DNA of 40,287 nt from an uncultured Bacteroidaceae bacterium (GTDB taxonomy: Bacteria; Bacteroidota; Bacteroidia; Bacteroidales; Bacteroidaceae), in the NCBI GenBank assembly GCA_905235525.1, contig CAJOLW010000012.1, positions 1-40,287 on the forward strand, written 5' to 3'. The position numbers and the translations under genes were made by a program. Under the pieces are notes generated by a model. That model saw nothing but the letters and a program-made list of their open reading frames with translations. It was not told where the DNA came from and made no database searches. Below, one piece after another: positions 1 through 40,287 of this stretch (its first letter is position 1; the number at the start of each line of letters is the position of its first letter).

Positions 1-2
1 GC

Positions 3-74
3 TTCTTCGACAACAAGCCACAGGCACTGCAGGGATATTACATTGAAAACACCAAGCAGCTTATGCTGTTTTAG
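3..74 (+). CDS. Possible C-terminal tail of a gene cut by the window edge
   Basis: A 23-codon reading frame is open from the left edge and ends in TAG at 72-74; its last residues read YYIENTKQLMLF. It is too short to recognise and could be chance, since about one random frame in three stays open this long. A promoter-like box on the opposite strand at 120-127 points left and would fit a minus-strand gene beyond the edge instead. The terminator hairpin at 249-277 has T-rich flanks on both sides and is compatible with either reading. Confidence 0.25.
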   Translation, partial: FFDNKPQALQGYYIENTKQLMLF

Positions 75-119
75 AACTTCTTATCCCGAACTGGGGTAAA
101 TAGATTTCATTTTTCGTGG

Positions 120-127
120 CAAAGGTA
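120..127 (-). promoter_or_regulatory. Bacteroidetes -7 box facing the left edge
   Basis: Read on the minus strand the site is TACCTTTG, with ATTG 19 bases upstream in the place of the -33 TTTG element. It would drive a minus-strand transcript starting near 113 and leaving the window. No convincing minus-strand start codon lies in 1-113, so the target gene is not visible. The rest of 128-248 is AT-rich and I see nothing else in it. Confidence 0.4.
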
Positions 128-248
128 TGAGATTTTAATGATATGACAATGATTTAGGTGTGGAAAAGTTTAAAAGGTATTTGTGATAACAGAAGTTGTT
201 GATAATAAATAATTTGAATGTTATAAATATTACATGAATAAAAGAAAT

Positions 249-285
249 GGGGGTGGAAAATTTGATATTCCACCCCCGTTTATGT
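249..285. terminator. Bidirectional intrinsic terminator
   Basis: A perfect 10-bp stem, GGGGGTGGAA (249-258) with TTCCACCCCC (268-277), has a 9-base loop. T-rich sequence follows on both strands (GTTTATGTTTCTTTT on plus, ATTTCTTTTAT on minus). It lies downstream of the TPR regulator gene that ends at 318 and most likely terminates its transcript. Confidence 0.85.
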
Positions 286-317
286 TTCTTTTAAAGCCCA
301 TTTATGTTATTTCCCCT

Positions 318-1922
318 CTAAACATTGTCTATGATATCCTCTAATGAAATGGCAGGGTCATTGACCTCGAAACCGTTCTTCTTGAGGTTGAGTTTTCGTT
401 TCTTGACAGCATCCACGCCAATATGATAGATATTAGCGATGATGGCATTGCTCATCTTCAGACGAGTGAGCATACATAATTGGATGTCCTCTTCTTTGAA
501 TTCTTTATGTTCTTTACGGAGTTCCTGAACAAAATTGTTATCCGTGTCATTGATGAGATGCTCCATTTCTCTCCATGCTTCCTCTGTCATGTGGACTTTC
601 TCATTGTCGGTCAAGAGTTTTTTGGCATGCTCCAGTTTTTCCAACAGATGCTTTTGGAGCACAGCGATTGTCATGGATTTCTGGTGGAGGATTTCCCTTT
701 GGTGTCGCATTTCTTTTTGGTGCTCTGCTACAACGAGTCTTTTGTGCCTTAATACATTATATATAATAAAGGAAGCGATAAGCATAAGGAACAAGATGAT
801 GGCACCTCCAATCCACCGACTTATCTCTGCCTCATGTCGTATCTGCTCTTTCTCCAGTTCCTTAGCGAGATTCTCTTGATAATATTCATCTTTTACGCTT
901 TGTATATGGAAGAAACGGTTTTCCAGACATTCGTAGGCGGAATCGACATAGGCAGATAAGGAATCGAGGTTTTGCTGTCGGATGGCAATGTCGGAAAGGC
1001 CACGTAGAATAAGATATTGCCCAATATAATCATCAGAATCGCACGGGATGGTGCTCAACACATTTTTTGCTTGGTCTAATGAATCACATTCATAATAACT
1101 TTCAGCCAAATTCAAAAGAGAAGATACGAGAAACTCACCTTCTGCAGTTGTAACACTTCTTTTAGCATATCTAAGTGCTTTTTTATTTTCACCCATATAG
1201 CGATAGGTGCAAGCCATCCCCATATACGCCTCATTTTGAGATTTCTCCAAATGGTTCTTTTCTGCCAATGTACAACTCTTTATATAATATTTCAGGGCAC
1301 TATCTGGCTCTGCGAGAGTGAGGTAATTTGCAGCAATATGTGCCAATATCAGTACTTCGTTGTTGACATCATCATTGATTTTATAGTAAATGCCCAATGC
1401 TTTTAGGGATTGTTGGATGGCATATTCAGGGTTACTCCAATGCGTGCTTTTACCAAGTAAGGTATATGCCAGATAGCAGGTGTGCCAATCCTCGCACTCC
1501 TCGCTGCCCTTGATGGCTTGGTGCAGCATATCCTCGCATTGCTTGGTGCTGTCGCAGGAAGAATAGAACAGCGCCATGTAGTAGCAACTCTGGGCATAGC
1601 GACGCAGCAGGGTCATGTCAGCGGTCTGACCTGCATGGGAGGCATCACGGTAATATTCATAACTGTCCCGAATCAGCGAGTCGCTGCCCACTCCCTTCCC
1701 CTGACGGTTGTCCGTGTAGGTGCGCAACAATCCATACAACGCCCTTGGAGCATCGCCCAGCCTCTCTGGCCGCTCAATACTGTCCATACACATCTCGGCA
1801 CTGTCGGGCTTCGCGGGCATATAAGCCTCGGCACGTTCCAACAGCCTCTCTGCCTTATGGTCGCATCCGATGAAAGTGACGGAGAGCCATGTTACTAATG
1901 ATAAAAAGAGAATCTTTCTCAT
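318..1922 (-). CDS. Membrane-anchored TPR protein with C-terminal helix-turn-helix-like region
   Basis: 534 aa. The N-terminus is a signal sequence with a lipobox-like FIGC (Cys20). Residues about 25-340 are helical repeats of the tetratricopeptide type, for example AYMGMACTYRYMGENKKALR. One membrane span lies at about 368-390 (GGAIILFLMLIASFIIY). A basic, coiled-coil-prone segment follows to about 440, then a conserved C-terminal region (DIQLCMLTRLKMSNAIIANI...VKKRKLNLKK) that resembles a helix-turn-helix. This layout is common in Bacteroidales, and such proteins are usually annotated as TPR or LuxR-like regulators. The inferred topology is a periplasmic TPR sensor and a cytoplasmic DNA-binding tail. 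It lies 36 bp after sufS on the same strand and could be co-transcribed with it. The ligand and the target genes are unknown. Confidence 0.75.
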   Translation of the reverse strand: MRKILFLSLVTWLSVTFIGCDHKAERLLERAEAYMPAKPDSAEMCMDSIERPERLGDAPRALYGLLRTYTDNRQGKGVGSDSLIRDSYEYYRDASHAGQTADMTLLRRYAQSCYYMALFYSSCDSTKQCEDMLHQAIKGSEECEDWHTCYLAYTLLGKSTHWSNPEYAIQQSLKALGIYYKINDDVNNEVLILAHIAANYLTLAEPDSALKYYIKSCTLAEKNHLEKSQNEAYMGMACTYRYMGENKKALRYAKRSVTTAEGEFLVSSLLNLAESYYECDSLDQAKNVLSTIPCDSDDYIGQYLILRGLSDIAIRQQNLDSLSAYVDSAYECLENRFFHIQSVKDEYYQENLAKELEKEQIRHEAEISRWIGGAIILFLMLIASFIIYNVLRHKRLVVAEHQKEMRHQREILHQKSMTIAVLQKHLLEKLEHAKKLLTDNEKVHMTEEAWREMEHLINDTDNNFVQELRKEHKEFKEEDIQLCMLTRLKMSNAIIANIYHIGVDAVKKRKLNLKKNGFEVNDPAISLEDIIDNV

Positions 1923-1958
1923 TCTTGGGAATTGCGTTGCAGCGGTATCATGTTTTCT

Positions 1959-3173
1959 CTAAAACATCTTTCTGATTCGTTCGATGCCTTCCACCAGAAC
2001 GTCTATTTCCTGTTTGGTGTTGTAGAGGGCGAAGGAAGCACGCGCCGTGCCTTCGATGCCGAGCCGTCTCATTAGCGGTTCGGCACAATGGTGACCTGTG
2101 CGTACGGCAATGCCGAGTCGGTCGAGTAGGGTGCCCATGTCTAAATGATGGATGTCACCCACTTGAAAACTGATGACTGCATCACGTTCTTGGGGTTCGC
2201 CAAAGATGTGCATCCCGTCCACCTGTTGCATCTGTTCAATCGCATAACGGGTCAGTTCCCGTTCGTATGCTTCGATGTTATCCATGCCCAGACGAGTCAC
2301 GTAGTCAAGTGCGGTGGCAAGTGCATGGGTGGCAACATAGTCGGGGGTTCCCGCCTCAAACTTGTAGGGAAGTTCATTGTAGGTGGTCTTTTCAAAAGAC
2401 ACATTTTTGATCATCTCACCGCCTCCTTGGTAGGGGGGCAGTTTCTCTAACCATTCTTCCTTTCCGTAAAGCACTCCCACCCCCGTGGGGCCATAGACTT
2501 TGTGCCCAGAGAAGGCGAAGAAGTCGCAGTCAAGTTCTTGTACATTGATGGGCATGTGAGGCACAGATTGGGCGCCATCAATCAGCACGGGGATACCCCT
2601 GTCATGTGCCGTCCTCACGATGTCTTTGACGGGGTTGACGGTGCCGAGCACGTTACTGACATGGGTGCAGCAAAGGATGCGTGTACGTTCTGTCAGCAGG
2701 CTTTCCAATGCATCTAATTGCAACTCTCCTTTGTCGGTCATCGGAATCACACGCAACCGTGCTCCTTTCCGCTCACACATCATCTGCCAAGGCACAATGT
2801 TGGAGTGGTGCTCCATGGCACTCACCACCACTTCGTCACCTTCGCTGACCATCGCCTCGCCCAAAGTGAAGGCAAGGAGGTTGATGCTCTCAGTGGTGCC
2901 TCGTGTGAACACGATCTCGCTGGTGCTTCGTGCGTTGATGAACCGTCTCACCGTCTCGCGACTTGCTTCATGCAGGTCTGTCGCCTGCTGGGAGAGGAAA
3001 TGCACTCCTCGATGGACGTTGGCATTCACATTGTAGTATTCGTCCACCATTGCCTCCACCACTTGTCGCGGCTTCTGTGTCGTTGCCCCATTGTCAAGAT
3101 AGACGAGGGGCTTTCCGTATATCTCTCGGGCGAGAATGGGGAAGTCTTCCCGCACCTTATTTACGTCATACAT
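1959..3173 (-). CDS. sufS: Cysteine desulfurase SufS
   Basis: 404 aa, PLP-dependent group II cysteine desulfurase that takes sulfur from L-cysteine for Fe-S cluster assembly by SufBCD. The PLP Schiff-base lysine is Lys225 in FSGHKVYGPTG and the persulfide cysteine is Cys363 in RTGHHCAEP, the SufS-type short loop. The ATG at 3173 is chosen because AAGGAGA lies just upstream. The in-frame ATG at 3194 sits inside the -7 promoter box (3192-3199) and would lie upstream of the likely transcript start. The rest of the suf genes (sufBCD, 8396-11842) are about 5 kb away on the same strand, so sufS has its own promoter here. No sufE or sufU is visible in the window. Confidence 0.96.
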   Translation of the reverse strand: MYDVNKVREDFPILAREIYGKPLVYLDNGATTQKPRQVVEAMVDEYYNVNANVHRGVHFLSQQATDLHEASRETVRRFINARSTSEIVFTRGTTESINLLAFTLGEAMVSEGDEVVVSAMEHHSNIVPWQMMCERKGARLRVIPMTDKGELQLDALESLLTERTRILCCTHVSNVLGTVNPVKDIVRTAHDRGIPVLIDGAQSVPHMPINVQELDCDFFAFSGHKVYGPTGVGVLYGKEEWLEKLPPYQGGGEMIKNVSFEKTTYNELPYKFEAGTPDYVATHALATALDYVTRLGMDNIEAYERELTRYAIEQMQQVDGMHIFGEPQERDAVISFQVGDIHHLDMGTLLDRLGIAVRTGHHCAEPLMRRLGIEGTARASFALYNTKQEIDVLVEGIERIRKMF

Positions 3174-3191
3174 AGTTTCTCCTTTTTTTTG

Positions 3192-3230
3192 CAAAGATAA
3201 AGAATTTTCAGTTTATTTTTCGTAACTTTG
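3192..3230. promoter_or_regulatory. Back-to-back promoters for sufS (-) and hisS (+)
   Basis: Two Bacteroidetes -7 boxes face away from each other: TATCTTTG on the minus strand (3192-3199, for sufS) and TAACTTTG on the plus strand (3223-3230, for hisS). Predicted starts are near 3185 and 3237, giving short leaders of about 12 and 22 nt. Neither has a clean TTTG -33 element. Confidence 0.7.
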
Positions 3231-3258
3231 CAGGCAAATTGTAATTCGACACATTATT

Positions 3259-4617
3259 ATGGCACAGAAACCAAGCATACCGAAGGGGACACGTGACTTT
3301 TCGCCTGTTGAGATGGCAAAGCGTAATTATATTTTCAATACCATCAAGGAGGTTTATGCACTCTATGGCTTTCAGCAGATAGAGACGCCTGCCATGGAGA
3401 ACCTCTCGACGTTGATGGGCAAGTATGGCGAGGAGGGTGACAAACTGCTCTTCAAAATATTGAACTCGGGCGATTTTCTGCATGGCATGACGGCTGAGGA
3501 GGTGGCAACGACGAGCACGGGACGCTTGGCGGCCAAATTCTGCGAGAAAGGTTTGCGCTATGACTTGACAGTGCCGTTTGCACGCTATGTGGTGCAGCAC
3601 AGGGAGGAACTGGCTTTGCCGTTCAAACGCTATCAGATTCAACCAGTGTGGCGTGCAGACCGTCCACAGAAGGGCAGGTACAGGGAGTTCTACCAGTGTG
3701 ATGCTGATGTGGTGGGCAGTGACTCGCTGCTGAATGAAGTGGAGTTGATGCAGATTGTAGATACGGTCTTCACACGGTTTGGTGTGAGGGTGTGCATCAA
3801 GATGAATAACCGAAAGATTCTCACGGGCATTGCTGAGATGATTGGTCAGGCGGACAAGATTGTGGACATCACGGTGGCGATGGACAAATTGGATAAGATT
3901 GGCTTGGATGCGGTGAATGCGGAATTGGCAGAGGATGGCATCCCATCGGAGGCGATTGAACGCTTGCAACCCATTATCCAATTGAAAGGCACGAATGCGG
4001 AGAAGTTGGCAACGATGAAAGAGGTGCTGAAGGAATCAGAGACGGGTCTGAAGGGTGTGGAGGAAATGGAATATATCCTTGGAAAACTCGGAGGTCTGAA
4101 GAATGTCGTGGAACTGGATTTGACTTTGGCGCGTGGCTTGAACTATTATACAGGTGCCATCTTTGAGGTGAAGGCACTGGATGTAGAGATTGGTTCCATC
4201 ACGGGAGGTGGTCGCTACGATAACCTGACGGGAATCTTTGGCATGCCAGGACTGAGTGGTGTGGGCATTTCGTTTGGCGCAGACCGAATTTTTGATGTGC
4301 TGAATCAGTTGGATTTGTACCCCAAGGAAGCGGTGAACGGGACGAAAGTGCTGTTTGTGAATTTCGGAGAGGCAGAAGCCGCTTATTGTCTGCCTGTCTT
4401 GGCAAAGGTGCGTGAGGCTGGCATCAGCGGAGAGATTTTCTCAGATGCCGTGAAGATGAAGAAACAGATGAATTATGCGAATACCAAGGGCATCCCATTT
4501 GTGGCACTTGTGGGTGAGAGTGAGATGGCTGAAGGTAAGATTAATCTGAAAAATATGACAACTGGCGAACAGAAGATGGTGACAACAGAGGGACTGATAG
4601 AAGATTTAAAGAAATAA
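3259..4617 (+). CDS. hisS: Histidyl-tRNA synthetase
   Basis: 452 aa class II aminoacyl-tRNA synthetase that charges tRNA-His. The start region [16 protein letters not shown] leads into motif 1. Motif 2 is at about 131-147 ([17 protein letters not shown]), the histidine-binding HisA motif at about 291-299 (ARGLNYYTG) and motif 3 at about 316-323 (GGGRYDNL). The C-terminal anticodon-binding domain covers roughly 360-452 ([16 protein letters not shown]). The length is normal for the bacterial family. It is a single-gene plus-strand unit between minus-strand neighbours, with its own promoter and terminator. Confidence 0.97.
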
Positions 4618-4637
4618 CTCAACTTTCGCAAGTTTTT

Positions 4638-4684
4638 AAAAAAAGACCACGGATGAGGCTGACGCTTCGTCCGTGGTCTTTTTT
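4638..4684. terminator. Bidirectional terminator between hisS and the receiver gene
   Basis: The stem GACCACGGATGA (4645-4656) pairs with TTCGTCCGTGGTC-side bases ending at 4678, with one G-T pair. An A-run (4638-4644) and a T-run (4679-4684) flank it. The symmetry serves both converging genes, hisS on plus and the receiver gene on minus. Confidence 0.9.
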
Positions 4685-4704
4685 ATTTCTTTTATCACAC
4701 TCCC

Positions 4705-5133
4705 TTATCCTCCTGCTTGCGCTTTGGCAGCCTGAAGGTTGATCTGGGTCGTAACACTGCTGAGAAGTTTCTCCATGATGATAGGCTTGTTGATGAAGTC
4801 GTTGGCTCCTAACTGGAAACCCTTGGAGATGTCTTGCTCAGAGTTAAGTGCTGAAAGGATGATGATGGGCAGGTCTTTTGTGGCATCGTCCGCACGGAGG
4901 CGTCGGATCACTTCAAATCCGTCGATGCCTGGCATCATCAAGTCAAGCAGTACAAGGTTTGGCTTCTTCTGTGCAATTGCATCAAGGGCGGCTTGGCCAC
5001 CATTTGCAGTACGAATCTCGAAGGTGTACTGTGAGAGCATCTTCTTAATGAGAAGGATGTTCAATGGAACATCATCGACAACGAGAACAGAGAGACTCTC
5101 CACGTCGATTCCGGGTGTGATGAAATTGTTCAT
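4705..5133 (-). CDS. Stand-alone response-regulator receiver domain
   Basis: 142 aa made of one CheY-like receiver. The acidic pair is Asp20-Asp21 (LVVDD), the phospho-acceptor is Asp64 (LLDLMMPGIDG), the switch Ser is Ser94 (LSAL) and the conserved Lys is Lys116 (NKPI). There is no attached output domain, only a short Ala/Gln-rich tail. It lies 46 bp downstream of the zinc-ribbon gene on the same strand and is probably co-transcribed with it. No histidine kinase is in the window, so the phosphate donor is unknown. Inference: it works in trans with the zinc-ribbon protein. Confidence 0.92.
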   Translation of the reverse strand: MNNFITPGIDVESLSVLVVDDVPLNILLIKKMLSQYTFEIRTANGGQAALDAIAQKKPNLVLLDLMMPGIDGFEVIRRLRADDATKDLPIIILSALNSEQDISKGFQLGANDFINKPIIMEKLLSSVTTQINLQAAKAQAGG

Positions 5134-5179
5134 ATTGGTATGTTTTTTGAATTTTTATTTTATATTTCAGTTAGGATCA

Positions 5180-6673
5180 CTACATGTCTTCTATCTCATC
5201 GTTTTCAGCAACAGGTTCGTTCGCTTTTGATGCTTTTGTTCCGCTGGCACTGCTTGCTGTGTCGTCTGGCGTTGGCGAGATGTAATCCATTTCCTTGATG
5301 AAGTCGTTGACGGTGGATTGGTTGCCTTGCAGTTTCATGTAACTGTAGCAGATGGTCTCGCCTGGTTTGAGAATTGGCACGGAGGCGCGGAGTGTTTCTG
5401 ACATCATCACTTGGAAATTGATGATTTCCTCTTCCGTGTCAACACCCTTGTGCTCACGGATGACGGAGCCCACATAGGTGATGTTGTTGGCTGCCGATAC
5501 TTTGTTGTTGGGGAAGTAGAGGCAGACAAGTTCAATCTCTTCTGGCCGGATTGGCATGGTTTCACCTTTTTCGTTGAGAATCCAGATTTTGCCGACCAAG
5601 AGGTCGCCTTCGATGTTGCCTGAGAATTTCTGTTCAGCCAAGAGGCGGATGCGGCTGACGAAGCGATTGTACTCGATATAGTTGTCGTAGAATTCTGTAT
5701 AGATGGTGAATCCGATATTGGGTGAGATAATGCTCTGCTTGCCCTCAGACGTGATTTCATAAACATTGAAATCCTGTGGGATGAGTTCTTCCTCATCATG
5801 CAGTTCTTGACAACTTGTGCAGAGGGTCTGCGACTTGGGCTCGATGAATGTGTTGCCACAAGTGTTGCAGGTGTGAATGACAGCAGGACGGTCGTAGTCC
5901 ATTCCGATATGACGAAGAATCTTGTGACACTTCGGGCAACGTAACTGTCCGCCAAAATTGTAAGTGTGTTCTGGTGATACGTTGGCGCAACGGAAATGGT
6001 GAATAACCTCCTCTGTCTGTACGGATGACTGCCCACACTTGGGACATGTCTTGATGTAGAGCAGGTGAGAGTGGAGGCATTTGGGACAAAGGAACACCTT
6101 GTTGACAAATTTTGTGGAACGGAAAAGCCCCTTCTCAGCCATGGACTGCAAGAAGACGAAATAATCGGAGAGGTCGTATTGCCCTAACCTGTAAAAAAGG
6201 TCAAATACAGGAATGGCATAGCCGGTTGATGCAGTCACATCAAGTTTGGGCTCAAGCACCGTCTTCTTTCGCGAGATGAGGTAACGGGTCAGGCGAATGA
6301 AGAACTGGTTGGAGGACATGATGGGGTCTTCGGTAGCAGCGAGTCCAATCAATGTGTTATAGTTGATGATGTTTTCAATGGTGGTAAGCACCTCCATGTC
6401 GTTCCAGTTGTCAGAATAACCGTCAATGATTTCATCGTAATTGCCCATTTTCCCTTTCAGGGATGCAGCCACGAAGAGCGGTTTGTAGCAACATTTGGTG
6501 GAAGTGACAGGGTTGATGCTGTTGAGGATGGTTTTGGTTTCCTCGACTGATTCGTTGGCAATGAAGACGACATCGAAGAGATACTCGGGAAAGTCAGGAC
6601 TTTCATCGAGGGCGAAAGGACTGTCGAGCAGGAGCACCCGTCTGTCACCGTCATTGTTTTGGATTGTTATCAT
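5180..6673 (-). CDS. Multi-zinc-ribbon protein resembling TackOD1 output proteins
   Basis: 497 aa, cytoplasmic, with no signal peptide. Residues about 10-110 read like a degenerate receiver or Rossmann fold (RRVLLLDSPF, YLFDVVFIANES) without a clear phospho-acceptor. Residues about 150-290 carry five CxxC pairs: 196/199, 210/213, 246/249, 269/272 and 285/288, plus Cys229. Around them are HHFRC and LRCPKCHKILRHIGMDYDRP. From memory this pattern matches the thaumarchaeal output domain 1 (TackOD1) zinc-ribbon family, which is linked to receiver domains; I could not verify the match. Residues about 300-465 form a further unrecognised domain, and the tail is Ser/Ala-rich then acidic (ENDEIEDM). 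The next gene is a stand-alone receiver. A role as signalling output is inferred. Confidence 0.65.
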   Translation of the reverse strand: MITIQNNDGDRRVLLLDSPFALDESPDFPEYLFDVVFIANESVEETKTILNSINPVTSTKCCYKPLFVAASLKGKMGNYDEIIDGYSDNWNDMEVLTTIENIINYNTLIGLAATEDPIMSSNQFFIRLTRYLISRKKTVLEPKLDVTASTGYAIPVFDLFYRLGQYDLSDYFVFLQSMAEKGLFRSTKFVNKVFLCPKCLHSHLLYIKTCPKCGQSSVQTEEVIHHFRCANVSPEHTYNFGGQLRCPKCHKILRHIGMDYDRPAVIHTCNTCGNTFIEPKSQTLCTSCQELHDEEELIPQDFNVYEITSEGKQSIISPNIGFTIYTEFYDNYIEYNRFVSRIRLLAEQKFSGNIEGDLLVGKIWILNEKGETMPIRPEEIELVCLYFPNNKVSAANNITYVGSVIREHKGVDTEEEIINFQVMMSETLRASVPILKPGETICYSYMKLQGNQSTVNDFIKEMDYISPTPDDTASSASGTKASKANEPVAENDEIEDM

Positions 6674-6771
6674 ATGTTCTTATGAAACTTAGTGATTATT
6701 CTACTATCTCAAGTCGTTTTGTAGCACCTTTCCTCTGTTCTCTTTTGGTTAGGGTACATCAGTCAATGTTG

Positions 6772-6779
6772 CAAATTTA
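6772..6779 (-). promoter_or_regulatory. Probable -7 box for the zinc-ribbon/receiver unit
   Basis: On the minus strand it reads TAAATTTG, fitting TAnnTTTG. A start near 6765 would give a leader of about 90 nt. Region 6780-6868 contains long A and T runs and no other recognisable element. Confidence 0.5.
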
Positions 6780-6868
6780 TAATAAATTTTTCTAAAAAAA
6801 CACTTTCGACCTTTTTTTTTTGCAAAAATGTTGTTTTTTGTCGTTTTTCAGTGCTATATGAGGGGTAT

Positions 6869-7450
6869 TTAGTCCAAATACCCTGCTTTCTTAAGTTCTT
6901 TGGCTGCCAAATCGCACTCGTTCCACCACGCTTGTCCGAATCTTCGGATAAGGGGTTCCTTGAGGAACTGATAGACTGGTAACTGAAGTTGTTTGCCTAA
7001 ATCGCGGGCAGGTTGACAGATGTCCCATTTGTGTACATTGACAGCCGTTACACCACCAACAGTGGAAAGGCGTACGGGATAGAGGGCACAGGAGATGGGC
7101 TTTTGCCAATGAAATTGGCCCTCACGGTAGGCTGAATCGATAGCACAGTAGGCGCATGACCCGCCATTCTTGACAAAGACGCAGTCCTTGCCGCGAACAA
7201 TCTGTGTGACCAGTTCCCCGTCTCTGTCAGGATAAACAACCCCTTCGGCTTCAATTTGTTGCTGAGCGTCTGTTGAAAGGTCATCATGCACAATCTCGTA
7301 GGCTTCTTCAAGGAGTTCCACCTCTTCCATCGTGACTGGTGCACCAGCATCGCCTTCGATGCAACAGGCACCATGGCACTTCGTTAGGTCGCAACAGAAG
7401 AAGACTTTGAAGAGGTCGAGGGATACGAGGGTGTCAAGAATTTCAAGCAT
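6869..7450 (-). CDS. DUF3109 family cysteine-rich protein
   Basis: 193 aa from the ATG at 7450 (a TTG two codons upstream is possible). It matches the DUF3109 family: CCDLTKCHGACCIEGDAGAP near the N-terminus, then GKDCVF, CAYCAIDSAYREG, KPISCALYPVRL and WDICQPA. The spaced cysteines suggest metal or Fe-S binding, as in related YkgJ-type proteins, but the biochemical role is not established. It is the last gene of the suf/ribF block, 15 bp after ribF, so it may act with Fe-S or flavin enzymes; that is inference. Confidence 0.88.
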   Translation of the reverse strand: MLEILDTLVSLDLFKVFFCCDLTKCHGACCIEGDAGAPVTMEEVELLEEAYEIVHDDLSTDAQQQIEAEGVVYPDRDGELVTQIVRGKDCVFVKNGGSCAYCAIDSAYREGQFHWQKPISCALYPVRLSTVGGVTAVNVHKWDICQPARDLGKQLQLPVYQFLKEPLIRRFGQAWWNECDLAAKELKKAGYLD

Positions 7451-7465
7451 AAACAAGGATGTTTT

Positions 7466-8392
7466 TTATAGCGGGTCATTGAGAAGTGACCGGCATAGGG
7501 CTTCGTCTGCAATCAGTTGTTGCTTTAGAGCCGCTACCGTGTCAAACTCCTGCTCTTTGCGGAGGTGGTGTAGCAGTTCTACCTTCAGGGTTTGGTCGTA
7601 GAGGTCGCCATCGAAATCAAAGAGATGTACTTCGATGCTGCGTTGCTGACCATTGTGCAGCGTGGGACGTGTACCGACATTGAGCATGCCGAAGAGAGTT
7701 GGAGGGTTGAGGGGTGAGAGTTGACAACTGACCAGATAGGCTCCGTTTTCAGGAATGAGTTTGTCAGGATCTACTTGTAGGTTGGCTGTGGGAAAGCCCA
7801 TTTTCCTTCCATTCTGAAAACCTTGTACGACCTTCCCTTGCAGGAAGTAGTTGTATCCAAGAAGATGGTGGGCGGTTTCCACATCGCCACAATACAATGC
7901 CTGACGTATTGACGTGGAGGAAATTTTTTGTTCAGAAAGCAGTTCGTGGCACCCAACAACCTCTATGCCTAAATCTTTTCCGTCATGTTGGTAGTCCTCA
8001 AAACATTTTCGGTCATGACCGAAGTGATTGTCATAACCTACCATCAACACCTGGGCGTTCAGTCGCTCTTTCAGTATGATGCGCATGAAGTCATGGGCGT
8101 TCATCTCTGCTAAATCCTTCGTGAACTCCAGAAGCATCACTTGGTCAACGCCTGTCTTTCGGAGGAGTGATGCCTTCTCATTAGCCAGTGTCAGCATTTG
8201 GGGCTGAAAACCATCTTGGAGCACTTGCAACGGATGATTCGGAAAGGTCAGCACAACTGCTTCAAGTCCCCGCTCGTGAGCAAGATTCACCACCTGCTGA
8301 ACCACGAATTGGTGGCCTCGATGTACGCCGTCAAAGGTGCCGACTGTCACCACACAGGGCTTCACCATCATATCCTTGTCAATTTGTTGCAT
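7466..8392 (-). CDS. ribF: Bifunctional riboflavin kinase / FAD synthetase
   Basis: 308 aa, converts riboflavin to FMN and FMN to FAD. The N-terminal nucleotidyltransferase has TVGTFDGVHRGHQ (about 16-28, HxGH-type) and SSTSIRQAL. The C-terminal flavokinase has MGFPTANL (about 197-204) and a later PTLHNGQQRSIEVHLFDFDGD. The length is normal. It starts 3 bp after the sufD stop, so it is translated from the suf transcript. This coupling is sensible because flavin and Fe-S cofactors are often used together. There is no room for an FMN riboswitch. Confidence 0.95.
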   Translation of the reverse strand: MQQIDKDMMVKPCVVTVGTFDGVHRGHQFVVQQVVNLAHERGLEAVVLTFPNHPLQVLQDGFQPQMLTLANEKASLLRKTGVDQVMLLEFTKDLAEMNAHDFMRIILKERLNAQVLMVGYDNHFGHDRKCFEDYQHDGKDLGIEVVGCHELLSEQKISSTSIRQALYCGDVETAHHLLGYNYFLQGKVVQGFQNGRKMGFPTANLQVDPDKLIPENGAYLVSCQLSPLNPPTLFGMLNVGTRPTLHNGQQRSIEVHLFDFDGDLYDQTLKVELLHHLRKEQEFDTVAALKQQLIADEALCRSLLNDPL

Positions 8393-8395
8393 ATA

Positions 8396-9613
8396 TTATT
8401 TACAGAGACGGCAATCCTCGCATTTGTCGAGTTCGCCACGGAAACGTTTCTCTACTTTCACATAGAGTTTCTGCCGGAGGGGTTCATACTTGATTTGATC
8501 GATGACCTGCCCCATGAATGCGTTTTTCAACAAAGTGCGTGCTTCTGTTTCAGGGATACCACGCTGGCGCATATAGAAAAGAGCCGTTTCGTCCATCACA
8601 CCGACTGTTGAACCATGGGCACACTTGACATCATCGGCATATATTTCGAGCATAGGTTGGGTGTACATGCGGGCATCAGAAGAAGCACAAAGATTGGCGT
8701 TTGTTTCTTGGGAAACTGTCTTCTGGGCATCTTTCTCAACAAAAATCTTACCGGCAAAAGCACCCACAGACTTTTCGTCCATCACATATTTGTAGAGTTC
8801 GTTAGACGTGCAGTTTGGTACCTCATGACGAATCAGCGTGTTGTTGTCAATGTGTTGCGACCCGCTGCCAATGGCACACCCGTTGAGGGTTATTTCTGCA
8901 TTCTCGCCTCGCAGATACACATCACACAAATTGCGAGTCAAACCATTGAACAAGGTGATGCTGTTGTGTTTGACAGAGCAATCACGCCCTTCCTGGATAT
9001 AGACATTGCAGAAACGGGAACAGAGTGGGGTGGTTTCTTCTATCTCATAGAGGTCAAGTCGAGCGTTGTCCTTGCAGACAACCTCCACCACTTGGGTGGT
9101 GAGGAATCTTTGTCTGTCGGCAGAATGGTCATTGATGATGACAGTGGCATCTGCTCCTTCTTCCATGACGATAAGGATGCGACGGTTCATCATGGTGGCA
9201 GCATCACCACGCAACCAGTGGTCCACTACGATAGGATCTTCCACCTGCTGATTCTTGGGGATATGGATGAACAGGGCATCGTGCACCAAGGCTGTGTTAA
9301 GTGCTGTGATGGCATCCTGCGTGTCGGCGATCTTGTGATAGTAGGGGCTTACATCAATAGGAGCATTTTTTATATTATATATGTACGCAGACGGCTTGAC
9401 TGTAAGCGGTGAGAATGAAACGCCATAGTTAGGCGCAAAGGCGGCATCAACATTCGTGTATTTGTAGCGTTCCACTTTCTTGCTTGGAAAACCTAAACGC
9501 TGAAAGGTGGAAAAGGCCTCATCACGCACGGCATTCATCACATCGCAACTCTTGCTTTTAATCAAGTCTGCAACCTCTTGGTATAATTCTATGTATTGCA
9601 ACTCACTCGTCAT
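8396..9613 (-). CDS. sufD: Fe-S cluster assembly protein SufD
   Basis: 405 aa, a SufB/SufD family beta-helix protein that pairs with SufB on the SufC ATPase. The family core is seen in IHIPKNQQVEDPIVVDHWLRG, NVYIQEGRDCSVKHNSITLF, SQHIDNNTLIRH and the C-terminal DDVKCAHGSTVGVMDETALF (the conserved KCxHG). The tail ends KCEDCRLCK, a CxxCxxC triplet (Cys398, 401, 404) absent from the E. coli protein. Its ATG overlaps the sufC TGA (ATGA), indicating translational coupling. Confidence 0.95.
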   Translation of the reverse strand: MTSELQYIELYQEVADLIKSKSCDVMNAVRDEAFSTFQRLGFPSKKVERYKYTNVDAAFAPNYGVSFSPLTVKPSAYIYNIKNAPIDVSPYYHKIADTQDAITALNTALVHDALFIHIPKNQQVEDPIVVDHWLRGDAATMMNRRILIVMEEGADATVIINDHSADRQRFLTTQVVEVVCKDNARLDLYEIEETTPLCSRFCNVYIQEGRDCSVKHNSITLFNGLTRNLCDVYLRGENAEITLNGCAIGSGSQHIDNNTLIRHEVPNCTSNELYKYVMDEKSVGAFAGKIFVEKDAQKTVSQETNANLCASSDARMYTQPMLEIYADDVKCAHGSTVGVMDETALFYMRQRGIPETEARTLLKNAFMGQVIDQIKYEPLRQKLYVKVEKRFRGELDKCEDCRLCK

Positions 9614-10359
9614 ACCAATTCCTCTTTTATCCAGTCAAAGCCCTTCTCTTCAATCAGACGGGCAAGGTCAGCCGTACCTGTCTTGACAATCTTGCCGTCA
9701 ATAAGCACATGTACGAAGTCGGGACGGATATAGTCCAGCAGTCGCTGATAGTGTGTGATGACGATGGCTGAGGTCTCTGCCGTGCGTAGTTTGTTGAACC
9801 CTTCGGCTACAATGCGGAGTGCGTCCACATCGAGTCCTGAATCCGTCTCATCGAGGATGCAGAACGTGGGCTCGAGCATCGCCATCTGGAAGATTTCGTT
9901 GCGTTTCCGCTCACCACCCGAAAAACCTTCGTTGACAGACCTGTTCATCAACTTTTGATCGATTTCCACTAGTTTGCGTTTCTCACGCATCACCTTGAGG
10001 AAGTCCGTTGATTTGAGCGGTTCCTTACCCTGTGCCTCACGGCGTGCATTCACAGCGGCACGCATAAAGTTGGTCATGCTGACACCTGGAATTTCGACTG
10101 GTGCTTGGAAGGACATGAAGACACCTTTTTGGGCACGTTCCTCGGGACTCATGGAAAGGAGATCTTGACCGTTGAACGTGATGCTACCCTCTGTCACTTC
10201 ATACGACGGGTTACCTACGATGACATTGGAAAGCGTTGATTTCCCAGCACCATTCGTACCCATCAGTGCATGAATCTCACCATCCTTTATGGTCAGATTG
10301 ATGCCTCTAAGTATTTCTTTGTCGCCGACTTTGGCGTGAAGATTTTTAATCTCTAACAT
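9610..10359 (-). CDS. sufC: Fe-S cluster assembly ATPase SufC
   Basis: 249 aa ABC-type ATPase of the SufBCD scaffold. Walker A is GTNGAGKS (34-41), the signature is SGGE (147-150), Walker B is ILDE (168-171) followed by TDSGLD, and the switch His is His203 (VITHYQRLL). The length is typical. It sits one base after sufB and overlaps sufD by four bases, the standard BCD order. Confidence 0.97.
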   Translation of the reverse strand: MLEIKNLHAKVGDKEILRGINLTIKDGEIHALMGTNGAGKSTLSNVIVGNPSYEVTEGSITFNGQDLLSMSPEERAQKGVFMSFQAPVEIPGVSMTNFMRAAVNARREAQGKEPLKSTDFLKVMREKRKLVEIDQKLMNRSVNEGFSGGERKRNEIFQMAMLEPTFCILDETDSGLDVDALRIVAEGFNKLRTAETSAIVITHYQRLLDYIRPDFVHVLIDGKIVKTGTADLARLIEEKGFDWIKEELV

Positions 10360-10360
10360 A

Positions 10361-11842
10361 TTATCCTACAGTTCCTTCAAGTGATACTGATAAAAGTTTT
10401 TGTGCCTCAACGGCGAATTCCATAGGGAGTTTGTTGATGACCTCCTTGGCATAACCATTCACGATAAGCCCAACAGCCTCCTCCGTGGAAATGCCACGTT
10501 GGTTGCAATAGAAGAGTTGATCTTCATTGATTTTGGATGTGGTGGCCTCATGTTCGACCGTAGCCGAGTTATTATGGATGTCCATATAAGGGAAAGTGTG
10601 AGCACCACACTGACTGCCTAACAGGAGAGAATCGCAAGAAGAGTAATTGCGTGCTCCATCAGCCTGCTTGCCTATTCTGACCAGTCCTCGATAGGAGTTC
10701 TGTGATTTTCCTGCCGAAATACCTTTGGAGATGATGGTGGAACGGGTGTTCTTTCCTAAATGAATCATCTTGGTACCCGTGTCCGCTTCTTGGTAGTGAT
10801 TAGTGACTGCAACACTATAAAATTCAGCCTGACTATTGTCACCTCGTAACACACAGGATGGGTACTTCCAGGTGATAGCAGAACCTGTCTCCACCTGGGT
10901 CCATGAGAGTTTGCTGTTCACCCCTCTCAGGTCACCCCGCTTGGTCACAAGATTCAGCACGCCGCCACGTCCCTCGGCGTCACCTGGATACCAGTTCTGA
11001 ACCGTCGAATACTTCACCTCCGCATGGTCCATCACCACAATCTCTACGATGGCAGCATGCAATTGATTCTCATCCCGCATAGGGGCTGTACAACCTTCCA
11101 GATAGGAAACGTACGAGCCTTCGTCACAGACAATCAAAGTGCGCTCGAATTGCCCCGTATTACGGGCATTGATGCGGAAATAGGTGGAGAGTTCCATCGG
11201 ACAGCGTGTGTTCTTGGGAATGTAAACAAAAGAGCCGTCGGAGAACACAGCGCTGTTAAGGGCTGCAAAGTAGTTGTCCTTGGGAGGTACCACGCTACCT
11301 AAATATTGCTTGACGAGGTCGGGGTAGTTTTTCACTGCCTCACTGATGGAGCAGAAAATGATGCCTTTCTCTGAGAGTTTTTCCTTGAAGGTGGTCTTGA
11401 CGGAAACACTATCCATCACGGCATCGACTGCTGTGCCAGAGAGTGCCAATCGCTCTTCAAGAGGAATGCCGAGTTTGTCAAAAGTCTTCATCAGTTCGGG
11501 ATCGATCTCTTCCACTGATTGAGGTCCTTTCTTGCTTTTGGCTGTCGGGTCGGCATAATAGGAGATGGCTTGATAGTCAATCTCTGGCAGGTGCACATGT
11601 CCCCACGTGGGTTGTACCTGCGTGAGCCAATAACGATAAGCCTCCAGACGGAACTGCAACAACCAGTCAGGTTCGTCCTTCTTCTTTGAAATGAGACGTA
11701 TCACCTCTTCGTTCAGCCCCTTCTCAATGATTTCGGTGTGTACATCGGTCGTGAACCCAAACTCATACTTCTTCTCCGCAATGCGCCGCACTAACTCATT
11801 CTTCTCAGGCTTGTTCTGCTGTCCGTTTTCTTGTTCGCTCAT
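10361..11842 (-). CDS. sufB: Fe-S cluster assembly protein SufB
   Basis: 493 aa scaffold subunit on which Fe-S clusters are assembled. It has the SufB core [59 protein letters not shown] (the invariant Cys of the scaffold) and [17 protein letters not shown]. The Lys/Glu-rich first 20 residues ([16 protein letters not shown]) look like a flexible lead. It starts 2 bp after cvpA on the shared transcript. Confidence 0.96.
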
Positions 11843-11844
11843 TC

Positions 11845-12414
11845 CTATTTCTTTGTGGGGTTGATTTTCTCCTTGGCCTTGTCCACCACAGGCTTCAGAC
11901 CCGATTTGGGTTCACATCCGTTGGCGATTTCCGTAGGGTCGGTCACCAGCAGAATGTCAGGGATCACCACCTGCGTAGCATGCTTCATTTGGTAATAGAG
12001 TTCTGAACGCTCTCCCAACTTCTGTGGCTTAAAGCCTGCATTGCTGGCGATGAAATCGAAGAGGTTGAGCGCTATGCTTAACATCAAGGCATAACAAACC
12101 ACGCCGACTAATGCGCCAATTATGCGATTGAGGAAGTTGAGTTTGAGTTTCTTGAAAAACTCTGTGAGGAATGCGGCAAGCCATCCCAGTGCAATGGGCA
12201 CAACGATGACAATCAGCACGAAAGCGATGAGTCTTCCGAAGCCGATGCTGGCACCCGTCTTGTCTGCCAAGAAGTCACCAAACTGATGATAGAGTGTGGC
12301 AGCGATAAGCAGACCAACTGCCACACCCAGAAAATGTGCCACCTGTTTGAATGCGCCTTGCTTGTACCCAATGACAGCACCCACAATCAGCACAATATAG
12401 ATGAGTATATCCAT
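11845..12414 (-). CDS. cvpA: CvpA family membrane protein
   Basis: 189 aa from the ATG at 12414 (a TTG two codons earlier also fits). The first half has four hydrophobic segments at about 2-22, 28-48, 63-85 and 100-125, with the family sequence [16 protein letters not shown] and later [12 protein letters not shown]. The polar C-terminal 50 residues are probably cytoplasmic. CvpA proteins are inner-membrane proteins linked to colicin V production and envelope stress, with an unknown molecular role. The position between infB and sufB may reflect shared transcription rather than shared function. Confidence 0.88.
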
Positions 12415-12444
12415 ACCCAATGATCAATTTTCAAATGTGAATTA

Positions 12445-15324
12445 TCAAAGTTTCGTTTTCACTTCTACTTCTGTATAAGTTTCGAGCACGTCACCTTCAC
12501 GGATGTCATTGTAGTTGACGATGGAGATACCACATTCGAAGTCTCGACCCACCTCTTTCACATCGTCCTTGAAACGCTTGAGGGCAAGGATTTCGCCTGT
12601 GTGTACCACAATACCGTCGCGCACTACACGCACCTTGTCGTTGCGGTGTACTTTTCCTTCTGTCACCCAGCAACCAGCCACGGTGCCAACCTTCGTGATG
12701 TGATAAACCTGACGCACTTCCACTTGGGCTGTGACTTCCTCTTTCAATGTTGGAGCCAACATACCTTCCATCGCGTCCTTTACCTCCTCGATGGCATCGT
12801 AAATGATAGAGTAGAGGCGGATATCCACACCATACTGCTCTGCCAGACGACGTGCAGCAGCGGATGGTCGCACTTGGAATCCAATGATGATGACGTTGTC
12901 GGAAGCATGTGCCAGTTCCACATCGTTCTCGCTGATCTGACCCACAGCCTTATGGATGACATTCACCTGGATTTTCTCGGTGGAGAGTTTGATGAGTGAG
13001 TCGGAGAGTGCCTCGATAGAGCCGTCCACGTCGCCCTTCACCACCAAATTGAGTTCCTTGAAATCGCCCAAAGCGATACGACGGCCCAATTCATCCAGTG
13101 TCAAACGTGTCTGGGTGCGGAGACCTTGTTCACGCTTCAACTGTTCACGCTTATTGCAGATCTCGCGGGCTTCTTGTTCTGTTTCCATCACATGGAACGT
13201 GTCACCTGCTGTCGGTGCACCATTCAAACCCAGAATCACTGCTGGTTCAGCGGGTAATGCCTGTTCGATGCGCTGACCGCGTTCGTTGAACATAGCCTTG
13301 ATACGTCCGTAGTGTGTACCTGCCAAAACGATGTCACCTTGATGGAGTGTACCATTCTGAACTAACACTGTTGCCACATAACCACGTCCCTTGTCAAGCG
13401 ATGATTCAATGATGGAACCTGTCGCTTTACGGTTGGGGTTGGCTTTGAGGTCCAACATCTCGGCTTCAAGCAACACCTTGTCCATCAGTTCCTCTACGCC
13501 AATGCCTTTCTTGGCACTGATGTCCTGACTCTGGTACTTGCCACCCCATTCCTCCACAAGGAGATTCATGGCAGACAATTGTTCCTTGATTTTGTCGGGA
13601 TTGGCTCCTGGCTTATCAATCTTGTTGATGGCAAACACCATCGGTACACCTGCCGCCTGAGCGTGTGCGATTGCCTCCTTGGTTTGAGGCATCACGTCAT
13701 CATCGGCAGCAATGATGATAATAGCAATATCGGTCACTTGGGCACCACGGGCACGCATGGCGGTGAACGCCTCGTGACCAGGGGTGTCGAGGAAGGTGAT
13801 CTTGCGACCATCCTTCAATTTGACCTTGTAAGCACCGATGTGCTGTGTGATACCACCCGCTTCACCGGCAATCACGTTGGTGTTGCGAATATAGTCGAGG
13901 AGTGAAGTCTTACCGTGGTCAACGTGACCCATCACCGTGATGATGGGGGCACGTCTTTCAAGGTCTTCCTCCTTGTCTTCTGCTTCTTCAATGGCGTTAG
14001 ACACTTCACCTGACACGTATTGTGTGGTGAAGCCAAACTCCTCTGCCACGATATTGATGGTTTCTGCATCCAGACGCTGATTGATGCTCACCATAATACC
14101 GATAGACATACAAGTGGCAATGACTTGGTTCACAGTAATGTCCATCATCGTCGCGAGTTCATTGGCAGTTACGAACTCTGTAATCTTCAGCACCTTACTT
14201 TCTGCGTTCTCAGCCATTTCTTCCTCCGCCATACGCTCATGGATGGCTTGGCGCTTGTCCTTGCGGTACTTCACGCCCTTCTTCTCCTGCTTGGCGGTGA
14301 GACGTGCCAACGTCTCTTTTACCTGCTTTGCCACTTCCTCCTCCGTCAGTTCTTGTGGCTTGGGAGGTTGCTTCTTTTTGTTCTTCTTCTTGCCTTGACC
14401 CTGTTGCTGAACCTGTTGGTTCTTCTGCTGTGGGGCATTGTTGGAACCTTGTTTGCCGCCCTGCTTCTTTCCCTGCCCCTGTTGGTTGGCGGAATTGTTC
14501 TGCTTGGCTGCAGCATCTATGTCAATCTTATTGGTGTTGATGCGGTTGCGCTTCTTCTTGGGCGCATTTCCAGCCTGTGCATCACCTTGTGCCTGCTGAC
14601 GCTCCTTACGACGCTCAGCCTTGCTCTTGCGGTCAGGACGTGTCTTGCTGTTCAGGCTCGACAAGTCGATGAAGCCCACCTGCTTGAACTGCACACTGGC
14701 TTCAGCAGGTGCAGCAAGATGATAGACACCATTCTCGTCCTGCTCCAATCTGTCGGCTGGAGACTGTTTGGACTTCTTCTTCGCAGCAGGTTCCTTCTTT
14801 GTAGAATCCTCTTCTGCAGGGGCGGCTTTCTTTTGTTCAACAGGTGGAGAAGGAGTCTTTTCCATCTTCTCTGGTTCCACTTGGGTCGGAGCCTTTTCCT
14901 GAGGTGCAGGAGTGGAAGGTTGAGGTTCGGCTTTTGTTTCTTGTTTAGGACTGGCCTCTTCTTTCTTCAGGTCGTTGATGTTGCCAACAATCTTCAGTTG
15001 AGGCTTTTTAGCAGCCATTTCCTTCTTAAGGCGTTCTTTCTCCAGTTTTTCCTTTTCCTGTCGTTCTTTTTCACGGGCAGCCTGCTGACGTTCCTTCTTT
15101 TCCTGTTGTTCCTTCACCTTCTGGTTCTGGATCTTCTGCTTCGTCTCGGCATTCTGTTTCATGTCTTCACCGAACTCTTTCTGAAGCAACTCATATTGCT
15201 CGTCCGTGATTTTGGCGTTTGGCGTCGCGTCTTGAAGCGCCAAACCCTTCTTCTGCAGGAATTCAGCCACGGTGTTGATTCCTACATTCAATTCTTTTAA
15301 TGCTTTGTTCAGTCTTACTGCCAT
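12445..15324 (-). CDS. infB: Translation initiation factor IF-2
   Basis: 959 aa GTPase that brings initiator tRNA to the 30S subunit. The IF2_N module is at 1-55. A long charged low-complexity linker (about 60-360) is rich in Lys, Glu, Gln and Pro. A second IF2_N region lies at about 378-435. The G domain has G1 GHVDHGKT (466-473), G2 [10 protein letters not shown] (490-499), G3 DTPGH (513-517), G4 NKID (567-570) and G5 SAKK (603-606). C-terminal beta-barrel and fMet-tRNA-binding domains follow. Long IF-2 linkers are usual in Bacteroidetes. A heptamer-repeat region separates it from nusA, so its leader is unusual. Confidence 0.98.
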
Positions 15325-15336
15325 ATAAACCTTTTT

Positions 15337-15441
15337 AATTAGGAATTAGGAGTTGGGAATTAGGAATTGGCTATCCAATTAGGGTTCTCATTAGGTGCAC
15401 CCCGCATGGCAACTTCTCATTCCTCATTCCTCATTCCTCAT
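15337..15441. repeat. Two opposed heptamer arrays between nusA and infB
   Basis: The left array (15337-15370) reads AATTAGG twice, AGTTGGG, AATTAGG, then AATTGG, all in 7-base register; one more AATTAGG is at 15377-15383. The right array (15413-15440) reads CTTCTCA then TTCCTCA three times. On the nusA-to-infB transcript these become TGAGGAA units followed by CCTAATT units ending about 12 bases before the infB start. No TAnnTTTG box is present here, so this is a leader or spacer rather than a promoter array. Confidence 0.85.
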
Positions 15442-15446
15442 CAAAT

Positions 15447-16712
15447 TTATTCTTCAAATTCTGCCTTCAAGATGCGGAGCACTTCGTCCACTGTGTCCTC
15501 TTCAAGGTCAGCCTTCTCAACCAACATGGCACGTGGAGCACCCAATACGGCTTTTGCTGTATCCAGGCCAATGCCCTTAATGGCATCAATAATCCATGGT
15601 TCGATTTCATCGGTGAACTCATCCAGGTAGATGTCTTCCTCGTCAGGTTCTTCACCGTTCAGTTCACGGAATACATCAATAGTATAGCCTGTCAGCATAC
15701 TTGCCAATTTGATGTTGTCACCATTCTTACCGATAGCGAGACTCACCTGGTCTGGTTGCAGATACACCTCAGCCTTTTTCTTCTCTTCGTCAAGCGAAAT
15801 GGAAGACACCGATGCGGGGCTGAGTGAACGCTGGATGAACAACTTGATATTGTTCGTGTAATTGATGACGTCAATGTTTTCGTTGTGCAACTCACGTACG
15901 ATGCCGTGAATGCGGCTACCTTTCACACCAACACAAGCACCTACAGGGTCGATGCGCTCGTTGTAACTTTCCACTGCGATCTTGGCTCTTTCGCCAGGGA
16001 TGCGGGCAATTCTCTGTACGGTGATGAGACCATCGTTGATCTCGGGAACTTCCTGCTCCAACAAGCGACGCAGGAAATCGGGAGATGTACGAGAGAGGAT
16101 GATTTTGGGATTGTTGTTCAGGTTGTCCACACGGAGCACCACGGCACGTGCCGTCTCACCCTTGCGGAAGAAGTCACCGGGAATCTGTTCGTTCTTCGGC
16201 AACAGCAGTTCGTTACCCTCATCATCGAGTAACAGCATCTCACGCTTCCAAATCTGATACACCTCGCCACTGACGATCTGTCCCACCTTGTCTGCATACT
16301 TGTTGTAGAGGTTGTCGTGCTCAAGGTCGAGAATCTTGCTTGCCATTGTCTGGCGAAGGGTCAAGATGGCACGACGGCCAAACTTGGCAAATTCCACCTT
16401 TTCACTCACTTCTTCACCAACCTCAAAGTCTTTGTCAATCTTTTGGGCTTCAGAGAGACTGATTTCTGCATTTTCGTTCTTGACCTCTCCGTCCTCTACC
16501 ACCACGCGGTTGCGGTAGATTTCGAAGTCACCCTTGTCAGGGTTCACAATCACGTCAAAGTTCTCGTCCGAACCATACGTCTTTTGCAATACGCTGCGGA
16601 AACTGTCTTCAATCACACTCACCAGAGTGGTTCTGTCAATGTTCTTCGTCTCCTTGAAGTCCTTGAAAGTATCAATCAAGTTGACACGTTCTGAAATTTT
16701 CTTTGTAGCCAT
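15447..16712 (-). CDS. nusA: Transcription termination/antitermination factor NusA
   Basis: 421 aa. The N-terminal RNA-polymerase-binding domain covers about 1-130 and contains VIEDSFRSVLQKTYG. The S1 domain is about 140-205 (GQIVSGEVYQIWKREMLLL). Two KH domains follow, marked by ERIDPVGACVGVKGSRI and VSLAIGKNGDNIKLAS. The C-terminus has a short helical DAIKGIGLDTAKAVLG region in place of the acidic repeats of E. coli NusA, consistent with non-proteobacterial NusA. Gene order rimP-nusA-infB is the conserved bacterial arrangement. Confidence 0.97.
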   Translation of the reverse strand: MATKKISERVNLIDTFKDFKETKNIDRTTLVSVIEDSFRSVLQKTYGSDENFDVIVNPDKGDFEIYRNRVVVEDGEVKNENAEISLSEAQKIDKDFEVGEEVSEKVEFAKFGRRAILTLRQTMASKILDLEHDNLYNKYADKVGQIVSGEVYQIWKREMLLLDDEGNELLLPKNEQIPGDFFRKGETARAVVLRVDNLNNNPKIILSRTSPDFLRRLLEQEVPEINDGLITVQRIARIPGERAKIAVESYNERIDPVGACVGVKGSRIHGIVRELHNENIDVINYTNNIKLFIQRSLSPASVSSISLDEEKKKAEVYLQPDQVSLAIGKNGDNIKLASMLTGYTIDVFRELNGEEPDEEDIYLDEFTDEIEPWIIDAIKGIGLDTAKAVLGAPRAMLVEKADLEEDTVDEVLRILKAEFEE

Positions 16713-16724
16713 TTTATCGTTGTT

Positions 16725-17192
16725 TTATTTGAAATCAATAATAGCCTTCACCCACTTCACGTCACCATAGCCGAAGGTCTTGTCCACTTCTACCATCTGT
16801 GGGCGCTTCTTCCCTTCCAACTTCTGTTTTTCCATCACTGTCACCACAAAGTTCTGCTCATCGGCGCTCTTCATCATACCTTCCATCTTTTTGCCCTCAG
16901 CAGTTAGCAGTTCCACGTCGTAACCAATGATGTTGATGTACTGCTGCAGCACTTTGAATGGCTGGCCGATGCCAGCCGAACCCACTTCTAACTCGAAGTC
17001 TTCCACGTCGCGGTCGAAATGTTCCTCAATGAAACGGCTCAACTCACAGCAGTCTTCAATCCATACACCATCCTTGTGGTCAATCTCCACCGTGATCTTG
17101 TTTTGTTCGTCTACAGTAGCATCTACCAAGAAATACTCCTTGCCCTCCAACCATTCGAGAGCCAATTCTTTCACTTTGTTTTTGTCAATCAT
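16725..17192 (-). CDS. rimP: Ribosome maturation factor RimP
   Basis: 155 aa factor for 30S subunit maturation. The N-terminal domain contains DCCELSRFIEEHFDRDVEDFELEV followed by the family signature GSAGIGQPFK; the C-terminal domain is SH3-like (LLTAEGKKMEGMM). The length is normal. It is the first gene of the large minus-strand block, 12 bp before nusA, and is preceded by a structured leader and a good promoter. Confidence 0.94.
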   Translation of the reverse strand: MIDKNKVKELALEWLEGKEYFLVDATVDEQNKITVEIDHKDGVWIEDCCELSRFIEEHFDRDVEDFELEVGSAGIGQPFKVLQQYINIIGYDVELLTAEGKKMEGMMKSADEQNFVVTVMEKQKLEGKKRPQMVEVDKTFGYGDVKWVKAIIDFK

Positions 17193-17237
17193 ACATTAAA
17201 ATTCTTACAATCAGCCGCGAGTCATCGGGCTTAATGA

Positions 17238-17299
17238 GAATGAGGTTCTTTTCTTCCCTATTGGCAAAGAAAAGAGGGAACTTTTCAGTCCCCTCATTC
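17238..17299 (-). promoter_or_regulatory. Structured 5' leader of the rimP-nusA-infB operon
   Basis: Near the predicted 5' end of the transcript GAATGAGG (17299-17292) is complementary to CCTCATTC (17245-17238), a perfect 8-bp closing stem. Inside it CTTTTCTT can pair with AAGAAAAG, and alternatively TTCCCT with AGGGAA. The mutually exclusive inner pairings could be regulatory; that is inference. Confidence 0.45.
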
Positions 17300-17309
17300 A
17301 TTTCGACTG

Positions 17310-17341
17310 CAAAGATACGGCGTTTTTTTCATTCAACCAAA
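17310..17341 (-). promoter_or_regulatory. Promoter of the rimP-nusA-infB-cvpA-suf-ribF block
   Basis: On the minus strand TTTG (17341-17338) is followed after 20 bases by TATCTTTG (17317-17310), close to the Bacteroidetes consensus TTTG-N19/20-TAnnTTTG. The start is expected near 17302, leaving a leader of about 110 nt. The stretch 17342-17519 is AT-rich and shows no other element. Confidence 0.75.
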
Positions 17342-17519
17342 TTTCTCTACACTTTTTTCTCGTCTGCTGTCATACTTTATTTATCAAGGTGTATTTCACT
17401 TGGCTTATGGTGTTTTTTCCGATCCATTTTTTACAATGTGCCAGAGATTCATAGAAAGGTGGAAGAAATCTCCTATTTTTCAACAAAAAAGGAATCAAAA
17501 TGAAAAAAACTCTCTATTT

Positions 17520-17553
17520 CTAATTCCTAACTCCTAACTTTTTATTACCTTTG
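17520..17553 (+). promoter_or_regulatory. Heptamer-array promoter of the VTC gene cluster
   Basis: Three 7-base units CTAATTC, CTAACTC, CTAACTT (17520-17540) lead directly into TACCTTTG (17546-17553). The array occupies the place of the -33 element. The same arrangement, almost base for base, occurs on the minus strand ahead of rpsO. Confidence 0.65.
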
Positions 17554-17610
17554 CCCCGATTTTTCACCAAAACCACTTTTACAAACCAAAATCACGCCTC
17601 GGAGCAAAAT

Positions 17611-18402
17611 ATGGGTAACGATGACAGCGCCATCAAGGAACTTCTAGATTCGATGACTCCTATTACATTGGAAGAAATGTCAGACATTTGTCTGATGAAT
17701 CGCCTCGACACCAAATATGTGGCATCGAAGGCGCAGTTGGTGCAGTTGCTCAAATTGGTGCAGGATAAGTATTATGTGCAAGAGACATTGGAAAGGCGCA
17801 TCATTCCTTATCTGACCACATATTACGATACCGACAATCACTTGATGTACACGATGCATCATAACGGAAGGGCAAGACGCATGAAGGTGAGGGTGAGAAC
17901 GTATGTGGCAAGCCACTTGACGTTTTTGGAGGTGAAGAACAAGAATAACCATGCACGAACGAAGAAGAAGAGGATAGAGGTGCCTTCGCAGGATGACTTC
18001 AGAGGAGTGGAGGGGGCACACGAGTTGGTGCAACGGAAAACAGGACTGGATTTGGATAGGCTGAACGCTGTGGTGAGAAATCAGTTTGACCGTGTGACAT
18101 TGGTGAACAAGGGAAAGACCGAACGTCTGACGATTGACTTCAACATCGGTTTTCACAATTTCGAGACGGATCATGACCACGGCACAGACCAACTGGTCAT
18201 CATCGAACTGAAACGGGATGGTAATGTGTTTTCGCCTGTGTGCAACCTTTTGCGTGACATTCACGTGCACCCGACGGGCTTTTCAAAGTGTTGCATCGGC
18301 ATGGCGCTGACCGACCCAGGACTAAAACAGAACAATTTCAAACCTAAACTCCGAAATCTGGAGAAAATCAACGGGAGACGCTTCATCGACCACGAACTGT
18401 AA
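17611..18402 (+). CDS. VTC-domain (polyphosphate polymerase-like) protein
   Basis: 263 aa from the ATG at 17611, preceded by GGAG; a TTG 60 bp upstream lies in the promoter box and is rejected. It has the CYTH/VTC tunnel-fold residues: MNRLDTKYVAS, TTYYDTDN, RRMKVRVRTY, TFLEVKNK, KKKRIEVP, RLTIDFNI and VIIELK. In yeast Vtc4 this domain polymerises ATP gamma-phosphate into polyphosphate. Activity here is inferred. There is no membrane span, so the protein is probably cytoplasmic and docks on the DUF4956 membrane partner encoded next. VTC-DUF4956 pairs are known across bacteria, often with a CotH kinase, which is absent here. Confidence 0.88.
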   Translation: MGNDDSAIKELLDSMTPITLEEMSDICLMNRLDTKYVASKAQLVQLLKLVQDKYYVQETLERRIIPYLTTYYDTDNHLMYTMHHNGRARRMKVRVRTYVASHLTFLEVKNKNNHARTKKKRIEVPSQDDFRGVEGAHELVQRKTGLDLDRLNAVVRNQFDRVTLVNKGKTERLTIDFNIGFHNFETDHDHGTDQLVIIELKRDGNVFSPVCNLLRDIHVHPTGFSKCCIGMALTDPGLKQNNFKPKLRNLEKINGRRFIDHEL

Positions 18403-18430
18403 CTAACCCATGTGCAGGGCGTCTTTTCTT

Positions 18431-18458
18431 CAAAATTGTAAATAGCAAAATTGTAAAT
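18431..18458 (+). repeat. 13-bp direct repeat between VTC and DUF4956 genes
   Basis: CAAAATTGTAAAT occurs at 18431-18443 and 18446-18458, a 15-base period, ending seven bases before the next start codon. It may affect ribosome access; its role is unknown. Confidence 0.8.
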
Positions 18459-18464
18459 ATATTT

Positions 18465-19163
18465 ATGGATGCATTAAACGACTTTTTTGCAGTGCTGTCA
18501 AGCGATACGTGCAGAATCCTTGACTTGTTCCTGCGACTGATTATCAACACAGTGTTCACCATCATCATTGCCCGTGCCTTCTACTTTCCGAAAGCACGTC
18601 GCCGTGACTTTTTCTTCACCTACATCTTGGTGGGTTTCTGTATCTTCATGCTCATTCACTTGATGGGCGATGCAAAGATTAAGACGGGTATTGCAATGGG
18701 TCTGTTCGCCATCTTCTGCATCATGCGCTACCGCACAGAGTCGGTGCCAATCCGTGAGATGACGTACTTGTTCCTCATCATTTCGTTGGCTGCCATCAAT
18801 GGTTTGGCATGGGCTGCCGACATCAGTCCGAAACACCCCGAATTTGCAGGTCCGCTGATGACGAGCATGGGCGAGTTGATCCTGACGGATGCTGTGTTTG
18901 TGTTGGGCGTATGGATTGCCGAGGCAAACAAACTGGTGAAGAGCCTTTCTTCAAAGTACATTAAGTATGACAAGATTGACCTGATCAAGCCCAGCATGCG
19001 CAAGGAACTCATAGAGGATTTGAAAGCGCGCACAGGCTTGGACATCACAAGCGTGTCCATCGGTTCCATCGACTTCTTAAAAGACATGGCGCTCATCAAG
19101 ATCTACTACAATACGGACGAGGAGGACGAGACGGCACAGAAAATGCCAAAAGAATATGCATAA
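18465..19163 (+). CDS. DUF4956 integral membrane protein
   Basis: 232 aa with about five hydrophobic spans in the first 150 residues (about 20-40, 48-66, 70-87, 98-117, 130-148) and a soluble C-terminal domain of about 80 residues (YIKYDKIDLIKPSMRKELIEDL, then DITSVSIGSIDFLKDMALIKIYY). The central AIFCIMRYRTESVPIREMTY is the family hallmark. DUF4956 genes are regular partners of VTC-domain genes. A role as membrane channel or anchor for the VTC product is a reasonable inference without direct proof. Confidence 0.88.
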   Translation: MDALNDFFAVLSSDTCRILDLFLRLIINTVFTIIIARAFYFPKARRRDFFFTYILVGFCIFMLIHLMGDAKIKTGIAMGLFAIFCIMRYRTESVPIREMTYLFLIISLAAINGLAWAADISPKHPEFAGPLMTSMGELILTDAVFVLGVWIAEANKLVKSLSSKYIKYDKIDLIKPSMRKELIEDLKARTGLDITSVSIGSIDFLKDMALIKIYYNTDEEDETAQKMPKEYA

Positions 19164-19207
19164 CCAGCCCACACGCAGGGCGACTTTCAATTCCCAACAG
19201 AAGACTT

Positions 19208-20050
19208 ATGAAACTTAGATTTTTTACTTTTATCTTTTCACTTCTCACGTTCCTGGTGACCTTTGCCCAAGGTGACGACTTCGGCATGGATTTTACGGTA
19301 GGAGCAGAGAAGAAGATTCGTCCTGGCATGAGTTTTGGGATTGAAGGAGAAGCCCGCACTCAGGACAACACTCGGAAAATGGAGCGTTGGACGGTGGGAG
19401 GCGAGTTTGAGATGCGCCTATTCAGAACGTCCAACAAGGCCTTAGAACTGAAAGCGTCAGCGGGATGGAAGTATATGTGGAACTATAGTCTGAAGGAGTT
19501 GAATAATAAGTATGATGATGTGAAGGACGGTGACGGCAATATATTTCAATCTTATAAGGGGTACAACATCAGGGACGGGTATTGGCGTGGACGCCACCGC
19601 ACGAGTGTAAGTATAGGAGTTTCGTACGAACTATCGAAACGATGGAGTTTCTCTTTGAAAGAAACTTTTCAGTACACACATTTCTGCAAGGACTCTACGT
19701 CAGTGCATAAATATCGCTTGGAGGATGAGGATGATTCCGCATCGGACCCCTATCTAAAGGAAGAAAGTTCCACCAAGATATTTAACGGTAAGGACCGTAC
19801 GGTGTTGCGTTCGAAGTTGACGGCGCAGTACAACATCCGTCATTGCCCCGTCAATCCATACGCTTCAGTGGATTATGGTTGTGGGTTGAACTATACGACA
19901 AACAAATGGAAATTCACGGTAGGAACCGACATCAATTTGACAAAAAGCAAACAGCACAAATTGGACGTGTTCTACCGCTACCAAACCGAAGACGATGATG
20001 ACGAACCTAATGGACATATCATCGGTGCGGGTTATAAATTCAAATTCTAA
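19208..20050 (+). CDS. Outer-membrane beta-barrel protein, DUF2490-like
   Basis: 280 aa with a signal peptide (MKLRFFTFIFSLLTFLVTFAQ, cleaved after about residue 21) and alternating amphipathic strands ending in GAGYKFKF with a C-terminal Phe, as in outer-membrane barrels. FTVGAEKKIRPGMSFGIEGE and the later RWTVGGEFEMRLF fit the DUF2490 family, recalled rather than searched. An Asp/Glu-rich loop (RLEDEDDSASDP) may bind cations. It is third in the VTC cluster, 44 bp after DUF4956. Confidence 0.7.
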   Translation: MKLRFFTFIFSLLTFLVTFAQGDDFGMDFTVGAEKKIRPGMSFGIEGEARTQDNTRKMERWTVGGEFEMRLFRTSNKALELKASAGWKYMWNYSLKELNNKYDDVKDGDGNIFQSYKGYNIRDGYWRGRHRTSVSIGVSYELSKRWSFSLKETFQYTHFCKDSTSVHKYRLEDEDDSASDPYLKEESSTKIFNGKDRTVLRSKLTAQYNIRHCPVNPYASVDYGCGLNYTTNKWKFTVGTDINLTKSKQHKLDVFYRYQTEDDDDEPNGHIIGAGYKFKF

Positions 20051-20062
20051 AACTTACATTAT

Positions 20063-21271
20063 ATGAAGAAACTGATTTATCTTTGTTGTGCCCTTATGGT
20101 GGGAAGTGTGTTCTTCTCATCATGCGGTGACGACGACGAACCCTCTGCAAATAACAATCAAGGGGGAAACACTGAACAGTCTGAGACTCCTCAGGATAAC
20201 CCTACGCCTGGTGACCCAACAGACACTGATGAGGAAGTGAACGATTCATTGGTGCTCATTACCTACAGTGGTACTACTGCCACCGTGAATATTCCAGAAG
20301 AGATGGAGGGTGTGACCTGCACAAGCGGTACCAGTTCGCATGTGGTACTGGAGAGTTCCACCACCTCGAAAGAACTCTACTATGCTATCACGGGCAGCAG
20401 CACGGATGGTTCGCTCACTATCATGGGTACATACAAACTCTCTGTACTGTTGAATGGGGTGGATATCACCTCTAACAGGGGAGCCGCCATCAACATTCAA
20501 TGTGGAAAGCGCATAAACTTGATAATGGCCGACGGCACGACCAACTCATTGGTTGACTATGCTGAAGGCGAACAAAAGGCATGCCTCTACACCAAGGGAC
20601 ACTTTGAAGTGGAAGGAAATGGTACGCTAAACGTAACAGGAAATGCCAACCATGCCATTGCTTCAAAGGAATATTTGCAGGTGAAGAAGTCCGTAAAAGC
20701 CATCAATATCAAGAAGGCTGCCAATGATGCTATCCATGTGGGACAATTCTTCCAGATGAACGGTGGCGAACTGACTATTGACAAGAATACGGTTAATGAC
20801 GGCATCCAAGTGGAATACAAAACTGATGACAATGACCAGATTGTTGTGGACGAGGAGAACACTGGTAGCGTTATCATCAAGGGTGGCACTATCAACATCA
20901 CGTTAGACAACGCAGAAGACACAAAGGGTATCAAGGCCGATGGGGATGTCACCATCAGTGGTGGAACCATCAATATTGAGGCTAAGAGCAACGGCTCACG
21001 CGGCATTCAGTCAGATGGTGACATGACCATTAGCGAAGATGATGCCACCACCACCATGACCATCACAGCCACAGGAGACAAGTGCACTGTGGCTGAAGAC
21101 GCTGCCGACCCACACAAGTGTTGGGGCATCAAAGTGGATGGTGAACTCACTGTGAACGCTGGTACAGTGACTGTAACGAAAGACGGTAGCACGACCAAGA
21201 AGGGCATTCGTTGTGGCACTTACACCAAGAAAGGTGGTACGGTCAAGGCGACTATCAAAGAAGACGAATAA
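20063..21271 (+). CDS. Surface lipoprotein with DUF4353-like carbohydrate-binding repeats
   Basis: 402 aa. The signal peptide ends in a lipobox (FSSC, Cys21) followed at once by GDDDEP, an acidic run like the surface-export signal of Bacteroidetes lipoproteins. A Thr/Asn/Gln-rich linker runs to about residue 60. The rest is a beta-helix-like repetitive domain of short turns such as GGTINITLDNAEDTKGIKAD, GDVTISGGTINIEAKSNGSR and GELTVNAGTVTVTKDGSTT. The family resemblance is to DUF4353 'carbohydrate-binding domain-containing' proteins, which elsewhere neighbour VTC, DUF4956 and CotH genes. The ligand is unknown. It lies 12 bp after the barrel gene and is the last gene of the unit. Confidence 0.75.
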   Translation: MKKLIYLCCALMVGSVFFSSCGDDDEPSANNNQGGNTEQSETPQDNPTPGDPTDTDEEVNDSLVLITYSGTTATVNIPEEMEGVTCTSGTSSHVVLESSTTSKELYYAITGSSTDGSLTIMGTYKLSVLLNGVDITSNRGAAINIQCGKRINLIMADGTTNSLVDYAEGEQKACLYTKGHFEVEGNGTLNVTGNANHAIASKEYLQVKKSVKAINIKKAANDAIHVGQFFQMNGGELTIDKNTVNDGIQVEYKTDDNDQIVVDEENTGSVIIKGGTINITLDNAEDTKGIKADGDVTISGGTINIEAKSNGSRGIQSDGDMTISEDDATTTMTITATGDKCTVAEDAADPHKCWGIKVDGELTVNAGTVTVTKDGSTTKKGIRCGTYTKKGGTVKATIKEDE

Positions 21272-21321
21272 AAGGACCGAGCAGGAGGAATAACGAGGTT
21301 TCCGACGCCGCAATAAAAAGT

Positions 21322-21390
21322 GTACCCCTCGACTACGATGATGTGTAGTCGAGGGGTACGCTTTATCGTACCCGAGGGGTACGGCTTTTA
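21322..21390. terminator. Tandem hairpins ending the VTC cluster
   Basis: Hairpin 1 pairs GTACCCCTCGACTAC (21322-21336) with GTAGTCGAGGGGTAC (21345-21359), 15 bp. Hairpin 2 pairs CGTACCC (21367-21373) with GGGTACG (21377-21383) and is followed by GCTTTTATTT. CGAGGGGTACG is present in both right arms, so the first arm can also pair with the second hairpin. It lies between convergent units and can serve both. Confidence 0.8.
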
Positions 21391-22518
21391 TTTCTCCGAT
21401 TGCAACCGTTGCATCAGCGGAGTGATGTCAAGTGATTCGCCAAAACTCTTCATGATGCGTTCACCCTCTGCCTGAGAGAGTTCTTCGCCGTCCTTGTAGT
21501 AAGTGCTTTCCATCTCATCTTTTTGGAAATCATAACTCTGATTGTCCTCGAAACAATAGACTGGCGTACTTTTGTCAAGTTTCGTGTATTCTGCATGGAA
21601 GCACCCTGTACCGCAACCACCTGCAGAACCTATCACGTTGTTCTCGTGGAAAATGAATTGGGTCTTAAAATAAGTGGAAGCCACCATCTTAATTTCCCCG
21701 TTCCTGATGGCATAGATGGCTTGGTTCTCGTCATTATCGGCAGAGAGCCACAACTCGGGGTCATCATCCTCGTCGAAGTCATGGAGGGCGAACTTGCTGA
21801 ATGCCACTTTCTCCTCCAACTGATAGATGTCGTCAAACTGCTTGCTCATCTGCCCCATGTTCTCTATCGTCGTGGATGCCCACTCGGGCTGCATGCCATT
21901 CCACTTATAAGTCTTTTTGATGGTCATGCTCCAAGGCATGATGTACTCCGTCACCACCACATCCTTTCCCTTCTGGGGCAATTCGATATGAACGAAGTCC
22001 ACGCTGGGGTCATTATAGGATGGCATGAACTGCACCAAGGGAACATCAAACTCAGGGGTGAGGGAACCCTTGGTGGCATCGTAGTCATAGAAAAGGGCAA
22101 TGGGGTGTGGGGTCAATCCGTGATAACGGGTATAGACCACTGCAAATAGTTTGTGTCCATTTGAACGTTTCCACACACACGCCTCGATATCCTCACCGTC
22201 GTCGCCCAACTCAGCAGCACTGACGTACCCGTTAGGACGATCAACCACGATGGCATAAGCATCCTCGTAGTTCTCGTTGCTGACAGGGTGTGCCAACAGT
22301 TCGGTGGCAGGAACCGTGCGCCATGTCTTGTTGAACGCTGTGAGCAGCGTGAGGATATTACCACCCTTCACACCCGTAATGGTCTTCTTCGCCCATCCGG
22401 AACGGATTTCGTCAATGTCGTAGTTCTTCTGAGCAAAACTCTCCACTCCCCATAGAGGAAGAGCCAACGCGATGAAAGCAACAAACCTCATCCATGTATT
22501 GTTCTTCTTGCCTATCAT
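21388..22518 (-). CDS. Exported protein of unknown function
   Basis: 376 aa, not recognised. The signal peptide ends near VESFAQ (about residue 29). Mixed alpha/beta sequence follows with an acidic motif FALHDFDEDDDPELWLSADN (about 255-275), similar to FIDIDGDGKDEVWVRTAND in the third gene of the same cluster, so the two probably share a small calcium-binding or FG-GAP-like repeat. GSAGGCGTGCFHAEY holds two cysteines that could form a disulfide. It is last of four minus-strand genes for exported proteins and is probably co-transcribed with them. Confidence 0.6.
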   Translation of the reverse strand: MIGKKNNTWMRFVAFIALALPLWGVESFAQKNYDIDEIRSGWAKKTITGVKGGNILTLLTAFNKTWRTVPATELLAHPVSNENYEDAYAIVVDRPNGYVSAAELGDDGEDIEACVWKRSNGHKLFAVVYTRYHGLTPHPIALFYDYDATKGSLTPEFDVPLVQFMPSYNDPSVDFVHIELPQKGKDVVVTEYIMPWSMTIKKTYKWNGMQPEWASTTIENMGQMSKQFDDIYQLEEKVAFSKFALHDFDEDDDPELWLSADNDENQAIYAIRNGEIKMVASTYFKTQFIFHENNVIGSAGGCGTGCFHAEYTKLDKSTPVYCFEDNQSYDFQKDEMESTYYKDGEELSQAEGERIMKSFGESLDITPLMQRLQSEK

Positions 22519-22565
22519 AATTTTCTCTTTTTTGATTATTTGAATTTTAACTCCTAAACTCTCAA

Positions 22566-23456
22566 CTATTGCCCAAATTTGAAGTAGTTCTTTCTCAAGG
22601 TGATGGAACCATCGTAAGAATAGTTGTATTGGGCAAGTTTCAGCATGATGTGCCCAGTCAGTTCGTCACCTTTCTCATTGAGTTTTACATTCACATCAAT
22701 GGCATCGTTGTCAGGACGTTGACCGATGTGCAGTTCGCCGTCATAAACGCCGCACAATGGATTCTCAAAGGAAGCGATACGGTAGATGGTGCATTCATCG
22801 ACATGAAGACCGTCATCGTCGAAGGTGAAGCCAAGCAACAGTTCGGGACCATTGTCACCGACCCAACCCCAGTCACCAACCAATTTGCGGGAGATCTCCA
22901 CATCTTTCTTCACCTCTGTGATGAAAGTCTGAATCTCTTTTGCTTCATCGTAAATCTCTGGTTCGGCATCAGGACCTCCGTAACCGCCCTCCATATTGTT
23001 GAGGAAATTATCCACATACCAGTCGTCACGTTCAAAGACAAGTTTGAGTGTAACCTCATATTCGTTGTAGTTGCTTACCAATACGGTGGCTGTAGCCGTC
23101 GTCGGCTGAATATCGGTCACATCCAGGATGCTGTAACTCCAATCTTCATCAAGGTCATTGCCCTGCATCCAGTGGTCTCTGTCCAGAAAAACCATGCCGC
23201 TCAGATGGCTGAGTTCGGAGGCTTCCTTGTAGAGTTTCATGTAACGTTCAGAACATCCCTTGCTGTCATCCTGCATCTTGTAGATGTCATTCAGACGCTG
23301 AGTGATGTACTCCTTCGTGTGCTTGCCATCGTTGGCATTCACCGCTTCAACGGCTGTCGAGTCTGCATTCGAGGCAGCAGACTTGCTTGTTGGGTTACAA
23401 CTTCCTGCCAACAGAAGAAGCAGGAAACTGAACACTATGAAAACAGAAAGTCTCAT
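22566..23456 (-). CDS. Lipoprotein of unknown function
   Basis: 296 aa, not firmly recognised. The lipobox is AGSC (Cys20). Residues about 45-150 (ITQRLNDIYKM, CSERYMKLYKEASELS, LKLVFERDDWYVDNFLNNME) recall DUF3828-type periplasmic domains with a Trp-containing final strand. The second half contains a beta-rich module (VGDWGWVGDNGPELLLGFTF, GDELTGHIMLKLAQYNYSYDG). It is the third gene of the 24694-21388 cluster. Confidence 0.55.
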   Translation of the reverse strand: MRLSVFIVFSFLLLLLAGSCNPTSKSAASNADSTAVEAVNANDGKHTKEYITQRLNDIYKMQDDSKGCSERYMKLYKEASELSHLSGMVFLDRDHWMQGNDLDEDWSYSILDVTDIQPTTATATVLVSNYNEYEVTLKLVFERDDWYVDNFLNNMEGGYGGPDAEPEIYDEAKEIQTFITEVKKDVEISRKLVGDWGWVGDNGPELLLGFTFDDDGLHVDECTIYRIASFENPLCGVYDGELHIGQRPDNDAIDVNVKLNEKGDELTGHIMLKLAQYNYSYDGSITLRKNYFKFGQ

Positions 23457-23470
23457 TGTATGTAAAAAAT

Positions 23471-24121
23471 TTAGTTATGAGAGATTGTAATCCATTCGGG
23501 CGTTACGGCTTTGCCTTCACCCATGCTCTTGATTTCGTCTTTGATCTTCTTTGCCTCAGCCTCCGTGATTTCCGTGTCCCTTAGATAATATTCGTGGTTC
23601 TCATACACTTGGAAATCAGTGAAGTCACACTCCACACGGCTGTTTTTCAGCACAACGTAGTTGTTGATGTAGGAAGGGCCGCCTGCAGGAAAGCCATTGC
23701 CTACCCATCCCTTGGCAACGGAAAGACGCTTACCTTCGCTCTCCGTGATAACCAACTGAGGACCATCCTCGTCGTCAAAACAGAAGAGGGCGCCATCCTC
23801 GTCATTTGCAGTGCGCACCCACACTTCATCCTTGCCATCCCCGTCAATGTCGATGAAAGCATACTTTGTCAATGGGTAGTGTATGTCATCCAAATCTCCC
23901 TCTTCATACATCTCTTGGAACTGCGGCCAATACTTCTCCACATCAATGGTGGAGGGGGCTGTGTCTGGTGCCTCCATCTTCTCATTGGGAATGCTTGACG
24001 ATGGAGATTCTGCCACTAAAGAGTCTGCATTGTTCTCTGTGGGTTTGTTCATTCCGTTGCACCCCACCGCCATGAGCGGAAGGGTGAACATCATCCAATT
24101 AAAAATTTGCTTTTTCATCAT
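23471..24121 (-). CDS. Lipoprotein with calcium-binding-like DxDxDG motif
   Basis: 216 aa. Signal peptide with lipobox AVGC (Cys21), then a Ser/Glu/Pro-rich linker to about residue 60. FIDIDGDGKDEVWVRTANDE (about 90-110) is an EF-hand or FG-GAP-like loop with Asp at alternate positions, followed by GALFCFDDEDGPQLVI. The remainder is unrecognised. It lies 9 bp downstream of the first gene of the cluster. A role in binding calcium or a surface ligand is inference only. Confidence 0.55.
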   Translation of the reverse strand: MMKKQIFNWMMFTLPLMAVGCNGMNKPTENNADSLVAESPSSSIPNEKMEAPDTAPSTIDVEKYWPQFQEMYEEGDLDDIHYPLTKYAFIDIDGDGKDEVWVRTANDEDGALFCFDDEDGPQLVITESEGKRLSVAKGWVGNGFPAGGPSYINNYVVLKNSRVECDFTDFQVYENHEYYLRDTEITEAEAKKIKDEIKSMGEGKAVTPEWITISHN

Positions 24122-24130
24122 ATTCGGGAC

Positions 24131-24694
24131 TTAGAATTTAGTGGTCAATTTCATTGCCTCATACAGATTGGCTGCTTTCTGTCTCGCATAGTCCTCACTG
24201 AGGATTATGCCCCACTCAGGGTTCGTCTTCTCGTCCTTGTGGGCCAGTGAACCATTCTTGTAATAGTAGTAGCGACCCTCGTTCTTCGTGTTGTCGCCAT
24301 TCTCCTCGTAGGTGTAGGCAAAAATCAACTTGCCCGTGTCCTCGTCCAGCAGATATTCCTCATAGATTTTGCGTGCACCAGAGTTGTAGGCATCGCTCAC
24401 GAAGTAGCACGTATGCCTCAGTATCTCCCCCTCATCCGTCTCTATGGTGCTAAGGTAATATTTCACATAGTGTTTGATGGGACCAGCCCCAGGAGCCATG
24501 TAGCACCATGTGGTCTCCATATTGGTCACGGCAGGATACTCCTCCTGGTCGTTATACGCCATACGTTCCTTGGCGTCAGTATAAAGTTTTCGGATTTCAG
24601 CCACACGCTCTTTCGCCTTGGTTGAGGTCTGTGCCTGCATGGCGACAGTAGCCAATAGGCAAAGGAAAAGAATGGATAACTTCTTCATTGTCAT
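24131..24694 (-). CDS. Small secreted protein of unknown function
   Basis: 187 aa from ATG 24694; ATG 24688 is equally possible. The signal peptide (MKKLSILFLCLLATVAMQAQ) is followed by a charged helix (KAKERVAEIRKLYTDAKERM) and a beta-rich region with many Tyr (KHYVKYYLST, GRYYYYKNGSLAHKD). No family is recognised. It is first of the four-gene minus-strand unit, downstream of a TACCTTTG box. Confidence 0.6.
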   Translation of the reverse strand: MTMKKLSILFLCLLATVAMQAQTSTKAKERVAEIRKLYTDAKERMAYNDQEEYPAVTNMETTWCYMAPGAGPIKHYVKYYLSTIETDEGEILRHTCYFVSDAYNSGARKIYEEYLLDEDTGKLIFAYTYEENGDNTKNEGRYYYYKNGSLAHKDEKTNPEWGIILSEDYARQKAANLYEAMKLTTKF

Positions 24695-24715
24695 TTTGTC
24701 TTAGTAATTCGTGGG

Positions 24716-24723
24716 CAAAGGTA
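24716..24723 (-). promoter_or_regulatory. -7 box for the four exported-protein genes
   Basis: On the minus strand the site reads TACCTTTG, 22 bp before the first start codon, giving a leader of about 15 nt. No clear -33 TTTG is visible. The repeat element at 24739-24877 begins 16 bp further upstream. Confidence 0.6.
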
Positions 24724-24738
24724 AACATTTTTAGCGGA

Positions 24739-24877
24739 AAGTGACCAAGAAAAATGGAAAATGTTTTTTCAAGTGTGTTTGAAATGTGAAAAATCTTAGT
24801 TTCCATCGCTCGGAGCATAAGTAATTTAGATTTTTCACTTTTCACTCTTCACTTTTCACTAAAAATCCGTACCTTTG
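24739..24877 (+). repeat. Promoter-bearing dispersed element, copy 1
   Basis: Block order: a 35-bp left block (24739-24773) matching copy 2 at 34/35 positions; a partly palindromic TTTCAA...TTGAAA; stem arm GTGAAAAATCT (24786-24796); a variable centre; stem arm AGATTTTTCAC (24828-24838), which is also the start of a four-unit TTTTCAC heptamer array (24832-24859); then CCG and TACCTTTG (24870-24877). It supplies the promoter of the glycosyltransferase gene. Copy 2 is at 35785-35937. Confidence 0.85.
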
Positions 24878-24901
24878 TGCCAACAAATGAATGGATACAC
24901 C

Positions 24902-25963
24902 ATGTTTGGTCAGAAAAAGAATTCCTCCGTCAAGCGGTTGCTCGTCATGCGTTTCAGCGCGATGGGCGATGCTGCCATGACGATGCCTGTACTATATGCT
25001 CTTGCCACCCAGCATCCTGACTTGCGCATCACGATGCTGACACGCACACGTTTTGTGCCCATGTTTGAATGGTTGCCCTCTAATGTGCTGGTGAAAGGCA
25101 TTGATTTTGATGAACAGGATGGCATCGTCGGTTTGACAAAGATGTACAAGAATTTGAAAAAGGGGAACTTCGATGCTGTGGCTGACCTCCACGATGTACT
25201 CCGTTCCAAATACATCCGCACCTGCTTTGCCATGGCGGGTACCAAGGTGGCAAAAGTGGACAAGGGGCGCAAGGAAAAGAAGGCACTGATTGGAAATGGT
25301 CAGACACATGCCGCCCTCCAACCCATGACTGAACGCTATGCAGAGGTGTTTCGTTCCCTGGGGTTCTCCATAGACTTGCCCCAATCAATCAAGATTGATC
25401 TGAAAAAAGAGGACTTTGCCCCGATGAGAAAACTGGTGGGTAAAAAGCAGCCTGATGAGAAGTGGGTGGGTGTGGCACCTTTCGCTGCACACAAACAGAA
25501 GATCTACCCATTGGACAAGATGCAACAAGTGGTGAACGCACTGGCCAAGGAAGGGTGCAAGGTGCTTCTCTTTGGGGCAGGCAAGAAAGAGAGTGACACG
25601 CTGAAAGCATGGGAAGAGAAGCAACAGAATGTTCTGAGTGTCTGCGGCAAGATGGGAGGACTGAAAAACGAAATGTTGCTCATGTCGCAACTTGATCTCA
25701 TGCTTTCCATGGACTCCGCCAACATGCACATCGCCTCTATCTTCGGTGTCCCCGTGCTCTCCATCTGGGGGGCGACCCATCCGAAAGCAGGATTCTCTGG
25801 TTACGGCCAATCTCCTGACACGGAACTGCAACTCGACCTTCCCTGCCGTCCCTGCTCCATCTACGGAAAGAAGCCCTGCAAATTTGGAGACATGAGATGT
25901 ATGAACATCACTCCTGAAACCATCGTCAACAAGGCGATACAAATGATTCAGCAACATGCTTAA
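24902..25963 (+). CDS. Glycosyltransferase family 9 (heptosyltransferase-like)
   Basis: 353 aa from ATG 24902. An ATG at 24887 would be almost leaderless and a TTG at 24875 lies in the promoter box. It is a GT-B fold enzyme of the ADP-heptose:LPS heptosyltransferase group: RLLVMRFSAMGDAAMTMPVL (glycine-rich N-terminal strand), VADLHDVLRSKY, VGVAPFAAHKQKIYPL and MDSANMHIASIFGVPVLSIW (nucleotide-sugar site), then a Cys-rich tail (CRPCSIYGKKPCKF) common in the family. It probably adds a sugar to lipooligosaccharide core. It overlaps the acyltransferase gene by 8 bp, linking sugar and acyl steps of envelope glycolipid synthesis. Confidence 0.92.
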   Translation: MFGQKKNSSVKRLLVMRFSAMGDAAMTMPVLYALATQHPDLRITMLTRTRFVPMFEWLPSNVLVKGIDFDEQDGIVGLTKMYKNLKKGNFDAVADLHDVLRSKYIRTCFAMAGTKVAKVDKGRKEKKALIGNGQTHAALQPMTERYAEVFRSLGFSIDLPQSIKIDLKKEDFAPMRKLVGKKQPDEKWVGVAPFAAHKQKIYPLDKMQQVVNALAKEGCKVLLFGAGKKESDTLKAWEEKQQNVLSVCGKMGGLKNEMLLMSQLDLMLSMDSANMHIASIFGVPVLSIWGATHPKAGFSGYGQSPDTELQLDLPCRPCSIYGKKPCKFGDMRCMNITPETIVNKAIQMIQQHA

Positions 25964-26891
25964 ATACAAACTTCTGAAGGGGTGGCTATGGAGCATCAGC
26001 ATCTGGCCATTTCCCGTATTATATGCCATATCAGACTTCCTCTGTTTCTTCGTGAGCAAGTTCTACCGCACCAAGGTTGTGCGTGAGAACTTGAGAACGG
26101 CTTTTCCCGAGAAAACGGAGAAGGAACTCAAGGAGATTGAGAAGAAATTCTACCACCAACTTTGCGACAATTTTATTGAGGACATCAAGATGCTTTCCAT
26201 GTCGAAAGAGGAAATGATGCGCCGCATGACCTTCAGCGGGCTGGATGAGGCAAAGAAACGGCACGATGCAGGTCAGCCCCTGCATTTCCTTTACCTGAGC
26301 CATTTCGGCAATTGGGAGTGGATTTCATCCATCAACTATTACACCCAACCTTGGTGTACTTCTGGTCAGGTTTACCACCCCTTGCGCAACGATGAAATGG
26401 ACGAACTCTTCTGCCACTTACGCGGTCAATACGGAGGCGTCAACATCAAGATGAAGGAGACTTTCCGCCGCATCCTTCAATTGCGCAAAGAGGGCAAGAA
26501 TTATATCATCGGCTTTATCAGCGACCAGCAGCCCAAGTGGAGCAGCATCCACCACTTCGTGCCCTTCCTCAACCACGACACCGCCGTTTTCATTGGTGCA
26601 GAACACATCGCTCGGAAAGTGGATGCTTTCATGATGTACGGACGCATGAGCCGTCCCAAGCGTGGCTACTATCATCTTGATATCATCCCAATGGAAGATC
26701 ATCCTGCCACCGTCCCGGAAAACACTCTGACAGACCGTTACTTCCAATTATTGGAAGCCGATATCCGTGAGCATCCCGAGATGTGGCTTTGGACCCACAA
26801 ACGAGAGAAGAGTGGAATAGAAGGAGGGAATCTGAAAGTTGAAAAACGAACTAACGCACAGAAGGCCGTTAATAGACCAACTGTGCGTTAG
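25956..26891 (+). CDS. LpxL-type lysophospholipid / lipid A acyltransferase
   Basis: 311 aa, one hydrophobic N-terminal anchor (LWSISIWPFPVLYAISDFLC). The catalytic HX4E motif is HFGNWE (His116, Glu121); QPKWSS and a later MYGRMSRPKRGYYHLDI fit the LpxL/HtrB late acyltransferase family. It probably transfers a secondary acyl chain to lipid A. The last 15 or so residues (KRTNAQKAVNRPTVR) are encoded by the terminator hairpin, whose final TAG is the stop codon, so the tail looks non-conserved and possibly acquired. Confidence 0.9.
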   Translation: MLKYKLLKGWLWSISIWPFPVLYAISDFLCFFVSKFYRTKVVRENLRTAFPEKTEKELKEIEKKFYHQLCDNFIEDIKMLSMSKEEMMRRMTFSGLDEAKKRHDAGQPLHFLYLSHFGNWEWISSINYYTQPWCTSGQVYHPLRNDEMDELFCHLRGQYGGVNIKMKETFRRILQLRKEGKNYIIGFISDQQPKWSSIHHFVPFLNHDTAVFIGAEHIARKVDAFMMYGRMSRPKRGYYHLDIIPMEDHPATVPENTLTDRYFQLLEADIREHPEMWLWTHKREKSGIEGGNLKVEKRTNAQKAVNRPTVR

Positions 26892-26897
26892 CATTTT
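26851..26897. terminator. Bidirectional terminator overlapping the acyltransferase stop codon
   Basis: CTAACGCACAG (26851-26861) pairs perfectly with CTGTGCGTTAG (26881-26891) around a 19-base loop. T-rich runs follow on both strands (CATTTTTCC on plus, TTCGTTTTTC on minus). It serves the convergent acyltransferase and rpsO genes, and the last three stem bases are the TAG stop codon. Confidence 0.85.
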
Positions 26898-26916
26898 TCC
26901 AAATTTAGACTTTCTC

Positions 26917-27186
26917 TTACTTACGGAGACCAAGTTTCTTGACGATAGCGCGGTAACGCTCGATGTCTTTCTTCTTGAGGTAAGAGAGGAAACGGCGGCG
27001 CTGACCCACAAGTTTCACAAGAGAACGGTTTGTGACAAAATCCTTGTGATTAGCCTTTACGTGCTCCGTGAGATGCTGGATACGATAAGTGAGAAGTGCA
27101 ATCTGGCTCTCGCAAGAACCAGTGTCGGTGGCAGAAGCACCATACTCGGCGAAAATCTCTGCCTTCTTTGCTGAATCTAAATACAT
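26917..27186 (-). CDS. rpsO: 30S ribosomal protein S15
   Basis: 89 aa, normal length. The family core is clear: TGSCESQIALLTYRIQHLTEHV, KDFVTNRSLVKLVGQRRRFLSYL and RYRAIVKKLGLRK. It binds the central domain of 16S rRNA early in 30S assembly. It is a single-gene unit with its own promoter and an 80-nt leader (about 27187-27267) that contains GC-rich complementary segments (AGCC/GGCT and GGCGCGC), possibly for S15 autoregulation; that is inference. Confidence 0.97.
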   Translation of the reverse strand: MYLDSAKKAEIFAEYGASATDTGSCESQIALLTYRIQHLTEHVKANHKDFVTNRSLVKLVGQRRRFLSYLKKKDIERYRAIVKKLGLRK

Positions 27187-27273
27187 AATTTTGTTGTGAT
27201 ATAATTAATAATGTGTTATACAGCGCGCCAAGATTCTTTCAGCCGAATGCGTGGCTCGCCTGTAAATCGGGTG

Positions 27274-27319
27274 CAAAGGTAAGGAAAAGTTAGGAATTGG
27301 GAATTAGGAATTAGGAATT
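27274..27319 (-). promoter_or_regulatory. Heptamer-array promoter of rpsO
   Basis: On the minus strand TACCTTTG (27281-27274) is preceded by a four-unit array, seen on plus as AGTTAGG, AATTGGG, AATTAGG, AATTAGG (27288-27315) plus AATT. The join CTAACTTTTCCTTACCTTTG nearly duplicates the one ahead of the VTC gene. Confidence 0.7.
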
Positions 27320-27330
27320 TTTTTACTGTT

Positions 27331-27357
27331 CAAGCATTTTTTACACGAAGATGCTTG
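27331..27357. other. 7-bp hairpin between opposed heptamer arrays
   Basis: CAAGCAT (27331-27337) pairs with ATGCTTG (27351-27357); TTTTTG follows on the plus strand. On the minus strand, where the DUF4421 gene ends, no T-run follows, so it is a weak terminator candidate there. Confidence 0.45.
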
Positions 27358-27387
27358 TTTTTGCCATTCCATGAGAGCACATCCACT

Positions 27388-27422
27388 CTTAACTCCCAAT
27401 TTCTAACTCCTAATTCCTCATA
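27388..27422. repeat. Heptamer array at the 3' end of the DUF4421 gene
   Basis: CTTAACT, CCCAATT, TCTAACT, CCTAATT, CCTCATA in 7-base register, the last unit overlapping the DUF4421 stop codon. It is the opposite orientation of the rpsO promoter array about 70 bp away, so the pair could fold back on each other. Confidence 0.75.
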
Positions 27423-28449
27423 GTCTCATGCCCACAAAAGCACGGGCACGCCATCTCCATTGCTCCGTATATTCGTTGTAGTCGCCAAAAATAGTAGAGT
27501 TCATCACAAAGGTAGAGCCAAAGAACCACTTCTTGTTCATGTTGTAAATGATGGCAGCGCGAGTGTTGAACATCATCTCGGGGAAGTGATAGGATGCCGT
27601 GTTCTTCTCACCATTAACCTTCAGACTGTTGTTGTTGAAGATGATGATGTTAGGTTGTATGGATAGGTGGAAGAGCCACTTCTTGGCCACAAGGTTATAG
27701 CCATAGCCTCCACCGACCGCAAAATTGCCCACATAAAGTCGGGCACCGTCCAGTTCGTCAGGAGCCTCATCGGTTGCCTTGATGCTACCTCCCTGATAGG
27801 CGAAACTCACCAGCCATGAGCCAGCCGATCGCTTTTGGATGTAGGATTGCATGAGAGCGGCTGGATAGGAGAAACGCCGATAGTTGAATGCATAGTAGCC
27901 CGTCAGATAGAATGATGCGAGGCGCAGAGAGCCTTTCTCGAGATGGGTATCGCCCATGCTACCCGACAAGGTCTTGGATAGTTGATAATATGCCTCCACA
28001 CCGAATCGGTTGTAGTAGGCATTCAGGTTCAGTTCGATATCCTTGTTCTTGCCACTCAGATGTGCAGGATTGATGGCCGCTCCAACCGCCAGCCCCATAT
28101 AGTTCACGCCCATACTGAAGGTGACACGTGCGTCAGTGTTTAGATTGGATCGGAATTTTTCTCCGTCCTTCTCATATCTGGCATGGATGGAGTTGTGCGA
28201 CAGGTTTCCTCTCAATTTCAACGTCAACTTGGCTTGGGGACGCGCCAAATAGAGCGTGTCGTATGTCACCTGCTCATACCTCGTGCGCAGGAGACTGTCA
28301 ACTCGTTCACGTACTATCTCGCGACGGGTTTGGGCAAAAGCCATGCTCGCTACAATCAGCATCAGCAAGAAAATAGCAGGTCTTCGTCCTCTATCTTCCA
28401 CAACTGGAATGCGGATGTATTCTTTTATACTCTTATATCTACTAAACAT
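27418..28449 (-). CDS. DUF4421-like outer-membrane beta-barrel protein
   Basis: 343 aa. Basic lead of about 24 residues, then a signal peptide (AIFLLMLIVASMAFAQ). The mature part has regular amphipathic strands (TLKLRGNLSHNSIHARYE, VTFSMGVNYMGLAVGAAINP, ELNLNAYYNRFGVEAYYQ) and FAVGGGYGYNLVAKKW, ending in ARAFVGMRL. This fits DUF4421, a Bacteroidetes outer-membrane family of unknown function. It starts 16 bp after the glgP stop and is probably read from the glgP promoter; a functional link to glycogen is not evident. Confidence 0.78.
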   Translation of the reverse strand: MFSRYKSIKEYIRIPVVEDRGRRPAIFLLMLIVASMAFAQTRREIVRERVDSLLRTRYEQVTYDTLYLARPQAKLTLKLRGNLSHNSIHARYEKDGEKFRSNLNTDARVTFSMGVNYMGLAVGAAINPAHLSGKNKDIELNLNAYYNRFGVEAYYQLSKTLSGSMGDTHLEKGSLRLASFYLTGYYAFNYRRFSYPAALMQSYIQKRSAGSWLVSFAYQGGSIKATDEAPDELDGARLYVGNFAVGGGYGYNLVAKKWLFHLSIQPNIIIFNNNSLKVNGEKNTASYHFPEMMFNTRAAIIYNMNKKWFFGSTFVMNSTIFGDYNEYTEQWRWRARAFVGMRL

Positions 28450-28465
28450 GCAAAAGATGAAATGC

Positions 28466-31042
28466 CTAATTGTTGAATGGGGGGAGTTCTAACCATTTGA
28501 TATAACAGAAGTCCTGACGGTGAGGGAGGTTGGGGTGCTTGGGATACATGCGCACGGCACTCTTGTACTGTCCGAACTGCTGGGGGGTGAGGGTGGCTTG
28601 GAAGGTGTAGTTATTGCCTTCGTGACCAGTCATAGTGAGTGGCTCCACAGAGAACACTCTCTCTTCACCGTCTTTGCCCACGAGAATATTGACTTTCTCC
28701 AATCCAATGGCATCGTTAAGTCCCTGCTCATCGATGACATAGCGGACTTGGTAGTGTCCTCCCGCTTCGCCTCCAGTAGCGGGGAAATCCCATTCTGCAC
28801 TTACCACCCGAATGGCATCCCAGCGTTGTGCCACGGTCTCTTTCCATTGGGCGAGTGTCTTCGCCAAACGATAGTTGTCTTTGGCAATTTCTTTGTATCG
28901 GCGAGTTTCCTTCTCGTAGAATTTCGAGTAGTAGTCATCGAGTTGGCGCTTCATCGTGTAGTGGGGTGCTATCTGAGCGATGGAGTTCTTGATGACCTGT
29001 ATCCAGCCGCGTGAGATGCCGATTTCGTCCTTGTCGTAGTATAGGGGGACGATTTCATTCTCCAAGAGTGAGTAGATGGTGGCGGCGTCAAGTTTGTCTT
29101 GAAGTTCTTGGTTCTGGTAGGTGCGGTGCTCGGTGAGTGCCCATCCTGCGCCTTCACGATAACCCTCAAGCCACCAGCCGTCTTTCACACTGAGGTTGAC
29201 AACTCCGTTCATCTCGGCTTTCTCTCCTGATGTGCCAGAGGCTTCGAGCGGACGGGTGGGGGTGTTCATCCAAATGTCCACTCCACTCACGAGATTGCGT
29301 GCAAGCATATAATCATAATCCTCGACAAAGATGACTTTACCCTGGAACTCTTCACGCTGGGAGATTTCGTATATCATCTTGATGAGTCCCTGTCCTGCAC
29401 CGTCGGCTGGATGTGCTTTGCCAGCAAAGAGGAAAACGACGGGCCGCTCGGGGTTGTTGACGATGCGTGCCAGTCGCTCAAGGTCGGTGAATAGCAGGTG
29501 AGCGCGCTTGTAGGTGGCAAAGCGTCGGCAGAAGCCAATGACGAGGGAATTGGGATTTAGGCGTTCTGCCAGTTTGGTGAGACGCGAAGGATCGCCCTGA
29601 TTTTTCAGCCAGGTGTTTCGGAACTGTATCTCCACGTATTCGAAGAGCTTTTTCTTCAGTTCCATTCGGGTTGCCCAAATTTCTTCGTCGGGGCAGTTGT
29701 AGATGCCGTGCCAGATGGTTTCGTTCGATTGGTCGTGGAGGAAATTCTTGTCAAAGTATTTGTCGTATATCTTGCGCCATTCAGTAGCAGCCCACGTGGG
29801 GAAGTGCACACCATTGGTAACATAGCCTACATGGTTCTCTTCTGGATAGTAGCCTGCCCAGATGTTGGCAAACATCTTTTGGGATACTTTACCGTGAAGC
29901 ATGGACACACCATTGACCTCCTGACAGGTGTTACAGGCGAAGGTACTCATGCAGAACTTCTCGCCGTGGTCGTCGGGATTGGTGCGTCCCATACCGATGA
30001 ACTCGTCCCACGAGATGCCGAGCCTTTTGGGATAGCCGCCCATGTATTTGCCGAAAAGTCCCTCTTCGAAGTAGTCGTGACCCGCTGGCACGGGGGTGTG
30101 GACGGTGTAGAGGGAGGAAGCGCGCACGAGTTCCATGGCTTCGTTGAAAGTGAGACCCTCGTCAATGTAGTCGCAGAGTCGCTGCAAGTTGCACAGAGCG
30201 GCATGACCTTCGTTGCAGTGGTAGATGTCTTTCTTGATGCCCATCCGCTTGAGCAGCAGCATGCCGCCAATGCCGAGCAGGATTTCCTGCTTCAAGCGAT
30301 TTTCCCAGTCTCCGCCATAGAGGGAGTGGGTGATGGGCTTGTCATATTCGGAGTTCTGATCGTTGTCAGTGTCGAGCAGGTAGAGTTTCACGCGTCCCAC
30401 ATTGACGCGCCAGACACTGGCATACACATGATAGTTGTTGTAGGGAACATCTATCACGAGTGGATTACCCTCTTCGTCCAGTTGCCGCTCAATGGGCAGG
30501 CTACCGAAGTTCTGCGCCTCATAGTTGGCAATCTGCTGCCCGTCCATGGAAAGGCTCTGGGTGAAGTAGCCAAAGCGGTAGAGGAATCCGATGGCACACA
30601 TATCAACGTTGGAGTCGGAGGCCTCCTTCACATAGTCACCAGCCAGCATGCCGAGGCCACCGCTATAGATTTTCAGGGCAGAGTGAATGCCATACTCCAT
30701 GCAGAAGTATGCTACGGAAGGTCGGCTGGTGTCGGGCTGCACGTCTATATATTTGCGGAACTTTCCATACACATCCTTCACTCGCTTCATCAGCGTTTCG
30801 TCTTTCAGTATCTCTTCCTTACGAGTGTAGGTGAGTTGCTCTAAAAGCATCACGGGATTGTGCTTCACGTCGTGATAGAGGTCAGCATCGAGGTCACGGA
30901 ACAGGTCGCGGGCTTCGTAGTTCCACACCCACCACATGTTGTGGGCGATCTCATCCAGACATTTCAGTTCTTCTGGCAATGTAGCCTTCACGGTCAGCAC
31001 TTTCCATTGAGGTGCATTCGCATAATCTGCTTTGATTTTCAT
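28466..31042 (-). CDS. glgP: Alpha-glucan (glycogen) phosphorylase
   Basis: 858 aa from the ATG at 31042; an in-frame ATG at 31072 adds ten Lys/Asn-rich residues, and the inner start fits homologues I recall (MKIK followed by an NxPxWK-type segment). It releases glucose-1-phosphate from glycogen with PLP. Family features: [68 protein letters not shown], and the PLP-lysine region [14 protein letters not shown] around residue 605. This is the short non-regulated bacterial type (TIGR02094-like). Confidence 0.95.
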
Positions 31043-31108
31043 GACTTTTTCATATTTTTTTAAGTTTAACATTCATCGAAAGAATCACCTTCATTCGCAA
31101 TTCAAATG

Positions 31109-31116
31109 CAAATATA
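31109..31116 (-). promoter_or_regulatory. -7 box for glgP
   Basis: Reads TATATTTG on the minus strand. A start near 31100 gives a leader of about 58 nt. Between it and the typA promoter (31117-31300) the sequence is AT-rich with no further recognisable element apart from one TTCCACATTCCTAATTCCC stretch. Confidence 0.55.
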
Positions 31117-31310
31117 TGAAAAATGGTGTAATTGCACACAATATTTACATGTTTTTTTTGAAATATTCCAGACAGTCCGTCAAATAAGTCATATTCATTA
31201 TGACAGATGATTCTACATTCCACATTCCTAATTCCCTGTTATTTTCATAAAATTCTCATGTTCGGTAAAGAAAACTATTTTTCTCTTCTCTCTCATACTT
31301 GAATTTTTCG

Positions 31311-31318
31311 TACCTTTG
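31311..31318 (+). promoter_or_regulatory. -7 box for typA
   Basis: TACCTTTG, 28 bp before the typA ATG at 31347. The upstream 31275-31305 is C/T-rich (TTTTTCTCTTCTCTCTCATAC), reminiscent of the pyrimidine-rich arrays at other promoters here but without a clean 7-base period. Confidence 0.65.
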
Positions 31319-31346
31319 CACCTTGAAAGTTAAACCATCAATAAGT

Positions 31347-33152
31347 ATGCAGGATATTAGAAACATTGCGATTATTGCACACGTGGACCACGGAAAGACA
31401 ACGTTGGTCGATAAGATGTTGCTCGCCGGAAATCTCTTTCGCGAGAACCAGCAGACTGGTGACTTGATTTTGGATAACAACGAATTGGAACGGGAGCGTG
31501 GAATCACCATTCTTTCAAAGAACGTTTCCATTAATTATAAGGGTACAAAGATTAATGTCATTGACACCCCTGGACACTCCGACTTCGGCGGCGAGGTGGA
31601 ACGTGTGCTGAATATGGCAGACGGCTGCATCCTTTTGGTTGATGCATTCGAAGGCCCTATGCCCCAGACGCGTTTCGTGTTGCAGAAGGCGTTGGAAATA
31701 GGTCTGAAGCCTGTGGTGGTGGTGAACAAGGTGGACAAGCCAAACTGCCGACCTGAGGAGGTGTATGAAATGGTGTTCGATCTGATGTTCTCGCTGAATG
31801 CTACGGAAGACCAACTGGATTTCCCTGTGGTATATGGCTCTGCCAAGCAAGGCTGGATGGGGGCTGACTACAAGACACCAACCAATGACATCACTTACTT
31901 GCTGGATGTGATTCTCGACACTATTCCTGCACCTAAACAGTTGGATGGCACACCCCAGATGCTGATTACATCGTTGGACTACTCCACTTACACGGGCCGC
32001 ATTGCTGTGGGGCGTGTGCATCGTGGCACACTGAAAGCAGGACAGAACATCACGATTGTGCACCGCAATGGCAGCACGGAGAAAACGAAAATCAAGGAAT
32101 TGCATACGTTTGAAGGCATGGGGCACCGTGCTGCCGATTCTGTCAGTTCAGGCGACATCTGCGCTGTTATCGGTTTGTCGAACTTCGAGATTGGTGACAC
32201 CATTTGCGACTTTGAGGAACCAGAGGCACTGCCTACCATCTCCATCGATGAACCGACCATGTCGATGCTTTTCACCATCAATAACTCCCCCTTCTTCGGT
32301 AAGGAGGGAAAATTCTGCACCAGCCGCCACATCGGTGACCGTCTCTATAAAGAACTGGAGAAGAATTTGGCATTACGTGTGGAAATGAAAGAAGGTACTA
32401 CCGACCAGTGGATTGTCAGCGGGCGTGGTGTGTTGCATCTCTCCGTTCTCATCGAAACCATGCGTCGAGAGGGGTATGAGTTGCAAGTGGGTCAACCACA
32501 GGTGATTTTCAAAGAGATCAATGGTGTGAAGTGTGAACCGATTGAGGAATTGACCATCAATGTGCCTGAGGAATCTGCCAGCAAGATGATTGATATGGTG
32601 ACACGTCGTAAGGGAGAGATGGTGAGCATGGAAGCACAAGGTAACCGTGTGAACATTGAATTTGAGATACCTTCGCGTGGCATCATTGGATTGCGTACCA
32701 ATGTGCTGACTGCCAGTCAGGGTGAAGCCATCATGGCACACCGCTTTAAAAGTTACCAACCTTTCAAGGGTGAATTGACGCGCCGTACGAATGGCTCGCT
32801 CATCGCCATGGAATCAGGCACTGCTTATGCCTATGCCATTGACCACCTGCAAGACCGTGGTAAGTTCTTCATCAATCCTCAAGACACCGTATATGCAGGC
32901 CAGGTGGTGGGCGAACATGTCCATGAGATAGACCTTGTCATCAATGTGACCAAGGCAAAACAATTAACTAATGTACGCGCGAGCGGCACCGACGAGAAGG
33001 CGCACATCATACCGCCAGTAGTGCTCTCGTTGGAGGAGGCGTTGGAATATATCAAGGCTGACGAGTATGTGGAGGTGACTCCGAAAAGCATGCGAATCAG
33101 AAAAATCATTCTTGACCATTTGGAGAGAAAACGTGCCAATAGGGAAGAGTAG
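31347..33152 (+). CDS. typA: Ribosome-associated GTPase TypA/BipA
   Basis: 601 aa from ATG 31347; the upstream in-frame codons overlap the promoter. It is a translational GTPase of the EF-G-like family acting in 50S assembly and stress adaptation. G1 is AHVDHGKT (11-18), G3 DTPGHSDFGGEVERV, G4 NKVDKPN and G5 GSAKQGW. The later domains include SGRGVLHLSVLIETMRREG and the BipA C-terminal NVTKAKQLTNVRASGTDEK. The length is normal. Confidence 0.97.
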   Translation: MQDIRNIAIIAHVDHGKTTLVDKMLLAGNLFRENQQTGDLILDNNELERERGITILSKNVSINYKGTKINVIDTPGHSDFGGEVERVLNMADGCILLVDAFEGPMPQTRFVLQKALEIGLKPVVVVNKVDKPNCRPEEVYEMVFDLMFSLNATEDQLDFPVVYGSAKQGWMGADYKTPTNDITYLLDVILDTIPAPKQLDGTPQMLITSLDYSTYTGRIAVGRVHRGTLKAGQNITIVHRNGSTEKTKIKELHTFEGMGHRAADSVSSGDICAVIGLSNFEIGDTICDFEEPEALPTISIDEPTMSMLFTINNSPFFGKEGKFCTSRHIGDRLYKELEKNLALRVEMKEGTTDQWIVSGRGVLHLSVLIETMRREGYELQVGQPQVIFKEINGVKCEPIEELTINVPEESASKMIDMVTRRKGEMVSMEAQGNRVNIEFEIPSRGIIGLRTNVLTASQGEAIMAHRFKSYQPFKGELTRRTNGSLIAMESGTAYAYAIDHLQDRGKFFINPQDTVYAGQVVGEHVHEIDLVINVTKAKQLTNVRASGTDEKAHIIPPVVLSLEEALEYIKADEYVEVTPKSMRIRKIILDHLERKRANREE

Positions 33153-33191
33153 GGACAAGACTCCCGATTGTAAAGCCGAGAGATAAAAAAA

Positions 33192-33230
33192 GGTGTGTTT
33201 TTGTGTGATTTGTGCACAAAAACATCCTTT
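33192..33230 (+). terminator. Terminator after typA
   Basis: TGTTTTTGTG (33196-33205) pairs with CACAAAAACA (33215-33224), 9-base loop, followed by TCCTTTTCG. The outer GG/CC can extend the stem past a small bulge. Confidence 0.65.
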
Positions 33231-33263
33231 TCGTGCAATAAAAGTGCTTTTTGTAGGAATATT

Positions 33264-33296
33264 TTTGCAGAAATCAAAGAATTATTCCTACCTTTG
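33264..33296 (+). promoter_or_regulatory. Promoter of acpP-fabF-rnc
   Basis: TTTG (33264-33267), 21 bases, TACCTTTG (33289-33296): the best plus-strand match to the Bacteroidetes consensus in the window. The start near 33303 leaves an A-rich leader of about 60 nt, consistent with a highly expressed gene. Confidence 0.8.
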
Positions 33297-33361
33297 CACC
33301 GCAAAACGTATAAAAGAGAGAAATAGAAAATAATCAATTAACATTTTAAACATTTAAGATT

Positions 33362-33598
33362 ATGTCTGAAATTGAATCAAGAGTAAAATCAATCATCGTT
33401 GAGAAACTCAACGTTGACGAAGCAGAAGTAAAGCCAGAAGCAAGTTTCACTAACGACCTCGGTGCTGACTCATTGGACACTGTAGAACTCATCATGGAGT
33501 TTGAGAAGGCTTTCGGTATCAATATTCCTGACGATCAGGCTGAAAAGATCGCTACTGTTGGCGACGCTATTGCTTACATCGAGCAGAACGCTAAGTAA
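33362..33598 (+). CDS. acpP: Acyl carrier protein
   Basis: 78 aa acidic carrier of fatty-acid intermediates. The phosphopantetheine attachment Ser is Ser37 in [10 protein letters not shown]. The length and overall sequence ([38 protein letters not shown]) are standard. Two bases separate it from fabF. Confidence 0.98.
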
Positions 33599-33600
33599 TT

Positions 33601-34863
33601 ATGGAATTAAAGAGAGTTGTTGTAACAGGTCTTGGCGCATTGACTCCCCTTGGCAATACTGCTGAGGAGTCTTGGGAAAATCTCAAGGCAGGTAAGAGCG
33701 GTGCTGGTCCTATTACACATTTCGACGCTTCACAGTTCAAGACTCAGTTTGCTTGCGAAGTGAAGGGATTCAATTCTGCTGACTTCATCGACCGTAAGGA
33801 AGCCCGCAAGATGGATCTCTACACGCAGTATGCTCTTGCCGCAGCCAAGATGGCTATCGAGGATTCTGGTATGGATCTCGAAACGATTGACAAGAACGAA
33901 ATCGGAGTTGTGCTCGGTGTAGGTATCGGAGGTATTAAAACTTTCGAGGAAGAGGCTGGCAATTATGCCATCAACGGTCCTCAACTCGGCCCTAAGTTCA
34001 ATCCCTTCTTCATCCCGAAGATGATTGCAGATATCGCTTCAGGTCATATCTCCATTCAGTACGGATTCCGTGGACCCAACTACACAACAACTTCCGCATG
34101 TGCATCTTCTTCAAACGCAGTCGCTGACGCATTCAACCTCATTCGCCTTGGCAAGGCCAACGCAATGGTTACAGGTGGTGCTGAGGCTGCCATTTTTGCA
34201 TCGGGCGTAGGTGGTTTCAATGCCATGAAGGCACTCTCCACTCGCAATGACGAGCCAGAGAAGGCAAGCCGCCCGTTCAGTGCAAGCCGTGACGGTTTCG
34301 TCATGGGTGAAGGTGCGGGCATTCTGATTCTTGAGGAACTGGAGCATGCAAAGGCTCGTGGTGCCAAGATTTATGCTGAGATGATTGGCGCAGGCATGTC
34401 TGCCGACGCTTACCACATCACAGCAACCCACCCAGAGGGTCTCGGTGCAAAACTCGTGATGGAGCGCGCGCTCAAGGACGCTGGAATCAAGCCTGAAGAC
34501 GTTGACTATATCAATGTTCACGGCACTTCCACTCATGTGGGTGACATTTCCGAGGTTAAGGCCATCAAGGAAGTGTTTGGCGATGCAGCCTACAAACTTA
34601 ACATCAGTTCAACGAAGTCCATGACAGGTCACCTCCTCGGTGCTGCTGGTGCTGTTGAAGCGATGATAAGCATCCTTGCTGTTAAGAACGACATTGTACC
34701 TCCAACCATCAACCATGCTGATGACGACCAAGATCCTGAGATTGATTACAACCTCAATTTCACCTTCAACAAGGCTCAGCAGCGTACCGTTCGTGTGGCA
34801 CTCAGCAACACCTTCGGATTCGGCGGTCACAATGCAAGTGTGATATTCAAAAAGTATCAGTAA
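33601..34863 (+). CDS. fabF: 3-oxoacyl-ACP synthase II
   Basis: 420 aa condensing enzyme that extends acyl-ACP with malonyl-ACP. The catalytic triad is visible: Cys167 (TSACASSSNA), His307 (HGTSTHVGD) and His344 (SMTGHLLGAAG). It ends with the GFGGHNASVIFKKY signature. The length is typical, and acpP-fabF is the conserved order. Confidence 0.98.
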   Translation: MELKRVVVTGLGALTPLGNTAEESWENLKAGKSGAGPITHFDASQFKTQFACEVKGFNSADFIDRKEARKMDLYTQYALAAAKMAIEDSGMDLETIDKNEIGVVLGVGIGGIKTFEEEAGNYAINGPQLGPKFNPFFIPKMIADIASGHISIQYGFRGPNYTTTSACASSSNAVADAFNLIRLGKANAMVTGGAEAAIFASGVGGFNAMKALSTRNDEPEKASRPFSASRDGFVMGEGAGILILEELEHAKARGAKIYAEMIGAGMSADAYHITATHPEGLGAKLVMERALKDAGIKPEDVDYINVHGTSTHVGDISEVKAIKEVFGDAAYKLNISSTKSMTGHLLGAAGAVEAMISILAVKNDIVPPTINHADDDQDPEIDYNLNFTFNKAQQRTVRVALSNTFGFGGHNASVIFKKYQ

Positions 34864-34865
34864 TC

Positions 34866-34890
34866 TTGGACTTAGTCCAACGACTTTTCT
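34866..34890 (+). other. Small hairpin between fabF and rnc
   Basis: TTGGAC (34866-34871) pairs with GTCCAA (34875-34880) and CGACTTTTCT follows. It could be a weak terminator or processing site that lowers rnc expression relative to acpP-fabF. Confidence 0.4.
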
Positions 34891-34899
34891 AAAGTTCCA

Positions 34900-35790
34900 G
34901 TGATTTCGGATATCATAGATCAAATAAGGCTTCTTTTCGTTTCCGAGAAGAAGCCTTTTTTACGACTCAAATCCATCCTTGGGTTCTATCCACGAAACAT
35001 CAGGCTTTATCATTTAGCCCTGATGCACAAATCTGTGGCATACCATGAGAGGGATATGATGGAAAAAACGGTGCATAGACGTCGGCGAATCAAGCAGACT
35101 TCGCAGAATGTGGAGGCTAAGACTTCGGCGGGGGCTCCCAATGCCGCACTTCATGCTCCATATGTCAACAATGAACGTCTCGAATTTCTGGGCGATGCCA
35201 TGTTGGGCGCCATTGTGGCAGACATCCTCTACAAGCACTATGGCAACAAACAGGAAGGCTTTCTCACCACCCTCCGTAGCAATATTGTCTGCCGTAGTTC
35301 ATTGAATCAACTTTCGCAAGACTTGGGCTTGGACAAACTCATTCGTCATGCAGGTGCGGTCACCACAGGTCATAACAGTTTCATGAGCGGTAATGCTTTC
35401 GAAGCATTCGTTGGTGCCATCTACCTCGACCGTGGCTACAAGTACTGCTATCGTTTTTTGGAGGACGTGGTCTTCAAGAAACACATCAACATTGATGAGA
35501 TGGCCAAACAAGAGAAGAACTTCAAGAGTTCCTTGATAGAGTGGTGCCAAAAATATCAGTATCACTTTAAGTTTATACAAAAAGAATCACGAGACGGCAC
35601 AGAACACAATGCTCCCATTTTCCATTCCAGTGTTTATATAGAGGGGATTTCCTGTGGCACGGGGAATGGCTACAGCAAGAAAGAGAGCGATCAAAATGCT
35701 GCCAAACAAGCACTCAAACGTATCAAACGTGACAAGGAACTGCTGAACGGCATCAAGAGGAGCAAGGAGAAAGACGAAAATGAGAAGTGA
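34900..35790 (+). CDS. rnc: Ribonuclease III
   Basis: 296 aa from a GTG start; MISDIIDQIRLLF and the following ILGFYPRNIRLYHLALMHKS agree with Bacteroidetes RNase III. The catalytic signature is NERLEFLGDA (91-100). The C-terminal dsRNA-binding domain is about 207-278 (GNGYSKKESDQNAAKQALKR). Between HKS and the signature lies an insertion of about 40 residues, basic then Ala-rich (HRRRRIKQTSQ), longer than in the usual bacterial enzyme. It processes rRNA and double-stranded RNA. The stop codon lies inside the left block of repeat element copy 2. Confidence 0.93.
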   Translation: MISDIIDQIRLLFVSEKKPFLRLKSILGFYPRNIRLYHLALMHKSVAYHERDMMEKTVHRRRRIKQTSQNVEAKTSAGAPNAALHAPYVNNERLEFLGDAMLGAIVADILYKHYGNKQEGFLTTLRSNIVCRSSLNQLSQDLGLDKLIRHAGAVTTGHNSFMSGNAFEAFVGAIYLDRGYKYCYRFLEDVVFKKHINIDEMAKQEKNFKSSLIEWCQKYQYHFKFIQKESRDGTEHNAPIFHSSVYIEGISCGTGNGYSKKESDQNAAKQALKRIKRDKELLNGIKRSKEKDENEK

Positions 35791-35937
35791 CCAAGAAAAG
35801 TGGAAAATGTTTTTTCAAGCATGCTTGAAAAGTGAAAAATTTGCTTTCGCATAGGTATATAAATTGTATACAAACAGTTGCGGTAGCAAATTTTTCACTT
35901 TTCACTCTTCGCTTTTCACTTTATTTCCGTACCTTTG
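35785..35937 (+). repeat. Promoter-bearing dispersed element, copy 2
   Basis: Same block order as copy 1: 35-bp left block (35785-35819), a perfect 20-bp palindrome TTTTCAAGCATGCTTGAAAA, stem arm AGTGAAAAATTTGCT (35831-35845), variable centre, stem arm AGCAAATTTTTCACT (35885-35899), heptamers TTTTCAC, TTTTCAC, TCTTCGC, TTTTCAC (35892-35919), then CCG and TACCTTTG (35930-35937). The left block supplies the rnc stop codon and the right end the promoter of the GH3-like gene. Confidence 0.85.
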
Positions 35938-35956
35938 CATTCAAATTTACATAGTC

Positions 35957-37495
35957 ATGAATACAACAGGCTTTCTAAATAAGATTTATTTCTCCATAAG
36001 ACAGAAACAATTGGAAAAATATGCGACTCATGCGAAAGAGTTGCAACTCAAGATTTTTCGCCATCTGATTCGTCAGGGAAAGAAGACGGAGTGGGGTGAA
36101 CAACATCAATACGATCAGATTGACTCCTATGAGCGGTTCTGCCAACAGGTGGATGTGAACACCTACGAGGAATTGAAGGGGTATATTCACAAGATGCGTC
36201 AGGGCGAGGCGAATATCCTTTGGCCTGGTGTAGTACGTTGGTATGCCAAATCATCAGGTACCACCAACGACAAAAGTAAGTTCATTCCTGTGAGTGGTGA
36301 AGGACTGAAAAATATTCATTATCGGGGTGGCACAGACTGTGTGGTCAGTTATTTGCATATCAATCCGCGGAGCAAGCTTTTCTCAGGTAAGAGTCTGATT
36401 CTCGGTGGTAGTCATGTGCCCAACCTCAATACACCTAATAGTCTGGTGGGTGACCTCAGCGCCATCCTCATTGAAAATATCCCTTCAGCAGCGAAGGTCG
36501 TCCGTGTACCCAAGAAGAAAATCGCCCTTCTGAGCGATTTTGAGGAAAAGCGTGACAAAATTGCTCGTGCGGCAATGGATATGAACATCACCAACATCAG
36601 CGGTGTCCCTTCCTGGATGCTCAGTGTCTTGAACCGTGTGTTGGAACTCAAGGGTGTTGACCGTCTTGACGAGGTGTGGCCCAATCTCGAAGTGTTCTTC
36701 CATGGAGGAGTGGCGTTCACACCTTATCGCGAACAATATAAGAGCATTATTGGATTGCCCAACATGCATTATATGGAAACCTACAATGCCAGTGAAGGTT
36801 TCTTTGGCTTGCAGAATGACCTCTCCGACCCCAATATGCTCTTGATGATAGATTATGGTGTCTTTTATGAGTTCTGCCCGATGGACAATCTTGGCAATGA
36901 CGGCTATCCTGTTGACAAGAGTAAGATTGTACCCCTTTGGGAAGTGGAGCCAGGCATCAATTATGCCATGATCATCAGCACCAGTTGTGGACTATGGCGC
37001 TACCTCATTGGTGACACAGTCCAGTTCTCACAGAAAGACCCCTACAAGTTCCGCATCACAGGTCGTACCAAGCACTTCATCAACGCCTTTGGCGAGGAAC
37101 TGATTGTGGACAATGCAGAGAAAGGACTTCTGCAAGCCTGTGTTGCCACAGGTGCGCAAGTGAAAGACTTCACTGCAGCCCCCATCTTCATGGACAGCAA
37201 TGCCAAGTGCCGTCATCAATGGATCATCGATTTTGCGAAAGCACCAGCCTCGGTTGATGAGTTTGCAGTCATCCTCGACCGTTCGCTTCAAGCCATCAAC
37301 TCCGACTATGAAGCCAAGCGCCATAAGGACATCACCCTTCAGCCGCTCGAAATCATCGTTGCCAAACCTGGACTCTTCGATGAATGGCTCAAGAGCAAAG
37401 GCAAACTGGGCGGTCAGCACAAGATTCCTCGTCTTAGCAACTCTCGTCAGTATATAGAGGAACTTCTTGCCATGAATTCCTCCATGAATTCCTGA
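35957..37495 (+). CDS. GH3-like acyl-adenylating enzyme
   Basis: 512 aa from ATG 35957; longer versions start upstream of the promoter box. It resembles plant GH3 (auxin-responsive promoter) proteins, ANL-superfamily enzymes that adenylate a carboxylate and join it to an amino acid or other nucleophile. Motifs: YAKSSGTTNDKSKFIPVS (P-loop-like), HYMETYNASEGFFG (adenine-binding) and YRTG-equivalent FRITGRTKHFINAFGEELIV. Bacteroidetes carry one such gene with no established substrate. It could act on fatty or aminoacyl lipids; that is inference. Confidence 0.88.
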   Translation: MNTTGFLNKIYFSIRQKQLEKYATHAKELQLKIFRHLIRQGKKTEWGEQHQYDQIDSYERFCQQVDVNTYEELKGYIHKMRQGEANILWPGVVRWYAKSSGTTNDKSKFIPVSGEGLKNIHYRGGTDCVVSYLHINPRSKLFSGKSLILGGSHVPNLNTPNSLVGDLSAILIENIPSAAKVVRVPKKKIALLSDFEEKRDKIARAAMDMNITNISGVPSWMLSVLNRVLELKGVDRLDEVWPNLEVFFHGGVAFTPYREQYKSIIGLPNMHYMETYNASEGFFGLQNDLSDPNMLLMIDYGVFYEFCPMDNLGNDGYPVDKSKIVPLWEVEPGINYAMIISTSCGLWRYLIGDTVQFSQKDPYKFRITGRTKHFINAFGEELIVDNAEKGLLQACVATGAQVKDFTAAPIFMDSNAKCRHQWIIDFAKAPASVDEFAVILDRSLQAINSDYEAKRHKDITLQPLEIIVAKPGLFDEWLKSKGKLGGQHKIPRLSNSRQYIEELLAMNSSMNS

Positions 37496-37538
37496 TTCAG
37501 GGTTCACTCCATTCGTCAATGTATCATGTGTCATAGCC

Positions 37539-39656
37539 ATGCGGTTGGTACCCAAACATAGGCATCCATTATTATACTTCTTTTATGCATTGTGCATTGT
37601 GCATTGTGCATTCTTCTTGGCATGTGCCCGTATGGGTTCTCCCGATGGCGGTCCTTACGATGAGACACCCCCCAAGGTGATTCACACCTCCCCGAAGTTC
37701 GGTGCAGTCAACGAGAAAAATGTGAAGAAGGTCACGATAGAGTTTGATGAAATCGTGAAGATTGACAACCCTTCTGAAAGGGTGGTCATTTCGCCTCCAC
37801 AAATCCAGCAACCGGAGATTGAGGCAGATGGCAGGAGAATCACCATTGCCCTGTTCGATACCCTCAAGCCCGGCATGACCTACACCATCGACTTTGCCGA
37901 TGCCATCGTTGACAACAACGAGGGCAATCCTTATGGCGACTATGCTTTCACCTTCTCGACAGGGGAAAGCGTTGACACCTTCCAAATGTCGGGACATGTG
38001 TTGAATGCAGAGGACCTCGAACCCATCAAGGGAATGCTGGTGGGATTGTATAAGTTAGACACCCTCCAGACTCTTCCCGATTCCATCTTCCGCACCAAGC
38101 CCTTCGAACGCATCTCGCGTACCGACAGCCGAGGGCACTTCGTCGTCAAAGGGCTTTCTCCCGGCCAGTATCGCGCCTTCGCACTGAAAGACCTCAATCA
38201 GAACTACATTTACGACCAGCGTGCCGAGATGATTGCTTTCTCCGACCGTGTTCTTGCCACCTCCAGCCGTCCCGACATCCGTCCCGACACCGTTTGGCAC
38301 GACAGCATCCACTACGATTCCATCGTCTATACCCCCTATACTCATTATTACCCCGACGACATCATCCTGACAGCCTTCGAGTCGGGACTGCAAGACCGGC
38401 ATCTGCTCAAGAGTGAACGTCCCATTCTTCAGAAGTTCTCTCTCTATTTCACGGCAGGCAGCGACACTTTGCCACGTTTGACAGGACTCAATTTCGATGC
38501 CACCGATGCCTTTGTCATCGATGCCAGTCTGCATAACGACTCCATCGACTACTGGGTGAAAGACTCCCTCGTCTATAACCTCGACACCCTTTGCATCCAG
38601 TTGGATTTCTTCGAGACCGACACCACAGGGAATCTTGCCATCACCACCGACACGTTGAGGCTCGTCTCCAAACTCACCAAAGAACGCATGGCGCGTGAAC
38701 GGCAGGAGCAGATGGAAGAATGGGCGAAAGAATACAAACAGCAGCTGAAGGCAGAACGTCGTGCCGCGCAGAGGGCAGAGAAAGAAGGAACGGAAGAGCC
38801 TGGAGATGCCGTGATGGCAGACGGGCAGCAGGTGAGGGATGAGGACGGGCAGCCCCAGACTGACGACAAACCCAACAGCAAGAAAAAGAAGAAGAAAAAG
38901 AAAGACGACGATGACATTGAAATACCCCCATTGCCAGAGGAGTTCTTGACCTATAAGATCAACAATGCGCAATCGATGGACCCCGATAAAAATATCGATT
39001 TCATTTTTGAAGAGCCTCTGGAGACCGTGGATTTGTCCAAGATTCATTTCAGTGTGAAGGTGGACACCCTTTTCCAACCAGCCAAATTCCTCTTCCGTCA
39101 GGTGCCGGGCAAGATAAAGACCTACCGCCTCTATGCCGAATGGGAGGCAGACTCAACCTATCAGATAGAAATCGACACCGCCGCATTTGTCAATATCTAT
39201 GGCAAACGCAGTGAGGCGACGAAGCGCACCATCCGTATGCGTACACTCGATTCCTATTCCACACTCTTCGTGGCGTTGCAGGGCGACTGGAACGATGCCA
39301 TCGTGGAGTTGCTTTCAGGTAGCGATAAAGCCGTCAAGAGCCTCAAGGTTAAGAATGGACATGCCGACTTCTATTTCATCACCCCAAGCACCTACTACCT
39401 CCGTTTGTTCCGCGATCTCAACGGCAATGGTGTTTGGGACACGGGCGACTACGACCAACAACTGCAGCCCGAGCCAGTCTATTATTACCCCGATGCCCTC
39501 ACGCTCAAGGCACAGTGGGAAATTACCCAAGATTGGAACCCGACCGCCCTTCCTCTGGCAAAGCAGAAACCGCAGAAAATCACCAAACAGAAGCCAGACA
39601 AGGAACGAACGGTTAAAAACCGCAATGCCGAAAGGGCATTGAAAAATGGCAAGTAA
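37539..39656 (+). CDS. Lipoprotein with N-terminal bacterial Ig-like (SbsA-type) domain
   Basis: 705 aa. Signal peptide of about 28 residues ending FLAC (Cys29), then the family phrase MGSPDGGPYDETPPKV. An Ig-like domain is at about 43-135 (VTIEFDEIVKIDN, YTFTFSTG-like end). A carboxypeptidase-regulatory-like domain follows (about 140-230: GHVLNAEDLEPIKGMLVGLY). There is a Lys-run low-complexity linker near 447-456 and a C-terminal Ig-like/prealbumin part (LRLFRDLNGNGVWDTGDYD). It is common in Bacteroidetes; the role is unknown but probably outer-membrane. The signal-peptide coding region contains a four-unit 7-bp repeat. Only 43 bp separate it from the GH3-like gene, so it may share that promoter. 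Confidence 0.85.
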   Translation: MRLVPKHRHPLLYFFYALCIVHCAFFLACARMGSPDGGPYDETPPKVIHTSPKFGAVNEKNVKKVTIEFDEIVKIDNPSERVVISPPQIQQPEIEADGRRITIALFDTLKPGMTYTIDFADAIVDNNEGNPYGDYAFTFSTGESVDTFQMSGHVLNAEDLEPIKGMLVGLYKLDTLQTLPDSIFRTKPFERISRTDSRGHFVVKGLSPGQYRAFALKDLNQNYIYDQRAEMIAFSDRVLATSSRPDIRPDTVWHDSIHYDSIVYTPYTHYYPDDIILTAFESGLQDRHLLKSERPILQKFSLYFTAGSDTLPRLTGLNFDATDAFVIDASLHNDSIDYWVKDSLVYNLDTLCIQLDFFETDTTGNLAITTDTLRLVSKLTKERMARERQEQMEEWAKEYKQQLKAERRAAQRAEKEGTEEPGDAVMADGQQVRDEDGQPQTDDKPNSKKKKKKKKDDDDIEIPPLPEEFLTYKINNAQSMDPDKNIDFIFEEPLETVDLSKIHFSVKVDTLFQPAKFLFRQVPGKIKTYRLYAEWEADSTYQIEIDTAAFVNIYGKRSEATKRTIRMRTLDSYSTLFVALQGDWNDAIVELLSGSDKAVKSLKVKNGHADFYFITPSTYYLRLFRDLNGNGVWDTGDYDQQLQPEPVYYYPDALTLKAQWEITQDWNPTALPLAKQKPQKITKQKPDKERTVKNRNAERALKNGK
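37585..37612 (+). repeat. Heptamer array inside a signal-peptide coding region
   Basis: ATGCATT then GTGCATT three times, encoding the hydrophobic ALCIVHCAF part of the lipoprotein signal. A gain or loss of one 7-base unit would shift the reading frame. Confidence 0.9.
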
Positions 39657-39694
39657 CTTTCCCGTAACTCGTTGAACCCCAATCACCGCCTTCC

Positions 39695-39763
39695 AGCACG
39701 AAATATTACGCGCTGGAAGAACGAAATATTTCGCGCTGACAGCGTGAAATGTCACGCGCACCG
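39695..39763. repeat. Three tandem 23-bp palindromic units
   Basis: Units at 39695-39717, 39718-39740 and 39741-39763. Units 1 and 2 agree at 19 of 23 positions; unit 3 is more diverged. Each holds a near-palindromic core: CGAAATATTACG, CGAAATATTTCG and GTGAAATGTCAC. They sit 38 bp after the Ig-like lipoprotein stop and may act as a transcript end structure, though no T-run follows. Confidence 0.8.
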
Positions 39764-39820
39764 TGCCGATAAAATCCAACAATAATATTAACGTGAATTC
39801 GACGAAAACTACAAATAATT

Positions 39821-39953
39821 AAATTCATGAAAAATTCGTGGTTAATTGGCTACGCCGAGCTAAAGGTTCGTGTTTATTGGGGACATAAATTCTCATGAAT
39901 TAGCCACGAATTTCTCATAAATTTAAGTTTGACTTCGTCGAGCTAAAGGTTCG
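39821..39953. repeat. 27-bp inverted repeat with associated 15-bp direct repeat
   Basis: Left arm 39821-39847 and right arm 39898-39924 are complementary at 24 of 27 positions; the core is AAATTCGTGG / CCACGAATTT. CGAGCTAAAGGTTCG occurs at 39856-39870 in the loop and again at 39939-39953 outside it. Confidence 0.8.
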
Positions 39954-39966
39954 GAAGTGTTTTTCC

Positions 39967-40092
39967 ACAACGGATTGCACGGATTATACGGATTTTTGAG
40001 CCTCGGCGGCTCCTGCCAATTCGGATTGTTCTGCATCCGGCCATCGTCGCCTCTTGCGACGAAAAATCCGTATAATCCGTGCAATCCGTTGT
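39967..40092. repeat. 31-bp perfect inverted repeat with nested hairpins
   Basis: Arms 39967-39997 and 40062-40092 are exact reverse complements. The left arm contains three 9-base units CGGATTGCA, CGGATTATA, CGGATTTTT. The 64-base interior begins with hairpin GAGCC/GGCTC (39998-40012) and ends with CGTCGC/GCGACG (40045-40061), each abutting the main stem, so a branched fold is possible. No flanking target duplication is visible. Confidence 0.9.
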
Positions 40093-40287
40093 AAAAATAT
40101 ATCCGAAATTTGAGTCCAATAATTGGTTCCAATAATAATTATTGGATAAAATTATCGTCAATTCTTCACTCATTTCTTTCTTTTCATAGGTGTTCAGGCG
40201 AGTAAACTCGTAGTCTTGGAAATTATTGTCCGAGAAAACAAGCCGCTTGCGGCGAAAAGAAGAGACATCATTGTATAAGATAATTTT
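40093..40287. other. Gene-free right edge with small palindromes
   Basis: No supported coding region. Short palindromes include CCAATAATTGG and CCAATAATAATTATTGG near 40117-40145, CGAGTAAACTCG near 40200 and CCGCTTGCGG near 40245. Reading frames over the inverted repeats encode repetitive TDCTDYTDF-type peptides and are judged spurious. Confidence 0.6.

Follow-up and report, generated by a model that had tools for sequence, protein, structure and literature searches.

Two intergenic hairpins in a Bacteroidaceae genome as probable gene-less relatives of rRNA intervening sequences

What is the nature of a sequence that occurs twice in the spaces between genes, with stem arms that have changed in step? 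The question is raised by two stretches in the window, by which is meant the whole 40,287 nucleotides analysed here from an uncultured Bacteroidaceae bacterium, and an earlier note had answered it with a mobile or recombining promoter cassette. The reading favoured here, with a probability of about 0.72, is that both copies lack a gene and belong, presumably as non-autonomous members, to a selfish hairpin family that is like the intervening sequences (IVSs) of 23S rRNA genes and is found outside rRNA.

Copy 1 (24739..24868; like all features below, on the + strand) is a gene-less hairpin of the AAATCTAAGTTACC subfamily with a 35-bp block as its outer left arm, an inner left arm, GTGAAAAATCT, placed at 24786..24796 from sequence and folding, and a right arm at 24828..24860 consisting of AGATTTTTCAC (24828-24838) plus a TTTCACT heptamer array. 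After it come a -7 box, TACCTTTG, at 24870..24877, which belongs to the downstream gene, and that gene itself, for a glycosyltransferase of family 9 (PF01075; 24902..25963). Copy 2 (35785..35928), gene-less and of the AAATTTGCTACCGC subfamily, carries the same block and has its inner left arm, AGTGAAAAATTTGCT, at 35831..35845, again by sequence and folding, and its right arm at 35885..35920, with AGCAAATTTTTCACT (35885-35899) plus a heptamer array. It has an RNase III gene (Ribonuclease_3 + dsrm; 34900..35790) upstream and a gene for a GH3 family protein (35957..37495) downstream, the latter's TACCTTTG box being at 35930..35937. The earlier note was right that there are two intergenic copies sharing this block (34/35 over the first 35 bases, and 91% over 56 nt), and the shared arrays TTTTCACTTTTCACTCTTC(A/G)CTTTTCACT and ends CCGTACCTTTG are present in both, the array of each being AGTGAAA/TTTCACT. 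The terminal inverted repeats form a long stem, as those of IVSs do: 24779-24860 in copy 1 folds with z -4.4 and 35827-35921 in copy 2 with z -7.8, with 0/200 shuffles equally stable in either case, and the longer stretch 24739-24877 folds less strongly (z -2.8, 2/200 shuffles). Rfam at gathering cut-offs gave no match within the window.

A search of the bacterium's own genome (G000) for more copies, which the earlier note had called for, found many. Copy 1 has at least 67 matches there, a figure that takes each arm singly and comes from the 40 of 96 first-look candidates that were scored, and a fuzzy rule applied to 45 fetched loci gave 34 two-armed hairpins, three of which (L026, L043 and L044) are doubtful. 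The genome holds at least ~31 dispersed gene-less hairpins, the window copies being two of them. Tandem genes flank 16 of the 34, divergent genes 9 and convergent genes 6; two are at edges and one is inside an ORF. Solo heptamer arrays also exist. Further gene-less hairpins lie within the window: an element of a related kind with TTAGGAA-type heptamers at 15338..15441, another of TTAGGAA type with the core motif GCCATTCC at 27290..27421, and one of ~9-nt units (ACGGATTNN) at 39962..40097 (z -10.8), the units of which resemble the arms of an element encoding GxxExxY (L365).

Absent from the earlier account was a protein gene that is key to the family. For both window subfamilies relatives hold a ~430-475-bp version in which the same arms surround a gene for the 23S-rRNA intervening-sequence protein (PF05635/TIGR02436, S23p). 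Three such elements of ~470 bp (L102, L103 and L121) have arms (AGTGAAA)nAAATCTAAGTTAC; the ORFs of the first two, 127-129 aa, match PF05635 at E 5e-21 and 2e-20 and TIGR02436 at 1e-26 and 3e-25, and the L102 protein matches PDB 2RLD (4e-23). The copy-2 arm, AAATTTGCTACCGC, flanks PF05635 genes at L206, L207 and L234. With the curated profiles the gene of the long versions scores 75.3 bits for PF05635 (cut-off 33.8) and 93.1 for TIGR02436 (cut-off 24), and a profile built from 19 PF05635 proteins has convincing PDB matches to 2RLD and 2GSC only. The protein, which may be kin to the diversity-generating retroelement (DGR) protein Avd, is under purifying selection, dN/dS being 0.04-0.27 for unsaturated pairs. 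The window copies lack this ORF, which is not present in every IVS either, and have no room for it, with 48-95 nt between the inner arms. No PF05635 gene was seen inside these arms in G000, where two of three such genes were tested, the third being a 225-aa ORF, and use other heptamers (L202 and L214).

How general is the pairing of this gene with inverted arms? The arms around PF05635 genes are tandem units, mostly of 7 nt, whose sequence varies between elements. In the order, the inverted flanks of 54 of 70 PF05635 genes outscore every one of 100 shuffles and those of 55 lie above 28, the cross-locus 95% value, with a median of 43 for the genes' own flanks; the 70 are drawn from 85 over-cut-off genes, leaving out five ORFs of ~220 aa and ten others, and are not independent, some being orthologues at one and the same site (15 such pairs among 48 elements). 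The shuffles, being mononucleotide, favour low-complexity arrays, a weakness from which the cross-locus and window controls are free, and inverted arms were found at 0/31 control genes of the window. Across the phylum 14 of 24 PF05635 genes have such arms (24 of 27 fetched loci among the matches listed, three being too short), as do all 16 plasmid copies fetched, from Cyanobacteriota, Spirochaetota, Bacteroidota, Bacillota and Chloroflexota (16 of 25 records, with flanks taken from the protein match and 40 nt inside the gene end and not from annotated ends). Clear arms are absent at 16/70 genes of the order, at 10/24 of the phylum and at both of two copies on phage scaffolds. A similar arm design is present at 20/30 GxxExxY (PF13366) genes, sampled from 70 listed places. 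Hairpin elements of this sort seem to move about in the genomes of many bacteria.

These subfamilies bear on the earlier proposal that the stem arms of the two copies changed in step. The arms do differ together, and this part of it stands; what they represent, however, is two recurring subfamilies and not a single drifting stem, the difference between copies 1 and 2 being that of AAATCTAAGTTACC arms versus AAATTTGCTACCGC arms, each type also being found around the protein gene in relatives. Own arms pair better on average than do arms of other copies (0/20000 permutations reach the observed mean), and in only 5/34 hairpins does the own partner rank first or equal first. In repeats of this sort, arms that change as a pair do not necessarily point to a selected RNA. 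Between different sites, arm type follows protein relatedness weakly (Spearman 0.27, from non-independent pairs, the correlation coming mostly from very close proteins; 48 elements with an arm score of at least 31, of 57 entered).

Occupancy varies among congeners at orthologous sites (pta-ackA and the two in the window), some being empty, some occupied and some holding a different element. Among the 22 genomes listed at its site copy 1 is present in G000 and G002, and the copy 2 hairpin is absent from the orthologous site in G002. At the 15.3 kb site ~122 nt lie between the flanking alignments in the window; the corresponding spacer of G002 is ~31 nt long and contains another short array. The pta-ackA element of G010 is 98-100% identical to that of RUG204, with a synonymous divergence of 0.012 in its PF05635 gene, whereas the adjacent pta and ackA are mostly 81-92% identical, so the element was recently transferred between the two species at this site. 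Ordinary homologous recombination could have carried it along. The near relatives G025 and G016 have different elements at pta-ackA, and between G010 and G022 the identity of the element is not in excess of that of the flanks.

Does a promoter define the element? The TACCTTTG box is also upstream of the copy-1 gene's orthologue in the element-free G005, G011, G012 and G016, from which the box is judged ancestral and not part of the element, and relatives without copy 2 likewise have a box of this type ahead of the GH3-family gene; the view that each copy supplies the only visible promoter of its gene is not borne out. Closeness to promoters is real all the same, if not defining: 20 of 62 element sides (the three doubtful hairpins being dropped) have a TAnnTTTG box no more than 30 nt away, versus 13 of 1767 random windows, mostly coding, and the genome's exact TTTCCGTACCTTTG strings number 8, of which 7 adjoin heptamer arrays. 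Moreover the arms at C55:5182-5312 mirror through both -7 boxes, as by eye do those of L014 and L017. Against this stand the boxes in element-free relatives, the mixture of tandem, divergent and convergent contexts (one copy even being within an ORF) and, by eye, the pta/ackA PF05635 elements, which have no such box at their ends. A mobile or recombining promoter cassette is thus very unlikely, and as the defining feature of the family a promoter is rejected on the gene contexts and the element-free sites.

Growth in place, with slippage generating heptamer arrays and template switching generating arms and no transposition at all, would account for one junction having different short arrays by species (pta-ackA and the 15.3 kb site), for the solo arrays and for arms that sometimes mirror into promoters alongside. 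It is nevertheless unlikely, for it leaves the same arms and core recurring at dozens of unrelated sites, also across species, a specific protein family within the arms across phyla, and a near-identical element in divergent species. That the copies are ordinary MITEs, moved by a DDE transposase encoded by a full-length copy elsewhere, fits elements that are short, AT-rich and without an ORF, have inverted ends and occur in many copies between genes. It is made quite improbable by the failure to find a target-site duplication (31 elements, the doubtful three again dropped; own mean 2.87 versus 3.03 for cross comparisons, boundaries being approximate) and by what the arms enclose. In the fetched loci, with overlaps counted repeatedly, 147 inner arms have a partner at up to 140 nt, 19 have one at 301-700 nt and 54 have none; 16 of those 19 pairs are PF05635-bearing elements (9 distinct), and PF05635 is the only gene family found within these arms. 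Of the wider pairs, that of L141 by inspection spans ordinary genes and no transposase, that of L399 nothing transposase-like, and those of L284/L291 the start of the GH3 gene; inspection covered the 27 listed distances over 140 nt save L126, L169 and the ~741-996-nt pairs of L001/L254 and L102/L310. No transposase-bearing relative with AGTGAAAAATCTAAGTTAC ends was recognised in the fetched loci.

Hairpins selected by the host as regulators or terminators would have the long, stable stems and above-chance arm matching seen here; their presence at orthologous sites would hardly be so erratic nor their contexts so mixed, with nine in divergent-gene spacers where no transcript end is expected, and we regard this as highly improbable. 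REPIN/RAYT elements are short, dispersed palindromes, and the present repeats are likewise short, palindromic, dispersed and intergenic. Spread by a RAYT (Y1) transposase is, however, barely credible: there is no Y1_Tnp match in G000 (99.8% complete), which largely refutes a RAYT there, the element-rich G013 also lacks one, G016 has none above cut-off and G002 a weak 29.9 bits in a 328-aa frame, matches above cut-off being confined to 6/21 genomes. The present elements differ also in having arms built as heptamer arrays and, in the long versions, a four-helix-bundle gene between them. A reverse transcriptase was also considered as a needed factor and dropped: RVT_1 occurs once in G000 and is without a match in the element-bearing G002, G004 and G010, and is thus not required there.

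How might members of an IVS-like hairpin family have come to be where they are? The gene-less copies may spread with help in trans, and transfer would resemble homing, whether through recombination over short tracts or through copying directed to the site. One arm may be copied from the other, by fold-back or template switching, and/or the hairpin itself may be needed, either of which would keep the arms matched. Insertions in transcribed junctions may be tolerated through trimming of the hairpin by RNase III, as for rRNA IVSs. More tentatively, at a little under even odds, there may be a phylum-spanning, transposase-free mobile class of heptamer-armed hairpins with S23p, or with GxxExxY PDDEXK_3 and arms often of ~9-nt units, which enter gene junctions in homing-like fashion and give off copies without the gene. 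On this view rRNA IVSs would be those of its members that inserted into rRNA, and the class would have left its arms or scars as the short heptamer arrays of cyanobacteria and Bacteroidetes.

rRNA IVSs have been suggested since the 1990s to be mobile or remnants of transposition, their function and origin being called unclear in the available portion of one account (PMC4990558). Roaming hairpins would give this puzzling class of rRNA insert a mobile family, and with a version outside rRNA that is dispersed, present in many copies and polymorphic by site, the role of S23p, the mover of the hairpin and the reason for 7-nt arm units become testable. There is also a warning for annotation, in that operon genes labelled 'four helix bundle protein' or GxxExxY may be the cargo of such hairpins. 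Eighteen PF05635 genes are reported in cas loci in the accessible text of one survey (PMC3936711), and those in unrelated operons such as these could be insertions and not functional partners. Among the matches listed, with subscription journals thinly covered, no literature links dispersed heptamer hairpins with S23p outside rRNA; in the portion available of PMC8934634 GxxExxY is mentioned once, next to a reverse transcriptase and without hairpins.

Of known systems, the MITE BrickBuilt of Porphyromonas gingivalis, judging from the available part of its description, is likewise an intergenic repeat of the Bacteroidales that has tandem units and inverted ends and acts as a promoter, with 19 copies in one strain; it differs in its 23-nt direct-repeat core and small inverted ends, and no PF05635 link is seen in that part (PMC4596501). 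The intergenic TAACTGA heptamers of Beggiatoaceae, Cyanobacteria and Bacteroidetes are also short and tandem, many just before start codons, and sporadic in the same phyla, but are described as direct repeats of possible regulatory role, with one inverted repeat reported; in the main text of that paper, so far as available, 'S23' and 'four helix' do not occur (PMC4679880). A further comparison is with the 23S rRNA IVSs that have an S23p ORF, as in Coxiella burnetii, where, in the part of the source available, an inverted-repeat stem surrounds an S23p (PF05635) ORF within ~430-470 bp and heptameric direct repeats (GACAGAT) precede the ORF (PMC4990558). The rRNA genes of CPR bacteria, in the accessible portion of a second report, have ORF-bearing and ORF-less inserts at common sites, PF05635 being scattered among them (PMC11270868). 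Unlike these, the present elements lie between protein genes and outside rRNA, excision from rRNA is inapplicable to them, and their family has varying arm units and many copies per genome, most of them without the gene.

The two intergenic repeats lie at 24739-24868 (copy 1, promoter box to 24877), in the spacer of divergent genes with a glycosyltransferase family 9 gene downstream, and at 35785-35928 (copy 2, promoter box to 35937), with an RNase III gene on one side and a GH3-family gene on the other. As the earlier note had claimed, a 35-bp block (34 of 35 bases identical), an array of TTTTCAC heptamers and a terminal CCGTACCTTTG are common to both, while their centres differ and their stem arms vary in step. 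The inner stems of both fold more stably than 200 of 200 shuffles; folding is weaker for the entire length of copy 1 (2/200 shuffles).

The proposal of a dispersed element is borne out. Copy 1 has 67 matches across its own 2.77-Mb genome (each arm taken as one match, and scoring limited to 40 of the 96 candidates), and a fuzzy rule applied to 45 fetched loci yields 34 two-armed gene-less hairpins there, 3 of them doubtful. The family consensus, drawn by eye, runs (AGTGAAA)n AAATCTAAGTTACC - loop (in many cases GCCATNCGG...) - GGTAACTTAGATTT (TTTCACT)n. Matches to the element occur in 34 of the 36 congeneric genomes searched, and scanning genome contigs with the pattern AAAGTGAAAAATCTNNGTTAC gave at least 108 stretches, 78 of 80 among the matches listed being from Bacteroidaceae, Prevotellaceae or Bacteroidales MAGs, with ruminant-gut names common. 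Two pattern-scan loci labelled as Pelagibacter and Alphaproteobacteria MAGs (L111, L115) are perhaps chance matches or mis-binning. Arms are constant and loops variable, loci of MAG RGIG3754 repeatedly having a different loop among the loci listed. The 35-bp block can be separated from the rest as a module able to replace a heptamer arm, and the copy-1 matches include it at 7 places in the genome, both window copies counted. Members of the family also meet open reading frames: a half element (one arm plus heptamer array; L020 1460-1560, contig C31) sits in frame within a 533-aa ORF, to which it contributes LDFSLFTLHFS-like residues, and a 35-bp block (L026 1481-1600, contig C6) is read in frame in the first part of a 240-aa ORF, within an apparent lipoprotein signal peptide.

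The arms of the copy-1 subfamily also occur about 470 bp apart (L102, L103 and L121; L102 is judged to be the copy of related genome G010, and L121 that of G022), enclosing ORFs of 127 aa in L102 and 129 aa in L103 that Pfam and NCBIfam identify as 23S-rRNA intervening-sequence proteins (PF05635, TIGR02436, S23p). The L102 protein matches PDB 2RLD, and the family profile matches 2GSC too. In the fetched loci, with overlapping loci counted repeatedly, 147 arm pairs are spaced by 140 nt or less and 19 by 301-700 nt. Sixteen of the wider pairs, representing 9 distinct elements, belong to PF05635-bearing elements; the remaining three (L284, L404, L291) lie at the copy-2 site, where they extend across the start of the GH3 gene. 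Copy-2 subfamily arms likewise enclose PF05635 genes (L206, L207, L234; genomes G004, G006, G012). Where measurable, the protein is under purifying selection (dN/dS 0.04-0.27).

The design is a general one. PF05635 matches came from 41 genomes belonging to the same genus or order as the window, and 70 of the 85 genes over the cut-off were tested, some being same-site orthologues; inverted flanking arms better than the best of 100 mononucleotide shuffles were present in 54 of the 70, against 0 of 31 other window genes. The best left-arm repeat period was 7 nt in 41 of the 54 (6, 8, 9, 10 or 12 in the remainder), the units varying by element (TTAGGAA, AATTAAC, CAGTTGA, AATGATA, GTTTAGA, GGGTTGC and others). 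Own-pair flank scores have a median of 43; the 95th percentile of cross-locus scores is 28, exceeded by 55/70 genes, and the 99th is 46, exceeded by 32/70. Arm sequence follows protein relatedness weakly at different sites (Spearman 0.27), with arms common to 4 of 8 pairs above a protein similarity of 0.7 and to few below it. A phylum-wide sample passes in 14 of 24 cases and plasmid copies in all 16 fetched (out of 25 records; Cyanobacteriota, Spirochaetota, Bacteroidota, Bacillota, Chloroflexota), with clear 7-nt periodicity in 15 of the 16 and near-perfect heptamer arms in several Nostocales; two phage-scaffold copies fail. One element lies between hsdS and hsdR (L442, Monoglobus plasmid) and another adjoins cas1 (L445, Pseudanabaena plasmid), placements consistent with insertion into defence operons. 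Among GxxExxY (PF13366) genes, 20 of 30 have the inverted-arm design, some of them narrowly; for 12 of these 20 the best period is 9 nt. The window has its own gene-less hairpin of this type at 39962-40097 (a 36-nt inverted repeat, 94% complementary, in units of about 9 nt, ACGGATTNN) and TTAGGAA-type heptamer hairpins at 15338-15441, where G002 has a different, shorter array, and at 27290-27421; PF05635 elements with TTAGGAA-type units are present in G002 and G021 (L221, L222).

What maintains the paired arms? Paired change had earlier been taken to suggest selection on structure. Arms within elements do match beyond chance, the mean own-pair alignment over the 34 hairpins being 52.4 versus 46.9 (sd 1.2) when permuted, with 0 of 20000 permutations reaching 52.4, and the own partner being best or tied in just 5 of 34; the difference between copies 1 and 2, however, is that between two recurrent subfamilies, AAATCTAAGTTACC and AAATTTGCTACCGC. 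The mirror symmetry of an AACTAAA-armed hairpin of the window's genome (C55:5182-5312; L453, L454) takes in a pair of divergent TTTCCGTACCTTTG promoter boxes, and by eye that of L014 and L017 does likewise. Because the mirror image extends through both flanking -7 boxes, we favour one arm having been copied from its partner over selection alone. The suggested reading as a promoter cassette is not supported as the family's defining feature; TACCTTTG-type boxes occur in element-free relatives at both copy sites.

Occupancy is patchy. The copy-1 site holds the element in G000 (the window's genome) and G002 alone among 22 genomes; at the copy-2 site, among 19, full hairpins are in G000 and G006, a diverged one in G011 and short remnants in G016 and G008, with no hairpin in the close relative G002 (GH3 protein 97% identical). 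At the pta-ackA junction, compared in 23 genomes, PF05635 elements are present in G010, G020 and G022, and in RUG204, and GxxExxY elements in G002, G013 and G016; RUG204 and its near relative G016 carry different elements there. Most remaining genomes have short tandem arrays or other repeats, and G003, G018, G023 and G024 have no recognisable insert. Another insertion type, containing GATGCGGGGTGC, is seen at this hot spot in G009, G008 and G006 (L311, L315, L321). Between G010 and RUG204, 100-nt bins of the element are 98-100% identical (left edge 96%) against 81-92% for pta and ackA, the exceptions being the pair of pta bins farthest out, at 75% (gapped) and 97%; synonymous divergence of the PF05635 gene is 0.012. 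A weaker transfer signal comes from G002 and G013 (GxxExxY element 99-100%, flanks mostly 91-98%). G010 versus G022 shows no excess of element identity over flanks, which counts against easy mobility.

As to movers, no target-site duplication was found, G000 has no Y1 transposase (RAYT), reverse transcriptase is not consistently present among the genomes compared and no transposase-bearing relative was recognised in the fetched loci; the mechanism that we prefer is for that reason one that we infer. Elements may spread by homing-like transfer into permissive gene junctions, S23p being a candidate helper and the gene-less copies possible free riders. Insertion contexts include operon-like junctions, and since divergent promoter spacers hold insertions too, RNA-level insertion is unlikely as an obligate route.

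In the literature searched we found no report joining dispersed heptamer hairpins to S23p outside rRNA. Going by excerpts of the papers cited here, 23S rRNA intervening sequences have a stem and sometimes an S23p ORF, that of Coxiella with variable GACAGAT heptamers and, at the first of these, the RNase III site (PMC4990558); CPR rRNAs have inserts with and without an ORF at common sites (PMC11270868); and PF05635 genes are counted among the functions associated with cas loci (PMC3936711). In appearance, the neighbours of the heptamer hairpins are BrickBuilt (PMC4596501) and the TAACTGA repeats (PMC4679880).
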